Position numbers and translations under genes: made by a program. Source: Myxococcus fulvus (lineage in GTDB: Bacteria > Myxococcota > Myxococcia > Myxococcales > Myxococcaceae). Taken from it: DNA of 64,000 nt. Positions 1 to 64,000 of this stretch are shown piece by piece. The stretch covers positions 930,001 through 994,000 of the forward strand of contig NZ_FOIB01000002.1 in NCBI RefSeq assembly GCF_900111765.1, given 5' to 3'. Position 1 is the stretch's first letter. The number at the start of each line of letters is the position of its first letter. The notes under the pieces were generated by a model that was not told the DNA's origin, did not search any database, and saw nothing but the letters and a program-made list of their open reading frames with translations.

Positions 1-689
1 TGGATGTCTTCACCGCGATGGTGGAGGGAGGCGCGGACATCCTCGAGGTGGGCGTGGCGTTCAGCGACCCCATCGCGGACGGGCCGGTCATCCAGGGTGC
101 ATCGGAGCGCGCGTTGAAGGCGGGCTCCACGCTCAAGCGGGTGCTCGACGAGGTGGTGCCGGAGGTTCATCGGCGCTGCCCGGAGACACCGCTGGTCATC
201 ATGACGTACGTGAACGTCATCATGGCGATGGGCGAGGAGCGGTTCGCGAAGCTGGCGCGGGAGCGCGGTGTGTCGGGAGCCATCCTGCCGGACCTTCCGC
301 CCGAGGAGAGCGAGGCGTTGCGAGCCACGTTCGACGCTGCGGGCGTGGACCTGATTCCGCTGTGTGCGCCGACGACCCCGCGTGCGCGAGCCGAAGCCAT
401 CGCGAAGGACGGGCGCGGCTTCGTGTACTGCGTGTCAGTGGCGGGAGTGACGGGCATGCGCGCGGAGCTGCCGCCGGACCTGTCACAGCGGTTGGACCTG
501 GTGCGCAAGGCGTCGCCGGTGCCGGTGGTCGCGGGCTTCGGCATCTCCAGCGCGGAGCAGGCGCGGACGCTGTCGGCGCACGCGGACGGCGTGGTGGTGG
601 GCAGCGCGCTCGTCCGGGCCGCGCACTCGGATGGACCGCAGGCCGTCAAGGCGCTGTGCGCGGACATCAAGCGTGGCTTGAAGCGCTGA
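1..689 (+). CDS. trpA: Tryptophan synthase alpha subunit (5' end outside window)
   Basis: TrpA splits indole-3-glycerol phosphate into indole and glyceraldehyde-3-phosphate and passes indole to TrpB; it acts in the cytoplasm. The reading frame is open from base 3 with no start inside the window, so the gene is cut at the left edge. Visible are the ADILEVGVAFSDPIADGP segment carrying the catalytic Glu and Asp of the family, the YCVSVAGVTG phosphate-binding loop, and the GFGIS and GVVVGSALV strand ends of the TIM barrel. About 40 N-terminal residues are missing. trpB would be expected just upstream. The gene ends at a TGA followed by a hairpin, so it is probably the last gene of its operon. trpE and trpG lie about 7 kb away on the other strand. 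Confidence 0.96.
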   Translation, partial: DVFTAMVEGGADILEVGVAFSDPIADGPVIQGASERALKAGSTLKRVLDEVVPEVHRRCPETPLVIMTYVNVIMAMGEERFAKLARERGVSGAILPDLPPEESEALRATFDAAGVDLIPLCAPTTPRARAEAIAKDGRGFVYCVSVAGVTGMRAELPPDLSQRLDLVRKASPVPVVAGFGISSAEQARTLSAHADGVVVGSALVRAAHSDGPQAVKALCADIKRGLKR

Positions 690-696
690 GGTCGAG

Positions 697-721
697 CGGG
701 CACGGACGCGTTGCGTGCCCG
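697..721 (+). terminator. Hairpin after trpA
   Basis: An 8-bp perfect inverted repeat (CGGGCACG at 697-704, CGTGCCCG at 714-721) with a 9-base loop starts 7 bases after the trpA stop. No T-run follows, so it may act as a Rho-assisted or weak terminator. The position fits the end of the trp operon. Confidence 0.5.
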
Positions 722-814
722 TGCACCCCGCGTGATGAGGTCATGATGCTTCCGTGAGGAAGCCGACCCTGCGTCATCGCTTTCATGTGCGCTCTTTCAT
801 CGAAGGAGCGACAC

Positions 815-1372
815 ATGCGTGGCACCCCATGGATGGTGAGTGGGCTTCTCGTGGCGATGGTGACCAGCCCCTGCCTCGCAGGGGAGCAGTGGCGTCCTCA
901 ACAGGAGTTCTCACCTGAGTGTCTGCTCGACGCCTCCCATGGAGCCGTGAAGCTCCGTTTCGCCCAGGCGCATTGCTACGGAGGCAATCACGGATGGCTC
1001 TCGCTGACTCAGACTCCTATCGCGTCACGCATTGAGGGGCACTTCAGCGAGTCTCGCTATACAAGCCTCAACGTTTCATCACGGGTCGTCTCGCCGTTCG
1101 TCTCGCAGCAGATGTTCCGAGCCCTGGTGGACGGAGCACTCCACCGGGAAGGCGACCCGAAATGCCAACCCTGGACGTGGAACTACGTCGTCACGCTCGA
1201 GTGGACCTGCGACACGAGAGAGCCTGCCGCATGGCAGGCGGCTACTTTCCATGGGCAGATATGCGACGACGCTGAGTTCCCCAACTTGCCCACCTCCGAC
1301 CCACGCCATGCAACTACCGCCCAACACCTCTATCGCATCGCGCACCTGATGCTCCGTGAGGCGCTCCGCTGA
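815..1372 (+). CDS. Secreted protein of unknown function; stand-alone copy of the C-terminal domain of the next gene
   Basis: This 185-residue protein has an N-terminal signal peptide (MRGTPWMVSGLLVAMVTSPCLA, cleavage probably near residue 22). The ATG at 815 is preferred over the in-frame ATG at 785 because AAGGAG sits just upstream and only this start puts the signal peptide at the N terminus. No known family was recognised. Its body resembles residues from about 477 to 632 of the next protein: both contain a CLL-x-A start, an LTQ(T/S) strand, the block VVTLEWTC followed by EP and AW, an IC pair, and a closing H-rich helix. The stop overlaps the next start by one base (TGATG), so the two are co-translated. 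A paired extracytoplasmic role is an inference. Confidence 0.8.
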   Translation: MRGTPWMVSGLLVAMVTSPCLAGEQWRPQQEFSPECLLDASHGAVKLRFAQAHCYGGNHGWLSLTQTPIASRIEGHFSESRYTSLNVSSRVVSPFVSQQMFRALVDGALHREGDPKCQPWTWNYVVTLEWTCDTREPAAWQAATFHGQICDDAEFPNLPTSDPRHATTAQHLYRIAHLMLREALR

Positions 1373-3270
1373 TGAAGGCACCACGCGGATGGAGCATCCA
1401 CGCAGTGTTGGCACTGATGCTCCTGTTAGCAGGGGCCGGCTCCCGCGCCGAGGAGACACCGCTCCCTCTCGTGGACCTCGGGGTCAGGGAGTTCGACATC
1501 CAGGGTCCCATCACCTTCGCTCGGCGTACCGACGACGACTGGTGGGCCCTCGCGTTTCACAGAAAGCCGGCTCCGGACGGGATTGACGAGCGGGCACGCG
1601 TCTTCCGCAGCACGGACAAGGGACTCACCTGGCGAGAAGACAGGGAGGCCGCCTCGGCAATCCGCGCGCCCACGAGCCTCCTCTCCTCGGCTTCGCCTCG
1701 CTTCGAGTTCCTCATCTGGTACACCCCCAGCGTCGGAATCATCGCGGGCGACCTCGGGAACCATGTGTTCCGTACCTCGGATGGTGGCCGCACGTGGAAG
1801 AAGATCACTCTTACGAAGCCCCTCTCACTCCGTGCGATGGCGCGCGTGGGGCAACGCACCTGGCTCTGCGGAGTCGGTGACACCCTTCTCATCAGCAACA
1901 CCCAAGGCGCCGAGTGGCGAGAGCTCTCCAGCCTTCCATTCCAGAGCATCACCAACCGGTGCGAATCCCTCTCCTTCCGAGACGAAAACCACGGCTGGGT
2001 AGTGGGTTCGAGGTCAGGGCTCTGGGAGACGAAAGACGGGGGTTTGACCTGGCACAAGCTGCCACTTCCCGAACAACCTCCCATCGAACATTCCTCGGGC
2101 GAGCGCCCGCCCCCCTTCCTACATCAAGCCCTCCTGCTCTCCAGCAGGGTGGGCTGGGTTCTTGGAGCAGGGGGACGATTCCAGACCACGGATGGTGGAC
2201 TCACGTGGAAGTCCCGTCCGCTGAGCCCTGAACAGTCCCAAGCGGGCTTCGGCATCGCCCACCTGAAGCCCAAACGACACATCGTCACCGTGGGACACAC
2301 GGCCCCAAACCTTCCCCTGTCGAAATGGGTCCCTGCCCTGGAGCGCATCACGGAGGTGATGGGACCCGATACCGTCGTGAGCATCGACAGGCGCTACGCA
2401 CGACGCGGCCCCTTCCGATGGGATGTCGCGGGAAAGAGAATCAGGGCGGCGCCACTCATCAGTCAGGGCCCGCGACAATCGACACGCTTATTGGGACTCT
2501 TCCTGCCTCCGTCGGGCGGCTGGTTCGGCTGGACGTCTCGGAAGGTCCTCGCATCCCACGACCAGGGGAAGACCTGGTTCGTCCGAGGTGGGCCTCCGTC
2601 CACGGCTTTTCCCCTCCAGAGGCTCGACGTCCAGTTCGGAATCCATGAGGAGCAACTCCTCGCCCAGACAGAGAAGAACGAAACCTGGCACTCCGTCGAT
2701 GGGGGATTCACCTGGTCACGCATCAGCCATGGGCTCGACGACTACGAGCGTGCGGTGAAGACGGGGCTCTCGCTGAAGGAGATGCGGCTGCTACCCACGC
2801 CGCGCTGCCTCCTGCTGGCGCCCGACTCCATCCTGAAGGCCCAGTTCGGCATCCAGGGAGAGGGCCATCAAGGCCAGGGGCACTTGGTTCTCACACAGAG
2901 TGCCGACCATATCTCCGTCTCGGGAGGGCACGCGTCCGACCGCACTGAGAACATCCAGGTGCCCACGCGGCGATACGTCCGCCCTGATGGCGAATGGTTT
3001 CTCCGTGACCTGGTCGATGCGGCGACCCAACCCGAGCGCCCGGCGGAATGCGATGCGCACCTGCGCCATGTCGTCACGCTGGAGTGGACATGCGGAGTCC
3101 AGGAGCCCGCGTGGCATCGAATCGACTTCCAATCCCCCATCTGCCCCAAGGACGTACTCTACCAACCTCCGAACTCGTTCACGGATGGCGAGCCGGAGGA
3201 TGCCCCCTCCATGCGTGCCCGCTCGCTCCATCACACCGCGCACCGCCTGCTCCATGACGCGCGGCCCTAA
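1372..3270 (+). CDS. Secreted Asp-box / YCF48-like beta-propeller protein with shared C-terminal domain
   Basis: A 632-residue protein with a signal peptide (hydrophobic stretch at residues 10-24). At least six Asp-box type repeats are visible (RSTDKGLTW, RTSDGGRTW, ETKDGGLTW, QTTDGGLTW, ASHDQGKTW, HSVDGGFTW), the hallmark of BNR, sialidase-like and YCF48-type propellers. No sialidase catalytic set was identified, so it is more likely a structural or binding propeller than an enzyme. Residues from about 477 onward form a separate domain also found alone in the preceding gene. The start overlaps that gene's stop by one base. Export to the periplasm or cell surface is inferred from the signal peptide. 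Confidence 0.82.
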   Translation: MKAPRGWSIHAVLALMLLLAGAGSRAEETPLPLVDLGVREFDIQGPITFARRTDDDWWALAFHRKPAPDGIDERARVFRSTDKGLTWREDREAASAIRAPTSLLSSASPRFEFLIWYTPSVGIIAGDLGNHVFRTSDGGRTWKKITLTKPLSLRAMARVGQRTWLCGVGDTLLISNTQGAEWRELSSLPFQSITNRCESLSFRDENHGWVVGSRSGLWETKDGGLTWHKLPLPEQPPIEHSSGERPPPFLHQALLLSSRVGWVLGAGGRFQTTDGGLTWKSRPLSPEQSQAGFGIAHLKPKRHIVTVGHTAPNLPLSKWVPALERITEVMGPDTVVSIDRRYARRGPFRWDVAGKRIRAAPLISQGPRQSTRLLGLFLPPSGGWFGWTSRKVLASHDQGKTWFVRGGPPSTAFPLQRLDVQFGIHEEQLLAQTEKNETWHSVDGGFTWSRISHGLDDYERAVKTGLSLKEMRLLPTPRCLLLAPDSILKAQFGIQGEGHQGQGHLVLTQSADHISVSGGHASDRTENIQVPTRRYVRPDGEWFLRDLVDAATQPERPAECDAHLRHVVTLEWTCGVQEPAWHRIDFQSPICPKDVLYQPPNSFTDGEPEDAPSMRARSLHHTAHRLLHDARP

Positions 3271-3284
3271 GAGCCCTCACCGCC

Positions 3285-5702
3285 TCACGCAGTTCCACGC
3301 TGCCGACGCACCACCGCGAACCCGAGCAGTCCCAGGAACGTCATCGAGGAGACGCCCAGCCCCCACCGCGCGGCGACGTCCCGATAGGTCAACGTCACCC
3401 GATGTCGCCCCGCCTTCACGGGCACGGCGCGCACCGCGACGTTGGCCGGGAGAATCGGCGTCTCCACGCCATCCACCGTCGCCGTCCACCCCGGGAACCA
3501 CGCGTCGTTCACGATGAGCACCGCGTCGCGAGGACTCTCCACGTCGAACTCCAGACGCTCCGCCTCGTAGCGCCCCACCGTCACCTTCCCACCCACGGCG
3601 GACACCTCCCCGGACGCAAGCCCCGCCCCACCCTCGCCACACTCGACCAACGCCACCTGTCCAGCACGCACGAGCGGGTCCGCCAGTCCCGGCATCGCGG
3701 CCTCGTACGACTCGACACAGCGCGCATTCGCCAGGAACGCCCGAGGCAGCACCCCCGGGTGCTCCACCAACACCGCATTGATGGACCGGTCCGTGATGGC
3801 GTTCTTCTTCCCAGCCGCCTCCAGCGCCTGCCACTCCACGAGCGGATGCACCGAGTACGCGACGGAGAACAGCGGCGCACGCTCCAGGAACCACGGCGTC
3901 ACATCCCAGACGACCGCACGCACCCGTCGACTCGTGGCGGGCAGGGTCCCATCCGCGCTCTCCATGCCCCACAGCCCCGGCGTGTCCGGCATGAGCGTCT
4001 GCGCCGCGACGAGCGAGCGCCACTGCCGCGCATCCATCCCCGGGATGAGCGAGGTGACGCCAGCGACGTCGTAGTGCGAGGCCACCCGGATGGGCACCCG
4101 CGAGTCCTCGCGCGGCTGCGCGAGGATGTGCTCGGCGAACGGAGGCGGCGTGGACAGCACCTCCGGCGTGAGCAGCTCGTAGCTCCCGAACCCCACCACG
4201 AAGCCCGATACGAACTGCGTCACCAACAACACCCCGGCGCTCCCACGCGTCCACAGCACCCCGCCCACACAGAGCACCGCGCTCACCAACGCCACCCCAG
4301 AGACGAGCACGAACTGTTGCGACAACAACTCGCGCAGCTCCCCGGGCATCTCCGGCCAGCGAGGCACCAGCAGCAACGCGGTGAACCCCCGCCCCAGGGA
4401 CTCGCCCACGATGAGCACCAGACACCCCACGCCCACCGCCGCCGCGAGCCGGAGGAACACTCGCCGGCCCTCCACCTCGAACACGTGCTTCCACCCCAGG
4501 GCCGCCAGGAAACAGACCCCCAGCCCGAGGAACGGAACGAGCTTCGATGGATAGCGGAACACGCGCCACGGAGGCACCCACGTGTACAGGGCCTCGTAAA
4601 GCGGCAGCGCGTCCCCCAGCGAGAGCCCCACGACGAACAGCCACACACCACCCCAGAGCCACAACATCCTGGAGCGACGGTTCACCCAAGCCGCCGCCCC
4701 CGCGAGCAACAGCACGGGTACTCCCAGATACAGAGACCCCACCCAGAAGTTCGCGAACCCCGAGGGCGCCAGCCTGGTGACGATGGCCAGCGTCACGTCC
4801 GGCCGCTCGTCCGGAATCTCCAGGTAGGCCCCCAGCAACGGCTCGAGCAGTCGCAGCGGATGCACCGCGTACTCCTGCGCGATGTCGAGCGTCCTGCCAC
4901 CCGCCTGCGCCGTCCCCATCGACGCCGCGGACGAGAACAACTGCGGCGAGGCCAACAGCGTCCCCACGCCAAGCACACCCAACACCGTCATGAGCCGCGC
5001 CCGCCGCGACTCCACGGGCGACGAGAGCGCAAGCAACACCACCAACCCATACGTCACGCAGAACGCCTGCACGTCCCCCGCGAGCAGCACCAGCGCCAGC
5101 ACCAGCCCCGAGAGCAACAACCGCCCCGCCCCGGGCGCGCGAAGGTGACGCTCCGTGGCCCACAGCGCCCACGGCACCGTGGCCGCGGCCATCAGGTAAC
5201 AGAGGTTGTTGGTGATGCAGACCAGGTAGCCGCTGAAGGCATAGGCCATCCCCGCGAGGAACGCCCCCGCGCGAGGTACCTCCCACAGTCGCGTCAGCGC
5301 ATACATCCCCAGCAGCGCGACCGGGAAGCACAGCAGGATGTTCGCGTTGAAGGCGTGGTTCAGCGAGAGCAGCAGGTACAGCAGCTTGCTCGGATGGAAG
5401 GGCGCGACGACCAGCGTGCCCGCGAAGGGCTGACCGAAGCCATCCAGCGTCAGCCACTCCGGAATCCGCCCGCCCAGCACTGCCTCGCGCCAGTAGTGGA
5501 ACGCCGGCAGGTAGACGTACAGCGAGTCGCGCGCGCTGAACATCTCGCCGGTGGCGAACACCCGGGAGAAGTAGAGCGCCGTCAGTCCCAACGCGCAGGC
5601 CACCAGCAACAAGCACTGGGACACCCGCGCGTCACGCGGCGGAACACTCGGAGGCAGGGAGGGGGCAGGAGGCTCTGGAGAAGACACGCGAGCCCCGAGC
5701 AT
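3285..5702 (-). CDS. YfhO-family polytopic membrane protein
   Basis: An 805-residue integral membrane protein with about a dozen hydrophobic helices and a C-terminal soluble beta domain containing NDAWFPGWTATVDGVETP, which is typical of YfhO-like proteins. Early motifs such as SARDSLYVYLPAFHYWR and GFGQPFAGT match the GT-C-like fold of this group, which is implicated in glycosylating cell-envelope polymers. The substrate cannot be told from sequence. I use the ATG at 5702; a TTG at 5708 is two codons further out. It lies 12 bases after the gene at 5715-6125 on the same strand, so the two are probably co-transcribed. Confidence 0.8.
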   Translation of the reverse strand: MLGARVSSPEPPAPSLPPSVPPRDARVSQCLLLVACALGLTALYFSRVFATGEMFSARDSLYVYLPAFHYWREAVLGGRIPEWLTLDGFGQPFAGTLVVAPFHPSKLLYLLLSLNHAFNANILLCFPVALLGMYALTRLWEVPRAGAFLAGMAYAFSGYLVCITNNLCYLMAAATVPWALWATERHLRAPGAGRLLLSGLVLALVLLAGDVQAFCVTYGLVVLLALSSPVESRRARLMTVLGVLGVGTLLASPQLFSSAASMGTAQAGGRTLDIAQEYAVHPLRLLEPLLGAYLEIPDERPDVTLAIVTRLAPSGFANFWVGSLYLGVPVLLLAGAAAWVNRRSRMLWLWGGVWLFVVGLSLGDALPLYEALYTWVPPWRVFRYPSKLVPFLGLGVCFLAALGWKHVFEVEGRRVFLRLAAAVGVGCLVLIVGESLGRGFTALLLVPRWPEMPGELRELLSQQFVLVSGVALVSAVLCVGGVLWTRGSAGVLLVTQFVSGFVVGFGSYELLTPEVLSTPPPFAEHILAQPREDSRVPIRVASHYDVAGVTSLIPGMDARQWRSLVAAQTLMPDTPGLWGMESADGTLPATSRRVRAVVWDVTPWFLERAPLFSVAYSVHPLVEWQALEAAGKKNAITDRSINAVLVEHPGVLPRAFLANARCVESYEAAMPGLADPLVRAGQVALVECGEGGAGLASGEVSAVGGKVTVGRYEAERLEFDVESPRDAVLIVNDAWFPGWTATVDGVETPILPANVAVRAVPVKAGRHRVTLTYRDVAARWGLGVSSMTFLGLLGFAVVRRQRGTA

Positions 5703-5714
5703 ACCCAACCCCGC

Positions 5715-6125
5715 TCACGGCGTGGCGGAGCGCGTCTTCTCCCAGATGGGCCGGTAATCGTACGTCGGGTAGAACTCCGTGCGGAACGCGCCCCACGCCC
5801 CCTTCTCGAATGCGAGGTTCACCTCGCGCAGCTTCTCCGGAGGCAGGCGCACCGTGACGACCTGCCCCACGCCCATCATCACGTACCAGGACACCACCTC
5901 CACGCCCGCGGGCGGGAAGCTCTTGCGGAAGCCCGTGCGGTCCAGGTGCGCGTTGATCTCCTCCAGCGTCTTGCCCTGGTCGTGCTTCATGAAGATGGTC
6001 AGCAACATCGTGCCGTCCGTGCCACCTCCCTTCGCCGCGGCCGACTGCGCGTGTCCGGGCAGGGCCAGCGTCAGGAGCAACGCGAGGACGAACGACACAG
6101 GGGGAATCGAACGGAGCGAGTGCAT
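5715..6125 (-). CDS. Small secreted protein of unknown function
   Basis: A 136-residue protein with a clear signal peptide (hydrophobic core FVLALLLTLALPG, then AQSA). The mature part is about 105 residues with alternating strands and helices (MLLTIFMKHDQGKTLEEINAH, then GVEVVSWYVMMGVGQVVTV) and a C-terminal aromatic tail (YPTYDYRPIW). It looks like a compact alpha/beta fold, but I cannot assign a function. A GTG at 6131 is an alternative start. It is the first gene of a two-gene unit with the YfhO-like protein. Confidence 0.72.
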   Translation of the reverse strand: MHSLRSIPPVSFVLALLLTLALPGHAQSAAAKGGGTDGTMLLTIFMKHDQGKTLEEINAHLDRTGFRKSFPPAGVEVVSWYVMMGVGQVVTVRLPPEKLREVNLAFEKGAWGAFRTEFYPTYDYRPIWEKTRSATP

Positions 6126-6209
6126 GGACACGAGGCTACTGTCCGATCGCCACCGCGTGTTTCATGAAACGCGCGCCGAGCCCTCGTCGGGTGGCACAAT
6201 CCGGCCCCT

Positions 6210-6809
6210 ATGAAAACGCGCGGTCCCCAGGTGGTGCTCGTTCGTCACGGAGAGACGGCATGGAGCCGGGGTGGGCAGCACACGGGGCGCACCGATGTCC
6301 CGCTGCTCGAGGCCGGACGGACGATGGCGGCGAAGCTCGGTGAGCCCCTGCGCGCCTGGGACTTCGCCCAGGTGTGGACCAGCCCCCTGAGCCGCGCGTT
6401 CGAGACCTGCGCGCTCGCGGGCTACGGCGAAGGAGCCGTGCGCCGCGATGACTTGATGGAGTGGGACTACGGCGACCACGAGGGCCGCACCGGCGCGGAG
6501 ATTCGCGTGGAGCATCCCGGCTGGACGGTGTGGAAGGACGGCGTCCCGAACGGCGAGACGGCAGAGCAGGTGGGTGCTCGCGCGGACCGCGTCATCTCCG
6601 ACCTGCGCCAGCAGACGGGCGACATCCTCATCTTCTCCCACGGCCACTTCCTGCGAGTGCTCGCGGCGCGGTGGCTGGGGCTGACGCCCTCCGAGGGACG
6701 CCTGTTCCTGCTGAGCACCGGCTCCATCAGCGTGCTCGGCGCGGACGGGCCGGATGCCGCCCAGCCGGCGCTCGCCGGCTGGAACGACACCACCCATCTC
6801 AAGCCGTGA
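6210..6809 (+). CDS. Histidine phosphatase (phosphoglycerate-mutase-like) family protein
   Basis: A 199-residue cytoplasmic enzyme of the histidine phosphatase superfamily. The catalytic RHGET motif is at residues 12-16 with the phospho-accepting His13, TSPLSRAFETC follows the pattern of the family's second arginine, and the distal catalytic His144 lies in FSHGH. EWDYGDHEGRTGAEI and GETAEQV match the broad-specificity phosphatase and sedoheptulose or fructose bisphosphatase branch rather than glycolytic mutase. The substrate is not decided by sequence. It is a single gene, divergent from the upstream pair and convergent with the next. Confidence 0.88.
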   Translation: MKTRGPQVVLVRHGETAWSRGGQHTGRTDVPLLEAGRTMAAKLGEPLRAWDFAQVWTSPLSRAFETCALAGYGEGAVRRDDLMEWDYGDHEGRTGAEIRVEHPGWTVWKDGVPNGETAEQVGARADRVISDLRQQTGDILIFSHGHFLRVLAARWLGLTPSEGRLFLLSTGSISVLGADGPDAAQPALAGWNDTTHLKP

Positions 6810-6812
6810 AGC

Positions 6813-7286
6813 TCAGCAGCCGCAGCTCAGCACTCCGCCGCCCGCCTGCTCGTAGTCGGTGCACGACGCACCGGCCGGGTTGAAGCACACGCGGTAGCGC
6901 TCCTGCGCGCCGAAGAGCGCGGGGAGCGGCTCGCGGTAGAGGATGCCGCAACACGGGGGCAGCAGCTCCTGGCCATCCTTGGACACCGTCGGCTCGGGGG
7001 CCACGCCGTTCGGACAGCCCCAGGGGTCCTCCTCGCAGACCCAGCGCGTGCCGCACGTGGTGCTGGCGCCGCAGTAGCTGCCACCCACCGCGTACCAGGG
7101 GGACCAGTTCGCGCAGGAGTCGTAGCCCGGGCACTGGCCCAGCGACGAGTCCACCGTGGTCAGCTCCGCCTCGTCCATCGGGACGCCCGCGCCAGCCTCG
7201 GCGGACGGCTCCCCACCACACGCGCCCAGCACCAGCGCGCCGAACATCGCGACCAGACCGCGAGACACCGCACTTCGCACGTTCAT
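6813..7286 (-). CDS. Cysteine-rich lipoprotein of unknown function
   Basis: A 157-residue protein with a lipobox (ALVLGAC) at about residues 17-23. The start at 7286 is fixed by an excellent ribosome-binding site (GGGAGGAG) and by the position of the signal peptide; a longer frame upstream lacks both. The mature part contains about a dozen further cysteines in small spacings (CPGYDSC, CGASTTCGTRWVC, a CC pair, a terminal CGC), suggesting several disulfides. No family was recognised. Its 3' end is 3 bases from the convergent phosphatase gene. Confidence 0.78.
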   Translation of the reverse strand: MNVRSAVSRGLVAMFGALVLGACGGEPSAEAGAGVPMDEAELTTVDSSLGQCPGYDSCANWSPWYAVGGSYCGASTTCGTRWVCEEDPWGCPNGVAPEPTVSKDGQELLPPCCGILYREPLPALFGAQERYRVCFNPAGASCTDYEQAGGGVLSCGC

Positions 7287-7379
7287 CGTGGGCTCCTCCC
7301 GGCGCCGACTCCTGGATGGAGCCTCGGTCGCCGGAAGGGCGCACACTATGCGTGTGGTTTTTCCGTCAAGAACGTCGGA

Positions 7380-7433
7380 ATTGTCGGGCTCCAGACAGTG
7401 TCCTCGGCCCGACAATCCCCTCGTACCCGAGGG
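7380..7433 (-). terminator. Tandem hairpins after trpG
   Basis: Two inverted repeats follow the trpG stop. The first is CCCTCG/CGAGGG (7418-7423 with 7428-7433). The second is a perfect 10-bp repeat, ATTGTCGGGC at 7380-7389 with its complement at 7407-7416, around a 17-base loop. No long T-run is present. They probably end the trpEG transcript, but the 10-bp palindrome could also bind a protein for the lipoprotein gene downstream. Confidence 0.45.
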
Positions 7434-7445
7434 TGATGTCCCCTC

Positions 7446-8009
7446 TCAGAGACGTCCCTCCAGGAAGTTGCGGACCAGGGTGGGCCCCTCGGGGGTGAGC
7501 ACGCTCTCGGGGTGGAACTGGAAGCCCACGACGGGCCGCTCGCGGTGGCGCAGCGCCATGATGAGCCCGTCCTGACTCCAGGCGATGGGCTCCAGTGACG
7601 AGGGCAGCGAGGACGCCTCCACCACCAGCGAGTGGTAGCGCGCGGCCTGGAAGCCCTGGCTCGCGCCGGTGAACACGCCCGAGCCCTCGTGCCGGATGCG
7701 CGCGGACTTGCCATGCACCGGCTCGGGCGCGCGGATGACGTTGCCGCCGAAGGCCGCGCCGATGGACTGGTGTCCCAGACACACGCCGAGCACCGGCACC
7801 TTTGATTGCGCGATGGCGGCCACGCTGACCCCGGCCTCGTGCGGCGTGCAGGGCCCCGGGGAAATCACCAGGTGCGACGCGCCCTCGGCGGCGATGGCCT
7901 CCACGGTGAGCGCGTCGTTGCGCACCACCTTCACCTCGGCGCCCAGCGTGTAGAGGAGCTGGACGAGGTTGAAGGTGAACGAGTCGTAGTTGTCGATGAC
8001 GAGAATCAT
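7446..8009 (-). CDS. trpG: Anthranilate synthase component II (glutamine amidotransferase)
   Basis: A 187-residue class I glutamine amidotransferase that releases ammonia from glutamine for TrpE. The nucleophile Cys77 is in GVCLGHQ and the catalytic His166-Glu168 pair is in FQFHPES; the NYDSFTFNLVQ start and the SPGPCTP oxyanion loop are typical of TrpG/PabA. The ATG overlaps the trpE stop by four bases (ATGA), so the subunits are translationally coupled. PabA for folate synthesis uses the same fold; the adjacent TrpE with a tryptophan-site motif favours TrpG, though one protein may serve both pathways. Confidence 0.93.
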   Translation of the reverse strand: MILVIDNYDSFTFNLVQLLYTLGAEVKVVRNDALTVEAIAAEGASHLVISPGPCTPHEAGVSVAAIAQSKVPVLGVCLGHQSIGAAFGGNVIRAPEPVHGKSARIRHEGSGVFTGASQGFQAARYHSLVVEASSLPSSLEPIAWSQDGLIMALRHRERPVVGFQFHPESVLTPEGPTLVRNFLEGRL

Positions 8010-9505
8010 CGTCCACCTCCCTCGCGAGCCAGCCGGAGCGCGGCGGCCATGGCGCCGGCCTTGGCCTCCGTCTCGTCGGCTTCCTTCGACGGCACCGAGT
8101 CCGCGACCAGCCCCGCGCCCGCGGTCCAGAACGTCTTGTCCCCGTCGACGAAGAAGGTGCGCAGCGCGATGGCCACGTCCAGCGTGCCGCAGAAGGACAG
8201 GTAGCCCACCGCGCCCGAGTACGGCCCGCGTCGCTGCACCTCCAGCTCGTCGATGATCTGCATCGCGCGAATCTTCGGAGCCCCGGACACCGTGCCCGCG
8301 GGGAACGTGCTGGCCAGCGCGTCGAGCGCGTCGAACTTCGAGTCCAGCTTCCCGCGCACCTGCGAGACGATGTGCATCACGTGGCTGTAGCGCTCGATGA
8401 CCATCAGGTCCTCGACGCGCACCGAGCCGGGCGCCGCCACGCGGCCCACGTCATTGCGGCCCAGGTCCACCAGCATGATGTGCTCGGCGCGCTCCTTCTC
8501 GTCCGCGAGCAGCTCCTTCTCCAGCGCCAGGTCCTCCGCCTCGGAGGCTCCACGGCGGCGCGTGCCCGCGATGGGCCGCACCACCACGTCCCCGTCGCGC
8601 ACCTGCACCAGCAGCTCCGGCGAGGCGCCCACCAGCGCGCGCGCCTCACCCATCTCGACGAGGAACAGGTACGGCGAGGGATTCACGCGTCGCAGCGCGC
8701 GGTAGAGCGACAGCGGCGGAGGCGCACCGCGAGCCTCGAAGCGCCGGGCGAGCACCACCTGGAAGATGTCACCCGCGCGGATGTACTCCTTGGAGCGCTC
8801 CACCGCGGCCTCGTAGCCGGCGCGGTCCCAACAGGCGACGGGCGCCGAGTCCCCCTTCATGCGAGGCGACGGCACGTACGCCTCGGGAGGCAGCGGCTTG
8901 AGCAGCTTCTCCGCCATCGCCTGCGCGCGCTCCTCCGCGTCCTTCAGCGCGTGGGCCACGCTGCCATGGAGCGACGGCCGCGCAATCGCGGTGACCTTGA
9001 GCGTCCCGGTGCGCGAGTCGTGGGTGACGAAGTCCTCGCAGATGAGCCACTCGGAGTCCGGGAACGAGGTGTCGCGCGGGTGCCGGTCCGGGACGGTGGG
9101 CTCCATCCAGGAGATGCAGTTGTAGCCCATGTACCCGACGAGGCCGCCCAGGAACGGGGCCTCGCCCGGCAGTCGCGCCACGGCGAGCTCGCGCCACAAC
9201 GTGCGCAGGACGTCCAGCGGCTTGCCCTCGCGTCGCTCCTCGCGCGAGCCACGCCACAACGTGGCGCCCCGCGCGTCCAGCCGCACACGCCCCGCGGCGT
9301 GGGTGCCCACGTGGCTGTAGCGCCCGAAGCGCTCGCCGCCGTAGCACGACTCGAGGATGAAGCCGCGCGAGCCTCCGCCCAGCTTCAGATACGCCGACAG
9401 CGGCGTGTCGAGGTCCGCCGGCAACTCCACCGACACCGGCACCGACTCGCCCTGCTCCGCGCGTTGGCGATACGCCGCCTTCCGCTCCTGTGCATCCATC
9501 GTCAT
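8006..9505 (-). CDS. trpE: Anthranilate synthase component I
   Basis: TrpE converts chorismate and ammonia to anthranilate, the first committed step to tryptophan. The protein is 499 residues, normal for the family. Near the N terminus, GFILESCYGGERFGRYSH corresponds to the LLES-type tryptophan-binding region, implying feedback inhibition. The chorismate-binding C-terminal half shows PIAGTRRRG, DLGRNDVGRV, FPAGTVSGAPK and GPYSGAVGYL. I chose the ATG at 9505 because a GGGGGAAAGG ribosome-binding site lies just upstream; the frame stays open further out but has no such site. Coupled to trpG by a 4-base overlap. No tryptophan-rich leader peptide was seen upstream. Confidence 0.94.
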   Translation of the reverse strand: MTMDAQERKAAYRQRAEQGESVPVSVELPADLDTPLSAYLKLGGGSRGFILESCYGGERFGRYSHVGTHAAGRVRLDARGATLWRGSREERREGKPLDVLRTLWRELAVARLPGEAPFLGGLVGYMGYNCISWMEPTVPDRHPRDTSFPDSEWLICEDFVTHDSRTGTLKVTAIARPSLHGSVAHALKDAEERAQAMAEKLLKPLPPEAYVPSPRMKGDSAPVACWDRAGYEAAVERSKEYIRAGDIFQVVLARRFEARGAPPPLSLYRALRRVNPSPYLFLVEMGEARALVGASPELLVQVRDGDVVVRPIAGTRRRGASEAEDLALEKELLADEKERAEHIMLVDLGRNDVGRVAAPGSVRVEDLMVIERYSHVMHIVSQVRGKLDSKFDALDALASTFPAGTVSGAPKIRAMQIIDELEVQRRGPYSGAVGYLSFCGTLDVAIALRTFFVDGDKTFWTAGAGLVADSVPSKEADETEAKAGAMAAALRLAREGGGR

Positions 9506-9798
9506 GACCTTTCCCCCGCGACCAGTATCGCCCGTCCCGGACAGCGACGGGGGGCCGCGCCCGCGCCTCACACCCCGCGAGCAAGAACCACGGTTCGCGA
9601 CGGCCTCACCGGTGTAGCGCGGAGCCCCGGCCCCGGGCGAGGGACATCGCACCCGTTCACGACGCCGGGATATTTCCATGCGCGGCGAGCAGGCGCGGGC
9701 GATGGGTGCCTGGCGAGCATGCCGGCGAGCGGCGGAGGTGAGAGGCACGCGCACCCTGGGTGGTCACCCCTGGAAGCCCTCGTTATTTCAGAAGGACT

Positions 9799-10824
9799 GT
9801 GGACGCCTCCGTCTCCTTCAATCCTCGAAGGCCGCTCGTCACGGTGACGCCCCAGGGGCTCTTCTGTGAGCCCGGGGGCTTCCACATCGACCCCTGGCAG
9901 CCGGTGGAGCGGGCCCTCATCACCCACGCCCACGGCGACCACGCGCGCTCCGGCCATCAGCGCTACCTGGGCGCCCGAGCAGGCGAGTCCCTGCTGCGGC
10001 GTCGCGTGGGGGCCACTTCCGCCATCGACACCCTGGACTATGGCGAGCCGCTGAAGATTGGCGACGTCACCGTCAGCTTCCATCCCGCGGGACACGTGCT
10101 GGGCAGCGCGCAGCTCCGCCTGGAGCACCGGGGCGAGGTGTGGGTCGTCTCGGGCGACTACAAGCGCGCGGCCGACCCGACGTGCGCGCCGTTCGAGGTG
10201 GTGCGCTGCCACACGTTCATCACCGAGGCGACGTTCGGTCTGCCCATCTTCCGTTGGGACGACGCGCGGCTGGTGGCGGAGGACATCCTGCGGTGGTGGG
10301 ACGCCAACCGCGCCGTGGGGCGCTCGGTGGTGTTGTTCTGCTACGCGCTGGGCAAGGCGCAGCGAATCCTCGCGGAGCTGGCGCGACTGACGGACCGGCC
10401 CGCCTTCATCCACGGGTCGATGCACGGCCTGGTGGATGCGTATCGGGAGGCGGGGGTGAAGATGATTCCCACGCAGCTCGTGTCGGAGGTGGAGAAGGGC
10501 ACGTCCTTCGCGGGGGCGCTGGTGCTGGCGCCGCCGAGCGCGGGCGGCTCCACGTGGATGCGCCGCTTCGGGGAGATGGAGACGGGCTTCGCCTCGGGGT
10601 GGATGCGGGTGCGCGGCAACCGGCGCAGACGAGGCTTCGACCGGGGCTTCGTGTTGTCGGACCACGCGGACTGGCCGGACCTCTTGCGCACGGTCGAGGA
10701 CACTGGAGCGCAGCGCGTGCTGACCACGCACGGCTCCGCGGAGCCGCTGGCGCGCTACCTCCGCGAGAAGGGTGTGGATGCCTCCCCGCTGGCCACGCCC
10801 TTCGAGGGTGAGGCGGAGGACTGA
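9799..10824 (+). CDS. Ligase-associated DNA exonuclease (metallo-beta-lactamase fold)
   Basis: A 341-residue MBL/beta-CASP-type protein resembling the ligase-associated exonuclease family (TIGR04122). The metal-binding THAHGDHARSGH motif is near residue 40, the GHVLGSAQ and VSGDYK blocks follow, and SDHADW plus TTHGSAEP near the end supply the later metal and beta-CASP ligands. The first gene of a five-gene set ending at 15979. I use the GTG at 9799, just after AGAAGGA; a GTG at 9760 is possible. The 3' end is 3 bases from the ligase start, so the pair is co-transcribed. Processing of DNA ends before sealing is the family's proposed role. Confidence 0.88.
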   Translation: MDASVSFNPRRPLVTVTPQGLFCEPGGFHIDPWQPVERALITHAHGDHARSGHQRYLGARAGESLLRRRVGATSAIDTLDYGEPLKIGDVTVSFHPAGHVLGSAQLRLEHRGEVWVVSGDYKRAADPTCAPFEVVRCHTFITEATFGLPIFRWDDARLVAEDILRWWDANRAVGRSVVLFCYALGKAQRILAELARLTDRPAFIHGSMHGLVDAYREAGVKMIPTQLVSEVEKGTSFAGALVLAPPSAGGSTWMRRFGEMETGFASGWMRVRGNRRRRGFDRGFVLSDHADWPDLLRTVEDTGAQRVLTTHGSAEPLARYLREKGVDASPLATPFEGEAED

Positions 10825-10827
10825 CGC

Positions 10828-12423
10828 GTGCGACGACTCGCGGACCTGTACGAGCGGCTGGACCAGACCATGTCCACCAACGCGAAGGTGGACGCGCTCA
10901 CGCGCTACTTCACGGAGGCCCCGCCCGAGGACGCCGCGTGGGCGCTGTACTTCCTCACGGGACAGAAGCTGAAGCGGCTGCTCACCACGAAGCTGCTCGT
11001 CGGCTGGACTCAGGAGCTGACGGGCATCCCCGACTGGCTCTTCGCGGAGGTGTACGCATCCGTCGGTGACCTGGCCGAGGTCATCGCGCTGTTGCTGGAC
11101 AACCTGGAGCGGCCCGCCGAGCCGGAGGAACTGCCGCTCTCGGTGTGGCTCACCCAGCGCCTGTTGCCCTTGCGCGAGCTGGATGTGGCCGAGCAGCGAG
11201 AGCAGGTCGTGTCCTGGTGGCGCTCGATGCCCCGGCGAGAGGTGTTCCTCCTGAACAAGATGCTCACGGGCGAGCTGCGCGTGGGCGTGTCCTCCACGTT
11301 GGTGGTGCGCGCGGTGGCGAAGGTCGCGGGTCTTCCCGCGCCGGACGTCGCGCATCGACTGATGGGCACCTGGACACCGTCGCGCGAGTTCTTCCAGCAG
11401 CTCATCTCGCCGGATGTCTCCGACGCGGAGAGCTCCAGGCCGTATCCGTTCTATCTGGCCTCTCCCCTGGAGCAGCCTCCCGAGGCGCTCGGCGAGCTCT
11501 CGGACTGGCTGGTCGAGTGGAAGTGGGACGGCATTCGAGGCCAGCTCATCCACCGACACGGTGACGTGTACCTGTGGAGCCGGGGCGAGGAATTGCTCAC
11601 CGAGCGTTTCCCCGAAATCACCGAGGCCGCGAAGGCATTGCCGGAAGGCACCGTGCTGGATGGCGAGGTGCTCGCGTACGAGGACGGCAAGCCCCTGCCC
11701 TTCGCGCGGCTCCAGCGGCGCATCGGAAGACAGAAGCTGACGGCCAAGGTGCTCGCCGAGGCCCCCGCGGCCTTCATCGTCTACGACCTCCTGGAGCACG
11801 AAGGACAGGACATCCGCTCGCTGCCGCTGCAGGAACGACGCGCACGACTCGAGACCTTGTTGAAGGCGCATCCCCGCTTCCCCATCTCGCCCGCGGTCGA
11901 AGCGGAGTCATGGGAGGCGCTGGCACACACGCGAAGCGAGGCCCGCGAGCGCAACGTCGAGGGCTTCATGCTCAAGCGCAGGAGCTCCGCGTATCTCACG
12001 GGCCGCAAGCGCGGCGACTGGTGGAAGTGGAAGATCGACCCGTTCACCGTGGACGCGGTGCTGCTCTACGCGCATCCGGGACACGGGCGGCGCTCGTCGC
12101 TGTACACGGACTACACGTTCGCGGTGTGGAACGGGACGGACCTGCTGCCGGTGACGAAGGCGTACTCGGGGCTGACGGACGAGGAGATTGGCAAGCTGGA
12201 CCGGTGGATTCGCTCGCACACGCGGGAGAAGTTCGGGCCGGTGCGCTCGGTGGAGCCCGAGCAGGTCTTCGAGCTGCACTTCGAGGGCATCCAGTCCTCA
12301 CCCCGCCACAAGTCCGGCGTCGCGCTGCGCTTCCCACGCATCGCCCGGTGGCGCACGGACAAGAAGCCCCAGGACGCCGACTCATTGGACTCGCTCAAGG
12401 AGCTGCTCCATGCCGGCGCGTAG
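10828..12423 (+). CDS. ATP-dependent DNA ligase
   Basis: A 531-residue ATP-dependent ligase. Layout: N-terminal helical DNA-binding domain (residues 1-200), adenylyltransferase domain with the nucleotidyl-accepting Lys232 in EWKWDGIR, GTVLDGEVLA, EGFMLKR, the motif V region GDWWKWKIDP, then an OB-fold domain with LRFPRIARWR. This is the archaeal-like LigB type found beside the exonuclease, helicase and PdeM, not the NAD-dependent housekeeping LigA. The start is a GTG at 10828 with GGAGG upstream. The last 14 bases overlap the helicase start. A repair rather than replication role is inferred from context. Confidence 0.93.
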   Translation: MRRLADLYERLDQTMSTNAKVDALTRYFTEAPPEDAAWALYFLTGQKLKRLLTTKLLVGWTQELTGIPDWLFAEVYASVGDLAEVIALLLDNLERPAEPEELPLSVWLTQRLLPLRELDVAEQREQVVSWWRSMPRREVFLLNKMLTGELRVGVSSTLVVRAVAKVAGLPAPDVAHRLMGTWTPSREFFQQLISPDVSDAESSRPYPFYLASPLEQPPEALGELSDWLVEWKWDGIRGQLIHRHGDVYLWSRGEELLTERFPEITEAAKALPEGTVLDGEVLAYEDGKPLPFARLQRRIGRQKLTAKVLAEAPAAFIVYDLLEHEGQDIRSLPLQERRARLETLLKAHPRFPISPAVEAESWEALAHTRSEARERNVEGFMLKRRSSAYLTGRKRGDWWKWKIDPFTVDAVLLYAHPGHGRRSSLYTDYTFAVWNGTDLLPVTKAYSGLTDEEIGKLDRWIRSHTREKFGPVRSVEPEQVFELHFEGIQSSPRHKSGVALRFPRIARWRTDKKPQDADSLDSLKELLHAGA

Positions 12424-14977
12424 GTCGCCCTCGCTGAAGGCCCAGCTCCAGGCCCGACGCAAGGCGCTCCGAGGCGAACCCGAGACACCGTCCCCTCCCA
12501 AGCGCCGCAAGCGGACGACCCCACGTGAGCGAGTCACCGGAGGCCCGCCGCCAATGGAGCGGCTGCGCGCGTGGTTCGCGTCGAAGGGCTGGACGCCCCA
12601 TGCGTTTCAAGAGGAGTCCTGGGCCGCGTACGCGAGAGGCGAGAGTGGGCTCATCCACGTCCCCACCGGCGCGGGGAAGACCTATGCCGCGTATCTCGGC
12701 CCGCTCGCGGACGTGGTGGAGCACAGCGAGACAGGGCTCCAGATTCTCTACGTGACGCCACTGCGCGCGGTATCGCGAGACGTGGAGCGGGCGCTGCTCG
12801 AACCCTTGAGCATCCTGGACACGGACCTGGACGTGGAGAGCCGCACCGGTGACACCTCATCCTCCGTGCGTCAACGTCAGCGCGAGCGGCTCCCCGAGGT
12901 GCTCATCACCACCCCGGAGTCCCTCTCCGTGATGCTGTCGAACGAGCGAGCACCGGAGCTGTTCTCCTCCCTGCGCGCCGTCATCGTCGACGAGTGGCAC
13001 GAGCTGCTCGGCTCCAAGCGGGGAACCCAGACGGAGCTCGCCCTGGCGCGGCTTCGTCACTTCGCGCCGCGACTTCGCACCTGGGCCCTGTCCGCGACGC
13101 TGGCCAACCTGGACGAGGCCGCGCGCCATGTCGTCGGCACCGGACACACGCCCACGCTCATCAGCGCGAACATGGAACGCCCCGTCGAAGTGGAGACACT
13201 GCTGCCGGAGACGGTCGACAGCTTCCCCTGGGCGGGGCACCTGGGCTTCACCATGCTGGCCGGCGTGGCCGCGAGGCTGGACCCGAAGCAGTCCACGCTC
13301 ATCTTCACCAACACACGCTCACAAGCGGAGCGCTGGTACGAGGGCCTCCGCTTCGCTCGCCCCGAGTGGGAACACCTGCTCGCCCTGCACCACGGCTCCA
13401 TCGACAAGGAAGAGCGCGAGCGCGTGGAGCGCGGCCTCAAGGACGGCACGCTGCGCTTCGTGGTGTGCACCTCGTCACTGGACCTCGGCGTGGACTTCGG
13501 CCCCGTGGAGCGCGTGGTCCAGGTGGGCAGTCCCAAGGGCATCGGCCGGACACTCCAGCGCGCGGGACGCGGAGCCCATCGTCCTGGCGCCACCTGCAAC
13601 ATCCTCTTCGTGCCCACGCACGCGCTGGAGCTGGTGGAGATGGCCGCCGCTCGCGACGCCCTCCAGCGCAAGGAGGTGGAGCCACGCCTTCCCCCCACCA
13701 AGCCCCTGGACGTGCTCGCGCAGCACCTCGTCACGTGCGCGCTCGGCGGCGGCTTCACCCGCGAGGCCCTGCGAGAGGAAGTCCGCAGCGCCACCGCCTA
13801 CGCCCGCCTCACCGACGAGGAGTTCGACTGGACGCTCACGCTGGTGCGCGAGGGCGGCCCCACGCTGAGCGCCTACCCCGAGTTCCGTCGCGTAGAGGAG
13901 CACGACGGCCGCTTCGTCGTGAAGGACACCCGCGTCGCGCGGCTGCACCGGCTCAACATCGGCACCATCGCCTCGGATGCGATGGTGGAGCTTCGCTACT
14001 GGACCGGGGGCCGCCTGGGCAGCGTGGAGGAGTCGTATGTCAGCCGCCTGCGCCCAGGAGACACCTTCCAGTTCGGCGGCAAGAAGCTCGAGTTCAACCG
14101 ACTTCAGGGGCTCACCGCGTACGTGCGTCCCGCGAAGACGAAGGTGACGCGAACCCCACGCTGGGGCGGAAGCCGACTGCCGCTGTCCACCTCCCTGGCG
14201 GCCGCGGTGCGACGCACGCTCGATGCCGCGCGCCACGGCGACGTCACTTCCGATGAGCTGGCCGCCGCGTGGCCCGTGTTGGAGACCCAGGAGAAGCTGT
14301 CCCGCATCCCCGCGGCGAACGCGGTGCTGGCGGAGCTGTGCCACACGCGCGACGGTCACCACCTCTTCCTCTACCCCTTCGAGGGCCGACGGGTGCACGA
14401 GGGCCTGGCCGCCCTGCTCGCCCTGAGACTGACGCGGCTGCAGAAGGCCACCTTCAGCGTGTCGGTGAACGACTACGGCCTGGAGCTCGTCACCCCCGCG
14501 CCCTTCCCCTTCGAGGAGGCGCTGCGCCCCGCGCTCTTCACGCGCGAGCATCTGGAGGAGGATGTGTTGGAGAGCGTCAACGTGGGCGAGCTGACGAAGC
14601 GCCAGTTCCGCGACATCGCCCGCGTCGCGGGGCTGGTGCTCCCCGGCCTCCCCGGAGCCCGCAAGTCCACGCGACAAGTACAGACGAGCGCTGCCCTCCT
14701 CCACGACGTCTTCGCCCGCCATGACCCCGGACACCTGCTGCTCGTCCAGGCCCGACGCGAGGTGCTCGAACAGCAATTCGAGCAGGGCCGCCTGGAGAAC
14801 GCCCTGGAGCGACTGGAGGCGGGCCCCGTGGAGCAGGTCCATGTCCGCAGGCCCACCCCCCTGGCCTTCCCCCTGGTCGTCGAGCGCATCAGCGCCAGCG
14901 TCTCCAATGAATCCCTGCTGGAGCGCGTGGAGCGAATGAAGGAGCGATGGACCCGCGACGATGCCAGGTCCGCGTAG
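12410..14977 (+). CDS. Ligase-associated DEXH-box helicase (Lhr-like)
   Basis: An 855-residue superfamily 2 helicase of the ligase-associated group (TIGR04121, related to Lhr). Walker A PTGAGKT has Lys90, the DEXH box is D194-E-W-H, and LSATLAN (motif III), CTSSLDLGVDFG and QRAGRGAHRPG (motif VI) follow. The last 400 residues match the Lhr-type winged-helix and accessory region. The ATG at 12410 has AAGGAG seven bases upstream and overlaps the ligase end by 14 bases. ATP-driven 3'-5' unwinding or translocation is known for Lhr relatives. The 3' end overlaps the PdeM gene by 31 bases. Confidence 0.92.
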   Translation: MPARRSPSLKAQLQARRKALRGEPETPSPPKRRKRTTPRERVTGGPPPMERLRAWFASKGWTPHAFQEESWAAYARGESGLIHVPTGAGKTYAAYLGPLADVVEHSETGLQILYVTPLRAVSRDVERALLEPLSILDTDLDVESRTGDTSSSVRQRQRERLPEVLITTPESLSVMLSNERAPELFSSLRAVIVDEWHELLGSKRGTQTELALARLRHFAPRLRTWALSATLANLDEAARHVVGTGHTPTLISANMERPVEVETLLPETVDSFPWAGHLGFTMLAGVAARLDPKQSTLIFTNTRSQAERWYEGLRFARPEWEHLLALHHGSIDKEERERVERGLKDGTLRFVVCTSSLDLGVDFGPVERVVQVGSPKGIGRTLQRAGRGAHRPGATCNILFVPTHALELVEMAAARDALQRKEVEPRLPPTKPLDVLAQHLVTCALGGGFTREALREEVRSATAYARLTDEEFDWTLTLVREGGPTLSAYPEFRRVEEHDGRFVVKDTRVARLHRLNIGTIASDAMVELRYWTGGRLGSVEESYVSRLRPGDTFQFGGKKLEFNRLQGLTAYVRPAKTKVTRTPRWGGSRLPLSTSLAAAVRRTLDAARHGDVTSDELAAAWPVLETQEKLSRIPAANAVLAELCHTRDGHHLFLYPFEGRRVHEGLAALLALRLTRLQKATFSVSVNDYGLELVTPAPFPFEEALRPALFTREHLEEDVLESVNVGELTKRQFRDIARVAGLVLPGLPGARKSTRQVQTSAALLHDVFARHDPGHLLLVQARREVLEQQFEQGRLENALERLEAGPVEQVHVRRPTPLAFPLVVERISASVSNESLLERVERMKERWTRDDARSA

Positions 14978-15600
14978 GCGGCACCCCGCTGGAGCTCCTC
15001 CCGGAGCGGGCCCTCTTCTGGCCCGAAGCCCGCACGCTCGCCGTGGCCGACCTCCACTGGGGCAAGACGGAGAGCTTCCAGCGCCACGGCATCCCCCTCC
15101 CCCTGGGCGTGCTCGACGAGGACCTGGCCCGGCTGTCCTCCGCCCTCAGCGCCACCGAAGCGCGCCGGCTGCTCGTCCTGGGCGACCTGGTCCACGCCCG
15201 CGAGGGCCTCACCCCCACCCTGGTCCAAAGACTCGCCGCCTGGCGTGAGTTCCACGCCGACGTGACGATGGTCCTCATCCGGGGCAACCATGACCTCAGG
15301 GCCGGCCCACCACCGGACGCGTGGCGCCTGGACGTCCATGAGTCCCACCTGGATGAGGGGCCCTTCCGCTTCGCCCACCACCCTACCCCCGAGACAGGTC
15401 GCTACGTGTGGGCGGGGCATCTGCACCCCACGGTGCGGCTGTCGGCTGGCCGGGACAGGCTCCGTCTCCCATGCTTCCACCTGGGTCGGGATGTGGGAGT
15501 CCTCCCGGCCTTCAGCGCCTTCACCGGCGGCTTCGACATGCCCCGCCGCCCCGGCGAGCGCGTCTTCGCCCTCGCCGGCCCTTCCGTGGTCGAGGTGTAG
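14947..15600 (+). CDS. pdeM: Ligase-associated DNA damage response phosphoesterase PdeM
   Basis: A 217-residue calcineurin-type metallophosphoesterase of the ligase-associated family (TIGR04123). Metal ligands are seen in VADLHWGKTESFQRHGIPLP (Asp35, His37), LGDLVHAR, RGNHD and the distal WAGHLHPTV. Known relatives have Mn-dependent phosphodiesterase or single-strand endonuclease activity. It starts inside the helicase gene, showing tight translational coupling, and its TAG is followed after one base by the ATG of the HNH gene. Confidence 0.92.
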   Translation: MDPRRCQVRVGGTPLELLPERALFWPEARTLAVADLHWGKTESFQRHGIPLPLGVLDEDLARLSSALSATEARRLLVLGDLVHAREGLTPTLVQRLAAWREFHADVTMVLIRGNHDLRAGPPPDAWRLDVHESHLDEGPFRFAHHPTPETGRYVWAGHLHPTVRLSAGRDRLRLPCFHLGRDVGVLPAFSAFTGGFDMPRRPGERVFALAGPSVVEV

Positions 15601-15601
15601 G

Positions 15602-15979
15602 ATGAGCACCGCCAAGCGCCGCAGGATCCTGGGCATCATCGCCACGGACCTCACCTTCGAGCGCACCGAACACCGGGGACGCGAGGCCTGGCTGGGCAAG
15701 TGCCTGCACTGCAACGCCCACCTCTTGGTGGGCCTGGATGGGGAGCCCATCAGCCGGGCCACCATCGAGCACATCGTCCCGCAGACCGCCGGCGGCACCG
15801 ACGCCCTGGAGAACCTGGCGCTGGCGTGTGCCCGCTGCAACCAGGGCAAGGGCACCCGCCACGACCCCCACTACCACCGCGATGCCCGCGCCCGGGAGCT
15901 GGTCGAGAAGCTGCTCGCCCGCCGCCGCGAACGCTGGCGCGCACCGGATGGGGGCGACGAGGACTCCGACGCGGAGTGA
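15602..15979 (+). CDS. HNH endonuclease, fifth gene of the ligase module
   Basis: A 125-residue HNH nuclease. The pattern CLHC at about residue 37, EHIVPQTAGGTDALENLALA and CARCNQGKG gives both the beta-beta-alpha metal site and a four-cysteine zinc site. The ATG lies one base after the pdeM stop, so it belongs to the same transcript. The usual ligase-associated set has four genes; this nuclease is an addition that may cut or trim DNA in the same pathway. It shows no phage or intein context, so a homing role is less likely. The C-terminal tail is acidic (GGDEDSDAE). Confidence 0.85.
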   Translation: MSTAKRRRILGIIATDLTFERTEHRGREAWLGKCLHCNAHLLVGLDGEPISRATIEHIVPQTAGGTDALENLALACARCNQGKGTRHDPHYHRDARARELVEKLLARRRERWRAPDGGDEDSDAE

Positions 15980-16438
15980 GCCAGCCCACGCACCCGCGCG
16001 ACACCACCTGTCGGTGAGGGCCGACACCCCATCTCGGGTCGGCTGAAACAGGGGGAGTTGATCCGTCTCAGACGGAAACGACTCAACGTCGCTTCCTCCC
16101 GCCAGAAGAGAGATTCATCGCTTCCGGACCGCGATTTCCCGCCTCCGCGCGAGGAAATGGTATCCCACGGCCACAACATCAGAATGGTTGACACTGCGGT
16201 GTCGATGGTCAATGGTCCCGCGCCGCGCTGGGTTGGACAGGAGGAGGGACCCGCCCGCGGCAACATCCATAGAGGTTTCGTTGGACGTGACTGCTTCGTC
16301 TTCCGCGCGCCAGGAGCCGCCCCCCCGCCCCCCCGGGGCCGGGATCGTTCCGCCGCTGTTCGCGTCGAGTCACGCGTTGGCCTCTTCCTCCTCATCGTTC
16401 ACCGCAGTCGTTGAAGCCCCCTTGCCCATGGTCCTGGT
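15980..16438 (+). promoter_or_regulatory. Leader region of the ACIII-caa3 operon
   Basis: This 459-bp gap must hold the promoter of the respiratory operon. A near-perfect inverted repeat TTGACAC-TGCG-GTGTCGA lies at 16188-16205; its left half also resembles a -35 box, so it may be an operator overlapping a promoter. Two C-runs of seven occur at about 16318-16334. An 84-codon frame (16188-16442) ends across the actA start, but it lacks a convincing ribosome-binding site and I do not call it a gene. Confidence 0.4.
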
Positions 16439-17101
16439 ATGAGCGGCCCTCTGTTTCCACGCTGGACGAACACGGTGTCTCGGCTCTCCGCCGCGGCGCT
16501 TCTTGCCGTGCCCGCCATCGGCATCGGCGGCCTCATGGCGTACGTACGGTCTCCGTACGTCACGAACCAGCAGATGCCCGTCGAACAGCCGATCGAATTC
16601 GACCACCGCCACCACGCGGGTGACGAGAAGATCGACTGTCAGTACTGCCACTGGTCCGTGGACAAGGCGCCCTCTGCGGGCATCCCGTCCACCACCGTGT
16701 GCATGTCCTGCCACGCACAGGTCTGGAACAAGAGCCCGTACCTGACCGAGGTGCGCAAGGCCTTCTTCGCGGACATGCCCATCCAGTGGGTGCGGGTCCA
16801 CAACCTGCCCGACTTCGTCTACTTCAACCACTCCATCCACGTGAACAAGGGCGTCGGTTGCGCCACGTGCCACGGACGAGTGGACCAGATGGCCGCCATC
16901 GAGCAGGCCGCGCCGCTGACCATGGCGTGGTGCCTCGAGTGCCACCGCAACCCCGAGCCGAACCTGCGGCCCGCGGAGTTCATCACGTCGATGACGTGGA
17001 CCCCGCCCAAGGACAAGGCCGAGGCCGCCGCGCTCGGCAAGAAGCTGAAGGAAGAGTACGACGTCCACTCGCGCGAGAGCTGCTCCACATGCCACCGATG
17101 A
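16439..17101 (+). CDS. actA: Alternative complex III pentaheme cytochrome ActA
   Basis: A 220-residue multiheme c-type cytochrome. Five CXXCH heme sites are visible: CQYCH, CMSCH, CATCH, CLECH and CSTCH, the last two residues from the C terminus. An N-terminal hydrophobic helix (SAAALLAVPAIGIGGLMAYV) anchors it to the membrane with the hemes outside. ActA is the electron-carrying subunit that passes electrons from quinol oxidation toward cytochrome c or the oxidase. The start at 16439 has only a weak ribosome-binding site. The stop overlaps the actB start (ATGA). Confidence 0.94.
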   Translation: MSGPLFPRWTNTVSRLSAAALLAVPAIGIGGLMAYVRSPYVTNQQMPVEQPIEFDHRHHAGDEKIDCQYCHWSVDKAPSAGIPSTTVCMSCHAQVWNKSPYLTEVRKAFFADMPIQWVRVHNLPDFVYFNHSIHVNKGVGCATCHGRVDQMAAIEQAAPLTMAWCLECHRNPEPNLRPAEFITSMTWTPPKDKAEAAALGKKLKEEYDVHSRESCSTCHR

Positions 17102-20100
17102 ACACGAAGCGCGACGGCGCCCCGTCGCAGGAGTCCTCTTCCTTCGCGCTCCCGGTCGTCTCGGACCGGCCCGCCCCGGCGCCCGACGCCGTGGGTGAGG
17201 CGCTGGACCACGCCGCCCAGCACGCGAACTCCTCCGAGCACGGCTACGGCCAGACGTACTGGCGCAGCCTCGAGGAGAAGCTCGGCACCTCCGAGTACAT
17301 GGAGGAGACCCGCCCGGAGTTCCCCGCGGGCGCGGACCTGCCCCCCTCCGGCTTCGTTCGCCGCGAGTTCATGCAGCTGCTCGGCGCGTCGCTCGCGCTG
17401 GCCGGCGCCACGGCGTGCAGCACCCGTCCCCAGGACGAGAAGCTGCTGCCGTACACGAAGACGCCGCCGGAGGTCACCCCCGGCAACCCGCTGCACTACG
17501 CGTCCGCGATGACGCTGTCGGGCCACACCTCCGGCCTGCTCATCACCGCCCGCGAGGGTCGCCCCGTGAAGATCGAGGGCAACCCGGACCACCCCATCAA
17601 CCAGGGAGCCGCCTGCACCTTCGAGCAGGCGTGGCTGTTGTCCCTGTACGACCCCAGCCGCGCCCGCGTGCTGCGCCAGGGCAAGAGCCCCCGCGCCCTG
17701 CGCGTGCTCCATGAGACGCTGGCCGGGGTCTCGACCAAGGCGGCCAACGGCGGCTCGCGCGTGCGCTTCCTCACGGAGGCCGTGGGCTCCCCGCTGACGG
17801 GTGACCTGCGCAACCGCATCCTGAAGAAGCTGCCCAACGCGCGCTTCTTCAGCGCGTCCTCCAACCAGGACACCACCGCGGACGCGCTGCGCACGCTGTT
17901 CGGCGGCCAGCACGTCACCGCGCTGTACGACTTCGCCAACGCGGACGTCGTGCTGTCGCTGGACGCGGACTTCCTGGAGAGCTGCCCGGGCAACCTGCGC
18001 CACATCCGCGAGTTCGCGGACCGCCGCGACCCGCGCAAGGGCAAGCTCAACCGCCTCTACATGGCGGAGGCCCGCTTCTCCATCACCGGCGGCATGGCCG
18101 ACCACCGCAAGCGCCTGAAGTCCCGCGAAATCCTCGGGCTGGCCGCCGCCGTGGCCCAGGCCGTGGGTGGCAGCGCCGCGTCGCTCGCCGGTCCCGCCGC
18201 CGCCAAGTCGGAGCTGCGCGGGGACATGGGCAACTGGGTGCAGGCGGTCGCCGCCGACCTGCGCGCCGCCGGTCCCGGCCGCTCGCTCGTCATCGCGGGT
18301 GAGCGTCAGCCGGCCGCCGTGCACGCGCTGGCCCACGCCATCAACGACGCGCTCGGCAACGCCAACAAGACGGTGCGCTACGTCCAGGCGTCCATCGCGG
18401 AGGCCACCGGCCTGTCGCAGGCGCGCGCCCTGGTCGAGGACATCGAGGCGGGCCGCGTCGACACGCTGGTCATCACCGCCTACAACCCCGTCTACACGCT
18501 GCCGGCGGACGTGGGCCTGGCCAAGGTGCTCAGCAAGGACCACCCCAACCGCGCCAAGCTGAACGTCATCTACACGGGCCTCTACGAGGACGAGACCAGC
18601 GCGCACGCCGACTGGTTCATCCCCGCGGCGCACCCGCTGGAGACGTGGAGCGACGGTCGCTCGGTGGACGGCACCGTCTCCATCGCGCAGCCGCTCATCC
18701 AGCCGCTCTTCGCGGGCGTGCCGGAGGCGGAGCTGCTCGCCATGTTCCTGGACGAGCCCTTCCGCCCCGCCTACCAGCTGCTGCGCGACTACTGGCGCGG
18801 CCAGTCCGCCAACGCGGCGGACTTCGAGGCGCGCTGGGAGACGTGGGTGTCCCAGGGCTTCATCGAGAACACCGCGTCCGCCGCCGTGACCACCGCCCCG
18901 GACTTCGGCGCCGCGGCCTCGCTGGTCACGGGCTACACGCCCCCGGCCACGGGTGACCTCGAGCTGAACTTCATCACGGACTACAAGGTCTACGACGGCC
19001 GCTTCGGCAACAACTCCTGGCTGCAGGAGCTGCCCGAGCCCATCACCAAGATGACCTGGGACAACGCCGCGCTCGTCGGCCCGGACACGGCCAAGAAGCT
19101 GAGCCTGTCCCCCGGCGACCTGGCTGAGCTGTCCTACGCCGGCCAGAAGCTGACGGTCCCGGTGTGGGTGGTCCCCGGTCACGAGGACGACACCGTCACG
19201 GTGGCGCTGGGCTACGGCCGCGACGGCCTGCACGAGCAGGTCGCCAAGGGCGTGGGCTTCAACGCCAACCTGATTCGCACCAGCAAGAACCCCTGGTTCG
19301 ACGGCGGCGCCACGCTCACCAAGGTGCGCGGCAGCCACAAGTTCAGCCTGACCCAGACGCACTGGCGCATGGAGAACCGGCCCCTCGCGCTGGACATGCC
19401 GCTGTCCGAGCTGGAGACGCCCTCCGACGCCACCAAGCACACCCTGCACCGCGTGAAGGGTGAGCTGAAGCTGGGCATCCAGGACAACCTCGAGCCCTTC
19501 CCGTACAACGGCTACAAGTGGGGCATGGCCATCGACCTGTCGCGCTGCACGGGCTGCAGCGCCTGTGTCATCGCCTGCCAGGCCGAGAACAACATCCCGG
19601 TGGTGGGCAAGGAGCAGGTCGCCCGCAGCCGCGAGATGAACTGGCTGCGCATCGACCGGTACTTCGAGGGTCCGGAGAACGACCCGAAGATGGTCATGCA
19701 GCCCGTCGCGTGCGTGCACTGCGAGAAGGCGCCTTGCGAGTACGTGTGCCCGGTGAACGCCACGGTGCACTCGGACGAGGGCCTGAACGACATGGTGTAC
19801 AACCGCTGCGTCGGCACGCGGTACTGCTCCAACAACTGCCCCTACAAGGTCCGCCGCTTCAACTACCTGCACTACACCGCGGACAAGACGGCCACCGAGA
19901 AGATGCTGATGAACCCGGACGTCACGGTGCGCAACCGCGGCGTCATGGAGAAGTGCACGTACTGCGTCCAGCGCATCGAGCGCGTTCGCATCGACGCGCG
20001 CGTCCAGAAGCAGCCCATCAAGGAGGCCGACCTCAAGACGGCCTGCCAGCAGACGTGCGCCGCCCAGGCCATCGTCTTCGGCTCCCTGCACGACGAGAAG

Positions 20101-20253
20101 CAGCTCGTCTCGCAGCTCCATGAGGACGTCCGCGCCTACAAGCTCCTCCACGAGCTGGGCACGCGTCCGCGCACCGCGCACCTCATCCGCGTGCGCAACC
20201 CGAATACCGCCCTCGAGCCGGCCAAGGCCGCGCCGCAGGAAGGGAGCCACTAA
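17098..20253 (+). CDS. actB: Alternative complex III large subunit ActB (molybdopterin-oxidoreductase-like plus ferredoxin domain)
   Basis: A 1051-residue fusion. After a hydrophilic N terminus, a twin-arginine signal (FVRREFMQLLGASLALAGA, about residue 88) exports the protein. Residues from about 120 to 770 resemble a molybdopterin oxidoreductase that in ACIII carries no cofactor. The C-terminal 250 residues are an HybA-like ferredoxin domain with four cysteine clusters (CTGCSACVIAC, CVHCEKAPCEYVC, CVGTRYCSNNC, CTYCVQ). This is the usual ActB layout. The ATG overlaps the actA stop by four bases. Confidence 0.94.
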   Translation: MNTKRDGAPSQESSSFALPVVSDRPAPAPDAVGEALDHAAQHANSSEHGYGQTYWRSLEEKLGTSEYMEETRPEFPAGADLPPSGFVRREFMQLLGASLALAGATACSTRPQDEKLLPYTKTPPEVTPGNPLHYASAMTLSGHTSGLLITAREGRPVKIEGNPDHPINQGAACTFEQAWLLSLYDPSRARVLRQGKSPRALRVLHETLAGVSTKAANGGSRVRFLTEAVGSPLTGDLRNRILKKLPNARFFSASSNQDTTADALRTLFGGQHVTALYDFANADVVLSLDADFLESCPGNLRHIREFADRRDPRKGKLNRLYMAEARFSITGGMADHRKRLKSREILGLAAAVAQAVGGSAASLAGPAAAKSELRGDMGNWVQAVAADLRAAGPGRSLVIAGERQPAAVHALAHAINDALGNANKTVRYVQASIAEATGLSQARALVEDIEAGRVDTLVITAYNPVYTLPADVGLAKVLSKDHPNRAKLNVIYTGLYEDETSAHADWFIPAAHPLETWSDGRSVDGTVSIAQPLIQPLFAGVPEAELLAMFLDEPFRPAYQLLRDYWRGQSANAADFEARWETWVSQGFIENTASAAVTTAPDFGAAASLVTGYTPPATGDLELNFITDYKVYDGRFGNNSWLQELPEPITKMTWDNAALVGPDTAKKLSLSPGDLAELSYAGQKLTVPVWVVPGHEDDTVTVALGYGRDGLHEQVAKGVGFNANLIRTSKNPWFDGGATLTKVRGSHKFSLTQTHWRMENRPLALDMPLSELETPSDATKHTLHRVKGELKLGIQDNLEPFPYNGYKWGMAIDLSRCTGCSACVIACQAENNIPVVGKEQVARSREMNWLRIDRYFEGPENDPKMVMQPVACVHCEKAPCEYVCPVNATVHSDEGLNDMVYNRCVGTRYCSNNCPYKVRRFNYLHYTADKTATEKMLMNPDVTVRNRGVMEKCTYCVQRIERVRIDARVQKQPIKEADLKTACQQTCAAQAIVFGSLHDEKQLVSQLHEDVRAYKLLHELGTRPRTAHLIRVRNPNTALEPAKAAPQEGSH

Positions 20254-20256
20254 GCC

Positions 20257-21660
20257 ATGGCCGAGACCGCCGCCCACCACCCGCTCGATCCGCTCGAGCC
20301 ACGGGACCTCGTCGCGCCGCACCACGACGACAAGTCACTCAACGAGACGCTGCTGGACCATGTCTGGCGCAAGCCGGGCAAGGGCTGGTTCATGCTCTTC
20401 GGCCTGTCGCTCAGCGCGCTGGGTCTGCTCGTCATCGGTGTCACCTACACGCTGGCCCGCGGTATCGGCGTGTGGGGCAACAACCAGCCGGTCGGCTGGG
20501 CCTTCGACATCATCAACTTCGTCTGGTGGGTCGGTATCGGCCACGCCGGTACGCTCATCTCCGCCATCCTCCTGCTCTTCCAGCAGAAGTGGCGCACGAG
20601 CATCAACCGCTTCGCGGAGGCCATGACGCTGTTCGCCGTCATGTGCGCGGGTCTGTTCCCGCTGCTCCACACGGGCCGTCCCTGGTTCGCCTTCTGGCTG
20701 TTCCCCTACCCCAGCACCCTGGGCGCGTGGCCGCAGTTCCGCTCGCCGCTGGTGTGGGACGTGTTCGCCATCTCGACGTACCTCACGGTGTCCGCGCTGT
20801 TCTGGTTCGTGGGCCTCATCCCGGACCTGGCCGCGCTGCGTGACTCGTCCAAGACGAAGCTGCAGCGGACCATCTACGGCCTGTTCGCGCTCGGCTGGCG
20901 CGGCTCCGGTCGTCACTGGCACAACTACAAGATTGCGTACCTGCTGCTGGCCGGCCTCTCCACGCCGCTGGTTGTGTCGGTGCACACCATCGTTTCGTTC
21001 GACTTCGCCGTCTCCCTGCTGCCCGGCTGGCACGCGACCATCTTCCCGCCCTACTTCGTGGCCGGCGCCGTGTTCAGCGGCTTCGCGATGGTCATCACGC
21101 TCATCGTCCCGGCGCGCAAGTACCTGGGCCTCAGGGACGTGATTACGGACCGGCACCTGGAGAACATGAACAAGGTCATCCTGGCGACGGGCCTGCTCGT
21201 CTCCTACGGGTACCTGATGGAGCACTTCATCGCGTGGTACTCGCAGAACCAGTACGAGTTCTGGACGTTCTACGTGAACCGCGCGACGGGCCCCTACGCC
21301 GGCGTGTACTGGCTGATGATCGCCTGCAACGTCATCACGCCGAACATCTTCTGGTTCCGGAAGTGCCGGACCAGCATCCCCATCATGTGGGTCGCCTCCA
21401 TCGCCGTGAACATCGGCATGTGGTGCGAGCGCTTCATCATCATCGTCACGTCGCTGAGCCAGGACTTCCTGCCGTCGTCCTGGGGCATCTACACGCCGAC
21501 GTGGGTGGACTGGAGCATCTACGTGGGAACGCTGGGCCTGTTCGGCACCCTGTTCCTGCTGTTCCTGAAGTTCGTGCCCGCGGTGGCCATCAGCGAGGTG
21601 AAGGAGCTCCAGCTCGAGCTCAAGCACGCCGCCCACCACAACAGCCACGGAGCGCACTAG
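20257..21660 (+). CDS. actC: Alternative complex III quinol-binding membrane subunit ActC (NrfD-like)
   Basis: A 467-residue NrfD/PsrC-type membrane protein with about ten transmembrane helices and an N-terminal cytoplasmic stretch. ActC is thought to hold the quinol-oxidising site and to take part in energy coupling. Conserved NrfD-like segments include GWMxxGP-like loops and histidines in [28 protein letters not shown] site precedes the ATG at 20257. It sits 3 bases after actB and 4 bases before actD. Confidence 0.93.
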
Positions 21661-21664
21661 AGTC

Positions 21665-22210
21665 ATGGAAGCCAAGGTCCTCGATTCCTGGGTGCTGGCC
21701 GAGTTCGCGACGCCAGACATCCTCGTGGATGCCACCCGCCAGATGCGGGAGAAGGGCTTCCAGGGGATGGATACGTACTCCCCCTATCCGTTGCACGGCG
21801 GCTCGGAGGCCCTGGGCCTCCCGCCGTCCCGCGTGCCCTTCATCGCCCTGTGCGGCGGCCTGACGGGCCTGGTGACGGCGCTCTCCATGCAGACGTGGAT
21901 GAACACCGTCGACTACAAGCTGAACATCGGCGGTCGCCCGCTGCTGTCGCTGCCGGCGTGGGTGCCCATCACCTTCGAGCTGTCGGTGCTGTTCGCCGCG
22001 TTCGGCATCTTCTTCGGCCTGTTGGGGCTGAGCCGGCTGCCGCAGCCGTACCACCCCGTCTTCGAGTCCGAGGAGTTCCGCTCGGCGTCCACGCACGGCT
22101 ACTGGCTGAGCGTGCCGCACGCGACGGGCCAGGACTCCACCGCCGTCATCGACCAGCTCAAGGCCCTGGGTGCCACCCAGGTGACCGTCGTCACGGGAGA
22201 GAAGGAATGA
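21665..22210 (+). CDS. actD: Alternative complex III subunit ActD (DUF3341)
   Basis: A 181-residue protein with two central transmembrane helices (FIALCGGLTGLVTALSM and PITFELSVLFAAFGIFFGLL). The N-terminal cytoplasmic part starts with a WVLAEFATPDILVDATR fold and contains YSPYPLHG, a DUF3341 signature. ActD is a structural subunit of ACIII. Its stop overlaps the actE start by four bases. Confidence 0.92.
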   Translation: MEAKVLDSWVLAEFATPDILVDATRQMREKGFQGMDTYSPYPLHGGSEALGLPPSRVPFIALCGGLTGLVTALSMQTWMNTVDYKLNIGGRPLLSLPAWVPITFELSVLFAAFGIFFGLLGLSRLPQPYHPVFESEEFRSASTHGYWLSVPHATGQDSTAVIDQLKALGATQVTVVTGEKE

Positions 22211-22800
22211 GGTGGCTCATCCCCGCCGCCGGACTCGTCGCCCTGTCGGGCTGCGACGTCCCCTCGGAGTTCCTGCAGCGCATGGAGCACCAGGCCAAGT
22301 ACGAGTACTACGAGGCCTCGGACTTCTGGGCGGATGGTCGCGCCATGCGCCAGCCCCCGGCGAACACGATTCCCCGTGAGCGCTTCGCGAGCGTGTCCGA
22401 AATCAAGGACCCCATCGCCCGCCAGACGGCCGTCACCGGCCGCACCAACGGTCAGCCCACGGCCACCATCCCCGTGACGGTGGACCAGGCGCTGCTGACG
22501 CTGGGCCAGCGCAAGTACAACATCGTCTGCTCGCAGTGCCACGGCGTGCTCGGCGACGGCAACAGCGTGGTGGCGGAGAACATGGCCCTGCGCCTGCCTC
22601 CGTCGCTGCTGGAGCTGGAGACCAAGCCGGCGGGCCACTTCTACACGGCCATCAACGAGGGCTACGGCGTGATGCCGTCCTTCTCCGGCGAGCTCGACGT
22701 GCGTGAGCGCTGGGCCGTGGTCGCCTACGTGCGAGCGCTTCAAGAAGCCCGCAACATCCGGACGGCCGGTCAGCAGCCCGTCCCGCAGGAGAACCGATGA
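22207..22800 (+). CDS. actE: Alternative complex III monoheme cytochrome c lipoprotein ActE
   Basis: A 197-residue lipoprotein (lipobox ALSGC at about residue 16) with one heme site, CSQCHG, and a distal Met in YGVMPSF. It is the mobile or docking cytochrome of ACIII, acting on the periplasmic side and receiving electrons from ActA. The ATG overlaps the actD stop and the TGA overlaps the actF start, each by four bases. The heme c fold occupies the C-terminal half. Confidence 0.92.
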   Translation: MRWLIPAAGLVALSGCDVPSEFLQRMEHQAKYEYYEASDFWADGRAMRQPPANTIPRERFASVSEIKDPIARQTAVTGRTNGQPTATIPVTVDQALLTLGQRKYNIVCSQCHGVLGDGNSVVAENMALRLPPSLLELETKPAGHFYTAINEGYGVMPSFSGELDVRERWAVVAYVRALQEARNIRTAGQQPVPQENR

Positions 22801-24041
22801 GCCCCGCAGCCGAAGCCTCCGTTCCCCTCGAGCGTTACACCGGCACGCCGAAGTACATGGTGCCGGCGTTCGGCATGGGCGTCCTGGGCATCCTGGCCAC
22901 CCTGGCCATCTTCTTCGCCACCGACGCGAAGGGCATCGCCGCCCACAGCTACCTGCTCGCCTTCACCTACTGGGTGGGCATCAGCGTGGCGTTCATCATC
23001 ATGATCGCCATCTTCCACACGGCCAAGGCCAAGTGGCTCATCCTGCTGCGCCGCACGATGGAGACGGGCGCGTCCACCATCCCCGTCTTCGTGGCGCTCA
23101 TCATCCCGCTGGTCTTCATGGCGGGCTACCTGTACCCCTGGTGGCCGGGCTCGCCGCTGGCCGCGAGCATCACCGGCCTGGAAGCCGAGCACCTGTCGCA
23201 CAAGATCCACTGGTACCTGCGCCCGGACCTCATGGGCATCCGTCACGTCATCTACTTCGCGGTGTGGATCTTCGCCGCGTGGAAGCTGCGCAAGCTGAGC
23301 GTGCAGCAGGACACCGAGGGCGGCCTGGACTTCACCCGGCGGCTGCGCCGCTTCTCCCCGGGCATGCTCCCCCCCCTGGCGCTGACCATCACCTTCGCGT
23401 CCTTCGACTGGCTGATGAGCCTGACGCCGCTGTGGCAGTCCACCATCTTCGGCGTGTACTACTTCGCGGGCAGCTTCCTGTCGGCCTTCTGCATCCTGAC
23501 CATCGTCGCGACGTACGCCCGGGGCCAGGGCCTGTTCGGCAACCTGGTGACGACGGCCCACTTCCACAACCTGGGCAAGCTGATGCTGGCCTTCACGGCG
23601 TTCTGGGCCTACATCGCCTTCTCCCAGTTCATGCTGGTGTGGATCGCCAACATCCCGGAAGAGGCGCCCTGGTACGGTGTGCGCATCTTCGGCGCCTGGA
23701 AGCCGTCGTCCATCGCCCTGTTCTTCCTGCACTTCGTGCTGCCGTTCTTCACGCTGCTGTCGCGAAATCTGAAGCTGCAGCCCCGCAAGCTGTCGCTGGT
23801 GGCCTTCTACCTGCTGGCGGTCCACGCGTTCGACCTGTACTGGCTCATCTGGCCGGCGCTGACGGGCACGGACGGACCGTCGATGCTGGCCAACCCGATC
23901 AGCATCATCACGCTCGTCACCTCGTTCGTGGGCGTGGGCGGCATCGCGGTGGGCTTCGCGCTGAAGAACGCGAGCAACGGCTACACGATGCCGGTGAAGG
24001 ACCCCTACATCGCGGAGTCCCTGAGGTACGTGCAGCCATGA
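22797..24041 (+). CDS. actF: Alternative complex III membrane subunit ActF
   Basis: A 414-residue polytopic membrane protein with about ten helices, distantly related to NrfD/ActC. Typical ActF features include FYAVWIFAAWKLRKLS-like loops and SLTPLWQSTIFGVYYFAGSF. It forms the second membrane half-channel of ACIII beside ActC. It is followed without a gap by the 153-residue gene (ATGA overlap at 24038-24041). Confidence 0.92.
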   Translation: MSPAAEASVPLERYTGTPKYMVPAFGMGVLGILATLAIFFATDAKGIAAHSYLLAFTYWVGISVAFIIMIAIFHTAKAKWLILLRRTMETGASTIPVFVALIIPLVFMAGYLYPWWPGSPLAASITGLEAEHLSHKIHWYLRPDLMGIRHVIYFAVWIFAAWKLRKLSVQQDTEGGLDFTRRLRRFSPGMLPPLALTITFASFDWLMSLTPLWQSTIFGVYYFAGSFLSAFCILTIVATYARGQGLFGNLVTTAHFHNLGKLMLAFTAFWAYIAFSQFMLVWIANIPEEAPWYGVRIFGAWKPSSIALFFLHFVLPFFTLLSRNLKLQPRKLSLVAFYLLAVHAFDLYWLIWPALTGTDGPSMLANPISIITLVTSFVGVGGIAVGFALKNASNGYTMPVKDPYIAESLRYVQP

Positions 24042-24499
24042 AGAAGACCCAGGTTGAGCTCGAGTCGCGCGTCATCGTCGGCGCCCACGGTGTGGCCGCC
24101 GAGGAAGACCACATCGTCATGAGCAAGGTGGTGGGCATCGGCGTCGGCTCGCTCGTCATCTTCGCGGTGGGCATCGTCTGGGCCTACGCCATCCAGGTGC
24201 GGACCATGAAGGAGGCCCAGCCGGACGGCCCTCCTCCGATTCCCGCGGCCATGGGGCAGTACGAGGTGGGCATCGTCAACCAGCGCCTGTTCGAGCAGGA
24301 CTGGCACGCCGAGGAGAAGATCGGCGGCCAGCAGCAGGCGCTCAAGGCCGGCTGGGGTGACCAGCCGGGTGTCAAGGCCCATCCGTCCCTGGACGAGGCC
24401 ATGAAGACGGTCATCACGAAGCAGAACGCCCCGCCCCCGCCCGCCCCGGCGCCGGCCCCCGAGCAGCCCCAGGAGCCGACCCCGGCTCCTCGGCAGTAG
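24038..24499 (+). CDS. Single-helix membrane protein between actF and the SCO gene
   Basis: A 153-residue protein with one transmembrane helix (about residues 30-53), a periplasmic segment and a Pro/Ala-rich C-terminal tail. The segment EVGIVNQRLFEQDWHAEEK is the most distinctive part. No family was recognised. Its ATG overlaps the actF stop, so it is made together with ACIII. It may be a small ACIII subunit or a linker to the oxidase, which is an inference from position. Confidence 0.8.
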   Translation: MKKTQVELESRVIVGAHGVAAEEDHIVMSKVVGIGVGSLVIFAVGIVWAYAIQVRTMKEAQPDGPPPIPAAMGQYEVGIVNQRLFEQDWHAEEKIGGQQQALKAGWGDQPGVKAHPSLDEAMKTVITKQNAPPPPAPAPAPEQPQEPTPAPRQ

Positions 24500-24534
24500 C
24501 TTCCGCCGCCAGCATCACGTAAGAGCCGCTCGCG

Positions 24535-25416
24535 ATGATGTCCCTCTTCTCCCACATCCCCCAGTGCGCCCCCCGCCTGGGGATGCTCGTCGCGGTGGCC
24601 CTGGTGCTGGGCACGGCGACCCCGGCCCCGGCGATGCCGGGCGGTGGCAAGACGCCCCGCTCCATCGTCGAGGCCCAGCAGGACGCCCCGCCCCAGCTGA
24701 AGGGCGTGGACGTGGAGGAGCACCTGGGTGACCCGGTGCCTCCCCTCACCCGCTTCCTGGACTCGAATGGCCAGGAGGTGACGCTGGGGACGGTGCTGCC
24801 CAAGACGCTGCCCACGCTGCTGACGCTCGTCTATTACAACTGCCCCATGCTCTGTAACCTGGTGCTCAACGCCCAGGTGAAGACGATGCGGGAGCTGGGT
24901 CTGGAGCTGGGCCGCGACTACGAGGCGGTCACCATCAGCGTGGACCCCGAGGACACCCCGGCGATGAGCAGCGAGCGCCGGCGCAAGCACCTGCAATCCA
25001 TGGGCAAGCCCGAGAGCGCGCCCTGGCACTTCCTCACCGGGACGGACGCGGAGATCCGCCGCCTCGCGGACGCGGTGGGCTTCAAGTACACGTACGACGA
25101 GAGCACCAAGCAGTACGCCCACCCCGCGGTGGTGATGGTGCTCACGCCGGAAGGGACGCTGTCGCGGTACCTGTACGGGACGGACTTCCCTCCCAAGGAC
25201 ATGAAGCTGGCGTTGCTGGAGGCGGCCGGTGGCCGCGTGGGTACCAGCTTCGACCGCGTGGTGATGTCCTGCTTCAAGTATGACACCGCCACCCGGCGGT
25301 ACGGCTTCTACATCTTCGGGTTCATCCGCCTGGGCGCACTGGCCGTCTTCTTCGCCCTGGCGACGATGCTGATCTATTTCTGGAGGCGCGAGCTGAAGAA
25401 AGGCGCGGCGGCATGA
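24535..25416 (+). CDS. SCO1/SenC copper chaperone for CuA assembly
   Basis: A 293-residue thioredoxin-fold SCO protein. The copper-binding CPMLC motif has Cys103 and Cys107 and the distal ligand is the His in YAHPAVV at about residue 196. A signal peptide starts the protein and a C-terminal helix (residues about 262-283) anchors it. SCO proteins deliver copper to the CuA site of subunit II, encoded by the very next gene, whose start overlaps its stop by four bases. Confidence 0.92.
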   Translation: MMSLFSHIPQCAPRLGMLVAVALVLGTATPAPAMPGGGKTPRSIVEAQQDAPPQLKGVDVEEHLGDPVPPLTRFLDSNGQEVTLGTVLPKTLPTLLTLVYYNCPMLCNLVLNAQVKTMRELGLELGRDYEAVTISVDPEDTPAMSSERRRKHLQSMGKPESAPWHFLTGTDAEIRRLADAVGFKYTYDESTKQYAHPAVVMVLTPEGTLSRYLYGTDFPPKDMKLALLEAAGGRVGTSFDRVVMSCFKYDTATRRYGFYIFGFIRLGALAVFFALATMLIYFWRRELKKGAAA

Positions 25417-26442
25417 GCGAGCTTCTCAACAACCTTCTGTTCCTCCCGGAGAGCGCGTCCACGTTCGCGGAACGGGTCGACCTGTTGCACCACTTCGTCG
25501 TGGGAACGACGATGGTGATGTCCACGGGCGTCGGCCTCGCGGCGCTGTTCATGTTCTTCCGGTACCGCCGGCGGCTCCCCGCCCAGGCGACGGAGTACGT
25601 CGTCCCCACGCTGAAGACGGAGTTCCTCTTCGTCTCCGTGCCGCTGGTGTTCTTCCTGGCCTGGTTCGGTATCGGCTTCCGGGACTTCACCTGGGTCACC
25701 ACGCCGCCCAAGGACGCGATGGACGTCTACGTCATGGGCAAGCAGTGGATGTGGAAGTTCTCCTATCCGGAGGGCCCCAACGGCGTGAACGTGATGCACG
25801 TCCCCGCCAACCGTCCCGTGCGCCTGCTCATCACGTCCCGCGACGTGCTGCACTCGTTCTACGTGCCGGCCTTCCGCATCAAGATGGACGCGCTGCCGGG
25901 TCGCTACACGCAGATCTGGTTCGAGGCGACCAAGCCTGGCACGTACCAGGTGCTCTGCACCGAGTACTGCGGCCTGTCGCACTCGAAGATGCTGGCCGAG
26001 GTCGTCGTGCTCCCCGAGGAGGAGTACGAGGACTGGATCAAGGAGCAGCGCCGCGGCCGGCTGCAGGACCGTCAGGACGCGCTCGCGGACACCTCGCTGG
26101 TGCCGCCGGTCGCCCGGATGGTCGAGCAGGGCCAGGTCCTGGCCGGCACGCAGGGCTGCCTCAAGTGCCACTCGGTGGACGGCTCGGCGCACATCGGCCC
26201 CACCTTCCTCGGCATGTATGACCGCGTGGAGAAGCTCGACGACGGTCAGGACATCCGGGTGGATGAGGCCTACATCACCCAGTCGATGATGGACCCGGGA
26301 GCCCACCTGGTGGCGGGCTACCAGAACGTGATGCCGACGTACCAGGGCAAGCTGCAGGGCCCCGAGACGGCCGCCATCGTCGAATACATCAAGTCGCTTC
26401 GCACTCCGAACGTCCGCGAGGGCGCCTCCGAGGGACCCGCCT

Positions 26443-26459
<17 letters not shown>
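25413..26459 (+). CDS. coxB: Cytochrome c oxidase subunit II with fused cytochrome c domain (caa3 type)
   Basis: A 348-residue subunit II. Two N-terminal transmembrane helices precede the CuA cupredoxin domain, whose ligands are in HSFYVP and CTEYCGLSHSKM (cysteines about 181 and 185). A cytochrome c domain follows with CLKCH at residues 249-253 and a distal Met in NVMPTYQG. The fusion defines the caa3 type, which receives electrons from a cytochrome or directly from ACIII. The ATG overlaps the SCO stop, and the gene overlaps coxA by 17 bases. Confidence 0.94.
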
Positions 26460-28099
<1,640 letters not shown>

Positions 28100-28110
<11 letters not shown>

Positions 28111-28765
28111 CGCTCACACCGCCGACGGCGCGGCCAACACGCCGCGCCTGGCGATGCACTTCGCGTCGCTCGAGGTGCAGAACCACGCCGCCCGTCTGGG
28201 GATGTGGCTGTTCCTGGCGACGGAAATCCTGCTCTTCGCCGGCCTCTTCGTCTGCTACGGCTGCTACCGCTTCCTGTTCCCGGAGGCGTGGGCGGCGGGC
28301 AGCCGCAGCCTGGACCTGACGATGGGCACGGTGAACACCGTGGTCCTCATCACGTCCTCGCTGACGGCGGCGCTCGCGGTGCACCACGCGAAGCACGGCG
28401 AGAACAAGAAGGTGGGCGTGATGCTGGCGCTCACCCTCCTGATGGCCGTGGCCTTCCTCGTCATCAAGTACTTCGAGTACAGCCACAAGTTCCACGTCGG
28501 GACGCTGCCGGGCCGCTACTACAGCTACCCGGACATCCAGCTGCCGGGCATCTCGCTGTACTTCACGGTCTACTTCTGCTCGACGGCGCTGCACGGTCTC
28601 CACGTCCTCATCGGCATGGGCGTGCTGACGGTGGCGATGATTCGCGCCTTCCGGAAGGGCGACTTCGGTCCGAAGAACTACACGATGGTCGAGCTGGGCA
28701 GCATGTACTGGCACCTCGTCGACCTGGTGTGGATCTTCCTGTTCCCCATGCTGTACCTGGTCTGA
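28100..28765 (+). CDS. coxC: Cytochrome c oxidase subunit III
   Basis: A 221-residue subunit III with seven predicted helices. Characteristic segments are RLGMWLFLATEILLFAGLF near the N terminus and STALHGLHVLIGMG and YWHLVDLVWIFLFPMLYL at the end. It stabilises subunit I and its proton uptake. It overlaps the coxA end and precedes the subunit IV gene by 13 bases. Confidence 0.94.
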
Positions 28766-28778
28766 GGGCGACACCACC

Positions 28779-29231
28779 ATGGCCATCGCCAACGAATCCC
28801 ATCAGGAAGAGAAGAACATGAACGAGCACCACGGAGCGGGCCGCTACTGGCTCATCTGGGGTGTCCTCCTGGTGCTGACGGTCGTCACCGTCGTCACCGG
28901 CCGCATGCACCTGCCGTCCTTCGGCCTGCTGCTCGCCATCGTCATCGCGACGGTGAAGGGCACGCTGGTGACGCTGTACTTCATGCACCTCGCGGAGCAC
29001 CAGGGCGTCAACCGGCTCATCTTCGCCGTGTCCATCGTCTTCGTGATTCTCGCGCTCGTCATCCCGATGGCGGACCTGGGCACGCGCTTCCGCGGCGCCA
29101 ACCCGCCGGGCTCGCAGTACAGCGACCTTCAGCCGCCGGACATCGGCACGGGTGCGCAGCGCGGCCGCTTCGGCGGCGGCATCCGCTCGACGGACCTGAA
29201 GGACTCGCCGCCTCCCGCGCCGAGCCACTGA
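28779..29231 (+). CDS. coxD: Cytochrome c oxidase subunit IV, prokaryotic type
   Basis: A 150-residue protein with three helices (YWLIWGVLLVLTVVTVV, FGLLLAIVIATVKGTLVTLYFMHL split by a short loop, LIFAVSIVFVILALVIPM), the prokaryotic COX4 layout. A Pro-rich C-terminal tail of about 45 residues is extra. An in-frame ATG at 28818, after AGGAAGAG, is an alternative start. It is the last gene of the ACIII-oxidase run. Confidence 0.88.
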   Translation: MAIANESHQEEKNMNEHHGAGRYWLIWGVLLVLTVVTVVTGRMHLPSFGLLLAIVIATVKGTLVTLYFMHLAEHQGVNRLIFAVSIVFVILALVIPMADLGTRFRGANPPGSQYSDLQPPDIGTGAQRGRFGGGIRSTDLKDSPPPAPSH

Positions 29232-29274
29232 CGTCTCTGACGGGGGCACTCACCCGCCCCCTTCGAATCACCCC

Positions 29275-29313
29275 GCGGCGCCGAGGACCTTCCTTCGGCG
29301 CCGCGTTGCTTTT
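29275..29313 (+). terminator. Rho-independent terminator of the respiratory operon
   Basis: A perfect 10-bp stem (GCGGCGCCGA at 29275-29284 with TCGGCGCCGC at 29295-29304) is followed by GTTGCTTTT. A second small GC hairpin lies just upstream at 29242-29261. It also sits 6 bases before the stop of the convergent gene and could work on both strands. Confidence 0.75.
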
Positions 29314-29318
29314 GAGGG

Positions 29319-30317
29319 CTACAGCGCGACCTGGAAGTTGAAGGCCAGCGCGGTGTCCGTGGCCACCTTGCCCTCGGGCGGCTCGCTGTCGTGCTTCACC
29401 AGGAAGCTGACGCCCAGCGAGAGCGCCTCCGTCAGGTTCACCGCCAGCTGCGTCTGGCTGTTCACCAGCACGCGCGAGTCGCCGATGACGCTCAAGAGCA
29501 CCTCGGCGTCCTCCTTGAAGAGCACGTCCTTGGTGATGCCGTAGCGGAAGGCCACACCGAAGCGGGGGCCGCCGATGTCCACGTCCGGCAGGTCCAGGCG
29601 CGAGGGGTAGTACTGGAAGCGCGTCTCGCGCGCGTAGCGGAAGGCGAGGTCCGTGCGCAGGTAGGACTCGCGCTCGTCCTTCTTCTTCTCGTCCCACCAC
29701 AGCACGCCCAGACCGCCTTCGCCGATGGTCCGCGACTCCACGCTCTTGACGTGGTCCGTCTCGGCGCCCGTCAGCAGGTAGCCGCTGAGCATCTGCGTGA
29801 AGCGGCGGTCTCCGCGCAGCTCCAGGCCCGCGTTGAGGGCGACGAGCTGCGACTCCTGCTCCTCCCCGGACACCTCGGGCGGGCGGCTGCGGCCGTAGTT
29901 GCCGTAGCCCCGGATGCCGAAAATCCAGTGCTCCGTCGTGCGCTGCGCGCTGGCCAGGCCGCTGAAGGTGAGCGTGGAGGCGTTGCCCGTCAGGGAGATG
30001 AGGCCCAGGCCCAGGGTGATGTCCCACTCCTCCTTCTTCTTCTTCTCGTCCGCGGCGGCGGCGGCGGCGGCGGCGGGGTCGGCCGGGGTACCGGCGATGA
30101 CACTCGCGGCGCGCTCGGCGGCCTCGGCAGCGCGGACGCTGGCCTCGGCGGCGCGCTCGGCGGCGGCGGCGGCCCGCTCGGCGGCGACGGCGGCGCGCTC
30201 CTCGGGCGTGGTGGCCTGCGCGGCCGCGACGGGGGCGGCGGGCTCTTGCGCGGCGGGCGTGGGCGCAGGCGTCTGGGCCTGCAGGGAGGTGGCAATCAGA
30301 AGGGCGGCGGAAAGCAT
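29319..30317 (-). CDS. DUF481-type outer-membrane protein with Ala/Glu-rich helical linker
   Basis: A 332-residue protein. A signal peptide ends near residue 14 (SLQAQ). Residues about 35-90 are a low-complexity helix built from ERAA-type heptad-like repeats, rich in Ala, Glu and Arg. A DUF481-like beta-barrel follows (WDITLGLGLISLTGNASTLTF, alternate aromatic girdles), ending in an aromatic-containing strand FNFQVAL. The start at 30317 has GGAGA nearby. The helix may reach toward peptidoglycan, which is inferred. Cargo or channel specificity is unknown. Confidence 0.82.
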   Translation of the reverse strand: MLSAALLIATSLQAQTPAPTPAAQEPAAPVAAAQATTPEERAAVAAERAAAAAERAAEASVRAAEAAERAASVIAGTPADPAAAAAAAADEKKKKEEWDITLGLGLISLTGNASTLTFSGLASAQRTTEHWIFGIRGYGNYGRSRPPEVSGEEQESQLVALNAGLELRGDRRFTQMLSGYLLTGAETDHVKSVESRTIGEGGLGVLWWDEKKKDERESYLRTDLAFRYARETRFQYYPSRLDLPDVDIGGPRFGVAFRYGITKDVLFKEDAEVLLSVIGDSRVLVNSQTQLAVNLTEALSLGVSFLVKHDSEPPEGKVATDTALAFNFQVAL

Positions 30318-30497
30318 CGGTTCTCCAGTCGTCTCGGTGCCGCCGGACCTGGATGCGGGGCGACGCGAGACGTCCGCGGCTCCCCCGGGCCGGCGCGCTC
30401 CCTTCCTGCTCCAAACACGCGCGGTGCGGCAATGGTTGATTCGCGGGTTGTGCTTAATTCCGGGGCGGGGCTGGCTTCACCCAGGAGGATTCCCACC

Positions 30498-31163
30498 ATG
30501 CACCTCGCCCGCATCGCGTCGCTGTGCCTGCTCTTGTCCCCCGTGGTGGCCGCCGCCCGGAACGTCACGGTGCCGGTGGACGTGGGCGTGGGGCCCGCCG
30601 CGTTCCTGTTCTTCGGGCCCGTCTTCGACGACCAGCCCATCCACACCGGGCTGAAGCTCTCCGTCGAGGCGGTGCTGGACAAGGACTGGCTGAAGAAGAA
30701 CCAGCGCGCCATCCCCTCGCGCTACCGCAAGTACGCCAAGAGCGTGGACGAGGTGCGCATCTCCCCGTCCATCTTCATCCCCGACTCGCTCATCATCTCC
30801 CCCAAGGTGCGGGACACCGGCATGTATGGCATCACCTGGAAGCCCCTGGGCCTGGGGCTGCCTTTGACGTCCGGGCCGGTGCGGCTGGCGGTGGGCGGCG
30901 GGGTGCTCCTGACGTACGCGTATCTGCACTCGGACACGCTGGCGGACACGCACTTCGTGAGGCCGGGCGCGGAGCTGGGCGTGGACCTGGAGCTGCAGCT
31001 CTCCAAGAGCTTCCTCATCAGCCTGGGCTGGGAGTCCGCGCTCTACGTGCCGCAGGAGCTGGGCGGGCTGGGCCTGCCGGACCGGGTGCGCGACGGCATC
31101 TTCCACGTGGGCCAGGCCTACCTCCAGTTCCACGTGCGCTTCCCATACAGCACGCGCCTGTGA
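30498..31163 (+). CDS. Secreted outer-membrane beta-barrel protein of unknown function
   Basis: A 221-residue protein with a signal peptide (LARIASLCLLLSPVVAAA). The mature part has alternating short beta strands with aromatic residues at the ends and finishes FHVRFPYSTRL, as in small outer-membrane barrels. The AGGAGG ribosome-binding site eight bases before the ATG fixes the start. No family was recognised. It is divergent from the DUF481 gene and may share the 180-bp promoter region between them. Confidence 0.75.
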   Translation: MHLARIASLCLLLSPVVAAARNVTVPVDVGVGPAAFLFFGPVFDDQPIHTGLKLSVEAVLDKDWLKKNQRAIPSRYRKYAKSVDEVRISPSIFIPDSLIISPKVRDTGMYGITWKPLGLGLPLTSGPVRLAVGGGVLLTYAYLHSDTLADTHFVRPGAELGVDLELQLSKSFLISLGWESALYVPQELGGLGLPDRVRDGIFHVGQAYLQFHVRFPYSTRL

Positions 31164-31233
31164 GACGGGCGGGCGGCCTCGCTGGCTCCGGGTGGATGCG
31201 CGGGACGGCCAGGAGGCGATACCCTGGCGTGAC

Positions 31234-32190
31234 ATGCCATTGGTCCTCGCCACCGACGCCCAGAAAGCCGAGAGGGATTGCGTCACCCATGCCGCCTGGG
31301 GCTCGCCCCTCACCGTGGAGCAGTTCCACCAGCGCGAGGTGCGGCTGCGCGCGCATCCCTGGTGTCGCGAGGGCATGCGCACCTGGCTGCTCGTCGACGA
31401 CGGCGGACAGGTGCTGGCCTCGTGCGAGACGTTCCGCACGGACAGCCACCTGCGCGGCCCGGACGGCGTGGCCACGCCCGGCGTCAGCGAGGCCATCGCC
31501 AGCGTCTTCACCGAGCCCGCGCTGCGCGGCCACGGCCACGCGACGCGGTTGATGGACCAGGTCGCCGAGCACGTCGCCCAGGAGGGCCAGGACAGGCACG
31601 CGGCCCTGCTCTTCTCCGACGTGGGCGCGCCGCTCTACCGGCGCTCGGGCTACCGCGAGGCGCCCGCGTGGGACTGGAACCTGCCCGCCGTGGGTGGACT
31701 GTCCACGCACGCGGTGGACGCGCTCCTGTGCGACGGGGACGTGCCGGAGGTGATGGGGCGCCAGCGGCGTCCGGACGTGCCCTTCCTGCTGTGGCCGAGC
31801 CCGGCGCAGGTGGACTGGCACCTGGAGCGGGAGCGCGTCTACGCGGAGCTCTTGCGTCGTCCCCGACCGGAGGCCTGCGGCGCGATGGTGGGCCGCTCGT
31901 TCGCGCTGTGGGCGATGATGGCCCGCTACGGCGAGCTGGTGGTGCTGCTGTTCGACGCGGAGTCGCTCGAGGACTCCATGGCCCTGATGGAGGCCGCGCG
32001 GGGCGTGGCGCACCGGGCGGGCCTGTCGCGCGTGGTGGTCTGGGAGGAGCCGGGCACCCTGCCCTGGCTGGCACGGATTCCTGGCGCCTCGCGCGTGGCG
32101 CGGGAGGGCTCGCTGCCCATGCTGCGTCCGCTGCGCGACGGGTTGCCGCCCGCCGAGCGGGTGACCTTCTCGCGCGCCCTCTGGGTGTGA
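31234..32190 (+). CDS. GNAT-family N-acetyltransferase
   Basis: A 318-residue protein with an acetyl-CoA-binding signature (EPALRGHGHATRLM, the R-x-x-G-x-A/G loop) at about residues 92-105. The N-terminal HAAWGSPLTVEQFHQREVRL recalls the fungal LYC1 lysine acetyltransferase group, but that is a tentative match. The C-terminal half is an additional domain of unknown role. I use the ATG at 31234; a GTG at 31192 would add 14 residues with no better ribosome-binding site. Confidence 0.82.
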   Translation: MPLVLATDAQKAERDCVTHAAWGSPLTVEQFHQREVRLRAHPWCREGMRTWLLVDDGGQVLASCETFRTDSHLRGPDGVATPGVSEAIASVFTEPALRGHGHATRLMDQVAEHVAQEGQDRHAALLFSDVGAPLYRRSGYREAPAWDWNLPAVGGLSTHAVDALLCDGDVPEVMGRQRRPDVPFLLWPSPAQVDWHLERERVYAELLRRPRPEACGAMVGRSFALWAMMARYGELVVLLFDAESLEDSMALMEAARGVAHRAGLSRVVVWEEPGTLPWLARIPGASRVAREGSLPMLRPLRDGLPPAERVTFSRALWV

Positions 32191-32212
32191 CGCGCGGATA
32201 GGATGTCCCGAC

Positions 32213-33352
32213 ATGGCCAAGCGCACGCGCATCATCGAAGGCACCTGGAACTGCACCTCGTGCGACGCCAAGGGCATCCTCGCCCGGCACAAGCGCTGCC
32301 CCACGTGCAACAACCCACGGGAGCTGTCGGGCGACGAGTCGGACTTCGACTTCGGCGACGTGGACGCGGAGAGTGGCAAGTCCCTGCGCGAGGGCGTCAC
32401 GGACGAGAAGGCGGTGGAGCTGGCGAACGCGGGCGAGGACTGGTTCTGCGCCTTCTGCGGCGCCGCCAACCGGGGGGACCATCCCCGGTGCAAGCACTGC
32501 AACGCCGAGCGCGAGTCGGACTCGAAGGTGGGGCCCCGGAAGGACCTGTCCGGACCTGCGCCCGCCCCCGCCCCGCCGCCGAAGAAGAAGCCCCGGCTGG
32601 GAGGGTGGCTGTTCCTGGGCGCGCTGCTGTTGTGCTGCTTCGGCAGCTGCCTGTACTCGGGCTGGTCGAACCAGACGCACGACTACCCGGGTGAAGTGAC
32701 GGGCACGTCGTGGAAGGTGGCGGTGGTGCAGGAGCGCTTCACCCGCGTGGAGAAGGAGGGCTGGGCGGATGAGCTGCGCCAGGCGAGCGCGCGCATGCCC
32801 GTCAACGGCGCGGGCGAAATCGCCGGCGTGGAGAACGTGCGCGGCTGCGTGGAGCGCCAGCGCGGCACGCGGAAGGTGGCGGACGGCACCGAGCGCGTGT
32901 GCCGCTCGAAGACGCGCAAGGTGGCGTGTGGCACCGAGGAGAAGTGCCGCCGACGCGACAAGGGCAACGGCTTCGCGGAGGAGGTCTGCGAGGACGTGAC
33001 GAAGTACTGCAACGAGTCCTACGAGGACTGTCAGAACCAGACGCGCTACCGCAACGAGCCCGTCTACGCGCGGCGGTGCACGTACGACACGCACGAGTGG
33101 CGCAAGGTGGACCGGCGCGAGGCCTCCGGCCAGGACGGCGCCCCGCGCTGGCCCGCGCTCCAGGTGGGCCCGCAGGACCGTCAGCAGCGCGAGGAGACAT
33201 ACGTGGTGAACGTGCGCTACGAGGACGACGGCGTGAAGGAGCAGGTGCTGGAGCCGAAGACGGAGTCCGAGTTCCTGTCATGGAAGAAGGGCCAGGGCGT
33301 GGTCCTCACGGTGACGAACGGCGGGGAAGTGAAGAAGGCCGTCCCACGTTGA
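32213..33352 (+). CDS. Membrane protein with two N-terminal zinc fingers (RanBP2-type)
   Basis: A 379-residue protein in three parts. The cytoplasmic part has two zinc fingers: WNCTSC-x11-CPTC (residues about 11-29) and WFCAFCGAAN-x6-CKHC (about 80-99), the second fitting the RanBP2 consensus W-x-C-x2-C-x3-N-x6-C-x2-C exactly. One transmembrane helix follows (about residues 132-148, GGWLFLGALLLCCFGSC). The remaining 220 residues are extracytoplasmic, highly charged and contain ten spaced cysteines, likely disulfide bonded. Function is unknown. Fingers of this class bind RNA or ubiquitin in eukaryotes; here the ligand is open. Confidence 0.8.
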   Translation: MAKRTRIIEGTWNCTSCDAKGILARHKRCPTCNNPRELSGDESDFDFGDVDAESGKSLREGVTDEKAVELANAGEDWFCAFCGAANRGDHPRCKHCNAERESDSKVGPRKDLSGPAPAPAPPPKKKPRLGGWLFLGALLLCCFGSCLYSGWSNQTHDYPGEVTGTSWKVAVVQERFTRVEKEGWADELRQASARMPVNGAGEIAGVENVRGCVERQRGTRKVADGTERVCRSKTRKVACGTEEKCRRRDKGNGFAEEVCEDVTKYCNESYEDCQNQTRYRNEPVYARRCTYDTHEWRKVDRREASGQDGAPRWPALQVGPQDRQQREETYVVNVRYEDDGVKEQVLEPKTESEFLSWKKGQGVVLTVTNGGEVKKAVPR

Positions 33353-33373
33353 GCCCACGAGGCTGAAGCCCCC

Positions 33374-33706
33374 ATGGAATGCACCCTCTGTGGCGCCTGC
33401 TGCGTGGCGCCGGACATCGCGGCGCTCGACAAGCCGCTCGGACTCAGGTGCCCTCACCTGCTGCCCGACAACCTCTGCGCCATCTACGAGCAGCGGCCGA
33501 GCATCTGCCGCGACTACCAGGCCGACGAGGTGTGCCGCCTCATCGAGGCGCCCACCCTGGACGAGCGCGTGCACAAGTACCTGGCCCTCTTCGATTTGAC
33601 GCAGGAGGCCCGCGCCGTGAAGGAGCAGGGCTGCCCGTCCATGAAGCGCGCCCGACAGGCCGCCGCCCGGATGCAGCCTGGAGAACGCCCGGACGAGACG
33701 CCCTGA
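33374..33706 (+). CDS. YkgJ-family cysteine cluster protein
   Basis: A 110-residue protein with the YkgJ-type pattern CTLCGACC, CPHL, CAIYEQRPSICRDY and a further Cys in DEVC, which binds a metal, probably zinc or an Fe-S cluster. The length is near the family norm. It follows the zinc-finger gene by 21 bases and may share its transcript. Confidence 0.85.
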   Translation: MECTLCGACCVAPDIAALDKPLGLRCPHLLPDNLCAIYEQRPSICRDYQADEVCRLIEAPTLDERVHKYLALFDLTQEARAVKEQGCPSMKRARQAAARMQPGERPDETP

Positions 33707-33750
33707 CACGGCCTCTTGTCCCCCGCGAGCCGGGGCGCTATCCCCCGGCC

Positions 33751-34719
33751 GTGAGCTTCCAGCCGACCGAGCCCTTCGTCGCCGCGCCGGGCCTGACGAA
33801 CGAACACGCGCAGACCATCTACGCGAACTTCGTGCGTCCCCGTCATGCCCCTCCGCTGAAGCGCCAGCGGCGCGAGCTGCCCGACGGCGACTTCGTCGAT
33901 CTGGACACCTTCGACGGCCCCAGCGGCGCGCCGCACGTGGTGGCGCTGCATGGGTTGGAGAGTTCCTCCCAGGCGGGCTACATCACCGCCATCCTCCGGG
34001 GCGCGGCCCAGCGTGGCTGGGGCGCCACCGCGCTCAACTTCCGCTCCTGCAGCGGTGAGCCCAACCGGCTGGCGCGCACGTACCACTCCGGCCACATCGA
34101 CGACGCGCTCGGCCTGCTCAAGGACTTGCGCGCCCGCGTCACCGGGCCGCTCTTCGCCGTGGGCTTCTCACTGGGCGCCAACGTGCTCTGCCGGCTGCTC
34201 GAGGACCAGGGCGAGGAGGCTCCCGTCCGCGCCGCCGCGTCCATCAGCGCGCCGTACGACCTGGACGCGTGCTGCGCCAAGCTGGATGGTCCCGGCCCGT
34301 TCCACCGCGTCTACCGCGAGCGCTTCCTGCGCACGCTCAAGAGCAAGGCTCGGGCGAAGCTCAAGCGCTTCCCCGACGCGTTCGACGGCCGGGCCATGGA
34401 GGCGGCGCGCACGGTGCGCCAGTTCGACCACGCCGTCACCGCGCCCCTGCACGGCTTCAACAGCGCGGAGCATTACTACGCCGAGTCCTCGTCGGGCCCC
34501 AGGCTGCACGCCATCCGCAAGCCCACGCTGCTCATCAGCGCCGCGGATGACCCGATGCTGGAGTCGCCCGTCATCCCGCCGAGCGCGAAGGACAACCCGC
34601 ACCTGAGCGTGGTGTTGACCCAGCACGGCGGACACGTGGGCTTCGTCGCCGGCAAGCTGCACCGTCCCCGCTTCTGGGCGGAGGACCAGGCGCTGGCCTT
34701 CTTCGACACCTTGCGCTAG
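33751..34719 (+). CDS. YheT-type alpha/beta hydrolase
   Basis: A 322-residue alpha/beta hydrolase of the YheT family. The oxyanion region is HGLESSSQAGY, the nucleophile is Ser140 in GFSLGAN, the acid is in SAADDPML, and His295 is in HGGHVGF. NEHAQTIYANFVRPR is the family's typical N terminus. It starts at a GTG (33751). Its TAG shares the palindrome CTAG with the stop of the convergent gene. The natural substrate is not known. Confidence 0.88.
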   Translation: MSFQPTEPFVAAPGLTNEHAQTIYANFVRPRHAPPLKRQRRELPDGDFVDLDTFDGPSGAPHVVALHGLESSSQAGYITAILRGAAQRGWGATALNFRSCSGEPNRLARTYHSGHIDDALGLLKDLRARVTGPLFAVGFSLGANVLCRLLEDQGEEAPVRAAASISAPYDLDACCAKLDGPGPFHRVYRERFLRTLKSKARAKLKRFPDAFDGRAMEAARTVRQFDHAVTAPLHGFNSAEHYYAESSSGPRLHAIRKPTLLISAADDPMLESPVIPPSAKDNPHLSVVLTQHGGHVGFVAGKLHRPRFWAEDQALAFFDTLR

Positions 34720-35330
34720 CCGAAGTTCAGGATGAAGCCGAGCTTCGCCGTGGGGCGCACGGTGCGCAGCATCCACGAGCGGTCCTCCGTGGGCCCGACG
34801 GTGCCCCGGAGCGGCTCGTCCAAATCCTTCAAGCTGGGGCCATACAGCTCCATGAAGCTCACCCCGCCTCGCACGAAGAAGGTGATGCTCCGGGGCATGC
34901 TGACCTCGAAGCCCACCAGGCCGCTCGCGTACGTGTAGCCCACGCGCTCGAGCGAGGGCAGCGGCGGCAGTGACAGGTCCGCCAGCCTGCGCTCCAGGGC
35001 GCGCACGTCCGCGGGCTGCGCGTGGCCAATCTCCACGCTGAAGGCGGGCGTCACCCGGCTTCGCAGCGGCAACAGCGTGAGCCCCGCCCGCGCGCCGGCG
35101 CGAACACCGTTGTGCGTGGCGCCCAGGTGCAGCCGCACCACCCGCGCGGGACGGAACGAGATGGACAACCCCGCGCCCTCCGTCACCCCCGCGTCCAGCA
35201 TCAACCCGAAGGGCGCGACCCGCTCGGGGTCCTGCGTCGCCCGACGGCGAACGTCCCCTGCCTCGAATGCGCTCGCCATCGGTGCCGCCAACAGCACCAC
35301 CAACGCGAGCAGCGTGGACCGCGTCCCCAT
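34716..35330 (-). CDS. Secreted beta-barrel-like protein of unknown function
   Basis: A 204-residue protein. A signal peptide (MGTRSTLLALVVLLAAPMASA) begins at the ATG at 35330; the longer open frame upstream is Gly/Arg-rich and lacks signal features, so I do not use it. The mature protein has alternating amphipathic beta strands (LSISFRPARVVRLHLGATHNG, SITFFVRGGVSFMELYG) and ends AKLGFILNFG, like an outer-membrane barrel. No family was recognised. The stop codon overlaps the hydrolase stop within CTAG (34716-34719). Confidence 0.72.
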   Translation of the reverse strand: MGTRSTLLALVVLLAAPMASAFEAGDVRRRATQDPERVAPFGLMLDAGVTEGAGLSISFRPARVVRLHLGATHNGVRAGARAGLTLLPLRSRVTPAFSVEIGHAQPADVRALERRLADLSLPPLPSLERVGYTYASGLVGFEVSMPRSITFFVRGGVSFMELYGPSLKDLDEPLRGTVGPTEDRSWMLRTVRPTAKLGFILNFG

Positions 35331-35932
35331 GCGTCGAATCCCCACCCCAAGCCGCCGCGACGCTCCGCGGCCCCTGACCTTGCCAACCGTCGTCATCGGG
35401 GCAACCACCCCCGCCAACCAACGGTGCGCATGGCCTCGCCACCCTTCAACGAGGTGGACCAGGCTCCGGCGGATGCCTGCTTCGTTCCACCGGAGCCCGC
35501 CTCCTCGCCCCCCGCCCTTCCCCCTCCACCCGCCACGCCGCTCGCGTCGCCCGAAGCTCCGCCGCGCTTGACGTCCTGCTCCCCCCGACCGGCCCCCGTC
35601 CCACGTCCCACCGACAAGCCCTGCCTCCCCACTCCAGGCACCGACTCGTCCCCGCCCTTCCCCTCGCGACGACGCGCCCGCGTCCCCCCCAGCGCCCCCC
35701 CCCGACCCGCCCCCATCGCCCCCCACCGACCCGCGTCATCCCCCGCGGCGCGTGGCCATAGCATCCTCCGTGCCGTCCCTCGGAAGCGGCACGAAGCCAA
35801 TGACTTCGCGGTGTTGCGAAGGGGCCCCCGTCCCGCGGGACGGCCTGGGGGACCGAAACCGGAAAAATCTCCGGACCTCTGGGGAGGGCGTCCTAACGTG
35901 CGCGACTTCGCAGACGAAGGGGAGGGAGCGCC
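35331..35932. other. 602-bp gap, strongly C-biased on the plus strand
   Basis: No convincing gene was found. From about 35490 to 35750 the plus strand is unusually rich in C, with many CCC runs. A plus-strand frame (35430-35942) would encode a Pro-rich peptide but has no ribosome-binding site and no recognised domain. A short inverted repeat GTGCCG/CGGCAC lies near 35770-35800, and a purine-rich stretch leads into the next gene. The region may hold the promoter for the lipoprotein operon at 35933. Confidence 0.4.
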
Positions 35933-37084
35933 TTGCGCCTGACAGCCATCGCCACCGCCATGCTCGTGCTCGGTGGGTGCTCGCGAACGACGGAGGGGCC
36001 CACGCCCGCAGTGGAGCGGGTGGTCAATCCGCGAGCCCGCGTGGGCGAGCTCACCCGACTCTGCAACGCCCAGGGCGGGGCCACGGGCTGGAGGCTGGAG
36101 CTCCAGGGCCGACGCTTCTCCCCCATGCCGGGCGAGGTGCTCACCGACACGCCCACGGTGGAGCTGCCGGAGGTCACCCTGCGCGGTCCGTCCACGTACA
36201 CGCTGACGCGCGAGCGGGTCTTCTATGTGCGGCCGGAGCTGCTGCTGCTCGACGTGCCCACGCGCGACAGCACGCCGCCGGTGGAGCTCGCGCCGGGCAG
36301 CTACGCGGTGGAGGTGGCCAATCCCCTGGGCGGCACGGGCCGGCTGCCGGACGCGCTGCAGGTGGTGGAGCCGCCCTCGGTGACGCGGGTGGTGCCGCCC
36401 GCGGATGGCTACTCGGCCGCGGACTCCAACCCCATCGTCATCGAGGGCCAGGGCTTCCAGCCGGGCACCAGCCCGCTGCTCTCCCTGCGCCGCGAGGGCG
36501 TGGAGGACCAGCCGCTCTTCTTCGTCACCGTCGCCTCGCCCACGCGTGTGGAGTCCGAACTGCCGCCGGGCACGCCCGAGGGCGTCTACAGCCTGGTGCT
36601 CGCGCATGGAGACGGGTGTGAGGCCGTCGCGACGGGCGCCCTCGACGTGCGCTACCCGCGCCTGGGCACCCTCACCGTGTCACCGCGCTCCGGCGCCGAG
36701 CGCGGCGACACCACCGTCAACATCCGCAACACGCCCACCGGCCCCCAGCGCGCGTTCAGCGCCGTGCCCGAGGTCTACATCGTGGCCCCCGTGAAGTCGG
36801 CGCCGTCCCAGACGCAGCGAATCCCCCTGCGCTCGGTGGAGCTGGTGTCGCCCCAGGAGCTGCGCGCGGTGGTGCCCACGTGCTCGGGGTTCGATGAGCC
36901 CGGAGGTGACCCCACCTGCCCCGGCGGCATCGTCGTGGGCGGACCCTATGCGCTGGAGGTCCTGGACCCCGCGGGCGCGGTGGGCGAGGTGCCCGCGGCG
37001 GAGGGCTTCACGGTGGTGGGCGGCCCTGGATTCACCTTGGAGGAGTCCGCGCCCCTCGATGTCCCTGGAGCCGTGCAGCCATGA
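35933..37084 (+). CDS. IPT/TIG-domain lipoprotein
   Basis: A 383-residue lipoprotein with lipobox MLVLGGC. The start is a TTG at 35933, supported by GGAGGGAG seven bases upstream and because later Met codons would damage the signal peptide. IPT/TIG-like Ig folds are visible (PPSVTRVVPPADGYSAADSN, IVIEGQGFQPG, and a second set with RLGTLTVSPRSGAERGDTTV). Such repeats bind surface polymers or serve as spacers. The stop overlaps the next start by four bases, so it is paired with the outer-membrane barrel gene. Confidence 0.82.
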   Translation: MRLTAIATAMLVLGGCSRTTEGPTPAVERVVNPRARVGELTRLCNAQGGATGWRLELQGRRFSPMPGEVLTDTPTVELPEVTLRGPSTYTLTRERVFYVRPELLLLDVPTRDSTPPVELAPGSYAVEVANPLGGTGRLPDALQVVEPPSVTRVVPPADGYSAADSNPIVIEGQGFQPGTSPLLSLRREGVEDQPLFFVTVASPTRVESELPPGTPEGVYSLVLAHGDGCEAVATGALDVRYPRLGTLTVSPRSGAERGDTTVNIRNTPTGPQRAFSAVPEVYIVAPVKSAPSQTQRIPLRSVELVSPQELRAVVPTCSGFDEPGGDPTCPGGIVVGGPYALEVLDPAGAVGEVPAAEGFTVVGGPGFTLEESAPLDVPGAVQP

Positions 37085-37692
37085 ATGCCCTCGTGCTCGT
37101 CGCGCTCGCGGCGCTCACCCCCGGCGCGAAGCCCGCCCCCGCGGAGGGAGGCAACGTGCTGCTCGCGCCCAAGGTGGGCTTCTTCAAGTCCACCACGGCG
37201 CTGGGCGGAGACCTCTACCTGGGGCTGGAGCTGGGCTACGTCACCCCCTGGCTCGAGCGGCGGTTGGTCGTGACGCTGGAGGTGGGCTACCACCGCCCGC
37301 AGACGACCGGCGTCCTCACGGACCCGCAGCTCGGAGGCTTCGGCGCGCCGCCACCGGATGGCCGCTACACGCTCGCGGTGCGCGAGGTGGCCTTCCTGCT
37401 GTCGGCCGTCTATCGCTTCGAGCGGGCCTTCGGCTCGCTGACGCCGTACGTGGGCGGAGGCCCTGGCCTGTACCTGCACCGCGCCACGTCGGACCTCTTC
37501 GGCGCCACGGCATCCGAGAGCGGCGGTGGGCTGGGGCTCCAGGCCCTGCTCGGTGTCGAGCTGCCGCTGGGGCCCGGAGGGCTCTTCCTGGAGGCCCACT
37601 ACCACCTGGCGCCGCTCGACTTCGTGACCACGGGCGACGTGAATGTCGGCGGGTTCCTCGCGGGCGGACTGGGCTACCGGCTGCGCCTGTGA
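37081..37692 (+). CDS. Outer-membrane beta-barrel protein paired with the TIG lipoprotein
   Basis: A 203-residue protein with a short hydrophobic N terminus (MNALVLVALAALTPGAK) and a barrel-like body: LYLGLELGYVTPWL, RLVVTLEVGYHRP, LTPYVGGGPGLYL and a closing GGLGYRLRL. It resembles OmpA- or OmpW-type eight-strand barrels, without a decisive family match. The ATGA overlap with the lipoprotein gene suggests the two form an outer-membrane complex. Confidence 0.78.
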   Translation: MNALVLVALAALTPGAKPAPAEGGNVLLAPKVGFFKSTTALGGDLYLGLELGYVTPWLERRLVVTLEVGYHRPQTTGVLTDPQLGGFGAPPPDGRYTLAVREVAFLLSAVYRFERAFGSLTPYVGGGPGLYLHRATSDLFGATASESGGGLGLQALLGVELPLGPGGLFLEAHYHLAPLDFVTTGDVNVGGFLAGGLGYRLRL

Positions 37693-37699
37693 CGGGCGC

Positions 37700-38113
37700 T
37701 CAGGCCCGCCCCACCGGCGTGCGCAGGACGCGCAGCAAGTCCTGGGCGACCAGCTCGCGCACCGCCGTGCGCAGCGACTCCAGGAGCTGATGGAGGGACT
37801 CGGCGGATTCGCCGGGGGCATCCACGACGCGCTCGCGGACACCGTCGAGGATGCGCATCCGTCCGGGCACCAGGGCGATGACGGGCAGCGTGGGGTAGCG
37901 CTTGCGCAACAGCCCCAGGAAGAGCGGGTGGTCCTCGTCCTGTCGGCGCAGGTCCACCACCACGAGCGCGGGAGGCGAGGACGCGATGGCGGCGAGCGCG
38001 TCGTCCGTGTCGCCCGTGGCGGAGATGGACAGGCTCTCGTCGCCGACGGCGAGCACGCGGCGGAGCAGCTCCCGCGACGCGGCATGAGGACTGGCGATGA
38101 GGACGCGACGCAT
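37700..38113 (-). CDS. Receiver-like single-domain protein
   Basis: A 137-residue protein with a CheY-like alternation of strands and helices. The candidate phosphorylation site is Asp54 in LVVVDLR, but the acidic pair normally near the first strand is absent (IASPHAAS) and no conserved lysine follows strand 5 (VIALVPGRM). It is therefore a degenerate receiver that may signal without phosphorylation. Convergent with the barrel gene by a 7-base gap, and 12 bases downstream of the YdcZ-like gene. Confidence 0.72.
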   Translation of the reverse strand: MRRVLIASPHAASRELLRRVLAVGDESLSISATGDTDDALAAIASSPPALVVVDLRRQDEDHPLFLGLLRKRYPTLPVIALVPGRMRILDGVRERVVDAPGESAESLHQLLESLRTAVRELVAQDLLRVLRTPVGRA

Positions 38114-38125
38114 CTGCCTGGGAAG

Positions 38126-38575
38126 CTAACCCTTCCAGACCGCGATGGCCGCACCCGCGAATGCGACCGCCGAGCCCAACACCCGGGCAGCCGTCGCCGG
38201 GCGCCCTTCCACCATCGCATCCCAGATGAGGCTGGTGACGAGCTGGGCGGCGATGAGCAGCAGCACGGACTGCACCGCGCCCAGACGGCCGATGGCCCAC
38301 GGCATGCCCACGACGATGACCACGCCGCACAGGCCGGGCAGCAGGTGCCAGGGGGTGAAGCCGGAGAAGCGCCCCTCGGCGGCGGCGGCCTCGGGCCAGA
38401 GGCCGGGCACGGTGCGCGCCACCGCGTACACGGCGAAGGTGGCCACCGTCGCCACCACCATGTTCATGAGGACCGCGCTCAGCAGGCCCCACTGGCCGGC
38501 GAAGCGCTTGTTGAGACCACCTTGGGCGACGACCGCCAGCCCACACAGCAGGGGAACGAGCGAGACAAAACGCAT
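38126..38575 (-). CDS. YdcZ-type small DMT-family membrane protein
   Basis: A 149-residue protein with five hydrophobic helices. QGGLNKRFAGQWGLLSAVLMN near the N terminus and LIAAQLVTSLIWDAM match the DUF606/YdcZ branch of drug/metabolite transporters, which usually work as dimers or tandem pairs. The ATG at 38575 is chosen over an upstream in-frame start because helix 1 begins right there. Substrate unknown. Confidence 0.82.
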   Translation of the reverse strand: MRFVSLVPLLCGLAVVAQGGLNKRFAGQWGLLSAVLMNMVVATVATFAVYAVARTVPGLWPEAAAAEGRFSGFTPWHLLPGLCGVVIVVGMPWAIGRLGAVQSVLLLIAAQLVTSLIWDAMVEGRPATAARVLGSAVAFAGAAIAVWKG

Positions 38576-38700
38576 GGGCGCGGGTGGGTACCCCGAACGC
38601 CGGGCCGGCCGCAAGGTGGCACGCTCGGACTCACGGGGGCTCTCGTCTTCTCAAGAGGCTGGCGAAAGGGGAATCGACCGGCTACGTCCAACGCTCGCCC

Positions 38701-40080
38701 ATGGACGCCTCCCTCGAGCTCCACTTCGACTGCGGCACGCTGGTGGCACCCAGGCTGCCGGACGACGCGCGGCTGGGCGCCCTCTTCCAGAAGGACGGCC
38801 GCACGGGGGTGTACCGCGCCGCCGCCCGGCACTACCGCGAGGTGGTGCTGCGGTTGAGGGAGCTGGGAGTGGCGTACGAAGACCGCGCGAAGCGCTTCGA
38901 GCCGCTCGAGGCGGAGCTGACGGTGCCCATCCAGCCGTTTCCCCATCAGCGCGCGGCGCTCGACGCCTGGACACGCGCGGGGGGCCAGGGGTTGGTGGAG
39001 CTGCCGACGGGCGCGGGCAAGACGCTGCTCGCGGTGCTGGCCATCGCGCACGTGAAGCGGCCCACGTTGGTGGTGGTGCCCACGCTGGACCTGATGGCGC
39101 AGTGGCAGGGCGTGCTGGCGCGCCACTTCTCCACGCCGGTGGGGATGCTGGGGGGTGGGGTGAACGACCGGCAGCCCCTGACGGTGACGACGTACGACTC
39201 GGCGGCGATGCAGACGGAGTTCCACGGCAACCGCTTCGGGCTGCTCGTGTGTGACGAGTGTCACCACCTGCCGGCGCCCAGCTACCGGTTCATCGCGGAG
39301 GGCTCGCTGGCGCCGTACCGGCTGGGGCTCACCGCGACGCTGGAGCGCACGGACGGCGGCGAGCGGGTGGTCGAGGAGCTGTTGGGGCCGCTGGTGCATC
39401 GCACCGACATCCGCGAGCTCCAGGGCGAGTACCTGGCGCCCTATGAAGTGAAGCGCGTGGAGGTGCCGCTGACGGCGGAGGAGAAGGCGCGCTACGACGA
39501 GGCCCGGGCGCTGTACCTGGGCTTCGTGAGGAAGATAGGCGTGCGGCTGTCGGCGCCGGAGGGCTGGGCGCGCTTCCTGGCGCAGAGCCAGCGCAGCGAC
39601 GAGGGACGCGCGGCGTACCGGGCGTATCGCGAGCAGCGCCGCATCGCGCTCACCTCCAGTGGCAAGCAGGAGGTGCTGTGGAGAATCCTGCTGGAGCACC
39701 GCGAGGACCGGGTGCTCGTCTTCACGGACGACAACGAGACGGTGTACACGCTGGCGCGACGGCTGCTGTTGCCCGCGCTCACGCACCACACGCCGATACC
39801 GGAGCGCAAGGCATTGCTCGCGGCGTTCGCCTCGGGGGAGCTGCCGGTGCTGCTCACCTCGCGCGTGTTGAACGAGGGCGTCGACGTGCCGGAGGCGCGC
39901 GTGGGGGTGGTGCTCAGCGGCAGCGGGAGCGTGCGCGAGCACGTGCAGCGGCTGGGACGCATCCTCCGCAAGCGCCCCGGGAAGCGCGCGATGTTGTACG
40001 AGGTCTGCTCCGCGCAGACGGCGGAGAGCGGCATCAGCGAGCGGCGCAGGCAGCACGACGCCTACCTGGAGGAGGGCTGA
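38701..40080 (+). CDS. XPB/Rad25-type DEAD/DEAH helicase
   Basis: A 459-residue superfamily 2 helicase of the XPB type. N-terminal damage-recognition-like domain (residues 1-80), QRAALDAW Q-motif, Walker A PTGAGKT with Lys107, the DECH box (Asp185-His188), LGLTATLERTD (RED-like region), VFTDDNETVYTLAR and the motif VI stretch QRLGRILRKRPGK. Its partner, a Bax1-like nuclease, is the next real gene. In archaea XPB opens DNA and Bax1 cuts it for excision repair. The ATG at 38701 is where similarity starts; earlier starts only add low-complexity sequence. Confidence 0.9.
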   Translation: MDASLELHFDCGTLVAPRLPDDARLGALFQKDGRTGVYRAAARHYREVVLRLRELGVAYEDRAKRFEPLEAELTVPIQPFPHQRAALDAWTRAGGQGLVELPTGAGKTLLAVLAIAHVKRPTLVVVPTLDLMAQWQGVLARHFSTPVGMLGGGVNDRQPLTVTTYDSAAMQTEFHGNRFGLLVCDECHHLPAPSYRFIAEGSLAPYRLGLTATLERTDGGERVVEELLGPLVHRTDIRELQGEYLAPYEVKRVEVPLTAEEKARYDEARALYLGFVRKIGVRLSAPEGWARFLAQSQRSDEGRAAYRAYREQRRIALTSSGKQEVLWRILLEHREDRVLVFTDDNETVYTLARRLLLPALTHHTPIPERKALLAAFASGELPVLLTSRVLNEGVDVPEARVGVVLSGSGSVREHVQRLGRILRKRPGKRAMLYEVCSAQTAESGISERRRQHDAYLEEG

Positions 40081-40081
40081 G

Positions 40082-40756
40082 ATGCGAGGCCCGCGCTCCG
40101 GCAGCCTGCGCCCAGTCACCATGCCCGGACTCCCGGGCGGTGACGCGCGTCCCAGGGCATGCACGGGTGGAGTCCCGCGACACGCGAGCCACCGCCGTCC
40201 CGTTCGTCGATGGGCATCCATTTCCCCAGGCGCTCCGCGCAGGGCGCGCCGTGCCGCCCGGGGAGTTGCTCGCGGACCGCGCGCAGAAGCGCATCCTCCG
40301 TCCTGCGGTCGTGAAGCGCGACGTCGCTGCGTCCCTCGCGCGCTCCATGAGAGGCGCGCCGTGCAGACCCGGCTCGCATGCCGCACGCAGGAGGGCATCC
40401 TCCGGCCCGCGTTCGTGAAGCATGACGCCCCCCGCGCTCTCCACGGGAAGCGCGCCATGCCGCCACGGCTCGCGCAGCACGTTCAGAAGAGCGTCCTCCG
40501 TCTCGCGTTCGTGAAGCGTGACGCCACCGCGCTCTTCACTGGAGGCGCCATGCTCACGCGGCAGCTTCTCGCGTACCACGTGCAGGAGGGCATCCTCCGG
40601 TCCGCGTTCGGGAAGCGTGACACCACCGCGCTCCCCACGGGAGGCGCCATGCGAACGCTGGGTCTGCTCGCGTACCGCACGCAGAAGGGCGTCCGCCGTC
40701 TCGAGTGCGTGAAGCATGACGCCCCCGCTCTCTCCACGGGAGGCGCGCCATGCTGA
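40082..40756 (+). CDS. Open frame across the start-region repeats (doubtful gene)
   Basis: A 224-codon frame starts one base after the XPB stop and ends at a TGA overlapping the nuclease start by 7 bases. Its last 130 codons contain four imperfect copies of the first 30 or so residues of the nuclease (for example MLTRQLLAYHVQEGILR). The upstream part is Arg/Pro-rich and unlike any known protein. It may be translated and couple the helicase to the nuclease, or may simply be a relic kept open by high GC. Confidence 0.3.
   Translation: MRGPRSGSLRPVTMPGLPGGDARPRACTGGVPRHASHRRPVRRWASISPGAPRRARRAARGVARGPRAEAHPPSCGREARRRCVPRALHERRAVQTRLACRTQEGILRPAFVKHDAPRALHGKRAMPPRLAQHVQKSVLRLAFVKRDATALFTGGAMLTRQLLAYHVQEGILRSAFGKRDTTALPTGGAMRTLGLLAYRTQKGVRRLECVKHDAPALSTGGAPC
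40251..40749 (+). repeat. Tandem diverged copies of the DUF790 gene start (five units, about 93-110 bp)
   Basis: Five tandem units begin at 40251, 40361, 40457, 40550 and 40649, and the real gene start at 40750 is the sixth. Each unit carries a start codon (GTG in the first two, ATG in the rest) followed by text matching the first 28 codons of the nuclease gene, and ends with GGAGGCGC-like sequence, i.e. the ribosome-binding site of the following unit. The units at 40550 and 40649 each match the gene in 68 of the first 84 bases by my count. Unit lengths are 110, 96, 93, 99 and 101 bp. Still weaker similarity extends to about 40160. Confidence 0.9.
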
Positions 40757-41967
40757 CCCGGGAGCTGCTCGCGTACCGCACGCAGAAGGGCATCCTCCGT
40801 CCCGCGTTCGTGAAGCGCGACGACCCGGCGCTCCTCGCGCTCGCGACGGAGTTGCTCGCCTCCGTCGAGTCCTCACGAGGCGCAATCTGTGACGACGTGG
40901 AGGAAGCCCTCGGCCTGCTCGCGGGTGCCTGGTCGCGTCCGAAGATCGCACGCGGCCTCGTGAAGCTGCTCGTCGACCGGCTCACGTTCGAGGAGCCCGC
41001 GGCCGATGTCTCCGAGACCCGCTGGGCCCGGCTGAAGACCGCCGCCCAGGTGCTGCGCGCCCTCACGCCCGACACCACCGTGGAAGCCTACGAGGCCCGC
41101 CTGGAGCAGGCCCTGGGCACACCCCTCCAGGATGCGCGCGAGGCGCTGTACGCGGACCTGCCCGGGAACCGGAAGCTGCTCGGCTGGGACGGCGAGGCGC
41201 CCACCTCGCAGACACTGGTCGACCGCTACAACCTCGCCCTCGCCCAGGGGCCCCTCCTGTCCGCCCGGCGGCTGACGCTGCGCGCCCGCTCACCGGAGCT
41301 CTTGCGCGTGCGCAAGGTGCTGCGCTGGCTGAAGTTCTGCCGGCTCGTCGCCGAGGTCCGCCGCGATGGCCCGGACTGGGAGCTGGAGGTCGAAGGTCCC
41401 GGCGCCATGCTCGCGCTGCAGAAGAAGTACGGACTGCAGCTCGCCTCGTTCCTGTCCGTGGTGCCCGTGCTGGAGCGCTGGGAGCTCAAGGCCACCGTGG
41501 AGCCCTCTCGCCGCCAGGCCACGCTGATGTTGAGCGACAAGGACCCGCTCGTCTCTCCCCTACCCGCCGCGTTGGGTCACGTCCCCGAGGAGGTCGCCTC
41601 CCTGTCCTCCAGCTTCGAGGATGACGCGTGGGAATTGGACCTCACGCCGCTGCCCCGCCACGTGGGCGCCGCGAGCCTCTGCGTGCCGGACCTCACCTTC
41701 CGTCATCGCGACTCGCGCCAGGAGGTCGCCCTGGAGCTGTTCCACGCCTGGCACGCGAGCGCCCTCACCCGCCGGCTCGCGGAGCTGCGCACCCGACCCG
41801 ACGGGGGGCTGCTCCTGGGTGTCGACCGCGCGCTGCTGGCGAAGGAACCCGCGGAGCGAGAGACCCTGGAGGCCCATCCCCAGGTCGTGCTCTTCCACGG
41901 CTTCCCCTCCGCGAAGAAGCTCAAGGACCGGCTGTCGAAGCTGTCCACCGCGCGCCCCCGGAAGTAA
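40750..41967 (+). CDS. DUF790 / Bax1-type nuclease, partner of XPB
   Basis: A 405-residue DUF790 protein. Similarity to the archaeal Bax1 group starts at the first residue (MLTRELLAYRTQKGILRPAF), continues through a helical DNA-binding region (GAICDDVEEALGLLAGAW, ARGLVKLLVDRLTF) and ends in a nuclease-like core with CVPDLTFRH and VALELFHAWH, which carry likely metal-binding Asp and Glu of a PD-(D/E)XK type site. The ATG at 40750 has GGAGGCGCGCC upstream. Co-transcription with the XPB gene is likely, but 0.67 kb of repeats separates them. Confidence 0.85.
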   Translation: MLTRELLAYRTQKGILRPAFVKRDDPALLALATELLASVESSRGAICDDVEEALGLLAGAWSRPKIARGLVKLLVDRLTFEEPAADVSETRWARLKTAAQVLRALTPDTTVEAYEARLEQALGTPLQDAREALYADLPGNRKLLGWDGEAPTSQTLVDRYNLALAQGPLLSARRLTLRARSPELLRVRKVLRWLKFCRLVAEVRRDGPDWELEVEGPGAMLALQKKYGLQLASFLSVVPVLERWELKATVEPSRRQATLMLSDKDPLVSPLPAALGHVPEEVASLSSSFEDDAWELDLTPLPRHVGAASLCVPDLTFRHRDSRQEVALELFHAWHASALTRRLAELRTRPDGGLLLGVDRALLAKEPAERETLEAHPQVVLFHGFPSAKKLKDRLSKLSTARPRK

Positions 41968-41982
41968 CGGGGCGAGCCGCTC

Positions 41983-42351
41983 TCAAGTGCCCTTGGGCTT
42001 GAACTGCGCGGCCAGCACGCTCAACAGGCGGATGGCGCTGCGGTCCAGCTGCTTGGCCCGGCGCAACAGCCGGCGCAGCTCACCCGACTCGCCATACTCG
42101 CTGGGAGGCTCCGCGGCCCACTTCACCTCCTGCGAGGGCTTGAGCCCCAACGCCTCGTCCGCGGAGATGGAGAGCACCACGCACAACCGTCGGAAGGTCT
42201 GGATGCTCGGCAGCATGTGGCCGCGCTCCAGCCGCCCGTAGACTTCGCTCGCGATACCGATGCGCTCCGCGACGTCGGCCTGCGTCAGGTTCAGCCGGGT
42301 GCGGGCCAGGCGCGCAGCTCCTCCGAGGCGGGATGCGAGGGTCTTTTCCAT
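41983..42351 (-). CDS. XRE-family helix-turn-helix regulator
   Basis: A 122-residue DNA-binding protein. The HTH spans about residues 14-66 (RLNLTQADVAERIGIASEVYGRLERGHMLPSIQTF read in pieces), of the classic Cro/CI type. The C terminus is a basic helix. I use the ATG at 42351; in-frame starts at 42378 and 42408 exist, but a palindrome (42355-42367) lies just upstream of 42351 and fits an autoregulatory operator. It is convergent with the nuclease gene and divergent from the response regulator. Confidence 0.85.
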   Translation of the reverse strand: MEKTLASRLGGAARLARTRLNLTQADVAERIGIASEVYGRLERGHMLPSIQTFRRLCVVLSISADEALGLKPSQEVKWAAEPPSEYGESGELRRLLRRAKQLDRSAIRLLSVLAAQFKPKGT

Positions 42352-42354
42352 GTT

Positions 42355-42367
42355 CGTTAACCTAACG
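42355..42367. promoter_or_regulatory. Candidate operator CGTTA-ACC-TAACG
   Basis: A perfect 5-bp inverted repeat with a 3-base spacer sits 3 bases upstream of the chosen XRE start, in the 124-bp divergent promoter region shared with the response-regulator gene. Position and symmetry fit a binding site for the XRE protein itself. Confidence 0.4.
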
Positions 42368-42475
42368 GGTTCGTCCATGTCGATATGACTTGAGAGGTTG
42401 GCATCCAAGAACTTCCCAGGTAGTCTTATGGGAAGCAGACCTGATGCGTCACCTCACCCGCGCCACGTCGAAGCC

Positions 42476-42853
42476 ATGAGCACGCAGCCCTTCGTCACCT
42501 TCCTGTTCGTGGATGAAGACCCCCTCGCGCTCTCGGCGTGGCGTCGGCTCGTCCGGGACCTCCCCGGCGCCAAGCGCTTCGCGCGAGACATGGCGGAGGC
42601 CCTCGCGCTCGTGCACGAGCAACCGCCGCGCGTGGTCGTCTGCGGAGACCTGCTGCCGGATGGAGACGGGCTGCACCTGCTCCAGGCCGTGCGCGCGCGG
42701 CACCCGCACACCGCCTGCGCGCTCCACGCGGTGCGCCCACCTCCCAGGTCCTGTCCGCGCGAAATCACCTGGGTGGACCGCGCCGCGCATCCCCGGGAGC
42801 TCCACTCGCGGCTTCGCGCCCTGGGACAGGCCACCGCCCACCCCTGGGCCTGA
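42476..42853 (+). CDS. Short response-regulator receiver protein
   Basis: A 125-residue receiver-like protein. VDEDP near residue 12 is the acidic pair, and Asp58 in CGDLLPDGDGLHLLQAV is the likely phosphorylation site. The last third is shortened and lacks the usual strand-5 lysine. There is no output domain. I use the ATG at 42476; an ATG at 42428 with AGG upstream would add 16 residues. Possibly controlled by the divergent XRE regulator. Confidence 0.75.
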   Translation: MSTQPFVTFLFVDEDPLALSAWRRLVRDLPGAKRFARDMAEALALVHEQPPRVVVCGDLLPDGDGLHLLQAVRARHPHTACALHAVRPPPRSCPREITWVDRAAHPRELHSRLRALGQATAHPWA

Positions 42854-42902
42854 GCCGTGACGGCACGGGCCACCCGGGCACGTTAAGGTGACGCACGCTC
42901 CC

Positions 42903-43736
42903 ATGAAGCTCTACGCCATCAGTGACTTGCACCTGCGCCACGCCGACAACAAGCAGGCCCTGCAGACCCTGCCCGCCTTCCCGGATGACTGGCTCATCGT
43001 CGCCGGTGACGTGGGCGAGACGCTGTCCGAGATGGACTTCATGCTGCGCACGCTGACCGCGCGCTTCCGCCAGGTCATCTGGGTGCCGGGCAACCACGAG
43101 CTGTGGACCATGCCCTCCGAGCAGCCGTCCCTGCGCGGTGACGCGCGCTACCAGCGGCTGGTGGCGCTGTGCCGCGGCCACGGCGCGCTCACGCCGGAGG
43201 ACCCCTACCCTCGCTGGCCCGGCGAGGGCCCCCACCGCGTCATCGTCCCCATGTTCCTGGGCTACGACTACTCGTTCCGCCCGGACCACGTGCCGGAGGA
43301 CAAGGCGCTGGAGTGGGCGTTCGAGGACGACCTCTTGTGCACCGACGAGGTGCTCCTGCATCCGGACCCGTACCCCAGCCGCTCCGCGTGGTGCGCCGCG
43401 CGCGTGGAGTCCACCCGGGCCCGGCTCGAGGCCCTGCCGCCGGGCTGCAGCACCATCCTCGTCAACCACTACCCGCTCCGGCACGAGCACGTCCGGCTGC
43501 CGCGCATCCCCCGCTTCTCCATCTGGTGCGGCACCAAGCGCACCGAGGACTGGCACGCGCGCTACCGCGCGGAGGTCGTGGTGACGGGCCACCTCCACAT
43601 CCCGCTCACGCAGTGGCGCGACGGGGTGCGCTTCGAGGAGGTGTCGCTGGGCTACCCCATGCAGTGGAAGCACCGGGGCGGCATCGAGCGGTGCCTGCGC
43701 GAAATCCTCCCCGGGCCCGCCACCCGCCCGCTCTGA
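42903..43736 (+). CDS. Metallophosphoesterase
   Basis: A 277-residue calcineurin-like phosphoesterase. Metal-binding motifs are SDLHLRH (Asp8, His10), GDVGE (about residue 40), PGNHE, NHYPLRHEH and VVTGHLHIP. The insertion between PGNHE and the C-terminal histidines is rich in aromatic residues and absent from minimal family members. The ATG at 42903 is used. The substrate (nucleotide, phosphoprotein or phosphodiester) cannot be told. Confidence 0.85.
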   Translation: MKLYAISDLHLRHADNKQALQTLPAFPDDWLIVAGDVGETLSEMDFMLRTLTARFRQVIWVPGNHELWTMPSEQPSLRGDARYQRLVALCRGHGALTPEDPYPRWPGEGPHRVIVPMFLGYDYSFRPDHVPEDKALEWAFEDDLLCTDEVLLHPDPYPSRSAWCAARVESTRARLEALPPGCSTILVNHYPLRHEHVRLPRIPRFSIWCGTKRTEDWHARYRAEVVVTGHLHIPLTQWRDGVRFEEVSLGYPMQWKHRGGIERCLREILPGPATRPL

Positions 43737-43762
43737 GGCCTTCGCGCCGCTGGAAATGAATC

Positions 43763-43800
43763 GGCCCCGGACGTCCGTGAGGAAACGGACGACCGGGGCC
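43763..43800. terminator. Long hairpin between convergent genes
   Basis: GGCCCCGG (43763-43770) and CGTCCGT (43772-43778) pair with ACGGACG (43785-43791) and CCGGGGCC (43793-43800): 15 base pairs with one internal A-A mismatch and a 6-base loop. It probably ends transcription from the phosphoesterase gene on the plus strand and may also act on the protease transcript. Confidence 0.65.
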
Positions 43801-43806
43801 TTGGAG

Positions 43807-43830
43807 CGGCGCGGCGTCGAAGCCGCGCCG
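43807..43830. terminator. Second hairpin, after the protease gene
   Basis: A perfect 9-bp stem (CGGCGCGGC at 43807-43815, GCCGCGCCG at 43822-43830) with loop GTCGAA lies 14 bases after the protease stop on the minus strand. Together with the neighbouring longer hairpin it insulates the convergent genes. Confidence 0.55.
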
Positions 43831-43844
43831 TCTACATCAGGTGA

Positions 43845-46067
43845 TTACTTGTGCGACGCGATGAACGCGATGCCCTGGTAGCCACCCTTCGCGCCGTAGA
43901 TCTCGATGTAGTACTTGCCGGCCGGCACGTTGATGAGGTTGCACACCTCGGACTGGTGCTCCTTCACGCTGCGGCAGTCGTAGTCGAACTTCGTCGGCGC
44001 CGAGCCGCGCTTCACGTAGATGTCCGGGTTGCCCTCGCCCTCACCCGTCTGGATGTACAGGCTGTTGATGCCGGAGCCAGGCTTACGCTCCGGAACCTCG
44101 ATGGTGTACACGTTCGAGGAGCCCGCCGCGCCGGAGAGGTTCTTCAGCGCCACGCCGGACTGCACGGGCACGTAGCCACCCTTCCAGGTCACCGTCAGCG
44201 TCACGCCGGAGAAGGTGCTGTAGGCGTTGAGCATGACGACCCAGCGGCCGTTGCTCGGCGTGGCGAACACGCAGGACTCGGCGTTGCCCGCGCGGTACGG
44301 ACGGCAGTCGTACAGGCTGGTGGTGGGGACGTTGTTGTAGCGAACGTACAGGTCCGCGTCGCCCGTGCCGCCGGCGATGGAGACGTTCAGGTCGTACGCA
44401 CCCTCCGGGACGTTGAACTCGTAGTACTTCTTCTGGCCGCTCGTGGAGCCGATGCCCGTGACAGGCACGTCCTTCTCGATGGGGGTCGTGTCCACGATGA
44501 TGGGCACGCCCACGCCCACGGCCTTCCAGGCGTTGGTCACGGAGGCAATCTCATCCGCCGTGTAGCCCAGCAGCGCGGCGGCCTGCTCGGTGGCGACCTT
44601 CGCGTCCTCGAACGTGGCGTCAGACTCGAGGATGGTGTTGTTCGCGCGGTAGAAGATCTGCGCGGCCTTCTCGATGCCGATGCCCGTCACGACGGTGGTG
44701 GTCTTGCCCGTCGGGTGCGTGCCACCCTGCGACAGCAGGTAGAACGCCAGGTTGGAGATACCCGAGCTGTAGTGCACGTCCACGCTGTCGTCGTAGTCGT
44801 GGAAGTAGTCGAGCGAGTCCCCGTCCTGCGTGGGGTTCGCCATGTAGCGCAGGGCGTCGTTCGGGATGTTCGGCGTCCACACGTCGTCGCCGACCAGCCA
44901 CGTGCGCGCGCTGACGACGTTGCCGTCGCCGTACCACTCGCACACCGCGCCGAAGATGTCGGAGAAGGACTCGTTCAGACCACCCGACTGGTTGTCGTAG
45001 ACGAGGTCGGAGGAGAACTCCGTCACGGCGTGCGTCAGCTCGTGCGCCGTCACGTCCAGCGAGTTCGCCAGGTTGCTGGCGTTCACGCCGTCGCCATCGC
45101 CGTACACCATCTGGGTACCGTTCCAGAAGGCGTTCACGTACGCGACGCGGTGGTGGACCGTGCTGACCAGCGTGGCGCCGGCGTTGTCGTACGAGTCACG
45201 ACCGAACAGCTCGCTGAAGCAGTCGTACACCGTGCCCAGGTGGTCGTAGTTGGTGTTGACGACCGGGTCGGCGACCTCGGGCTGACCCTCGGTGCGAACC
45301 ACCGCGCCAGGGAGCGTCGTGGTGTTGTTGCCGTTGTGCATCCGGCGGGCCAGGCCCTCCTTGATCTGCGGGTGGCGGGCAATCACGTCGCCGTTCGTCG
45401 CGTTGACCAGGACGACATCGCGCACGGGCGTCCCGTCGCGGCGCTCACCCGTCTGGATGAGCTTGTAGACGAGCACCAGCTCGTCGCCGTCACGGAAGTA
45501 GACCAGCTCGTGGCCGTCCTCGATCTTCAGGCCGTCGAACGTGGAGCGGTCCGCCTGCAGGGCGTCCTTCGCCACCGACACGTCCACGCTCGCCTTGGCC
45601 GCGGCCTTCAGGTCGCTGCGGGTGTTGGTGGACGCCGCGATGACCTTGCCACCGCGCGTGGTCAGGCGCAGCTGGCCGTACAGCACGGGGATGTTGTTGA
45701 CCTTCACGCCATAGATGACGTGGCCGTCACCCTGGCGGTCCGTGAACGTCTTCTTCAGGACCAGGTCCGCCGGGTTCAGGTTCAGCTGGGGCGCGATGAG
45801 CGCCGCCACCGGAGCCAGGTCCGCCTGACCCAGGGCGGAGAAGCCCGCGGCCGCCTGCGGTGCGGGGCCGAGGTCGCCGGTAATGAACTTGGCGACACCG
45901 GAGGAATCCGTGGCAACAACCTTCTTCCCGGTCAGCTGCAGGGCCGCCGCGCTCTTCGTCGCGGTGTCCTGGGGCTTGGCCTCGGGAGCAGGGGTGGACT
46001 CGTTGCAACCAACGAGGAAGGACAGCGCCGCTACACCAAGAACACCGCGTACTCGCTGATTCACCAT
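43845..46067 (-). CDS. M4-family (thermolysin-like) metalloprotease with two PPC domains
   Basis: A 740-residue secreted zinc protease. The N terminus is a lipoprotein-type signal (SFLVGC, Cys21). An FTP/PepSY propeptide occupies about residues 60-200. The catalytic domain has AHELTHAV (zinc ligands in HELTH, about residues 343-347), the third ligand Glu in GGLNESFSDIFG, and GISNLAFYLL near the active-site rim. Two PPC-type beta domains end the protein (about 530-610 and 640-740), each with a DADLYV- or NPDIYVK-type strand and a Cys pair. TAGGAGG precedes the ATG. It is a single gene with an AT-rich promoter region. Prey or matrix digestion is plausible for a myxobacterium. Confidence 0.92.
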   Translation of the reverse strand: MVNQRVRGVLGVAALSFLVGCNESTPAPEAKPQDTATKSAAALQLTGKKVVATDSSGVAKFITGDLGPAPQAAAGFSALGQADLAPVAALIAPQLNLNPADLVLKKTFTDRQGDGHVIYGVKVNNIPVLYGQLRLTTRGGKVIAASTNTRSDLKAAAKASVDVSVAKDALQADRSTFDGLKIEDGHELVYFRDGDELVLVYKLIQTGERRDGTPVRDVVLVNATNGDVIARHPQIKEGLARRMHNGNNTTTLPGAVVRTEGQPEVADPVVNTNYDHLGTVYDCFSELFGRDSYDNAGATLVSTVHHRVAYVNAFWNGTQMVYGDGDGVNASNLANSLDVTAHELTHAVTEFSSDLVYDNQSGGLNESFSDIFGAVCEWYGDGNVVSARTWLVGDDVWTPNIPNDALRYMANPTQDGDSLDYFHDYDDSVDVHYSSGISNLAFYLLSQGGTHPTGKTTTVVTGIGIEKAAQIFYRANNTILESDATFEDAKVATEQAAALLGYTADEIASVTNAWKAVGVGVPIIVDTTPIEKDVPVTGIGSTSGQKKYYEFNVPEGAYDLNVSIAGGTGDADLYVRYNNVPTTSLYDCRPYRAGNAESCVFATPSNGRWVVMLNAYSTFSGVTLTVTWKGGYVPVQSGVALKNLSGAAGSSNVYTIEVPERKPGSGINSLYIQTGEGEGNPDIYVKRGSAPTKFDYDCRSVKEHQSEVCNLINVPAGKYYIEIYGAKGGYQGIAFIASHK

Positions 46068-46360
46068 GTAATCCTCCTAAACGGAAAGATTAGGAAGCAC
46101 AGTGTCACAGGATGGTTGTGTATTTCAAGGTTGCGCGATTATTTTAGTAAGTAGCTTATTCTTAAATTGCGAGCTTCGGCTAGAAGCCCCAACTATTTCA
46201 GTAACTTATCGGAGCCCTACCCGCCGCTTCCGCCAGCGCGTACGACGTAGTGGGTAACCCTGGTGTGAACAGAATTCCGCGAAAATGCGTGGCCGAAGAG
46301 GCCATCACGGGGTCCGCGCGCGGACCGCATTTCTCGCGGCATTTCCGGGGAATTTCGGGA
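46068..46360 (-). promoter_or_regulatory. AT-rich promoter region of the M4 protease
   Basis: From about 46070 to 46200 the sequence is far richer in A and T than anywhere else in the window, including TTGAAATACAC-like and TACTAAAATAAT-like blocks on the minus strand that could be -35 or -10 elements. A short hairpin (GCTTC/GAAGC at 46173-46187) lies within it. No gene was found. The remainder to 46360 is ordinary and featureless by eye. Confidence 0.45.
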
Positions 46361-46523
46361 GGGAGGAAATCCGGCGTCCGAGTGGCGCGGCCATGATTTT
46401 CAGGCTCGTGCTCTACCGCTGAGCTATCTCCCGATGGAAGTCGGGAGAGCTGGAGTCGAACCAGCGCCCCCAAGCACCCAAGTGCGTGTCGGGCCACACC
46501 GGACGGACGCCGGAAATCCTCCC
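46361..46523 (-). ncRNA. Permuted tRNA-like structured RNA (Y-RNA-like or circularly permuted tRNA)
   Basis: Read on the minus strand, the 3' half of a tRNA comes before the 5' half. 3' half: anticodon-stem strand GCTTG (46475-46471), variable loop GGGGC, T arm GCTGG-TTCGACT-CCAGC (46465-46449), acceptor strand TCTCCCG (46448-46442), base A. After a 7-base spacer (46440-46434) the 5' half follows: acceptor CGGGAGA (46433-46427), TA, D arm GCTC-AGCGGTA-GAGC (46424-46410), A, anticodon stem CGAGC, loop CTGAAAA (46403-46397). Joined, these give a 72-base cloverleaf with all 21 stem positions paired (one G-U) and a GAA (Phe-type) anticodon. The outer ends, 46523-46504 and 46380-46361, pair at 18 of 20 positions. 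This geometry resembles the tRNA-like domain of bacterial Y RNAs. No Ro60 (TROVE) gene is in the window. Confidence 0.72.
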
Positions 46524-46625
46524 AGTGGACGCGGCCTCCTGGACGGGGCTGACAGCGGCCCGCGCGCCGAGTTGCTTTGCGGAAGCGGACGGGTGCGCGA
46601 GGCTGCCGCCCCGGGAGGAAGGTAC

Positions 46626-47603
46626 ATGCGCGCACTTCAGCTGCAGCGACTGGACGGACCCGACGGGCTGGCCTTGGTGGAGCTTCCCGAGCCCGAGGCG
46701 CAGGACGCGGTGCTCATCGACGTGGTGGCGGCGGGGGTGAGCTTCCCCGATTTGCTCCTGACGAAGGGGCAGTACCAGTTGAAGCCGCCCTTGCCCTTCG
46801 TGCCGGGCGTGGAGGTGGCGGGCGTGGTGCGCTCGGCGCCCGAGGGCGCGTCGGTGAAGGCGGGAGACCGGGTGATGGCCTTCAGCTTCGGGCTGGGGGG
46901 CTTCGCGGAGGTGGCGGCGATTCCCGCGGAGATGGTGTTCCGGATTCCTCGGCGCTGGAGCTTCGAGGCGGCTGCGGGCGTGGTGATGAACTACCACACG
47001 GCGCACTTCGCGCTGCACCGCCGGGGCCGGCTGAAGGCGGGCGAGACGGTGGTGGTGCACGGCGCCGCGGGCGGCGTGGGCACGGCGTCCATCCAGGTGG
47101 CGCGCGGTGCGGGCGCGCGCGTGGTGGCGGTGGTGAGCGACGAGCGCAAGGCGGAGGTGGCCCGCAAGGCGGGAGCGCACGAGGTGCTGCTGTCCTCGGG
47201 CCCCTGGCTCACGCAGCTCAAGGAGCTGACGGACGGCCTGGGCGCCAACGTGGTGTTGGACCCGGTGGGCGGGGACATCTTCGACAAGAGCCTCAAGGCG
47301 CTGGCCCCGGAGGGACGGCTGCTGGTGGTGGGCTTCGCCGGAGGCCGCATCCCCGAGGTGGCGGTGAACAAGCTGCTCTTGCGCAACATCGACGTCGTGG
47401 GCGTGGCGTGGGGCGGCTTCCTCATCCATGAGCCGTCGCTGACGCCCACCATCGCCAAGGACCTGGAGGCGATGGCGGACCAGGGTGTGCTCGAGCCCGT
47501 CGTCGGCCCCGTCTTCCCCCTGGAGCAGGGCGCGCAGGCGCTGCGCGAGCTGGACGCCCGGCGCGCGACCGGCAAGGTCGTCCTGCGCGTGCGCGAAGGC
47601 TGA
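46626..47603 (+). CDS. NADPH:quinone oxidoreductase (zinc-free medium-chain dehydrogenase)
   Basis: A 325-residue enzyme. The catalytic/substrate domain (residues 1-125) has the AGVSFPDLLLTKGQYQ and FVPGVEVAGVV segments of quinone oxidoreductases and lacks zinc ligands. The NADPH-binding Rossmann fold has HGAAGGVGTASIQVA at about residue 141. GGGAGGAAGG precedes the ATG at 46626. The reaction is reduction of quinones or enones with NADPH. It is a single gene ending at a 9-bp inverted repeat. The RNA candidate lies just upstream on the other strand. Confidence 0.9.
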   Translation: MRALQLQRLDGPDGLALVELPEPEAQDAVLIDVVAAGVSFPDLLLTKGQYQLKPPLPFVPGVEVAGVVRSAPEGASVKAGDRVMAFSFGLGGFAEVAAIPAEMVFRIPRRWSFEAAAGVVMNYHTAHFALHRRGRLKAGETVVVHGAAGGVGTASIQVARGAGARVVAVVSDERKAEVARKAGAHEVLLSSGPWLTQLKELTDGLGANVVLDPVGGDIFDKSLKALAPEGRLLVVGFAGGRIPEVAVNKLLLRNIDVVGVAWGGFLIHEPSLTPTIAKDLEAMADQGVLEPVVGPVFPLEQGAQALRELDARRATGKVVLRVREG

Positions 47604-47606
47604 CGT

Positions 47607-47643
47607 CTCGGAGGGTGACGGTGCACTCCGGCCGCCCTCCGAG
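47607..47643 (+). terminator. Hairpin after the quinone oxidoreductase gene
   Basis: A perfect 9-bp inverted repeat (CTCGGAGGG at 47607-47615, CCCTCCGAG at 47635-47643) with a 19-base loop starts 3 bases after the stop. There is no T-run. The position fits a transcript end. Confidence 0.5.
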
Positions 47644-47727
47644 CATGCGGCCCACCGGGCCCTGGCGCCGCTTCGCTGCGGCGTCCGTCCCTCGTCCGCA
47701 CGTTTGGAGCCAGGAGGTGACGGCGCC

Positions 47728-48012
47728 ATGGCGGATGACTCCATCCTCGAGCGACAGCATCAACGGGAGCGGGAACAGGAGCGACAACGGCTCCGCGAGC
47801 AGGAGCAGCAAGATTTGGAGGTGGAGGCCCACCGGGGTCCCCGGCCGCTGGAGGGTTACGCCGGCGGGCACACCACCTGGGCCAGCGCCCAGGATGACGC
47901 GGAGGCCGCCATCGTCCATGCGAACGACGCGGAGAAGTCGTGGGAGGCCAGCCAGCGACAGGCGCGACTGGAGCCGGAGCCCGAGGACCCCGACGCCCGC
48001 GGGCGCGACTGA
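47728..48012 (+). CDS. Small charged protein, coiled-coil N-terminal half
   Basis: A 94-residue protein very rich in Glu, Gln and Arg at the N terminus (ILERQHQREREQERQRL), which probably forms a coiled coil. The C-terminal half holds GYAGGHTTWASAQDDAE and an acidic tail. No family was recognised. An AGGAGG site lies 12 bases before the ATG. Its even composition and good start support a real gene. Confidence 0.65.
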   Translation: MADDSILERQHQREREQERQRLREQEQQDLEVEAHRGPRPLEGYAGGHTTWASAQDDAEAAIVHANDAEKSWEASQRQARLEPEPEDPDARGRD

Positions 48013-48084
48013 CGCGGTGCCCGTGGCCCACGCTCCAGCCATGGGGTTACACGAGCAAGGAGGTTGCACGGTACAGTCGGGGCC

Positions 48085-48648
48085 ATGTCCGCCCCGCCCT
48101 TCCGTGCCGACCTCCGCGTGTTCGTCGAGCAGCGGTGGGTGGGGCTCGCGGACCTCCAGGGCCTGGAGCGGGAGTACCTCGACGAGGTCCTCCGGCAGCC
48201 CCGTGTGAGCTGCTGCAGCTTCGTCGGAGGCTTCTTCATCGACGTGGGCGGCGTGGCCTTCAGCGGCGAGGACTCGGTCGACGAGTTCTGGATGACGTGG
48301 AGCTGGTTCTTCGCGTTGGACAAGCTCCTCGATGGCGCTGACGAGGCACAGGCCGCCCCCTGGGAGGAGTCCGCGATGAAGCTCTGGCGCCACGGGGATG
48401 TGCTGGCCCTGGAGGACCGGAGCGCGAGCGGCACGCCCGTCACCCCGCGCGTCGAGGTGGAGCTCCACCCCTTCTCCCGGAGCCTCGCGCGACAGGGGCT
48501 CGAGTTCCTCGCGTGGGGAGAGCGGCTGCTCGCACTGCTCGACGCGCGCTCGCCTCCCGTTCCGGCGTCCGTGCGCCTGGAGTTCGAGCGGGCGCTCCGA
48601 CTGCCCAGGGACATCGTGGACCGCGTCGCCGCGAAATCCGGCCTGTGA
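48085..48648 (+). CDS. Protein of unknown function
   Basis: A 187-residue soluble protein with no signal peptide or membrane helix. Distinctive parts are RVSCCSFVGGFFIDVGGVAF, a Trp-rich stretch FWMTWSWFFALDKLLDG and a helical C terminus. It may be a small alpha/beta protein of the kind found next to toxin or immunity genes, but no partner lies nearby. The ATG at 48085 is used; an ATG at 48064 would add seven residues. I do not recognise a family. Confidence 0.62.
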   Translation: MSAPPFRADLRVFVEQRWVGLADLQGLEREYLDEVLRQPRVSCCSFVGGFFIDVGGVAFSGEDSVDEFWMTWSWFFALDKLLDGADEAQAAPWEESAMKLWRHGDVLALEDRSASGTPVTPRVEVELHPFSRSLARQGLEFLAWGERLLALLDARSPPVPASVRLEFERALRLPRDIVDRVAAKSGL

Positions 48649-48696
48649 GCCCACTCGGCCCCGGCAAGCGTCCGGGGCGACGTTAAAGTCCACACC

Positions 48697-49878
48697 GTGC
48701 CCTCGCATCCTCCCGCCACCGTGCTTCCGCCGGACGAGGCCCGACGCTTCCTCGTCGCGCACCTCGGGCTCTCGCGCCCCTTCCCGCTCCAGGGTGCCCG
48801 GGGTGCCCGCGCGCTCCTGAAGACCCTGCGCTGCATCCAGTTGGACCCGCTGGATGTCATCGGCACCAACGCGGACCTGGTGGCGCTCGCGCGCGTGGAC
48901 GGATTGGCGCGCGGCGACGTGTACCGACACCTGCTGCCAGGGCACGCCTTCGAGCACTTCGCCAAGGAGCGCTGCCTGCTGCCGGCCAGCGCGTTCCCCT
49001 ACTACCGCGAGCGCGCGGCCCAGGCGCCCTGGTGGCGACTGGAGGAGCGACTCAAGCGGGTGCCGGAGGCGGTGCTGCACGCGGTGCTCGAGGAGGTGAT
49101 GGCGCGCGGCCGCTCCTCGCCACGCGAGCTGAAGGACCATGGCGCGGTGGTGCCCATCGACTGGAGTGGTTGGAAGGGCACCGCTCGCGCCACGGCGATG
49201 GCGCTGGAAATCCTGTGGACGCGCTGTCAGGTGGTGGTGTGCGGCCGGGGCCCGGGCGGCAAGCTGTACGACGTCCCGCATCGCGCCCTGCCCCGGATGG
49301 CCGAGGCCCGGGTGACGCAGACGTTCGAGCGCTGGGGACTGACCGAGCGCGTGGAGGCCGCGGGCCTGCTCAGCCGCGCGAGCGGTCCCCACTGGTCCAC
49401 GCTGACCGAGGTGCGCACCTCCTCGCTCCCCGACACGCTGGTCGACGAGGGCGTGCTGGAGGCGGTCAGCATCCCCGGCTCGCCCCGGCGCTACCTGGCG
49501 CCCGTGGGCTTCCGGGAGCGGGATCAGCCGGAGCCCGACGCGAGGATGCGCATCCTCGGGCCCCTGGACCCGGTGCTGTGGGACCGGGAGCTGGTGCGCG
49601 TGGCGTTCGGCTTCGACTACACCTGGGAGGTCTACAAGCCCGCCGCGCAGCGCGAGTGGGGTTGGTACGTCTGTCCGCTGCTCCATCGAGGGAAGCTGGT
49701 GGGACGGCTGGAGGCGCGCGTGCGCGATGGCGTGCTCCAGGTGGACAACCTATGGCGGGAGAAGGGCGTGAAGCTGGACGACGCCGCGCTCGACGAGGCG
49801 CTCGCGCGTCACGCGGCCGCGTGCGGCGCCGAGGCGGTGAGCAGGCCCCGGGCGCGCGTCACGGGTCGCGCCTCCTGA
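48697..49878 (+). CDS. YcaQ/AlkX-type DNA glycosylase (winged-helix, DUF1006)
   Basis: A 393-residue protein of the HTH_42/YcaQ family. The family's catalytic Q-x-D motif is seen as Gln48-Leu-Asp50 in CIQLDPLDVIG. Winged-helix segments follow (SSPRELKDHG, WKGTARATAMALEILW), and the C-terminal beta domain includes LGPLDPVLWDRELVRVAFGFDYTWE and GWYVCPLLHRGKLVGRLE. Members such as E. coli YcaQ unhook interstrand crosslinks and remove alkylated bases; related myxobacterial or actinobacterial proteins protect producers of DNA-damaging metabolites. The start is the GTG at 48697. Confidence 0.85.
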   Translation: MPSHPPATVLPPDEARRFLVAHLGLSRPFPLQGARGARALLKTLRCIQLDPLDVIGTNADLVALARVDGLARGDVYRHLLPGHAFEHFAKERCLLPASAFPYYRERAAQAPWWRLEERLKRVPEAVLHAVLEEVMARGRSSPRELKDHGAVVPIDWSGWKGTARATAMALEILWTRCQVVVCGRGPGGKLYDVPHRALPRMAEARVTQTFERWGLTERVEAAGLLSRASGPHWSTLTEVRTSSLPDTLVDEGVLEAVSIPGSPRRYLAPVGFRERDQPEPDARMRILGPLDPVLWDRELVRVAFGFDYTWEVYKPAAQREWGWYVCPLLHRGKLVGRLEARVRDGVLQVDNLWREKGVKLDDAALDEALARHAAACGAEAVSRPRARVTGRAS

Positions 49879-49884
49879 GTCGAA

Positions 49885-50325
49885 TCAGGGCGGAGGCTTG
49901 GGCAGCTCGCGCTCCAACGCGTCGGCGGCGCCAGCGTCCTTGTGGACGCCGAAGCGCTGACGCGAGCACATGAGCAACTGGCCCGCGTAGACAGTGTCCG
50001 AGAGCGCGCCCACGAAGTCACCGTGCTCGGCGAGCGTGCGTGCCCGCTCGTCCATCAGGTGGGCGAGGATGCGCGCCTGCTCGGCGTGCCCGAACAACCG
50101 CACGACGGAGCGCGCGTCGAACAGCGTGAGCGTCTCCAGTTCCATGCCGAGCGTCGTCTGACAGGCCTCGCTCAGGCTGCGCAGGCTGTCCTCCAACGAG
50201 CGGTTGGCGCGGACGCGGGCGAGGTCTGGAGCCAGTCGACCGAGCTCGCGGAGGGCTTGGAGCGCGTAGGCCTGACGCAGGATGGGCATGCGAAAGCCAA
50301 GTACAGCCTGAGACAGGGGAATCAT
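49885..50325 (-). CDS. Helical protein of unknown function
   Basis: A 146-residue mostly helical cytoplasmic protein (YALQALRELGRLAPDLARVRAN, SLSEACQTTLGMELETLTLFDARSVVRLFG, ARILAHLMDERARTLAEHGD). Residue spacing suggests a TPR-like or four-helix bundle. No family was recognised. The ATG at 50325 has a GGGGGA-like site; an ATG at 50289 is an alternative. It is convergent with the glycosylase gene by 6 bases. Confidence 0.65.
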   Translation of the reverse strand: MIPLSQAVLGFRMPILRQAYALQALRELGRLAPDLARVRANRSLEDSLRSLSEACQTTLGMELETLTLFDARSVVRLFGHAEQARILAHLMDERARTLAEHGDFVGALSDTVYAGQLLMCSRQRFGVHKDAGAADALERELPKPPP

Positions 50326-50422
50326 CCAGTCCCCCGGGTGATTCCCGCGCGCCCGCCCGGAGGACCGGGTCACACTCCGTGAACTGTACGAGGACCCCGG
50401 GAGGCTGCGAGACTCGCCCGCG

Positions 50423-51841
50423 GTGGCCGAATCCCCTCCCCTCGCCTCGGACGCGCCCGCGCTTCCCGACGCCCGTGTCGCGAGCCGACGCGAGCGGGGG
50501 GTCGTCTTCGCCGCGTCCTTCCTGTTCCTGCTCGTGCTGGAGGCGGGGCTGCGCCGGTTCACCCTGGACGGGCTGCGCTTCCAGGCGTGGAGCTCCGAGC
50601 GGATGATGCAGACGCTGTCGCTGCGCGAGCTGCGCGACGAGCCGCTGCGCTCCCTCTGGTATCTGCACATCCAGCCGCCCCTGCTGGACGTGCTCCGCGC
50701 CACGCTGGCCATGTTCCAGGGCTCGCTCGATGACCTGGCCCTGGTCGACGCCGTGGACCGCTGGACCTATGTCGTGTGGGCGCTCGTGTTCGCTGGCACG
50801 GTGACGCTCGTGCATGCGTGGGTCTTCCAGGTGGCGGGGCGGAGATTCGCCCGAGTCGCCGCGGTGCTGATGGCGCTGCATCCGGGCACCCTCGCCTTCG
50901 CGACGCTCCTGGACAGCACCGCGGCCAGCGCCCTCGCATTCCTGTGGTTCTGCTTCGAGCTGTGGCGCTTCCCTCGCGAGGACGGCTCCATCGCCCGGCT
51001 CGCCGCCGCGTCGCTCGTCCTCTTCTTCCTGCGCTCCATCTTCCAGTGGCCGTTCTTCCCACTGGTGGCCCTGTGTCTCGCGCTGCGGGGGGCCTCGGCT
51101 CGGAGCGTGGGTCGCTATCTCGTCGTCGTCACGCTCTTCGCGGGCCCCTACGTCGCCAAGCAGCTCGCCCTGTTCAACACGTCCATGACGTCCAGCTTCG
51201 ACGGGCTCAACTTCTGTCGGGCCATCGGCCTGGGCGAGCCCGACCTCGGCGCGGTGCGGCTGCCCGACAACGTGCTGCCCAGGTCCCTGCCGTCACCGGC
51301 CAGCGCCGCCGTGCTGCGCACGGACGAGAAGCTCGGGGGCTACTACAACTACAACCACCTGGATGCCCTGCGGTACTCGGTGGGGCTGAAGTACGTGTGC
51401 CGTCGGGCCCTCGTCGAGCGGCCCCTCTCCGCGACGCTCGCTTCGTTCGCGCAGAACGCGGTGATGTACGGCGTGCCGTCCAGCCGCTACCAGCCCAACG
51501 TCCTGGTGGACCGGCTGCCGTGGCGAGTGCCGCTCGACTTCGTCTTCTCGTCGCCCGTGCTCTGGGTGCTGGTGCTCCTCGCGGGAGCGCGGGCCGTGCG
51601 GGAGATGAAGCGCCGTGTGGACTGGCTCCAGGTGGCCGGGCTGGTGTTGCCGGTGTTGTTCGTCGTCTCGGTGAGCGTGCTCTTCGAGAAGGGCGAGAAC
51701 ATGCGGTTCAAGTACTTCATCGAGCCGGTGTTGCTCGTGTTCCTCTGCGCCCAGGCCGCGCGACTCACCGCGCGAGCCCCTGCCCGGTCTCCAACACACG
51801 CGGTATCCCCCGGGCCGGGTGACGGCTCGGTGGCGCGTTGA
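50423..51841 (+). CDS. Polytopic membrane protein, GT-C glycosyltransferase-like
   Basis: A 472-residue protein with about ten transmembrane helices. An N-terminal cytoplasmic stretch precedes helix 1 (GVVFAASFLFLLVLEAG). The first large loop contains LRSLWYLHIQPPLLDVLRA, a motif reminiscent of the acidic/aromatic first loop of GT-C enzymes. FEKGENMRFKYFIEPVLLVFL near the end resembles the last helices of ArnT-like proteins. The substrate is unknown. The start is the GTG at 50423. Confidence 0.72.
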   Translation: MAESPPLASDAPALPDARVASRRERGVVFAASFLFLLVLEAGLRRFTLDGLRFQAWSSERMMQTLSLRELRDEPLRSLWYLHIQPPLLDVLRATLAMFQGSLDDLALVDAVDRWTYVVWALVFAGTVTLVHAWVFQVAGRRFARVAAVLMALHPGTLAFATLLDSTAASALAFLWFCFELWRFPREDGSIARLAAASLVLFFLRSIFQWPFFPLVALCLALRGASARSVGRYLVVVTLFAGPYVAKQLALFNTSMTSSFDGLNFCRAIGLGEPDLGAVRLPDNVLPRSLPSPASAAVLRTDEKLGGYYNYNHLDALRYSVGLKYVCRRALVERPLSATLASFAQNAVMYGVPSSRYQPNVLVDRLPWRVPLDFVFSSPVLWVLVLLAGARAVREMKRRVDWLQVAGLVLPVLFVVSVSVLFEKGENMRFKYFIEPVLLVFLCAQAARLTARAPARSPTHAVSPGPGDGSVAR

Positions 51842-51874
51842 CGTCCGCGGCTGTCTGCTAGGCTTGGGTCCAAC

Positions 51875-52987
51875 ATGAAGGACCTGGACGCCATCCTCCG
51901 CGCTCGCGCGCGCTCCCGTGGGCCCTGGGTACTGGCCACGGTGGTCGCCGTGTCGGGTTCGTCGTACCGCAAGCCGGGCGCCCGGATGTTGATGGGCGAG
52001 GACGGCTGGCTCGCCGGAGGCGTGAGCGGCGGGTGTCTGGAGGCCGATATCGTCCGCAAGGCGTTCTTCTGGACGAGCACCGGGCCTCGCGTGCTCCGCT
52101 ACGACTCCACGGGAGAAGGCATCGAGGACGAGGGCAGCTTGTCCTTCGCGCTCGGCTGCAATGGCGTCGTGGACGTGTTGCTGGAGCGCTGTGAGCCCGG
52201 CCCGGCCGATGCGCTGGTCTTCGCGGACGAGGCCCGGAACCTGGGACGTCGCGCCGTCATCGCCACCGTGTACCAGGGGCCCGCGCAGGCCGTGGGGACG
52301 CGGTGGATGGTGCGTGACGATGGCGTGGAGGCGGGACACATCGCGGGCGCACTGGGAGAGGCCGTTCGTGTCGCGGCCCGCGAGGCGATGGAGCAGGGCC
52401 GCACGTGGAGCGGGCCGTGTGGAGGCGCGGACGTGCTGGTGGAGGTGGTGCAGCCGCCCCACGAGCTGGTGTTGTTCGGCAGCGGGTTCGACGTCGCGCC
52501 CGTGGTGACCCAGGCAGCGAGCCTGGGCTGGCGCGTCACGGTGGTCGCGGACCGGCCCATGCAGACGCTGCGACGGAGATTCCCTCTGGCGCACGCGGTG
52601 GTCTCCGCGAAGACGGGTGAGGCGGCGACTTCGGCTCCGGTGTCACCTCGCGCGCTGGTGGTGTTGATGACGCACAGCCTGCCGCAGGACCAGGAGCTGC
52701 TCGCAGGGTTGCTCCCGCATCCTCTGCGGTATCTGGGTGTGTTGGGTCCGCGCTCTCGCACGGAGAGGTTGCTCGCGGGGCTCGCCACCGCGCCGAGCGC
52801 GACGATGCTGGAGAAGCTGCATGCCCCGGTGGGGCTGGACCTCGGCGCGGAGGGCGCGGAGGAGATCGCCCTGTCCATCGTCGCGGAGCTGCAGGCCGTG
52901 GTGTCGGAGCGCGAGGGCGGCAAGCTGCGCGAGCGCCGCGCGCCCATCCACACGGTGGCGCCGCCTCCTGTACGGAAGCTCGCGTGA
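51875..52987 (+). CDS. XdhC/CoxI-family protein
   Basis: A 370-residue member of the XdhC/CoxI family that helps insert sulfurated molybdenum cofactor into hydroxylases such as xanthine dehydrogenase. Residues 1-80 (VVAVSGSSYRKPGARMLMGEDG, GGVSGGCLEADI) and 100-115 (EGSLSFALGCNGVVDVLLE) are typical. The C-terminal Rossmann part starts at LVLFGSGFDVAPVVTQA and includes VVLMTHSLPQDQELL. The next gene (MocA-like) overlaps its stop by four bases. No molybdenum hydroxylase is in the window. Confidence 0.9.
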   Translation: MKDLDAILRARARSRGPWVLATVVAVSGSSYRKPGARMLMGEDGWLAGGVSGGCLEADIVRKAFFWTSTGPRVLRYDSTGEGIEDEGSLSFALGCNGVVDVLLERCEPGPADALVFADEARNLGRRAVIATVYQGPAQAVGTRWMVRDDGVEAGHIAGALGEAVRVAAREAMEQGRTWSGPCGGADVLVEVVQPPHELVLFGSGFDVAPVVTQAASLGWRVTVVADRPMQTLRRRFPLAHAVVSAKTGEAATSAPVSPRALVVLMTHSLPQDQELLAGLLPHPLRYLGVLGPRSRTERLLAGLATAPSATMLEKLHAPVGLDLGAEGAEEIALSIVAELQAVVSEREGGKLRERRAPIHTVAPPPVRKLA

Positions 52988-53595
52988 GGGCGGGCCGAGC
53001 GCGAGCAGGCGTGGTGTTGCTCGCGGCGGGAGGCTCGTCTCGGCTCGGACATCCCAAGCAGCTCGTCGTCCACGAGGGGAAGACGCTCATCCGACGCGCC
53101 GCCGAAGCGGCCCTGTCTCTCGGCGCAGGTCCCGTGCTCGTGGTCCTCGGCGCCCATCGCGACACCATCGCCTCCGAGCTCGTCGACCTCCCCTTGCGAG
53201 TCATCGAGCATCCCGACTGGGCGCTCGGTCCCGGCGGCTCACTGACGATGGGGCTCTCGGCGATGTCATCGGGTGACCCCGACGTGGACGCGGTGCTCTT
53301 CATGCTCTGTGACCAGGTCCGCGTCACGGCATCACATCTCCGAGCCCTCGTGGACACCTGGCGGACCACCGGTGCACCCATCGTGGCCTCTGGATACGAC
53401 GGCACGCACGGTGTCCCCGCGCTGTTCTCCCGCGCCGTGTTCCCGGAGCTGGAAGCCCTGTCCCCGGCCCAGGGCGCACGTGGAGTGATTGCCCGCGACC
53501 CGACCCGCGTCGCCACCGTACCGCTCCCCGGAGGCGGCGAGGACGTGGACACGCCCGCGGACCTGGACCGGCTCGACCCCCGGCGGCCCGTGTAA
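52984..53595 (+). CDS. Molybdenum cofactor cytidylyltransferase-like protein (MocA family)
   Basis: A 203-residue nucleotidyltransferase. LLAAGGSSRLGHPKQL is the phosphate-binding loop with the conserved Lys, and FMLCDQVRV holds the metal-binding Asp. MocA attaches CMP to molybdopterin to make the cytosine-dinucleotide cofactor used by xanthine dehydrogenase-type enzymes. The GTG start overlaps the XdhC stop (GTGA). Pairing with XdhC strongly supports the assignment over other NTP transferases. Confidence 0.87.
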   Translation: MRAGRARAGVVLLAAGGSSRLGHPKQLVVHEGKTLIRRAAEAALSLGAGPVLVVLGAHRDTIASELVDLPLRVIEHPDWALGPGGSLTMGLSAMSSGDPDVDAVLFMLCDQVRVTASHLRALVDTWRTTGAPIVASGYDGTHGVPALFSRAVFPELEALSPAQGARGVIARDPTRVATVPLPGGGEDVDTPADLDRLDPRRPV

Positions 53596-53905
53596 CCCCA
53601 TTGCCTCTCGATGACTCGAACAACCGGGTGGCGACTCGGGCCTCCGTCCCCGGATTGCGACTCACGACGCTGGCCCGCCGCGTCGTTTTTCGTCCCATGA
53701 GCGGACAGAGCGCCGGATTGCCCGCGTAACCGGCATGGGCCCGTTCAGGCCCTGTAACCGGTATGAAGCCCTGGCGACGCCTGTAACCGGTATGAACCCG
53801 GGACACGGCCGCTCGCGCCGGTCCGCACTGTCAGTCGAACGGCATCCCTCCTATGCTGAGCCACGCGCGCGGTCGCGTCAGTCAGGCCCAGGTCGGGGGA
53901 TTCTC
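53596..53905 (+). promoter_or_regulatory. 310-bp gap with direct repeats
   Basis: This gap precedes the small membrane protein gene. It contains two copies of CCGGATTGC (53650-53658, 53713-53721) and three copies of TAACCGGYATG (listed separately). TATGCT at about 53852 could be a -10 element. No gene was seen. Confidence 0.4.
53727..53794 (+). repeat. Three direct repeats TAACCGGYATG
   Basis: TAACCGGCATG at 53727-53737, TAACCGGTATG at 53755-53765 and at 53784-53794, spaced 28 and 29 bases. Similarity continues for a few bases into GAANCC. Each contains ACCGGT or ACCGGC. The even spacing fits several copies of a DNA-binding protein on roughly the same face; it is too short for CRISPR. Confidence 0.7.
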
Positions 53906-54310
53906 ATGGAGTCTCAGCAGCCCACCCTCATCCAGAAGGAGCAGGAGCCTCCTGACACGACAGGCGCGGACGAGCGTGAGTCCTCGTGGAGCACCGGCGA
54001 GGTCCTCGTCATCGGCGGCATCGGCCTGCTCGTCGCCATCGCGGTGGTCGGCCTCTTCATCGGCGTGGCGAAGTGGCTCCTCAAATACAGCCTGCTGGCG
54101 CTCGGCATCTACGTCCTCTTCTCGCTGACGCGGCGCTGGCTGCGCGGCTCGAAGCAACCGACACCCTCGGAGCTCACGCCGTACACGGCGACCCAGAAGA
54201 CCCGGGCCGAGCAGCTCCAGGAGATCGACCCCGAGCAGGCCCTGGCCCGCTTCAAGGCCGAGCACATGTCGGAGGCCCCGCCTCCCGCGCGGCCCCACCG
54301 CAAGCCGTGA
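53906..54310 (+). CDS. Small membrane protein of unknown function
   Basis: A 134-residue protein with two adjacent hydrophobic helices (VLVIGGIGLLVAIAVVGLFIG and WLLKYSLLALGIYVLFSL) between a polar N terminus and a basic, Pro-rich C terminus. GGGGGA lies seven bases before the ATG at 53906. An upstream in-frame ATG at 53735 lies within the repeat region and is rejected. No family was recognised. Confidence 0.7.
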   Translation: MESQQPTLIQKEQEPPDTTGADERESSWSTGEVLVIGGIGLLVAIAVVGLFIGVAKWLLKYSLLALGIYVLFSLTRRWLRGSKQPTPSELTPYTATQKTRAEQLQEIDPEQALARFKAEHMSEAPPPARPHRKP

Positions 54311-54362
54311 GCACACCCTTCCTCCACCCGGCCCGGGCCCGCCCACGTCCGGGCCACGCGTC

Positions 54363-54938
54363 ATGATGCGCCGTTCGCGCTGGCACCTCGGCTGGGTGCT
54401 GATGCTCGTCGCGGCCGCGCTGCTCGTGCTCTTCCCGCGCGCCATCGACGCGCTCAAGTCCCTGGAGCAGCCCGCAGCGCCGCTCCGTGCGGGCTCGCTG
54501 CTCGTCGCCCGTCCTGGCCGCGTCTCGGAGAACTTCGACGAGACCGTGGTGCTGCTCCTCGACGCGGGCGCCCAGCGCAGGACCTGGGGCGTGGTGCTCA
54601 ATCGCGTGCACACCCGGCAGGGCGAGCGCCTCCCCGAAGGCGTGGACCGCTGGGGCGGCCCGGTGAACCCCTCGCTCCACATCACCCTCACGCTGCGCCA
54701 CCCGGCCCCCGAGGGAGCACAGCCCCTCCTCGACGGCATCGCCTGGTACGAAGGACGTCGCGAGGCGCATCTGCCCATCGGTGAATCCCTCACCTTCGAG
54801 GGCGTCTCCGCATGGTCTCCCGGACAGCTCGAGGAGGAGGTGGCCCGAGGCGCCTGGTGGGTCCTCGAGGGCCAGCCCGCCGACGTGTTCACCGCCCCGG
54901 GTTCGCTGTGGGAGGAGCACGCCGTCCGCCACCTCTGA
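54363..54938 (+). CDS. YqgE/AlgH-family protein with N-terminal membrane anchor
   Basis: A 191-residue YqgE/AlgH (DUF179) protein. AGSLLVARPGRVSENFDETVVLLLD, GVVLNRV, WGGPVNPS and WSPGQLEEEVARGAWW are the family's conserved blocks. Unusual: residues 9-28 (GWVLMLVAAALLVLFPRAI) form a transmembrane helix ahead of the domain, whereas most YqgE proteins are cytosolic. The biochemical role of the family is not established. Confidence 0.85.
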   Translation: MMRRSRWHLGWVLMLVAAALLVLFPRAIDALKSLEQPAAPLRAGSLLVARPGRVSENFDETVVLLLDAGAQRRTWGVVLNRVHTRQGERLPEGVDRWGGPVNPSLHITLTLRHPAPEGAQPLLDGIAWYEGRREAHLPIGESLTFEGVSAWSPGQLEEEVARGAWWVLEGQPADVFTAPGSLWEEHAVRHL

Positions 54939-55102
54939 GCGCGCCGCGCCAGCAGCACGCCTCATGGAGCACATGGGCTCCAAAGCCCCTCCAACCGTCG
55001 GGTTCCGGACAGCGCCGCAATAGCGCGGGGCCGCCACGCCTTTGGAAGAGCCTGGGCAGTGACTACCTCCCCAGGACCCCACGTCTTCCCGGCGGACTCC
55101 CC

Positions 55103-56368
55103 ATGCGACGATTCCCTGCTCCCCGCTCTTCTCACGCCCTTCGAGGGCTCGCGCTCGCCGTGGCCTTCTCCTGCGCCTCCGCGAGCGCCCAGTCCACGGC
55201 GACTCCGCTGGAGGACAACCAGCGCATCACCGAGGGCTACATCGCCATCGCCTATGAGCTGGGCGCGGTGCTGGACCCGGCCCTGCAACCCGGTGGCGCC
55301 AGCGCCGTGCGCCCCACCTGGTTCACCTTCGCGCCCAATGCCTCGCGCACCGGCGGCGAGGGCATGCTCGGCACCGCCATCGCGAAGCGCATCATCGCCG
55401 CCGCGCGCGGACAGCCCTCGCTGTCGGTGCTCCATGCGCTCCAGCGCGTGGGGCTCGACCTCCAGCTGCTCGCCACGCCGGAGCAGCTGGGCCTGGAGCT
55501 GGTGCTGCGCGGAGTGCCCACGGACGCGGCGGCCTCGCTCGGCGCGCTCATCACCTCGCTCAACACCGCGGCGCTCCTGGACGTGCGCACGTTGAGCATC
55601 ACCGCCGCGCGCTTCGCCGCGCTCTACCAGTCCGCGCCGGGCTTCTGGCCGCTCGACAAGGTGGAGAGCATCGTGCTGACGCTGGAGCGCACCCTGCACG
55701 AGGGCAACCTCGCCATCTTCTCGGACATCGGCGGCTCGGGGCAGCTCTACCTGGCGTGGCGCCGCAGCGCCGTCGGCGCGGTGACGCCCGCGCGCGTGCT
55801 CACGGAGTTCACGCTGGTGGACGCGGTGCCCGCCCAGGCCGTGCAGGCCTACGACTACGCGCTGGCGCACGCGTTCGACACGCCGCGCCCCTACCAGTTC
55901 GACCAGCTCTTCCCGGGCATGCACTACAAGAGCCTGCTGGTCGCGGCCTTCGCCCTCTACGAGCAGGCCCGCCTGTCCACGAGCCCCGCCACCCGTGACG
56001 CGCTCGTGGCCATGGCCAACAACTACATCGCCTGGCGCGAGCAGCACGACATGGCACAGCCCGTCTTCTCGCCCGCCTCGCCCCGCGCGGACGAGGTGTC
56101 CCGCGTCGCGCTGCTCCGAATCATCACCCCGCTGCTGCGCACCGAGTTCGGCACGGTCGTCTGGAACTACGCCGACTATGCGAACAGCCAGCCGGACCGC
56201 GACGGCAACCCGTTGACCTCGCCGCCCACCGAGTACAATTGGGCCGACTTCTGGGACCGCTGGAACGGCATCCTCTACGCCTTCGACCAGGCGTACCTGG
56301 ACCCCACGGGGACGTGGGTCATGCCGGAACCCATCGTGGACCCGACCGCGCCGACGGGCGGGTCCTGA
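55103..56368 (+). CDS. Secreted protein of unknown function
   Basis: A 421-residue protein with a signal peptide (LRGLALAVAFSCASASAQ). The mature part is largely helical, with a segment rich in Tyr, Trp and Asp near the end (EYNWADFWDRWNGILYAFDQAY). No catalytic motif or family was recognised. The start at 55103 is where the signal peptide begins, though the ribosome-binding site is weak. The sequence is not repetitive. Confidence 0.7.
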   Translation: MRRFPAPRSSHALRGLALAVAFSCASASAQSTATPLEDNQRITEGYIAIAYELGAVLDPALQPGGASAVRPTWFTFAPNASRTGGEGMLGTAIAKRIIAAARGQPSLSVLHALQRVGLDLQLLATPEQLGLELVLRGVPTDAAASLGALITSLNTAALLDVRTLSITAARFAALYQSAPGFWPLDKVESIVLTLERTLHEGNLAIFSDIGGSGQLYLAWRRSAVGAVTPARVLTEFTLVDAVPAQAVQAYDYALAHAFDTPRPYQFDQLFPGMHYKSLLVAAFALYEQARLSTSPATRDALVAMANNYIAWREQHDMAQPVFSPASPRADEVSRVALLRIITPLLRTEFGTVVWNYADYANSQPDRDGNPLTSPPTEYNWADFWDRWNGILYAFDQAYLDPTGTWVMPEPIVDPTAPTGGS

Positions 56369-56526
56369 GTCGCATGTCCCGCCCTCGACGCGGGGCCGGC
56401 CTGTGGAGGGGCCGAGGTCGGGGCTGGTGGATGTCCCGACGTGCGGACGCCGCGCCGCAGCGTGATTCCCCAGGCGGAGCGGATGACTTGACGCATTTGG
56501 AGGGCCAGGGGACGGTTCAGGTCTAC

Positions 56527-58074
56527 ATGAGCCCCTCGCCGTCCGCCGTGTCCATCCCCTCCACGGACACCCCCGTCATCCCCTCGGGAGCCATGCCCGC
56601 AGCGCCCGCCGACGAAGCAGCGCTCTCCGCCGAGGCCCGCCTGTGCGTGCTGCGGGAGATGATGAGCGAGGCGTTCCTCTGCCTGGATGCCCAGGGGCGC
56701 ATCCGCGAGGTGAATGGCCGCGCCGCCGCGCTGCTCGGCGTACCCGCCCAGGAGCTGCAGGGCCAGGAGCCCTGGACGGCCGAGCCCGCGCTCGCGGGCA
56801 CCGTGCTGCACGAGCGCTTGATGGCCGCGTTGTCCACCCGCGAGGGGGGACGCTTCCTGGCGGAGCTGCCCTCGCGTGTCTGGCTGGACGTCAACGTCCG
56901 CGTGGTGGGCGAGGAAACGTGGGTGCTCGCCGCCGACATCACCCGGAGGCAGCGCGCGGAGAGCGAGGTGGCCAGGACCGAGGAGCGCTTCCGTCAGCTC
57001 GGCGAGCGCTTCCAGGTGGCGCTGGACTCCGCGCAGATGGCCGTCTGGGAGACCAACGTCGCCACCGGCCAGGTGTTCCGCTCGGAGGGACATGACCGCC
57101 TCTACGGCTATCCCCATCCGCTGGCGGAGTGGACCCACGAGCGGTTCATCGAGTCGCTCCACCCCGACGACCGCCCGGCCGTGCAGACGCAACTGAAGGA
57201 CATCGCCGCGGGCAGGACGGACGCGTACGTCTCCACGTACAGGACGCACTGGCCGGATGGCTCCTGGCACTGGCTCACCAGCCGCGCGCGGGTGCTGCGC
57301 GACGCGACGGGCAAGGTGATGGTGGTGCGCGGCGCGCTCCTGGACATCACCGCGCTGAAGGAGACGGAGTTCGCGCTGCAGGAGGCGGTGCGCACGCGCG
57401 ACGACTTCCTCTCGCTGGCGAGCCACGAGCTGCGCACGCCGCTGACGTCCCTGCGGCTGCAGGCCCAGCTGCTGCGGAGGCTCGCCGAGGGCAACGCGCA
57501 GGAGACGCTCGGCTCGCCCAAGGTCCAGGCGAAGCTGGACGCCACCGAGCGCCAGCTGCGCAGGCTGGGCGCGCTCGTGGACAACCTGCTCGACGTCAGC
57601 CGCATCCGCACGGGCAAGCTGGACTTCCACTTCTCCGACGGAGACCTGGCCGCCGTCGTGGCGGACCTGGTGGCGCGCTTCGGGGACGAGGCCCGGCACA
57701 CCGGCGTGCCGCTGAGCGCGAAGGTGGACGGGCCGATGGAGGGCCGCTTCGACCGACTGCGCATGGAACAGGTGGTGAGCAACCTCTTGTCCAATGCCCT
57801 GCGCTACGGCGCGGGCAACCCCGTGTCGCTGTCGCTCACGCGGCACGGTGACAAGGCGAAGCTGACGGTGTGCGACAGCGGCCCGGGGGTGCCGGTGAAG
57901 GACCGCGAGCGCATCTTCGAGCGCTTCACGCAGGGCGACAACGCGCGGCGACAGGGCGGAATGGGCCTGGGCCTCTACATCGTCCGGCAGATTGTCGAGG
58001 CGCACGGCGGCCACATCCACGTGGAGGACACGCCCGGCGGCGGCGCCACCTTCGCGGTGGAGCTGCCGCTCTAG
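56527..58074 (+). CDS. PAS-domain sensor histidine kinase
   Basis: A 515-residue soluble histidine kinase. A first PAS-like domain is at about residues 35-145, a second PAS/PAC domain at about 155-280 (GHDRLYGYPHPLAEWTHERF, HPDDRPAVQ), HisKA with His300 in SHELRTPL, and an HATPase with NLLSNALRYG, DSGPGVP and GMGLGLYIV. No transmembrane helix is evident, so it senses a cytoplasmic signal. No response regulator is adjacent on the same strand. Starts at 56374 and 56431 are in frame; I chose 56527 because the upstream residues are low-complexity. It shares CTAG with the convergent regulator's stop. Confidence 0.88.
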   Translation: MSPSPSAVSIPSTDTPVIPSGAMPAAPADEAALSAEARLCVLREMMSEAFLCLDAQGRIREVNGRAAALLGVPAQELQGQEPWTAEPALAGTVLHERLMAALSTREGGRFLAELPSRVWLDVNVRVVGEETWVLAADITRRQRAESEVARTEERFRQLGERFQVALDSAQMAVWETNVATGQVFRSEGHDRLYGYPHPLAEWTHERFIESLHPDDRPAVQTQLKDIAAGRTDAYVSTYRTHWPDGSWHWLTSRARVLRDATGKVMVVRGALLDITALKETEFALQEAVRTRDDFLSLASHELRTPLTSLRLQAQLLRRLAEGNAQETLGSPKVQAKLDATERQLRRLGALVDNLLDVSRIRTGKLDFHFSDGDLAAVVADLVARFGDEARHTGVPLSAKVDGPMEGRFDRLRMEQVVSNLLSNALRYGAGNPVSLSLTRHGDKAKLTVCDSGPGVPVKDRERIFERFTQGDNARRQGGMGLGLYIVRQIVEAHGGHIHVEDTPGGGATFAVELPL

Positions 58075-60824
58075 GACGCGCCGGGCTCGTCGCGAACGAA
58101 GGCGAAGCCCGGTGGCACCTCCAGGCGATAGCCCGGGTCCTCGAACACCAGCCGCGCGCCGGTGCCCTCCAGCATCTCCCGCAGGTGACGCACGTGCACG
58201 CGCAGCGCGTTGTCGTGCAGCCTCGGGTCATAGGCCGCTTCCCACATGGCCCGCACGCAGTCCTCCTTGGGCAGCGTGCGGCCCGGACGTCGGGCCAGCG
58301 CGTAGAGCAGCCTCCGCGGGAGCACGCGCCTGGCGAGCGAGACGGAGCGGGCTCCCGCGCGCAGCTCGTGGTGGCGCGCGTCGAGCACCACCGCGTCCGA
58401 CGCGGCGACGGGCGCCTCGACGGCCAGACGCGAGCCGGTGGAGGTCACCACCCGCAGCGAGGCGAGCGAGCGCGCCAGCTCCGGAATCAGCTCCGGGTCC
58501 GCCTCGCCCTCCGCGGCGGACCGCGCCGCGGCCTCCAGCGAGGCACGTGACTCCGCCGCGCGCTCGGCCAGCCGATGCAGCAGCGCCCGCGACAGGTGCG
58601 CCAGCGCGCGCTCCAGGGCGAAGTCCTCGCCGCGCGCCAGCGGCTCCAGCGAGGCCAGGAGTCCCTCGGCGCGCACGCTGTCGCCCGCCGTCGCCGAGGC
58701 CAATGCCACCAGCGCCCGCTGCCGCGCCGCCATGCCCGGGCGCACCTCGCGAGGCTCCACCGCCGACGGGCGCTCCACCTGCCTCAGCACATCGGCGGCG
58801 CGGGCGGCCTCGGCGGCGCGGGCCAGTCCCTCGGCGCCTCGGGCCCGTGCGTCCGCCGCGGCCTCGTCGAGCAGCGCGAGCCCCTCCGCGCGCCGCCCCA
58901 GCTCCAGCAGCATGCGCCCGGCGCTGACGCGGGAGAGATGGTGGATGAAGAGATAGCCGCCCTGCTGCGCGCGGGCCGACGTCTCACGCAGGCCCGCGAG
59001 TGACGCCCCGCGCTCTCCGCGCTCGCCCCGGACGAGGGCGGCGATGCAGTCGAGCTCCAGCGCCAGCCTCGGCGCGCCCAGCTGGCCCAGCTTCTCCCGA
59101 GCGCCCGCGAGCGCGGCCTCCGCTTGAGCGAAGCGGCCGAGCCGGCTGAGGATGCCCGCGGACATGGCGGCCACCAGCGGGCCGCGCGAGTTGAGCGGCG
59201 CGCCCTCCAGCAAGGACAGACACTGGTTGAGCGGCTCCTCCAGCCCGTCGTCCCGGCCTTCAATCCAACACATCAGCGCGCGGGCATAGGCCCCCCAGCC
59301 GAGCACGCGCCGGTCCTCGGTCGCGGAGCACGCCGCGTCCAGCATCTCCAGGGACTCATCCAGTCGCCCCTGGAAGAAGCGCAGCGCGGCCCACGCCAGG
59401 AGCTGCTGGAGGAACACCTCCGCGTCGCGCGGCATGGGCATCGACTGCAGCGTCCGCTCGCACGCGTCCAGCTCCAGCGAGAAGAGCGCCACGCGCACCA
59501 GCACCGTCCCCACCTGCTCGCGCAGGTCCGCGTCCCCGTCCTCACCGAGCGACGCGCGCAGCGCCAGGAGCTCCTCGTAGGCGCGGCGCAGGTCCAACAG
59601 GCGCACCTGGGCCCGGGCCCGGGCCAGTCCCACGTCGGGCGTGCACAGCGCGGGCGGCAGCGAGCCCAGCAGCGTGAGCAGCTCCCCGGCCGCGCCCTGG
59701 CGCACGAGCGCCTCCGCCTCCCCGACGATGAAGGCGCGACGCTCCTCGTGTCGTCCCAGGGCCTGCAGGTGGCGGGACATCGCGCGCACCCGCACCACCT
59801 CCGGCAGCGGCTCGCGTGACAGCAGCGCGAGCAGCGCCTCGTGCGCCGCGCGTGACTCCTCGGCGTCGAGCAGCGACTGGAACGCCTCGCGCACCAGGTC
59901 GTGCACGCCATGGCGGCCGCGCGCGTCCGTCTCCACGAGGAGCCGGGCCGACAGCCTTCGCAGCGCCTCGCCGGCGCCACCGTCCGGCAGCACGTCGGCG
60001 AGCGCGGAGGCGGGCAGCGGCAGCTCCGACAACGCGAGCACCGCGGCCACGCGCCGCTCATCCGGCGGCAGCGACGAGAGCGCCGCGCGCACCGGCTCCT
60101 CCACATCCGCGTCGTTCGCGTGCGCGCGGCGCAAGAGGAACGGCACACCCCGGGAGCGGGCCCAGGCCGCGGCGAAGCCCTCGCGCGCGCCATACAGCGT
60201 GTCCAGCTGCCGCCACAGCAGCTTCGCGGCGGACTCCGGCAGCCCATCCAGTCGCAGCTCGATGCGGTCCGGGCTCGTGGCCTGGCGGGGGAGCTCCTCG
60301 CGCGAGGTGGCCAGGAGCGCGCCCTTTCGCAGCCGCCCGCCGAGCCCCTCCACCAACGCCACGCGCTCCTCGCGCGCGAGCACGTGCAGGTCATCCACCA
60401 CGAACAGCGCCCCGCGCGCATCCAGCTCCCGGGCCAGGTCCTCCAGGCGCGCGTCGTCCGACAGCGCCTGCGCCACGGGCGCCTCGCGCAAGAGCCGGCG
60501 CGCGTCGTCCACCACCGAGTCCAGCGCGTCCCCCGGAGCGATGCGCCGGTGGACCACCGGCCCCCGATGTCGCGCCGCCACCGCGGCCACCAGCGCGGAC
60601 TTGCCCACCCCGGGCAGGCCATAGACGACCCCGGTGCGCACGCGGCGCAGCAGGCTGCTCAGCCGCTGGAGCTCCTGCTTGCGCCCGACGAAGACAGCGG
60701 GCGGCCCCAACCCTCGCGGCGCGGACGTCCGCGCCACCGCCTCGCGAGGCTCCCGCTTCCCACGCGGGGCCGTGCCCGGGGCACGTCGACGACCACGGGG
60801 AGGAGGCGGCGTGCCGGCGCGCAT
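58071..60824 (-). CDS. Large regulator: ATPase (STAND-like) - TPR - OmpR-type winged helix
   Basis: A 917-residue protein. An N-terminal basic Pro/Arg-rich leader (residues 1-40) is followed by an AAA/NACHT-like ATPase with Walker A GLPGVGKS (Lys75) and Walker B LFVVDDLHVL. The middle 500 residues are helical repeats of TPR type. The last 100 residues are an OmpR-like winged-helix DNA-binding domain (LLYALARRPGRTLPKEDCVRAMW, NALRVHVRHLREMLEG). It resembles AfsR/SARP and LuxR-LAL-type regulators but with the DNA-binding domain at the C terminus. The ATG at 60824 has GAGGTG upstream. Convergent with the histidine kinase, sharing CTAG. Confidence 0.85.
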   Translation of the reverse strand: MRAGTPPPPRGRRRAPGTAPRGKREPREAVARTSAPRGLGPPAVFVGRKQELQRLSSLLRRVRTGVVYGLPGVGKSALVAAVAARHRGPVVHRRIAPGDALDSVVDDARRLLREAPVAQALSDDARLEDLARELDARGALFVVDDLHVLAREERVALVEGLGGRLRKGALLATSREELPRQATSPDRIELRLDGLPESAAKLLWRQLDTLYGAREGFAAAWARSRGVPFLLRRAHANDADVEEPVRAALSSLPPDERRVAAVLALSELPLPASALADVLPDGGAGEALRRLSARLLVETDARGRHGVHDLVREAFQSLLDAEESRAAHEALLALLSREPLPEVVRVRAMSRHLQALGRHEERRAFIVGEAEALVRQGAAGELLTLLGSLPPALCTPDVGLARARAQVRLLDLRRAYEELLALRASLGEDGDADLREQVGTVLVRVALFSLELDACERTLQSMPMPRDAEVFLQQLLAWAALRFFQGRLDESLEMLDAACSATEDRRVLGWGAYARALMCWIEGRDDGLEEPLNQCLSLLEGAPLNSRGPLVAAMSAGILSRLGRFAQAEAALAGAREKLGQLGAPRLALELDCIAALVRGERGERGASLAGLRETSARAQQGGYLFIHHLSRVSAGRMLLELGRRAEGLALLDEAAADARARGAEGLARAAEAARAADVLRQVERPSAVEPREVRPGMAARQRALVALASATAGDSVRAEGLLASLEPLARGEDFALERALAHLSRALLHRLAERAAESRASLEAAARSAAEGEADPELIPELARSLASLRVVTSTGSRLAVEAPVAASDAVVLDARHHELRAGARSVSLARRVLPRRLLYALARRPGRTLPKEDCVRAMWEAAYDPRLHDNALRVHVRHLREMLEGTGARLVFEDPGYRLEVPPGFAFVRDEPGAS

Positions 60825-61230
60825 GCTCACCTCGTCACGCGCCAACGCGAGTCACCGGCCCGGGACGCTCGCCTCCCCTCACCCCCTGTGAGAGGCGACG
60901 GGAACAACGTCTCGAACTCCAGCGCGCGGCCAGGTCTCATGTGCCCCAGCCTGACACACCCTCCTGTCCCATTCGTATGTCCCCCCTTGGACACCTGGGG
61001 TGTGCGCCCCTCGCGAGCCGCACCTACCCGGTGAGTCCCCACCCGACATCGTGGGTTCCAATATCACTCCGATTTTTCACATTTTGTCGCCCGTCGAGAA
61101 GGAATTGGCGCCCGGACGAAAACAACGGGAAGTGAAATCGCGCATCATTCCCCGGTTACCTGAGGGCCAGGGAGCAAGCAGCCGTAGGCGGTCAGCGAGC
61201 CCACAGGTCTTACGTCCGGAGGGCGCTCCG
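60825..61230 (+). promoter_or_regulatory. 406-bp gap between divergent genes, with a start-covering hairpin
   Basis: The gap separates the large regulator (minus) from the small gene at 61231 (plus). A moderately AT-rich patch (61055-61085) may hold a promoter. At 61217-61230, CGGAG-GGCG-CTCCG forms a hairpin that covers the GGAGGG ribosome-binding site of the next gene. No gene was found here. Confidence 0.45.
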
Positions 61231-61599
61231 ATGTGGATCGAGACCATCATCATGCCCCGGGAGGAGCGCGAGCCACGTCCGGCTCCGCCTCCCCGAGACA
61301 GGCGCGCCGCCCTCCTCGCCGCGGGCGAGGAGAGTCGTGCCTTGCGGGATGATGTGATGCGGTTCCTGAGCGCGAACCACCTGCTGGGCGCGGTGAAGTG
61401 GATGAGCGAGCCGGGCTTCCTGCCGCTCATCACCCTGCACTGCACGGAGCGCGCGCTGGAGAAGCTCCGAAGCGCCGCGGAGTTCGTGGTGGGGCGCGCG
61501 TCACCGGTGGATGCCTACCAGCCGCTGACCTCCACGGAGCCGGAGCTGTCCTCGGAGCCGGTGCCCATGGCCGCGTCCGCCTTCGCGCGCTACTCCTGA
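61231..61599 (+). CDS. Small protein of unknown function
   Basis: A 122-residue protein. The middle is helical (ALRDDVMRFLSANHLLGAVKWM) and followed by FLPLITLHCTERALEKLRSAAEFVV, resembling a ferredoxin-like or ACT-type small fold. A GGAGGG site eight bases upstream fixes the start. No family was recognised. The 3' end overlaps the convergent gene by 10 bases. Confidence 0.72.
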   Translation: MWIETIIMPREEREPRPAPPPRDRRAALLAAGEESRALRDDVMRFLSANHLLGAVKWMSEPGFLPLITLHCTERALEKLRSAAEFVVGRASPVDAYQPLTSTEPELSSEPVPMAASAFARYS

Positions 61600-62387
61600 C
61601 GCCACGCGGGCAGCTCCACCCCGGGCCAGTCCCGCGACATCGCCGCCTCGGACTCCAGGAGGAAGGCGCCCAGTTCCAGCAGGCGCTCGGCGATGCGGGC
61701 CGCGTCGTCGGTGGAGGTGATGAGCCCCCGGAGGGCCTCCTCCGCGGACTCCGCGTCGGCCACCCGAAGCACCCACTCCGGACAACCCTCGTCCCCGGTC
61801 GCCGCGCACCAGTCCCGCGCGCCCTGGCGAAGCTGCTCCGCCTCCTGGGCCGTGAAGACGAGCACCGCCGTGTCGCCGTGCGCCGCGCACCGCGCATGCA
61901 CCCGGCGCAGCGCGCGCACGAGCAGGTGGGCCACCCCTCTGAGCGTGACGTCGTAGACGTGGCGCTCGGGCAGGTCCACCTCGCCCCGGATGCCCAGCAC
62001 GACGTCGCCGAGCAGCAGCGTGTAGCGGAAGTCCTCCCGGCCCGTGCGAGCATCCTCGGTGAAGACGCTCAGCTCCCGGCCCCGCCCCGAAAGGCCCGTG
62101 GCGACGCGCATGGGCTGCAGGCCTCCCTGGCCCATGAGCTGCTCGTACGACGCGCGCCCCATGACCTGGGTGGCGTCGACATCCAGCCGCCATCCCCGCC
62201 AGCTCGCGCAGACGCCGGGCTCGAGCACACCCGCCGCGGCGCCCCCCTCGCCGCGCGCGAAGTCCTCCAGCACCGTCAACATCTCCCGGGGGCCGCCGAG
62301 GACGCGAACGGTGCGGGCATCCAGCCGCCGGAACACGAGTGACGTCTCTTCCCGCGAGTCCCCAACACTGCGCCAGTCCCCATGCAT
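61590..62387 (-). CDS. Protein of unknown function
   Basis: A 265-residue protein with no signal peptide or transmembrane helix. Segments include FRRLDARTVRVLGGPREMLTVLEDF near the N terminus and DFRYTLLLGDVVLGIRGEVDLP, HVYDVTLRGVAHLLVRALRRV in the middle. GAGGGGGA precedes the ATG at 62387, which decides the start over an upstream frame. I do not recognise the family; the paralogue-rich myxobacterial DUF families are a possibility. Confidence 0.7.
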   Translation of the reverse strand: MHGDWRSVGDSREETSLVFRRLDARTVRVLGGPREMLTVLEDFARGEGGAAAGVLEPGVCASWRGWRLDVDATQVMGRASYEQLMGQGGLQPMRVATGLSGRGRELSVFTEDARTGREDFRYTLLLGDVVLGIRGEVDLPERHVYDVTLRGVAHLLVRALRRVHARCAAHGDTAVLVFTAQEAEQLRQGARDWCAATGDEGCPEWVLRVADAESAEEALRGLITSTDDAARIAERLLELGAFLLESEAAMSRDWPGVELPAWRQE

Positions 62388-62473
62388 CGGCGTCCCCCTC
62401 GAGCGACTGCTCCAGGGAGTTGTCGTCCAAATCGGGACGGGCGTGGGATTAAACGGAGTTAAATCCGCGCGCC

Positions 62474-63295
62474 TCAACCGCCGAAGTGCTCCTGGAAGGC
62501 GCGCAGGTTCGGCCCGTCCCCGCCCCGCTCGTACACGGCGAAGACCACGCGCGAGAAGGCGCCATACAACTGCGTCAGCGCGCTCGAGAACGCCCGCGCC
62601 ACCTCCGCCGGCTCGTTGCGGAAGACGCCGCAGCCCCACGCCCCCAGCACCAGGACCTCATGCCCCTGATGCGCGGCGACCTGGAGCACCTTCAGCGCGC
62701 GCGCCCGCAGCACCGCGTGGAGCTGACGCCGCTGCCGAGGGTCCTCTCGCAGCACCACGCCCGCGTTGGGCCCGGGCGCGGTGAGCACCGAGAGGAGGAA
62801 GGGCCGCTCCAACAGCTCCAGCGAGTCGTCGCGGAAGAACGGCACGTCCGGCGAATAGATGAGGTGGTCCGTGTAGAGCGCCGAGCGCTCCTCGCGGTTG
62901 GCGTCGTAGTACTCGCGCTGCGTGAGCAGGCAGGGATAGAGCGCCGAGCAGCGCGCCAGGTCCTCCTCCTGCGCCTTCGCGCCGCCCAGGAAGCCGCCGC
63001 CCGGGTTCCTCGCGGAGGCGAAGTTGAGCGCCGCGACGCGCGTCAGCCCCTCCTCCTCCACCAGCCTGCGCGCCGCCTGCCCCGTCTTCTCGCCCGTCAC
63101 CTCGATGCGCGGCGCCGTGCCGGCCGCGAGCCCCCGAGGCGTCAGTCCCGAGAAGTCCTCGGGACGGTAGAGCACCGTCCCTTGCACCGCCCGCTCCACC
63201 AGGTCGCCCACCTGGACCACCCGGCCCGAGGGCGCCACGTACTGTCCTTGCTCCGTGATGCGCACCGTCTGGCGCGCAAGCTCCTTCAACGACAT
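62474..63295 (-). CDS. TIGR02452-family protein (poly(ADP-ribose) glycohydrolase-like)
   Basis: A 273-residue macrodomain-like protein. VAALNFASARNPGGGFLGGAKAQEEDLARCSALYPCL read in pieces contains the GGG loop and the catalytic-type Glu pair (QEE) of bacterial-type PARG, which removes ADP-ribose chains from proteins. Further motifs are VLVLGAWGCGVFRNEP and the Asn-rich start of the first strand. The N-terminal 60 residues form a small beta domain. Single gene. Confidence 0.88.
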   Translation of the reverse strand: MSLKELARQTVRITEQGQYVAPSGRVVQVGDLVERAVQGTVLYRPEDFSGLTPRGLAAGTAPRIEVTGEKTGQAARRLVEEEGLTRVAALNFASARNPGGGFLGGAKAQEEDLARCSALYPCLLTQREYYDANREERSALYTDHLIYSPDVPFFRDDSLELLERPFLLSVLTAPGPNAGVVLREDPRQRRQLHAVLRARALKVLQVAAHQGHEVLVLGAWGCGVFRNEPAEVARAFSSALTQLYGAFSRVVFAVYERGGDGPNLRAFQEHFGG

Positions 63296-63431
63296 GACCC
63301 GCTGCCTTTCGATGCCAGCCCCGTGGTGAGCACGAAGCTTCGTGTCTCACAAACACGAAGCAACGGCCTCCACCCTGACAAGGCGAAGGCTCCGGGCCCC
63401 GGAGCGGGTGGGGCCCGGAGGCGCGGGGGTG

Positions 63432-64000
63432 CTACTCGCAGCCGATGCGCTGGGTGCTACTCACCGCCACGTTGTCGATCCACGTCTCGGAGGCGGACGG
63501 CCCCTGCGGATGGACGAAGCCGTAGCCCACCATGAAGGTGTTGAACGAGCGCATGCCAATCTCGGTGAACTCGTGCGCCTTCGCGCCGTCCACGTACACC
63601 GTGGTGGTGCCGTGCGTGCTGGACGCGGTGGGGCGGCGGACCTCCCACTCCAGACACACCCAGCGGCCGGTGGACATGCCCAGGTTGACCGGCGGCCCCT
63701 GGCGGTTCCAGCCCTGGCCATTGCGCGCGGACCAGTCATCCAGCGCGAAGCCCGTGTCCTGGATGACCTGCAGCTCGAAGCCGCCGAAGTCGTTGCCCGC
63801 GTCCGAGAAGAGGACGAAGAAGGTCCCCATCTGCCCGAAGTCTCCCGGCAGCGAGGTCATGAACACGTGCGCGCGCACGAACAACTGCGTGCTGAACGTG
63901 GGGCTCAACGAGCGGATCCACCGGGCGATGGCCTCTCCCTCGCCCTGCTTCTCGTCGATGCCGTCCTCCGTCACCACGTGCAGCGAGCGCGAGCCGGTGT
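63432..64000 (-). CDS. Secreted LamG/lyase-like beta-sandwich protein (5' end outside window)
   Basis: The frame is open to the right edge, so only the C-terminal 189 residues or so are present. The sequence is strand-rich with many aromatic residues: VRAHVFMTSLPG, FFVLFSDAGNDFGGFELQVIQDTG, RWVCLEWEV, TVYVDGAKAHEF and WIDNVAV. This pattern fits a concanavalin-like sandwich as in LamG or polysaccharide-lyase-type domains (Cip1-like). Family assignment and activity remain open. A terminal Cys may bond to an earlier one. The N terminus would lie beyond 64000. Confidence 0.7.
   Translation of the reverse strand, partial: TGSRSLHVVTEDGIDEKQGEGEAIARWIRSLSPTFSTQLFVRAHVFMTSLPGDFGQMGTFFVLFSDAGNDFGGFELQVIQDTGFALDDWSARNGQGWNRQGPPVNLGMSTGRWVCLEWEVRRPTASSTHGTTTVYVDGAKAHEFTEIGMRSFNTFMVGYGFVHPQGPSASETWIDNVAVSSTQRIGCE

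Follow-up and report, generated by a model that had tools for sequence, protein, structure and literature searches.

Bacterial Y RNAs are known as partners of Ro60. The Y RNA YrlA binds Rsr and PNPase and is modified by TruB/Dus, as described in passages of PMC8394870; its basal stem holds the ring protein Rsr, and its tRNA-like domain binds PNPase and steers this enzyme to structured RNA (passages of PMC8394870 and PMC4726728). According to a passage of PMC4726728, the loss of Ro60 orthologues lowers the amounts of Y RNAs. An excerpt of PMC7790460 also mentions the suggestion that YrlA acts as a competitive inhibitor of an anticodon nuclease. Reversed tRNA halves occur in circularly permuted tRNA genes, which excerpts of PMC3978253 report from six algae and one archaeon, with circularisation ascribed to a BHB motif and the tRNA-splicing endonuclease. 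Among the literature matches listed, no title or abstract opening concerns such RNAs in myxobacteria.

The window, a 64,000-nt stretch of Myxococcus fulvus DNA, encodes on its minus strand (46361-46523) a structured RNA of 163 nt with tRNA halves in reversed order and a long closing stem; this Y-RNA-like tRNA mimic, delimited by its sequence and fold, is presumably transcribed. Every element of the reversed halves that the original prediction had named is present at its position, and its closing stem was also recovered: 18 of the 20 outer positions pair, all 18 by Watson-Crick pairs. The minimum free energy of the RNA is -96.2 kcal/mol (z -7.5; 0 of 200 shuffles equally good). The neighbouring genes, mentioned for context only, encode an M4 metallopeptidase (43845-46067, minus strand, by domain scan) and a zinc-type alcohol dehydrogenase/quinone oxidoreductase (46626-47603, plus strand; Pfam on 46617-47603, start codon placed by eye).

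Read along the minus strand, the RNA has a two-helix frame supported by pairing and covariation. The 5' strand of helix 1, CCGGCGTCCG (46504-46513), pairs with the 3' strand CGGACGCCGG (46371-46380), and the 5' strand of helix 2 (46492-46500) with its 3' strand (46384-46392). Family alignments delimit two frame motifs: GACACGC (46484-46490), shortly 3' of helix 2, at whose site many relatives have UACACGC or UACAAGC, and CCACTCGG (46378-46385), which forms the ACUCGG side of the internal loop. The body enclosed by this frame comprises, in order, the 3' strand GCTTG of an anticodon-like stem (46471-46475), the T arm GCTGG-TTCGACT-CCAGC (46449-46465), the acceptor stem (46427-46448), the D arm GCTC-AGCGGTA-GAGC (46410-46424), and the 5' strand CGAGC of the anticodon-like stem (46404-46408), followed by CTGAAAA (anticodon half 46408-46397). 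Pairing and covariation support both arms and the anticodon-like stem, and fold and covariation support the acceptor stem, which is capped by a short hairpin loop and has no free 3' end. Such a looped acceptor end means that the RNA, as it stands, could not be charged.

In the window, ARAGORN called no tRNA, and no Rfam family reached its gathering score at the element; a tmRNA match to it was absent from both the Rfam and the ARAGORN results. In a permissive Rfam scan of 301 bases the best match was YrlA (RF02553), which covered the full model at 29.7 bits (E 1.1e-4), below the gathering score of 69 bits, and the second was tRNA (RF00005) at 20.4 bits, below its gathering score of 29. Nine copies on four other loci were scanned as well; four of them scored 46.8, 40.3, 38.0, and 27.8 bits against YrlA, and two exceeded the tRNA threshold (30.3 and 39.6 bits) when read unpermuted into the downstream sequence.

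The element is not a product of chance: when 61 genomes were searched at the nucleotide level, 15 of 26 genus-mates and one genome from a different genus proved to carry near full-length orthologues. In an alignment of 17 sequences that was built without structure, with the tested structure written from one row, 95.4% of the paired cells are paired. The original prediction had named uncompensated stem changes in relatives as evidence against it; what we found in these 17 orthologues was compensation, with both sides changed at 11 of 40 pairs. Shuffled alignments gave a mean of 6.8 such pairs, none of 500 reaching 11, and slid versions gave 1 to 3; the count of additional pair types by itself showed no excess (25 vs. 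24.6 in shuffled alignments).

The covariance search in other myxobacterial genomes that had been proposed together with the prediction revealed a whole family. A covariance model built from the 17 orthologues (R1), which matches the window copy at 46370-46514 with 157 bits, this copy being one of its training sequences, has matches in 87 of 195 genomes of the phylum (E 0.01) and in all 27 genomes of the genus, with two to seven matches apiece; the hosts named among the matches include Myxococcus, Pyxidicoccus, Hyalangium, and Archangium. When 97 matches (85 distinct) were aligned to the model, an alignment biased to the structure by construction, 39 of 40 pairs were changed on both sides, and the score was 0.421 vs. 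0.124 for shuffled alignments. In the same alignment, some members of which are Ro60-linked RNAs, reverse-strand matches (two), or weak matches from a tRNA array (two), the T arm, D arm, and acceptor pairs are intact in 95.9-99.5% of cells. Two other sub-threshold tRNA-like places of the M. fulvus genome (L102 and L103) gave no R1 match. Results of our analysis indicate that this is a conserved, structured RNA family common to myxobacteria.

The rejoined halves of the window copy form, as had been noticed originally, a cloverleaf with a GAA anticodon. Together with the algal and archaeal precedents, this would fit a circularly permuted tRNA-Phe(GAA) gene, the transcript of which is cut and joined into a working tRNA. 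The sequence (C/T)TGAA is in place at the anticodon position in 10 of the 17 orthologues; however, the remaining seven depart from this register, four of them by a T inserted before GAA. The anticodon position reads CTTGTCTTCGG in L049, CTAAAACG in L042, and TTAAAAG in L054, and the loops of paralogues, of 6-8 nt where a hairpin forms, differ from that of the window copy. Moreover, the genome has two ordinary tRNA-Phe(GAA) genes, and the tRNA-splicing endonuclease, which acts elsewhere together with a BHB motif in circularisation, is to our knowledge absent from bacteria. We therefore rejected a decoding role on the grounds of the incompletely kept GAA, the other paralogue loops, and the two normal genes, and the permuted tRNA gene, which the original prediction had offered as an alternative, is very improbable.

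The frame is the part of these RNAs that is common to the copies. It consists of helix 1, an internal loop, helix 2, and then a motif of the UACACGC/UACAAGC type on the 5' side and CCACUCGG on the 3' side, and the body between the frame strands varies among the copies. In the class represented by the window copy, an anticodon-like stem is formed from the two halves. Elsewhere the anticodon hairpin is complete and the tRNA is entered at the variable region, and some of these copies carry D arms of another type, TAGCCAAATGGTAAAGGC. Certain members have little or no tRNA body, namely, a 72-nt copy in L097 and the copy in L143.

These variants bear on the possibility that the RNAs are free decoys, that is, tRNA mimics that sequester or block an enzyme of tRNA cleavage or modification and have no tether role. 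The wide differences between bodies in which the T arm, D arm, and acceptor nevertheless stay paired would agree with such a role, as would the anticodon-nuclease inhibition suggested for YrlA in the excerpt of PMC7790460. However, it is the frame that copies with different bodies have in common, and a decoy would need the tRNA body that the copies in L097 and L143 nearly lack. Taken together, we regard free decoys as unlikely.

Several odd members of the family deserve a record. The 72-nt frame copy (L097:1412-1483), with hardly any body, adjoins a full copy. The third copies in two tandem arrays (L049:1422-1490 and L050:1686-1791) keep the tRNA-like body and have lost the frame motifs. A permuted tRNA-like RNA without frame motifs is present in genome G065 (L145:265-405), which has neither F1 (the protein described below) nor a TROVE match.

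In the genome of M. fulvus four copies were found: the window copy on contig C2, two copies on contig C15 (186905-187057 and 195522-195662), and one on C12. The first C15 copy has a fold z of -5.0 as a single sequence; for the second, z is -3.4, 1 of 200 shuffles is equally good, and the minimum free energy fold follows the model only partly. The C12 copy, found by means of the frame pattern, has a fold z of -5.6. An apparent remnant of an RNA copy, shortened as judged by eye and longer in relatives, lies in the same genome upstream of the phosphatase gene (L100, near 14226-14245), and its promoter motif is still present. Inverted-repeat ends, several copies, and tandem arrays are also features of mobile DNA hairpin elements (a MITE or repeat), which would not be RNA genes. 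Against such an origin, only four copies were found in this genome, the positions of copies recur between the same gene families, compensatory changes concern the body as well as the ends, and the copies have a promoter motif of their own. A mobile hairpin is thus hardly credible.

The relation of these RNAs to Y RNAs is indicated by their neighbours in genomes that have Ro60. A TROVE domain (Pfam PF05731) is encoded in 5 of the 195 phylum genomes, and at four of these five loci the TROVE gene has one or two R1 matches nearby, one of them partial. The five TROVE proteins match TROVE and vWA_Ro60, that of L106 falling slightly under the vWA_Ro60 cut-off. Against YrlA, the highest score of a Ro60-linked RNA is 65.9 bits (G149). 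In the Ro60-linked RNAs of L107, L108, and L151 the anchor contains GAAUGC and helix 2 is followed by CUACA; those of L105 and L106 are devoid of GAAUGC. Since anchors vary among the Ro60-linked Y RNAs themselves, a changed anchor alone is no proof of a changed partner, which weighs against reading the frame of our family in that way. A DNA pattern derived from the window family returned 13 stretches from 84,980 genomes, five of them outside Myxococcota; the TROVE scan covered four of these five (all except L123, from Verrucomicrobia), and in all four, from Actinoplanes (L128) and Verrucomicrobia (L119, L120, and L121), a TROVE gene lies within 0.5 kb of the RNA. The architecture, shared with RNAs beside Ro60 genes in and outside the phylum, is therefore that of bacterial Y RNAs.

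Two further observations concern these Ro60-associated loci. The Y RNAs of L119, L120, L121, L123, and L128 have a UACUUCG motif near the CUACA site of others, with two copies in L120 and L121. In the Ro60 genes of G135 and G149 (L111 and L112), the match crosses one TGA each, which suggests a broken gene or a sequencing error.

The resemblance to YrlA noticed in the original prediction thus holds for the topology, for the sub-threshold YrlA match, and for the retrieval of Ro60-adjacent RNAs by R1, but does not extend to the expected protein. The gene for a TROVE/Ro60 protein that was to be looked for in the full genome was not found by any of three profile searches (TROVE, vWA_Ro60, and the Ro60 profile A3) of the M. 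fulvus assembly, which is rated 100% complete in 42 contigs. With an architecture like that of YrlA but no Ro60 found in the genome, we call the RNA Y-RNA-like and do not file it as YrlA. It might in principle be an ordinary YrlA Y RNA of which the Ro60 gene was missed, owing to an assembly gap or extreme divergence, with F1 being unrelated. The common topology and the sub-threshold match would be accounted for in this way, and Pfam TROVE scores some real Ro60 proteins barely around its cut-off. Nevertheless, all three profiles are empty in this complete assembly, and Ro60 is encoded in only 3 of 96 genomes of the family (vWA_Ro60 and profile A3) vs. 27 of 27 genus genomes with the RNA, so that a missed Ro60 is improbable.

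The most likely protein partner of the RNA is F1, a hitherto undescribed protein roughly 590 residues long whose C-terminal vWA domain (Pfam VWA_2) contains a DxSGSM motif; we suggest it as the binding protein on the basis of co-occurrence and gene order. In M. fulvus, the F1 gene is located at about C15:195819-197582, approximately 155 nt after an RNA copy. A profile search revealed F1 in 76 of 195 genomes, the RNA is present in 87, and both are present in 74 (Fisher p 2.4e-37, a value that ignores kinship). A better argument comes from within one genus, in which genomes G137-G140 have neither the RNA nor F1, and G141-G143 have both. Two genomes had F1 without a listed RNA, G160 (85% complete) and G078, which belongs to another family. 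In the latter, whose F1 is 40% identical, a local search located an RNA at a distance of 2.2 kb from the F1 gene, which raises the number of F1 genomes with the RNA to 75 of 76; this RNA keeps UUACACGC and ACUCGG, with helix 1 changed on both sides. In the 30 best F1 loci, which come from close relatives, the RNA lies just upstream of F1 in all 30, and a second copy lies about 1 kb further in 28.

Some observations do not fit a tether held by F1 so readily. Among 20 deliberately diverse F1 loci, partly overlapping those already examined, the RNA is within the fetched flank in seven only; for 12 of the other 13 it is elsewhere in the genome, and in G160 none was found. The window copy and F1 are themselves on different contigs (C2 and C15). 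Thirteen genomes have an RNA match and no F1; 11 of these matches have E above 1e-4, the stronger ones being those in G065 (1.1e-7) and G109 (7.7e-5), and in G043 and G185 Ro60 is present. No F1 was found in a search of viral contigs and plasmids. Another candidate partner, a TROVE-like vWA protein (L068 and L069), was rejected: it gave the only TROVE signals, weak ones (E 0.2 and 0.33), in 2 of 27 genus genomes. This protein of two genus-mates has 610 residues and resembles TROVE and vWA proteins below the Pfam cut-offs (Pfam scan of L068).

F1 could also be a highly diverged Ro60, in which case the RNA would belong to a genuine Ro60-Y RNA particle, diverged too far for profiles to recognise it. 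This is a sub-case of a tether held by F1 and not exclusive of it. The size of F1 and the position of its vWA domain are similar to those of Ro60, and full-length F1 aligned with Ro60 in hhalign at probabilities of 96.3, 96.7, 97.2, and 95.6%, with colinear N-terminal columns. However, the vWA domain alone gives 95% and so supplies much of the score, and against one narrow Ro60 alignment the full-length protein reached only 6.8%. For the N-terminus, the hhalign probability was 6.5% against five Ro60 sequences, 48% when two TROVE-like relatives were added (score 39.0 vs. 27.1 for the highest of 20 shuffles), and 1.1% against the broadest Ro60 set (22.1 vs. 22.2 for the highest of 60 shuffles; controls with other proteins 10.3-18.6); these values speak against the F1 tether as well. 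No TROVE match is present in F1, in which Pfam yields vWA-type domains only, and a search of PDB profiles gave a convincing E-value for vWA only. We consider a diverged Ro60 possible, with the evidence leaning against it.

The locus that contains F1 recurs across genera with variations. Its order is a sigma-like gene (F0), an RNA, a gene of a calcineurin-like phosphatase (F2), another RNA, F1, F3, and a gene of a JAB protein. In G037, from another family, F1, an RNA array, and F0 are together, and F2 is elsewhere with an RNA of its own. F0 is a moderate match, with 29.3 of 24 bits for Pfam Sigma70_r2 (21.7 in G037) and 36.8 bits for NCBIfam sigma70-ECF, under the cut-off of 42.9. It is adjoined by a protein with the zf-HC2 domain (23.9 of 22.2 bits), a domain known from anti-sigma factors. 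The best match of F2 is bis(5'-nucleosyl)-tetraphosphatase (96.3 of 176 bits), followed by Pnkp phosphatase (78.9 of 750 bits); since all its matches are far under the cut-offs, a role of F2 in RNA-end repair is only a hint. None of five locus proteins scanned matched a PADLOC defence model.

Upstream of the window copy, on the minus strand, lies a putative promoter motif of the ECF-sigma type (46528-46553), composed of GTCAGC (46553-46548), a 16-nt spacer, and CGTC (46531-46528). It has one mismatch to the commonest form, GTCAGG, and transcription driven by it would start near 46520, close to the beginning of the closing stem. The pattern GTCAGS-N15-17-CGTC precedes 43 of 59 copies, including the window copy, by no more than 150 nt (mean of 0.15 and maximum of 2 in shuffled sequence), a count to be read with the facts that the copies were listed by hand, that the motif was first noticed in the same set, and that orthologues are not independent. 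Among 47 matches with spacers of 10-25 nt the spacer is exactly 16 in 32, and GTCAGG with spacers of 12-24 nt occurs in 34 of 59 upstream vs. 0 of 59 downstream stretches; a looser form of the motif was found in 34 of 59 upstream and also in 6 of 59 downstream stretches. The same motif precedes the F0 gene in all five loci tested, 165-170 nt from the ORF start. Such a motif before its own gene is expected of an autoregulated ECF sigma factor. As the RNA copies and the sigma gene share a promoter type, joint production of the RNAs in response to a signal is probable.

The regulon part of this explanation is weakened by the 16 of 59 copies from which the motif is missing, five of which are located in the F2-F1 interval, where transcription of F2 could include them, and by the genome-wide distribution of the exact pattern. 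GTCAGG-N16-CGTC occurs 18 times in the M. fulvus genome vs. 39 for the reversed control, that is, no enrichment; three of the 18 belong to the F0 gene and two RNA copies, and the window copy, with its GTCAGC, is not among them. Two exact patterns of this type lie 1 kb apart in the same genome, at C15:209258-209283 (L253) and C15:208305-208330 (L252), one about 34 nt before a tRNA-Gly(CCC)/tRNA-Gln(CTG) pair and the other before a small gene of no known function.

The explanation that we consider probable is that the RNA is a tether of the Y RNA type, held by F1 and belonging to the regulon of a putative ECF sigma factor. The two-helix basal frame with its near-invariant motifs would anchor a protein, most likely F1, and the body would present a tRNA look-alike with T arm, capped acceptor stem, and D arm. 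The RNAs may be produced together on a signal, perhaps stress, under the control of F0. By analogy with the machine formed by Rsr, Y RNA, and PNPase, the RNA might either hold F1 and an enzyme recognising tRNA elbows together or serve as a gate to an enzyme of this kind. More tentatively, and with the balance tipping slightly to the other side, we propose a second, Ro60-independent Y-RNA particle, in which a frame recognised by F1 carries interchangeable tRNA-like bodies and the whole set is made by a dedicated, autoregulated ECF sigma factor.

Were the latter true, one protein would be equipped with different tRNA mimics under stress. A large family without Ro60, tied to another vWA protein and probably to its own sigma factor, would mean that the tether is separable from Ro60. 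Myxococcus and its relatives would then offer a tractable host in which to ask what the mimicry is for, and the presence of varied bodies on a constant frame would make recruitment by the tRNA-like part testable through body swaps.

Among the known systems, the permuted tRNA genes of algae and the archaeon are similar to our RNA in the reversed order of the halves and in the hairpin-capped acceptor end, which is that of any unprocessed permuted precursor; they differ in that the anticodon here is not conserved throughout and that joining is unsupported here. The Salmonella rsr-yrlBA-rtcBA RNA-repair operon, as presented in excerpts of PMC7790460, likewise has Y RNA genes in a regulated locus. 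A phosphatase (F2, with its matches all far below cut-off) is nearby here as well; rtcBA was absent among the six locus proteins scanned, and the regulator gene alongside resembles that of an ECF sigma factor, not RtcR. With the Rsr-Y RNA-PNPase machine of Deinococcus (RYPER), described in passages of PMC8394870 and PMC4726728, our RNA would share the role of tethering an RNA-handling enzyme to a ring-shaped vWA protein, except that the candidate protein partner here is F1 and that recruitment of an enzyme is suggested by analogy. The similarity is closest to YrlA with Rsr/Ro60: in both, the two ends form a long basal stem, followed by an internal loop and a second helix with a CUA-type motif after it, and then by the T arm, the capped acceptor hairpin, and the D arm in that order, and the gene is often beside that of a vWA protein. 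The window RNA nevertheless scores under the family threshold in a genome in which Ro60 was not found, and in place of the YrlA consensus anchor (G)AAUGC, which the Ro60-linked RNAs of L107, L108, and L151 also have, it has CG(U/C)CCGGCC / CCACUCGG. Unlike YrlA, the family described here comprises many paralogues with a complete anticodon hairpin and entry at the variable region, and its copies are distributed over several separate loci.
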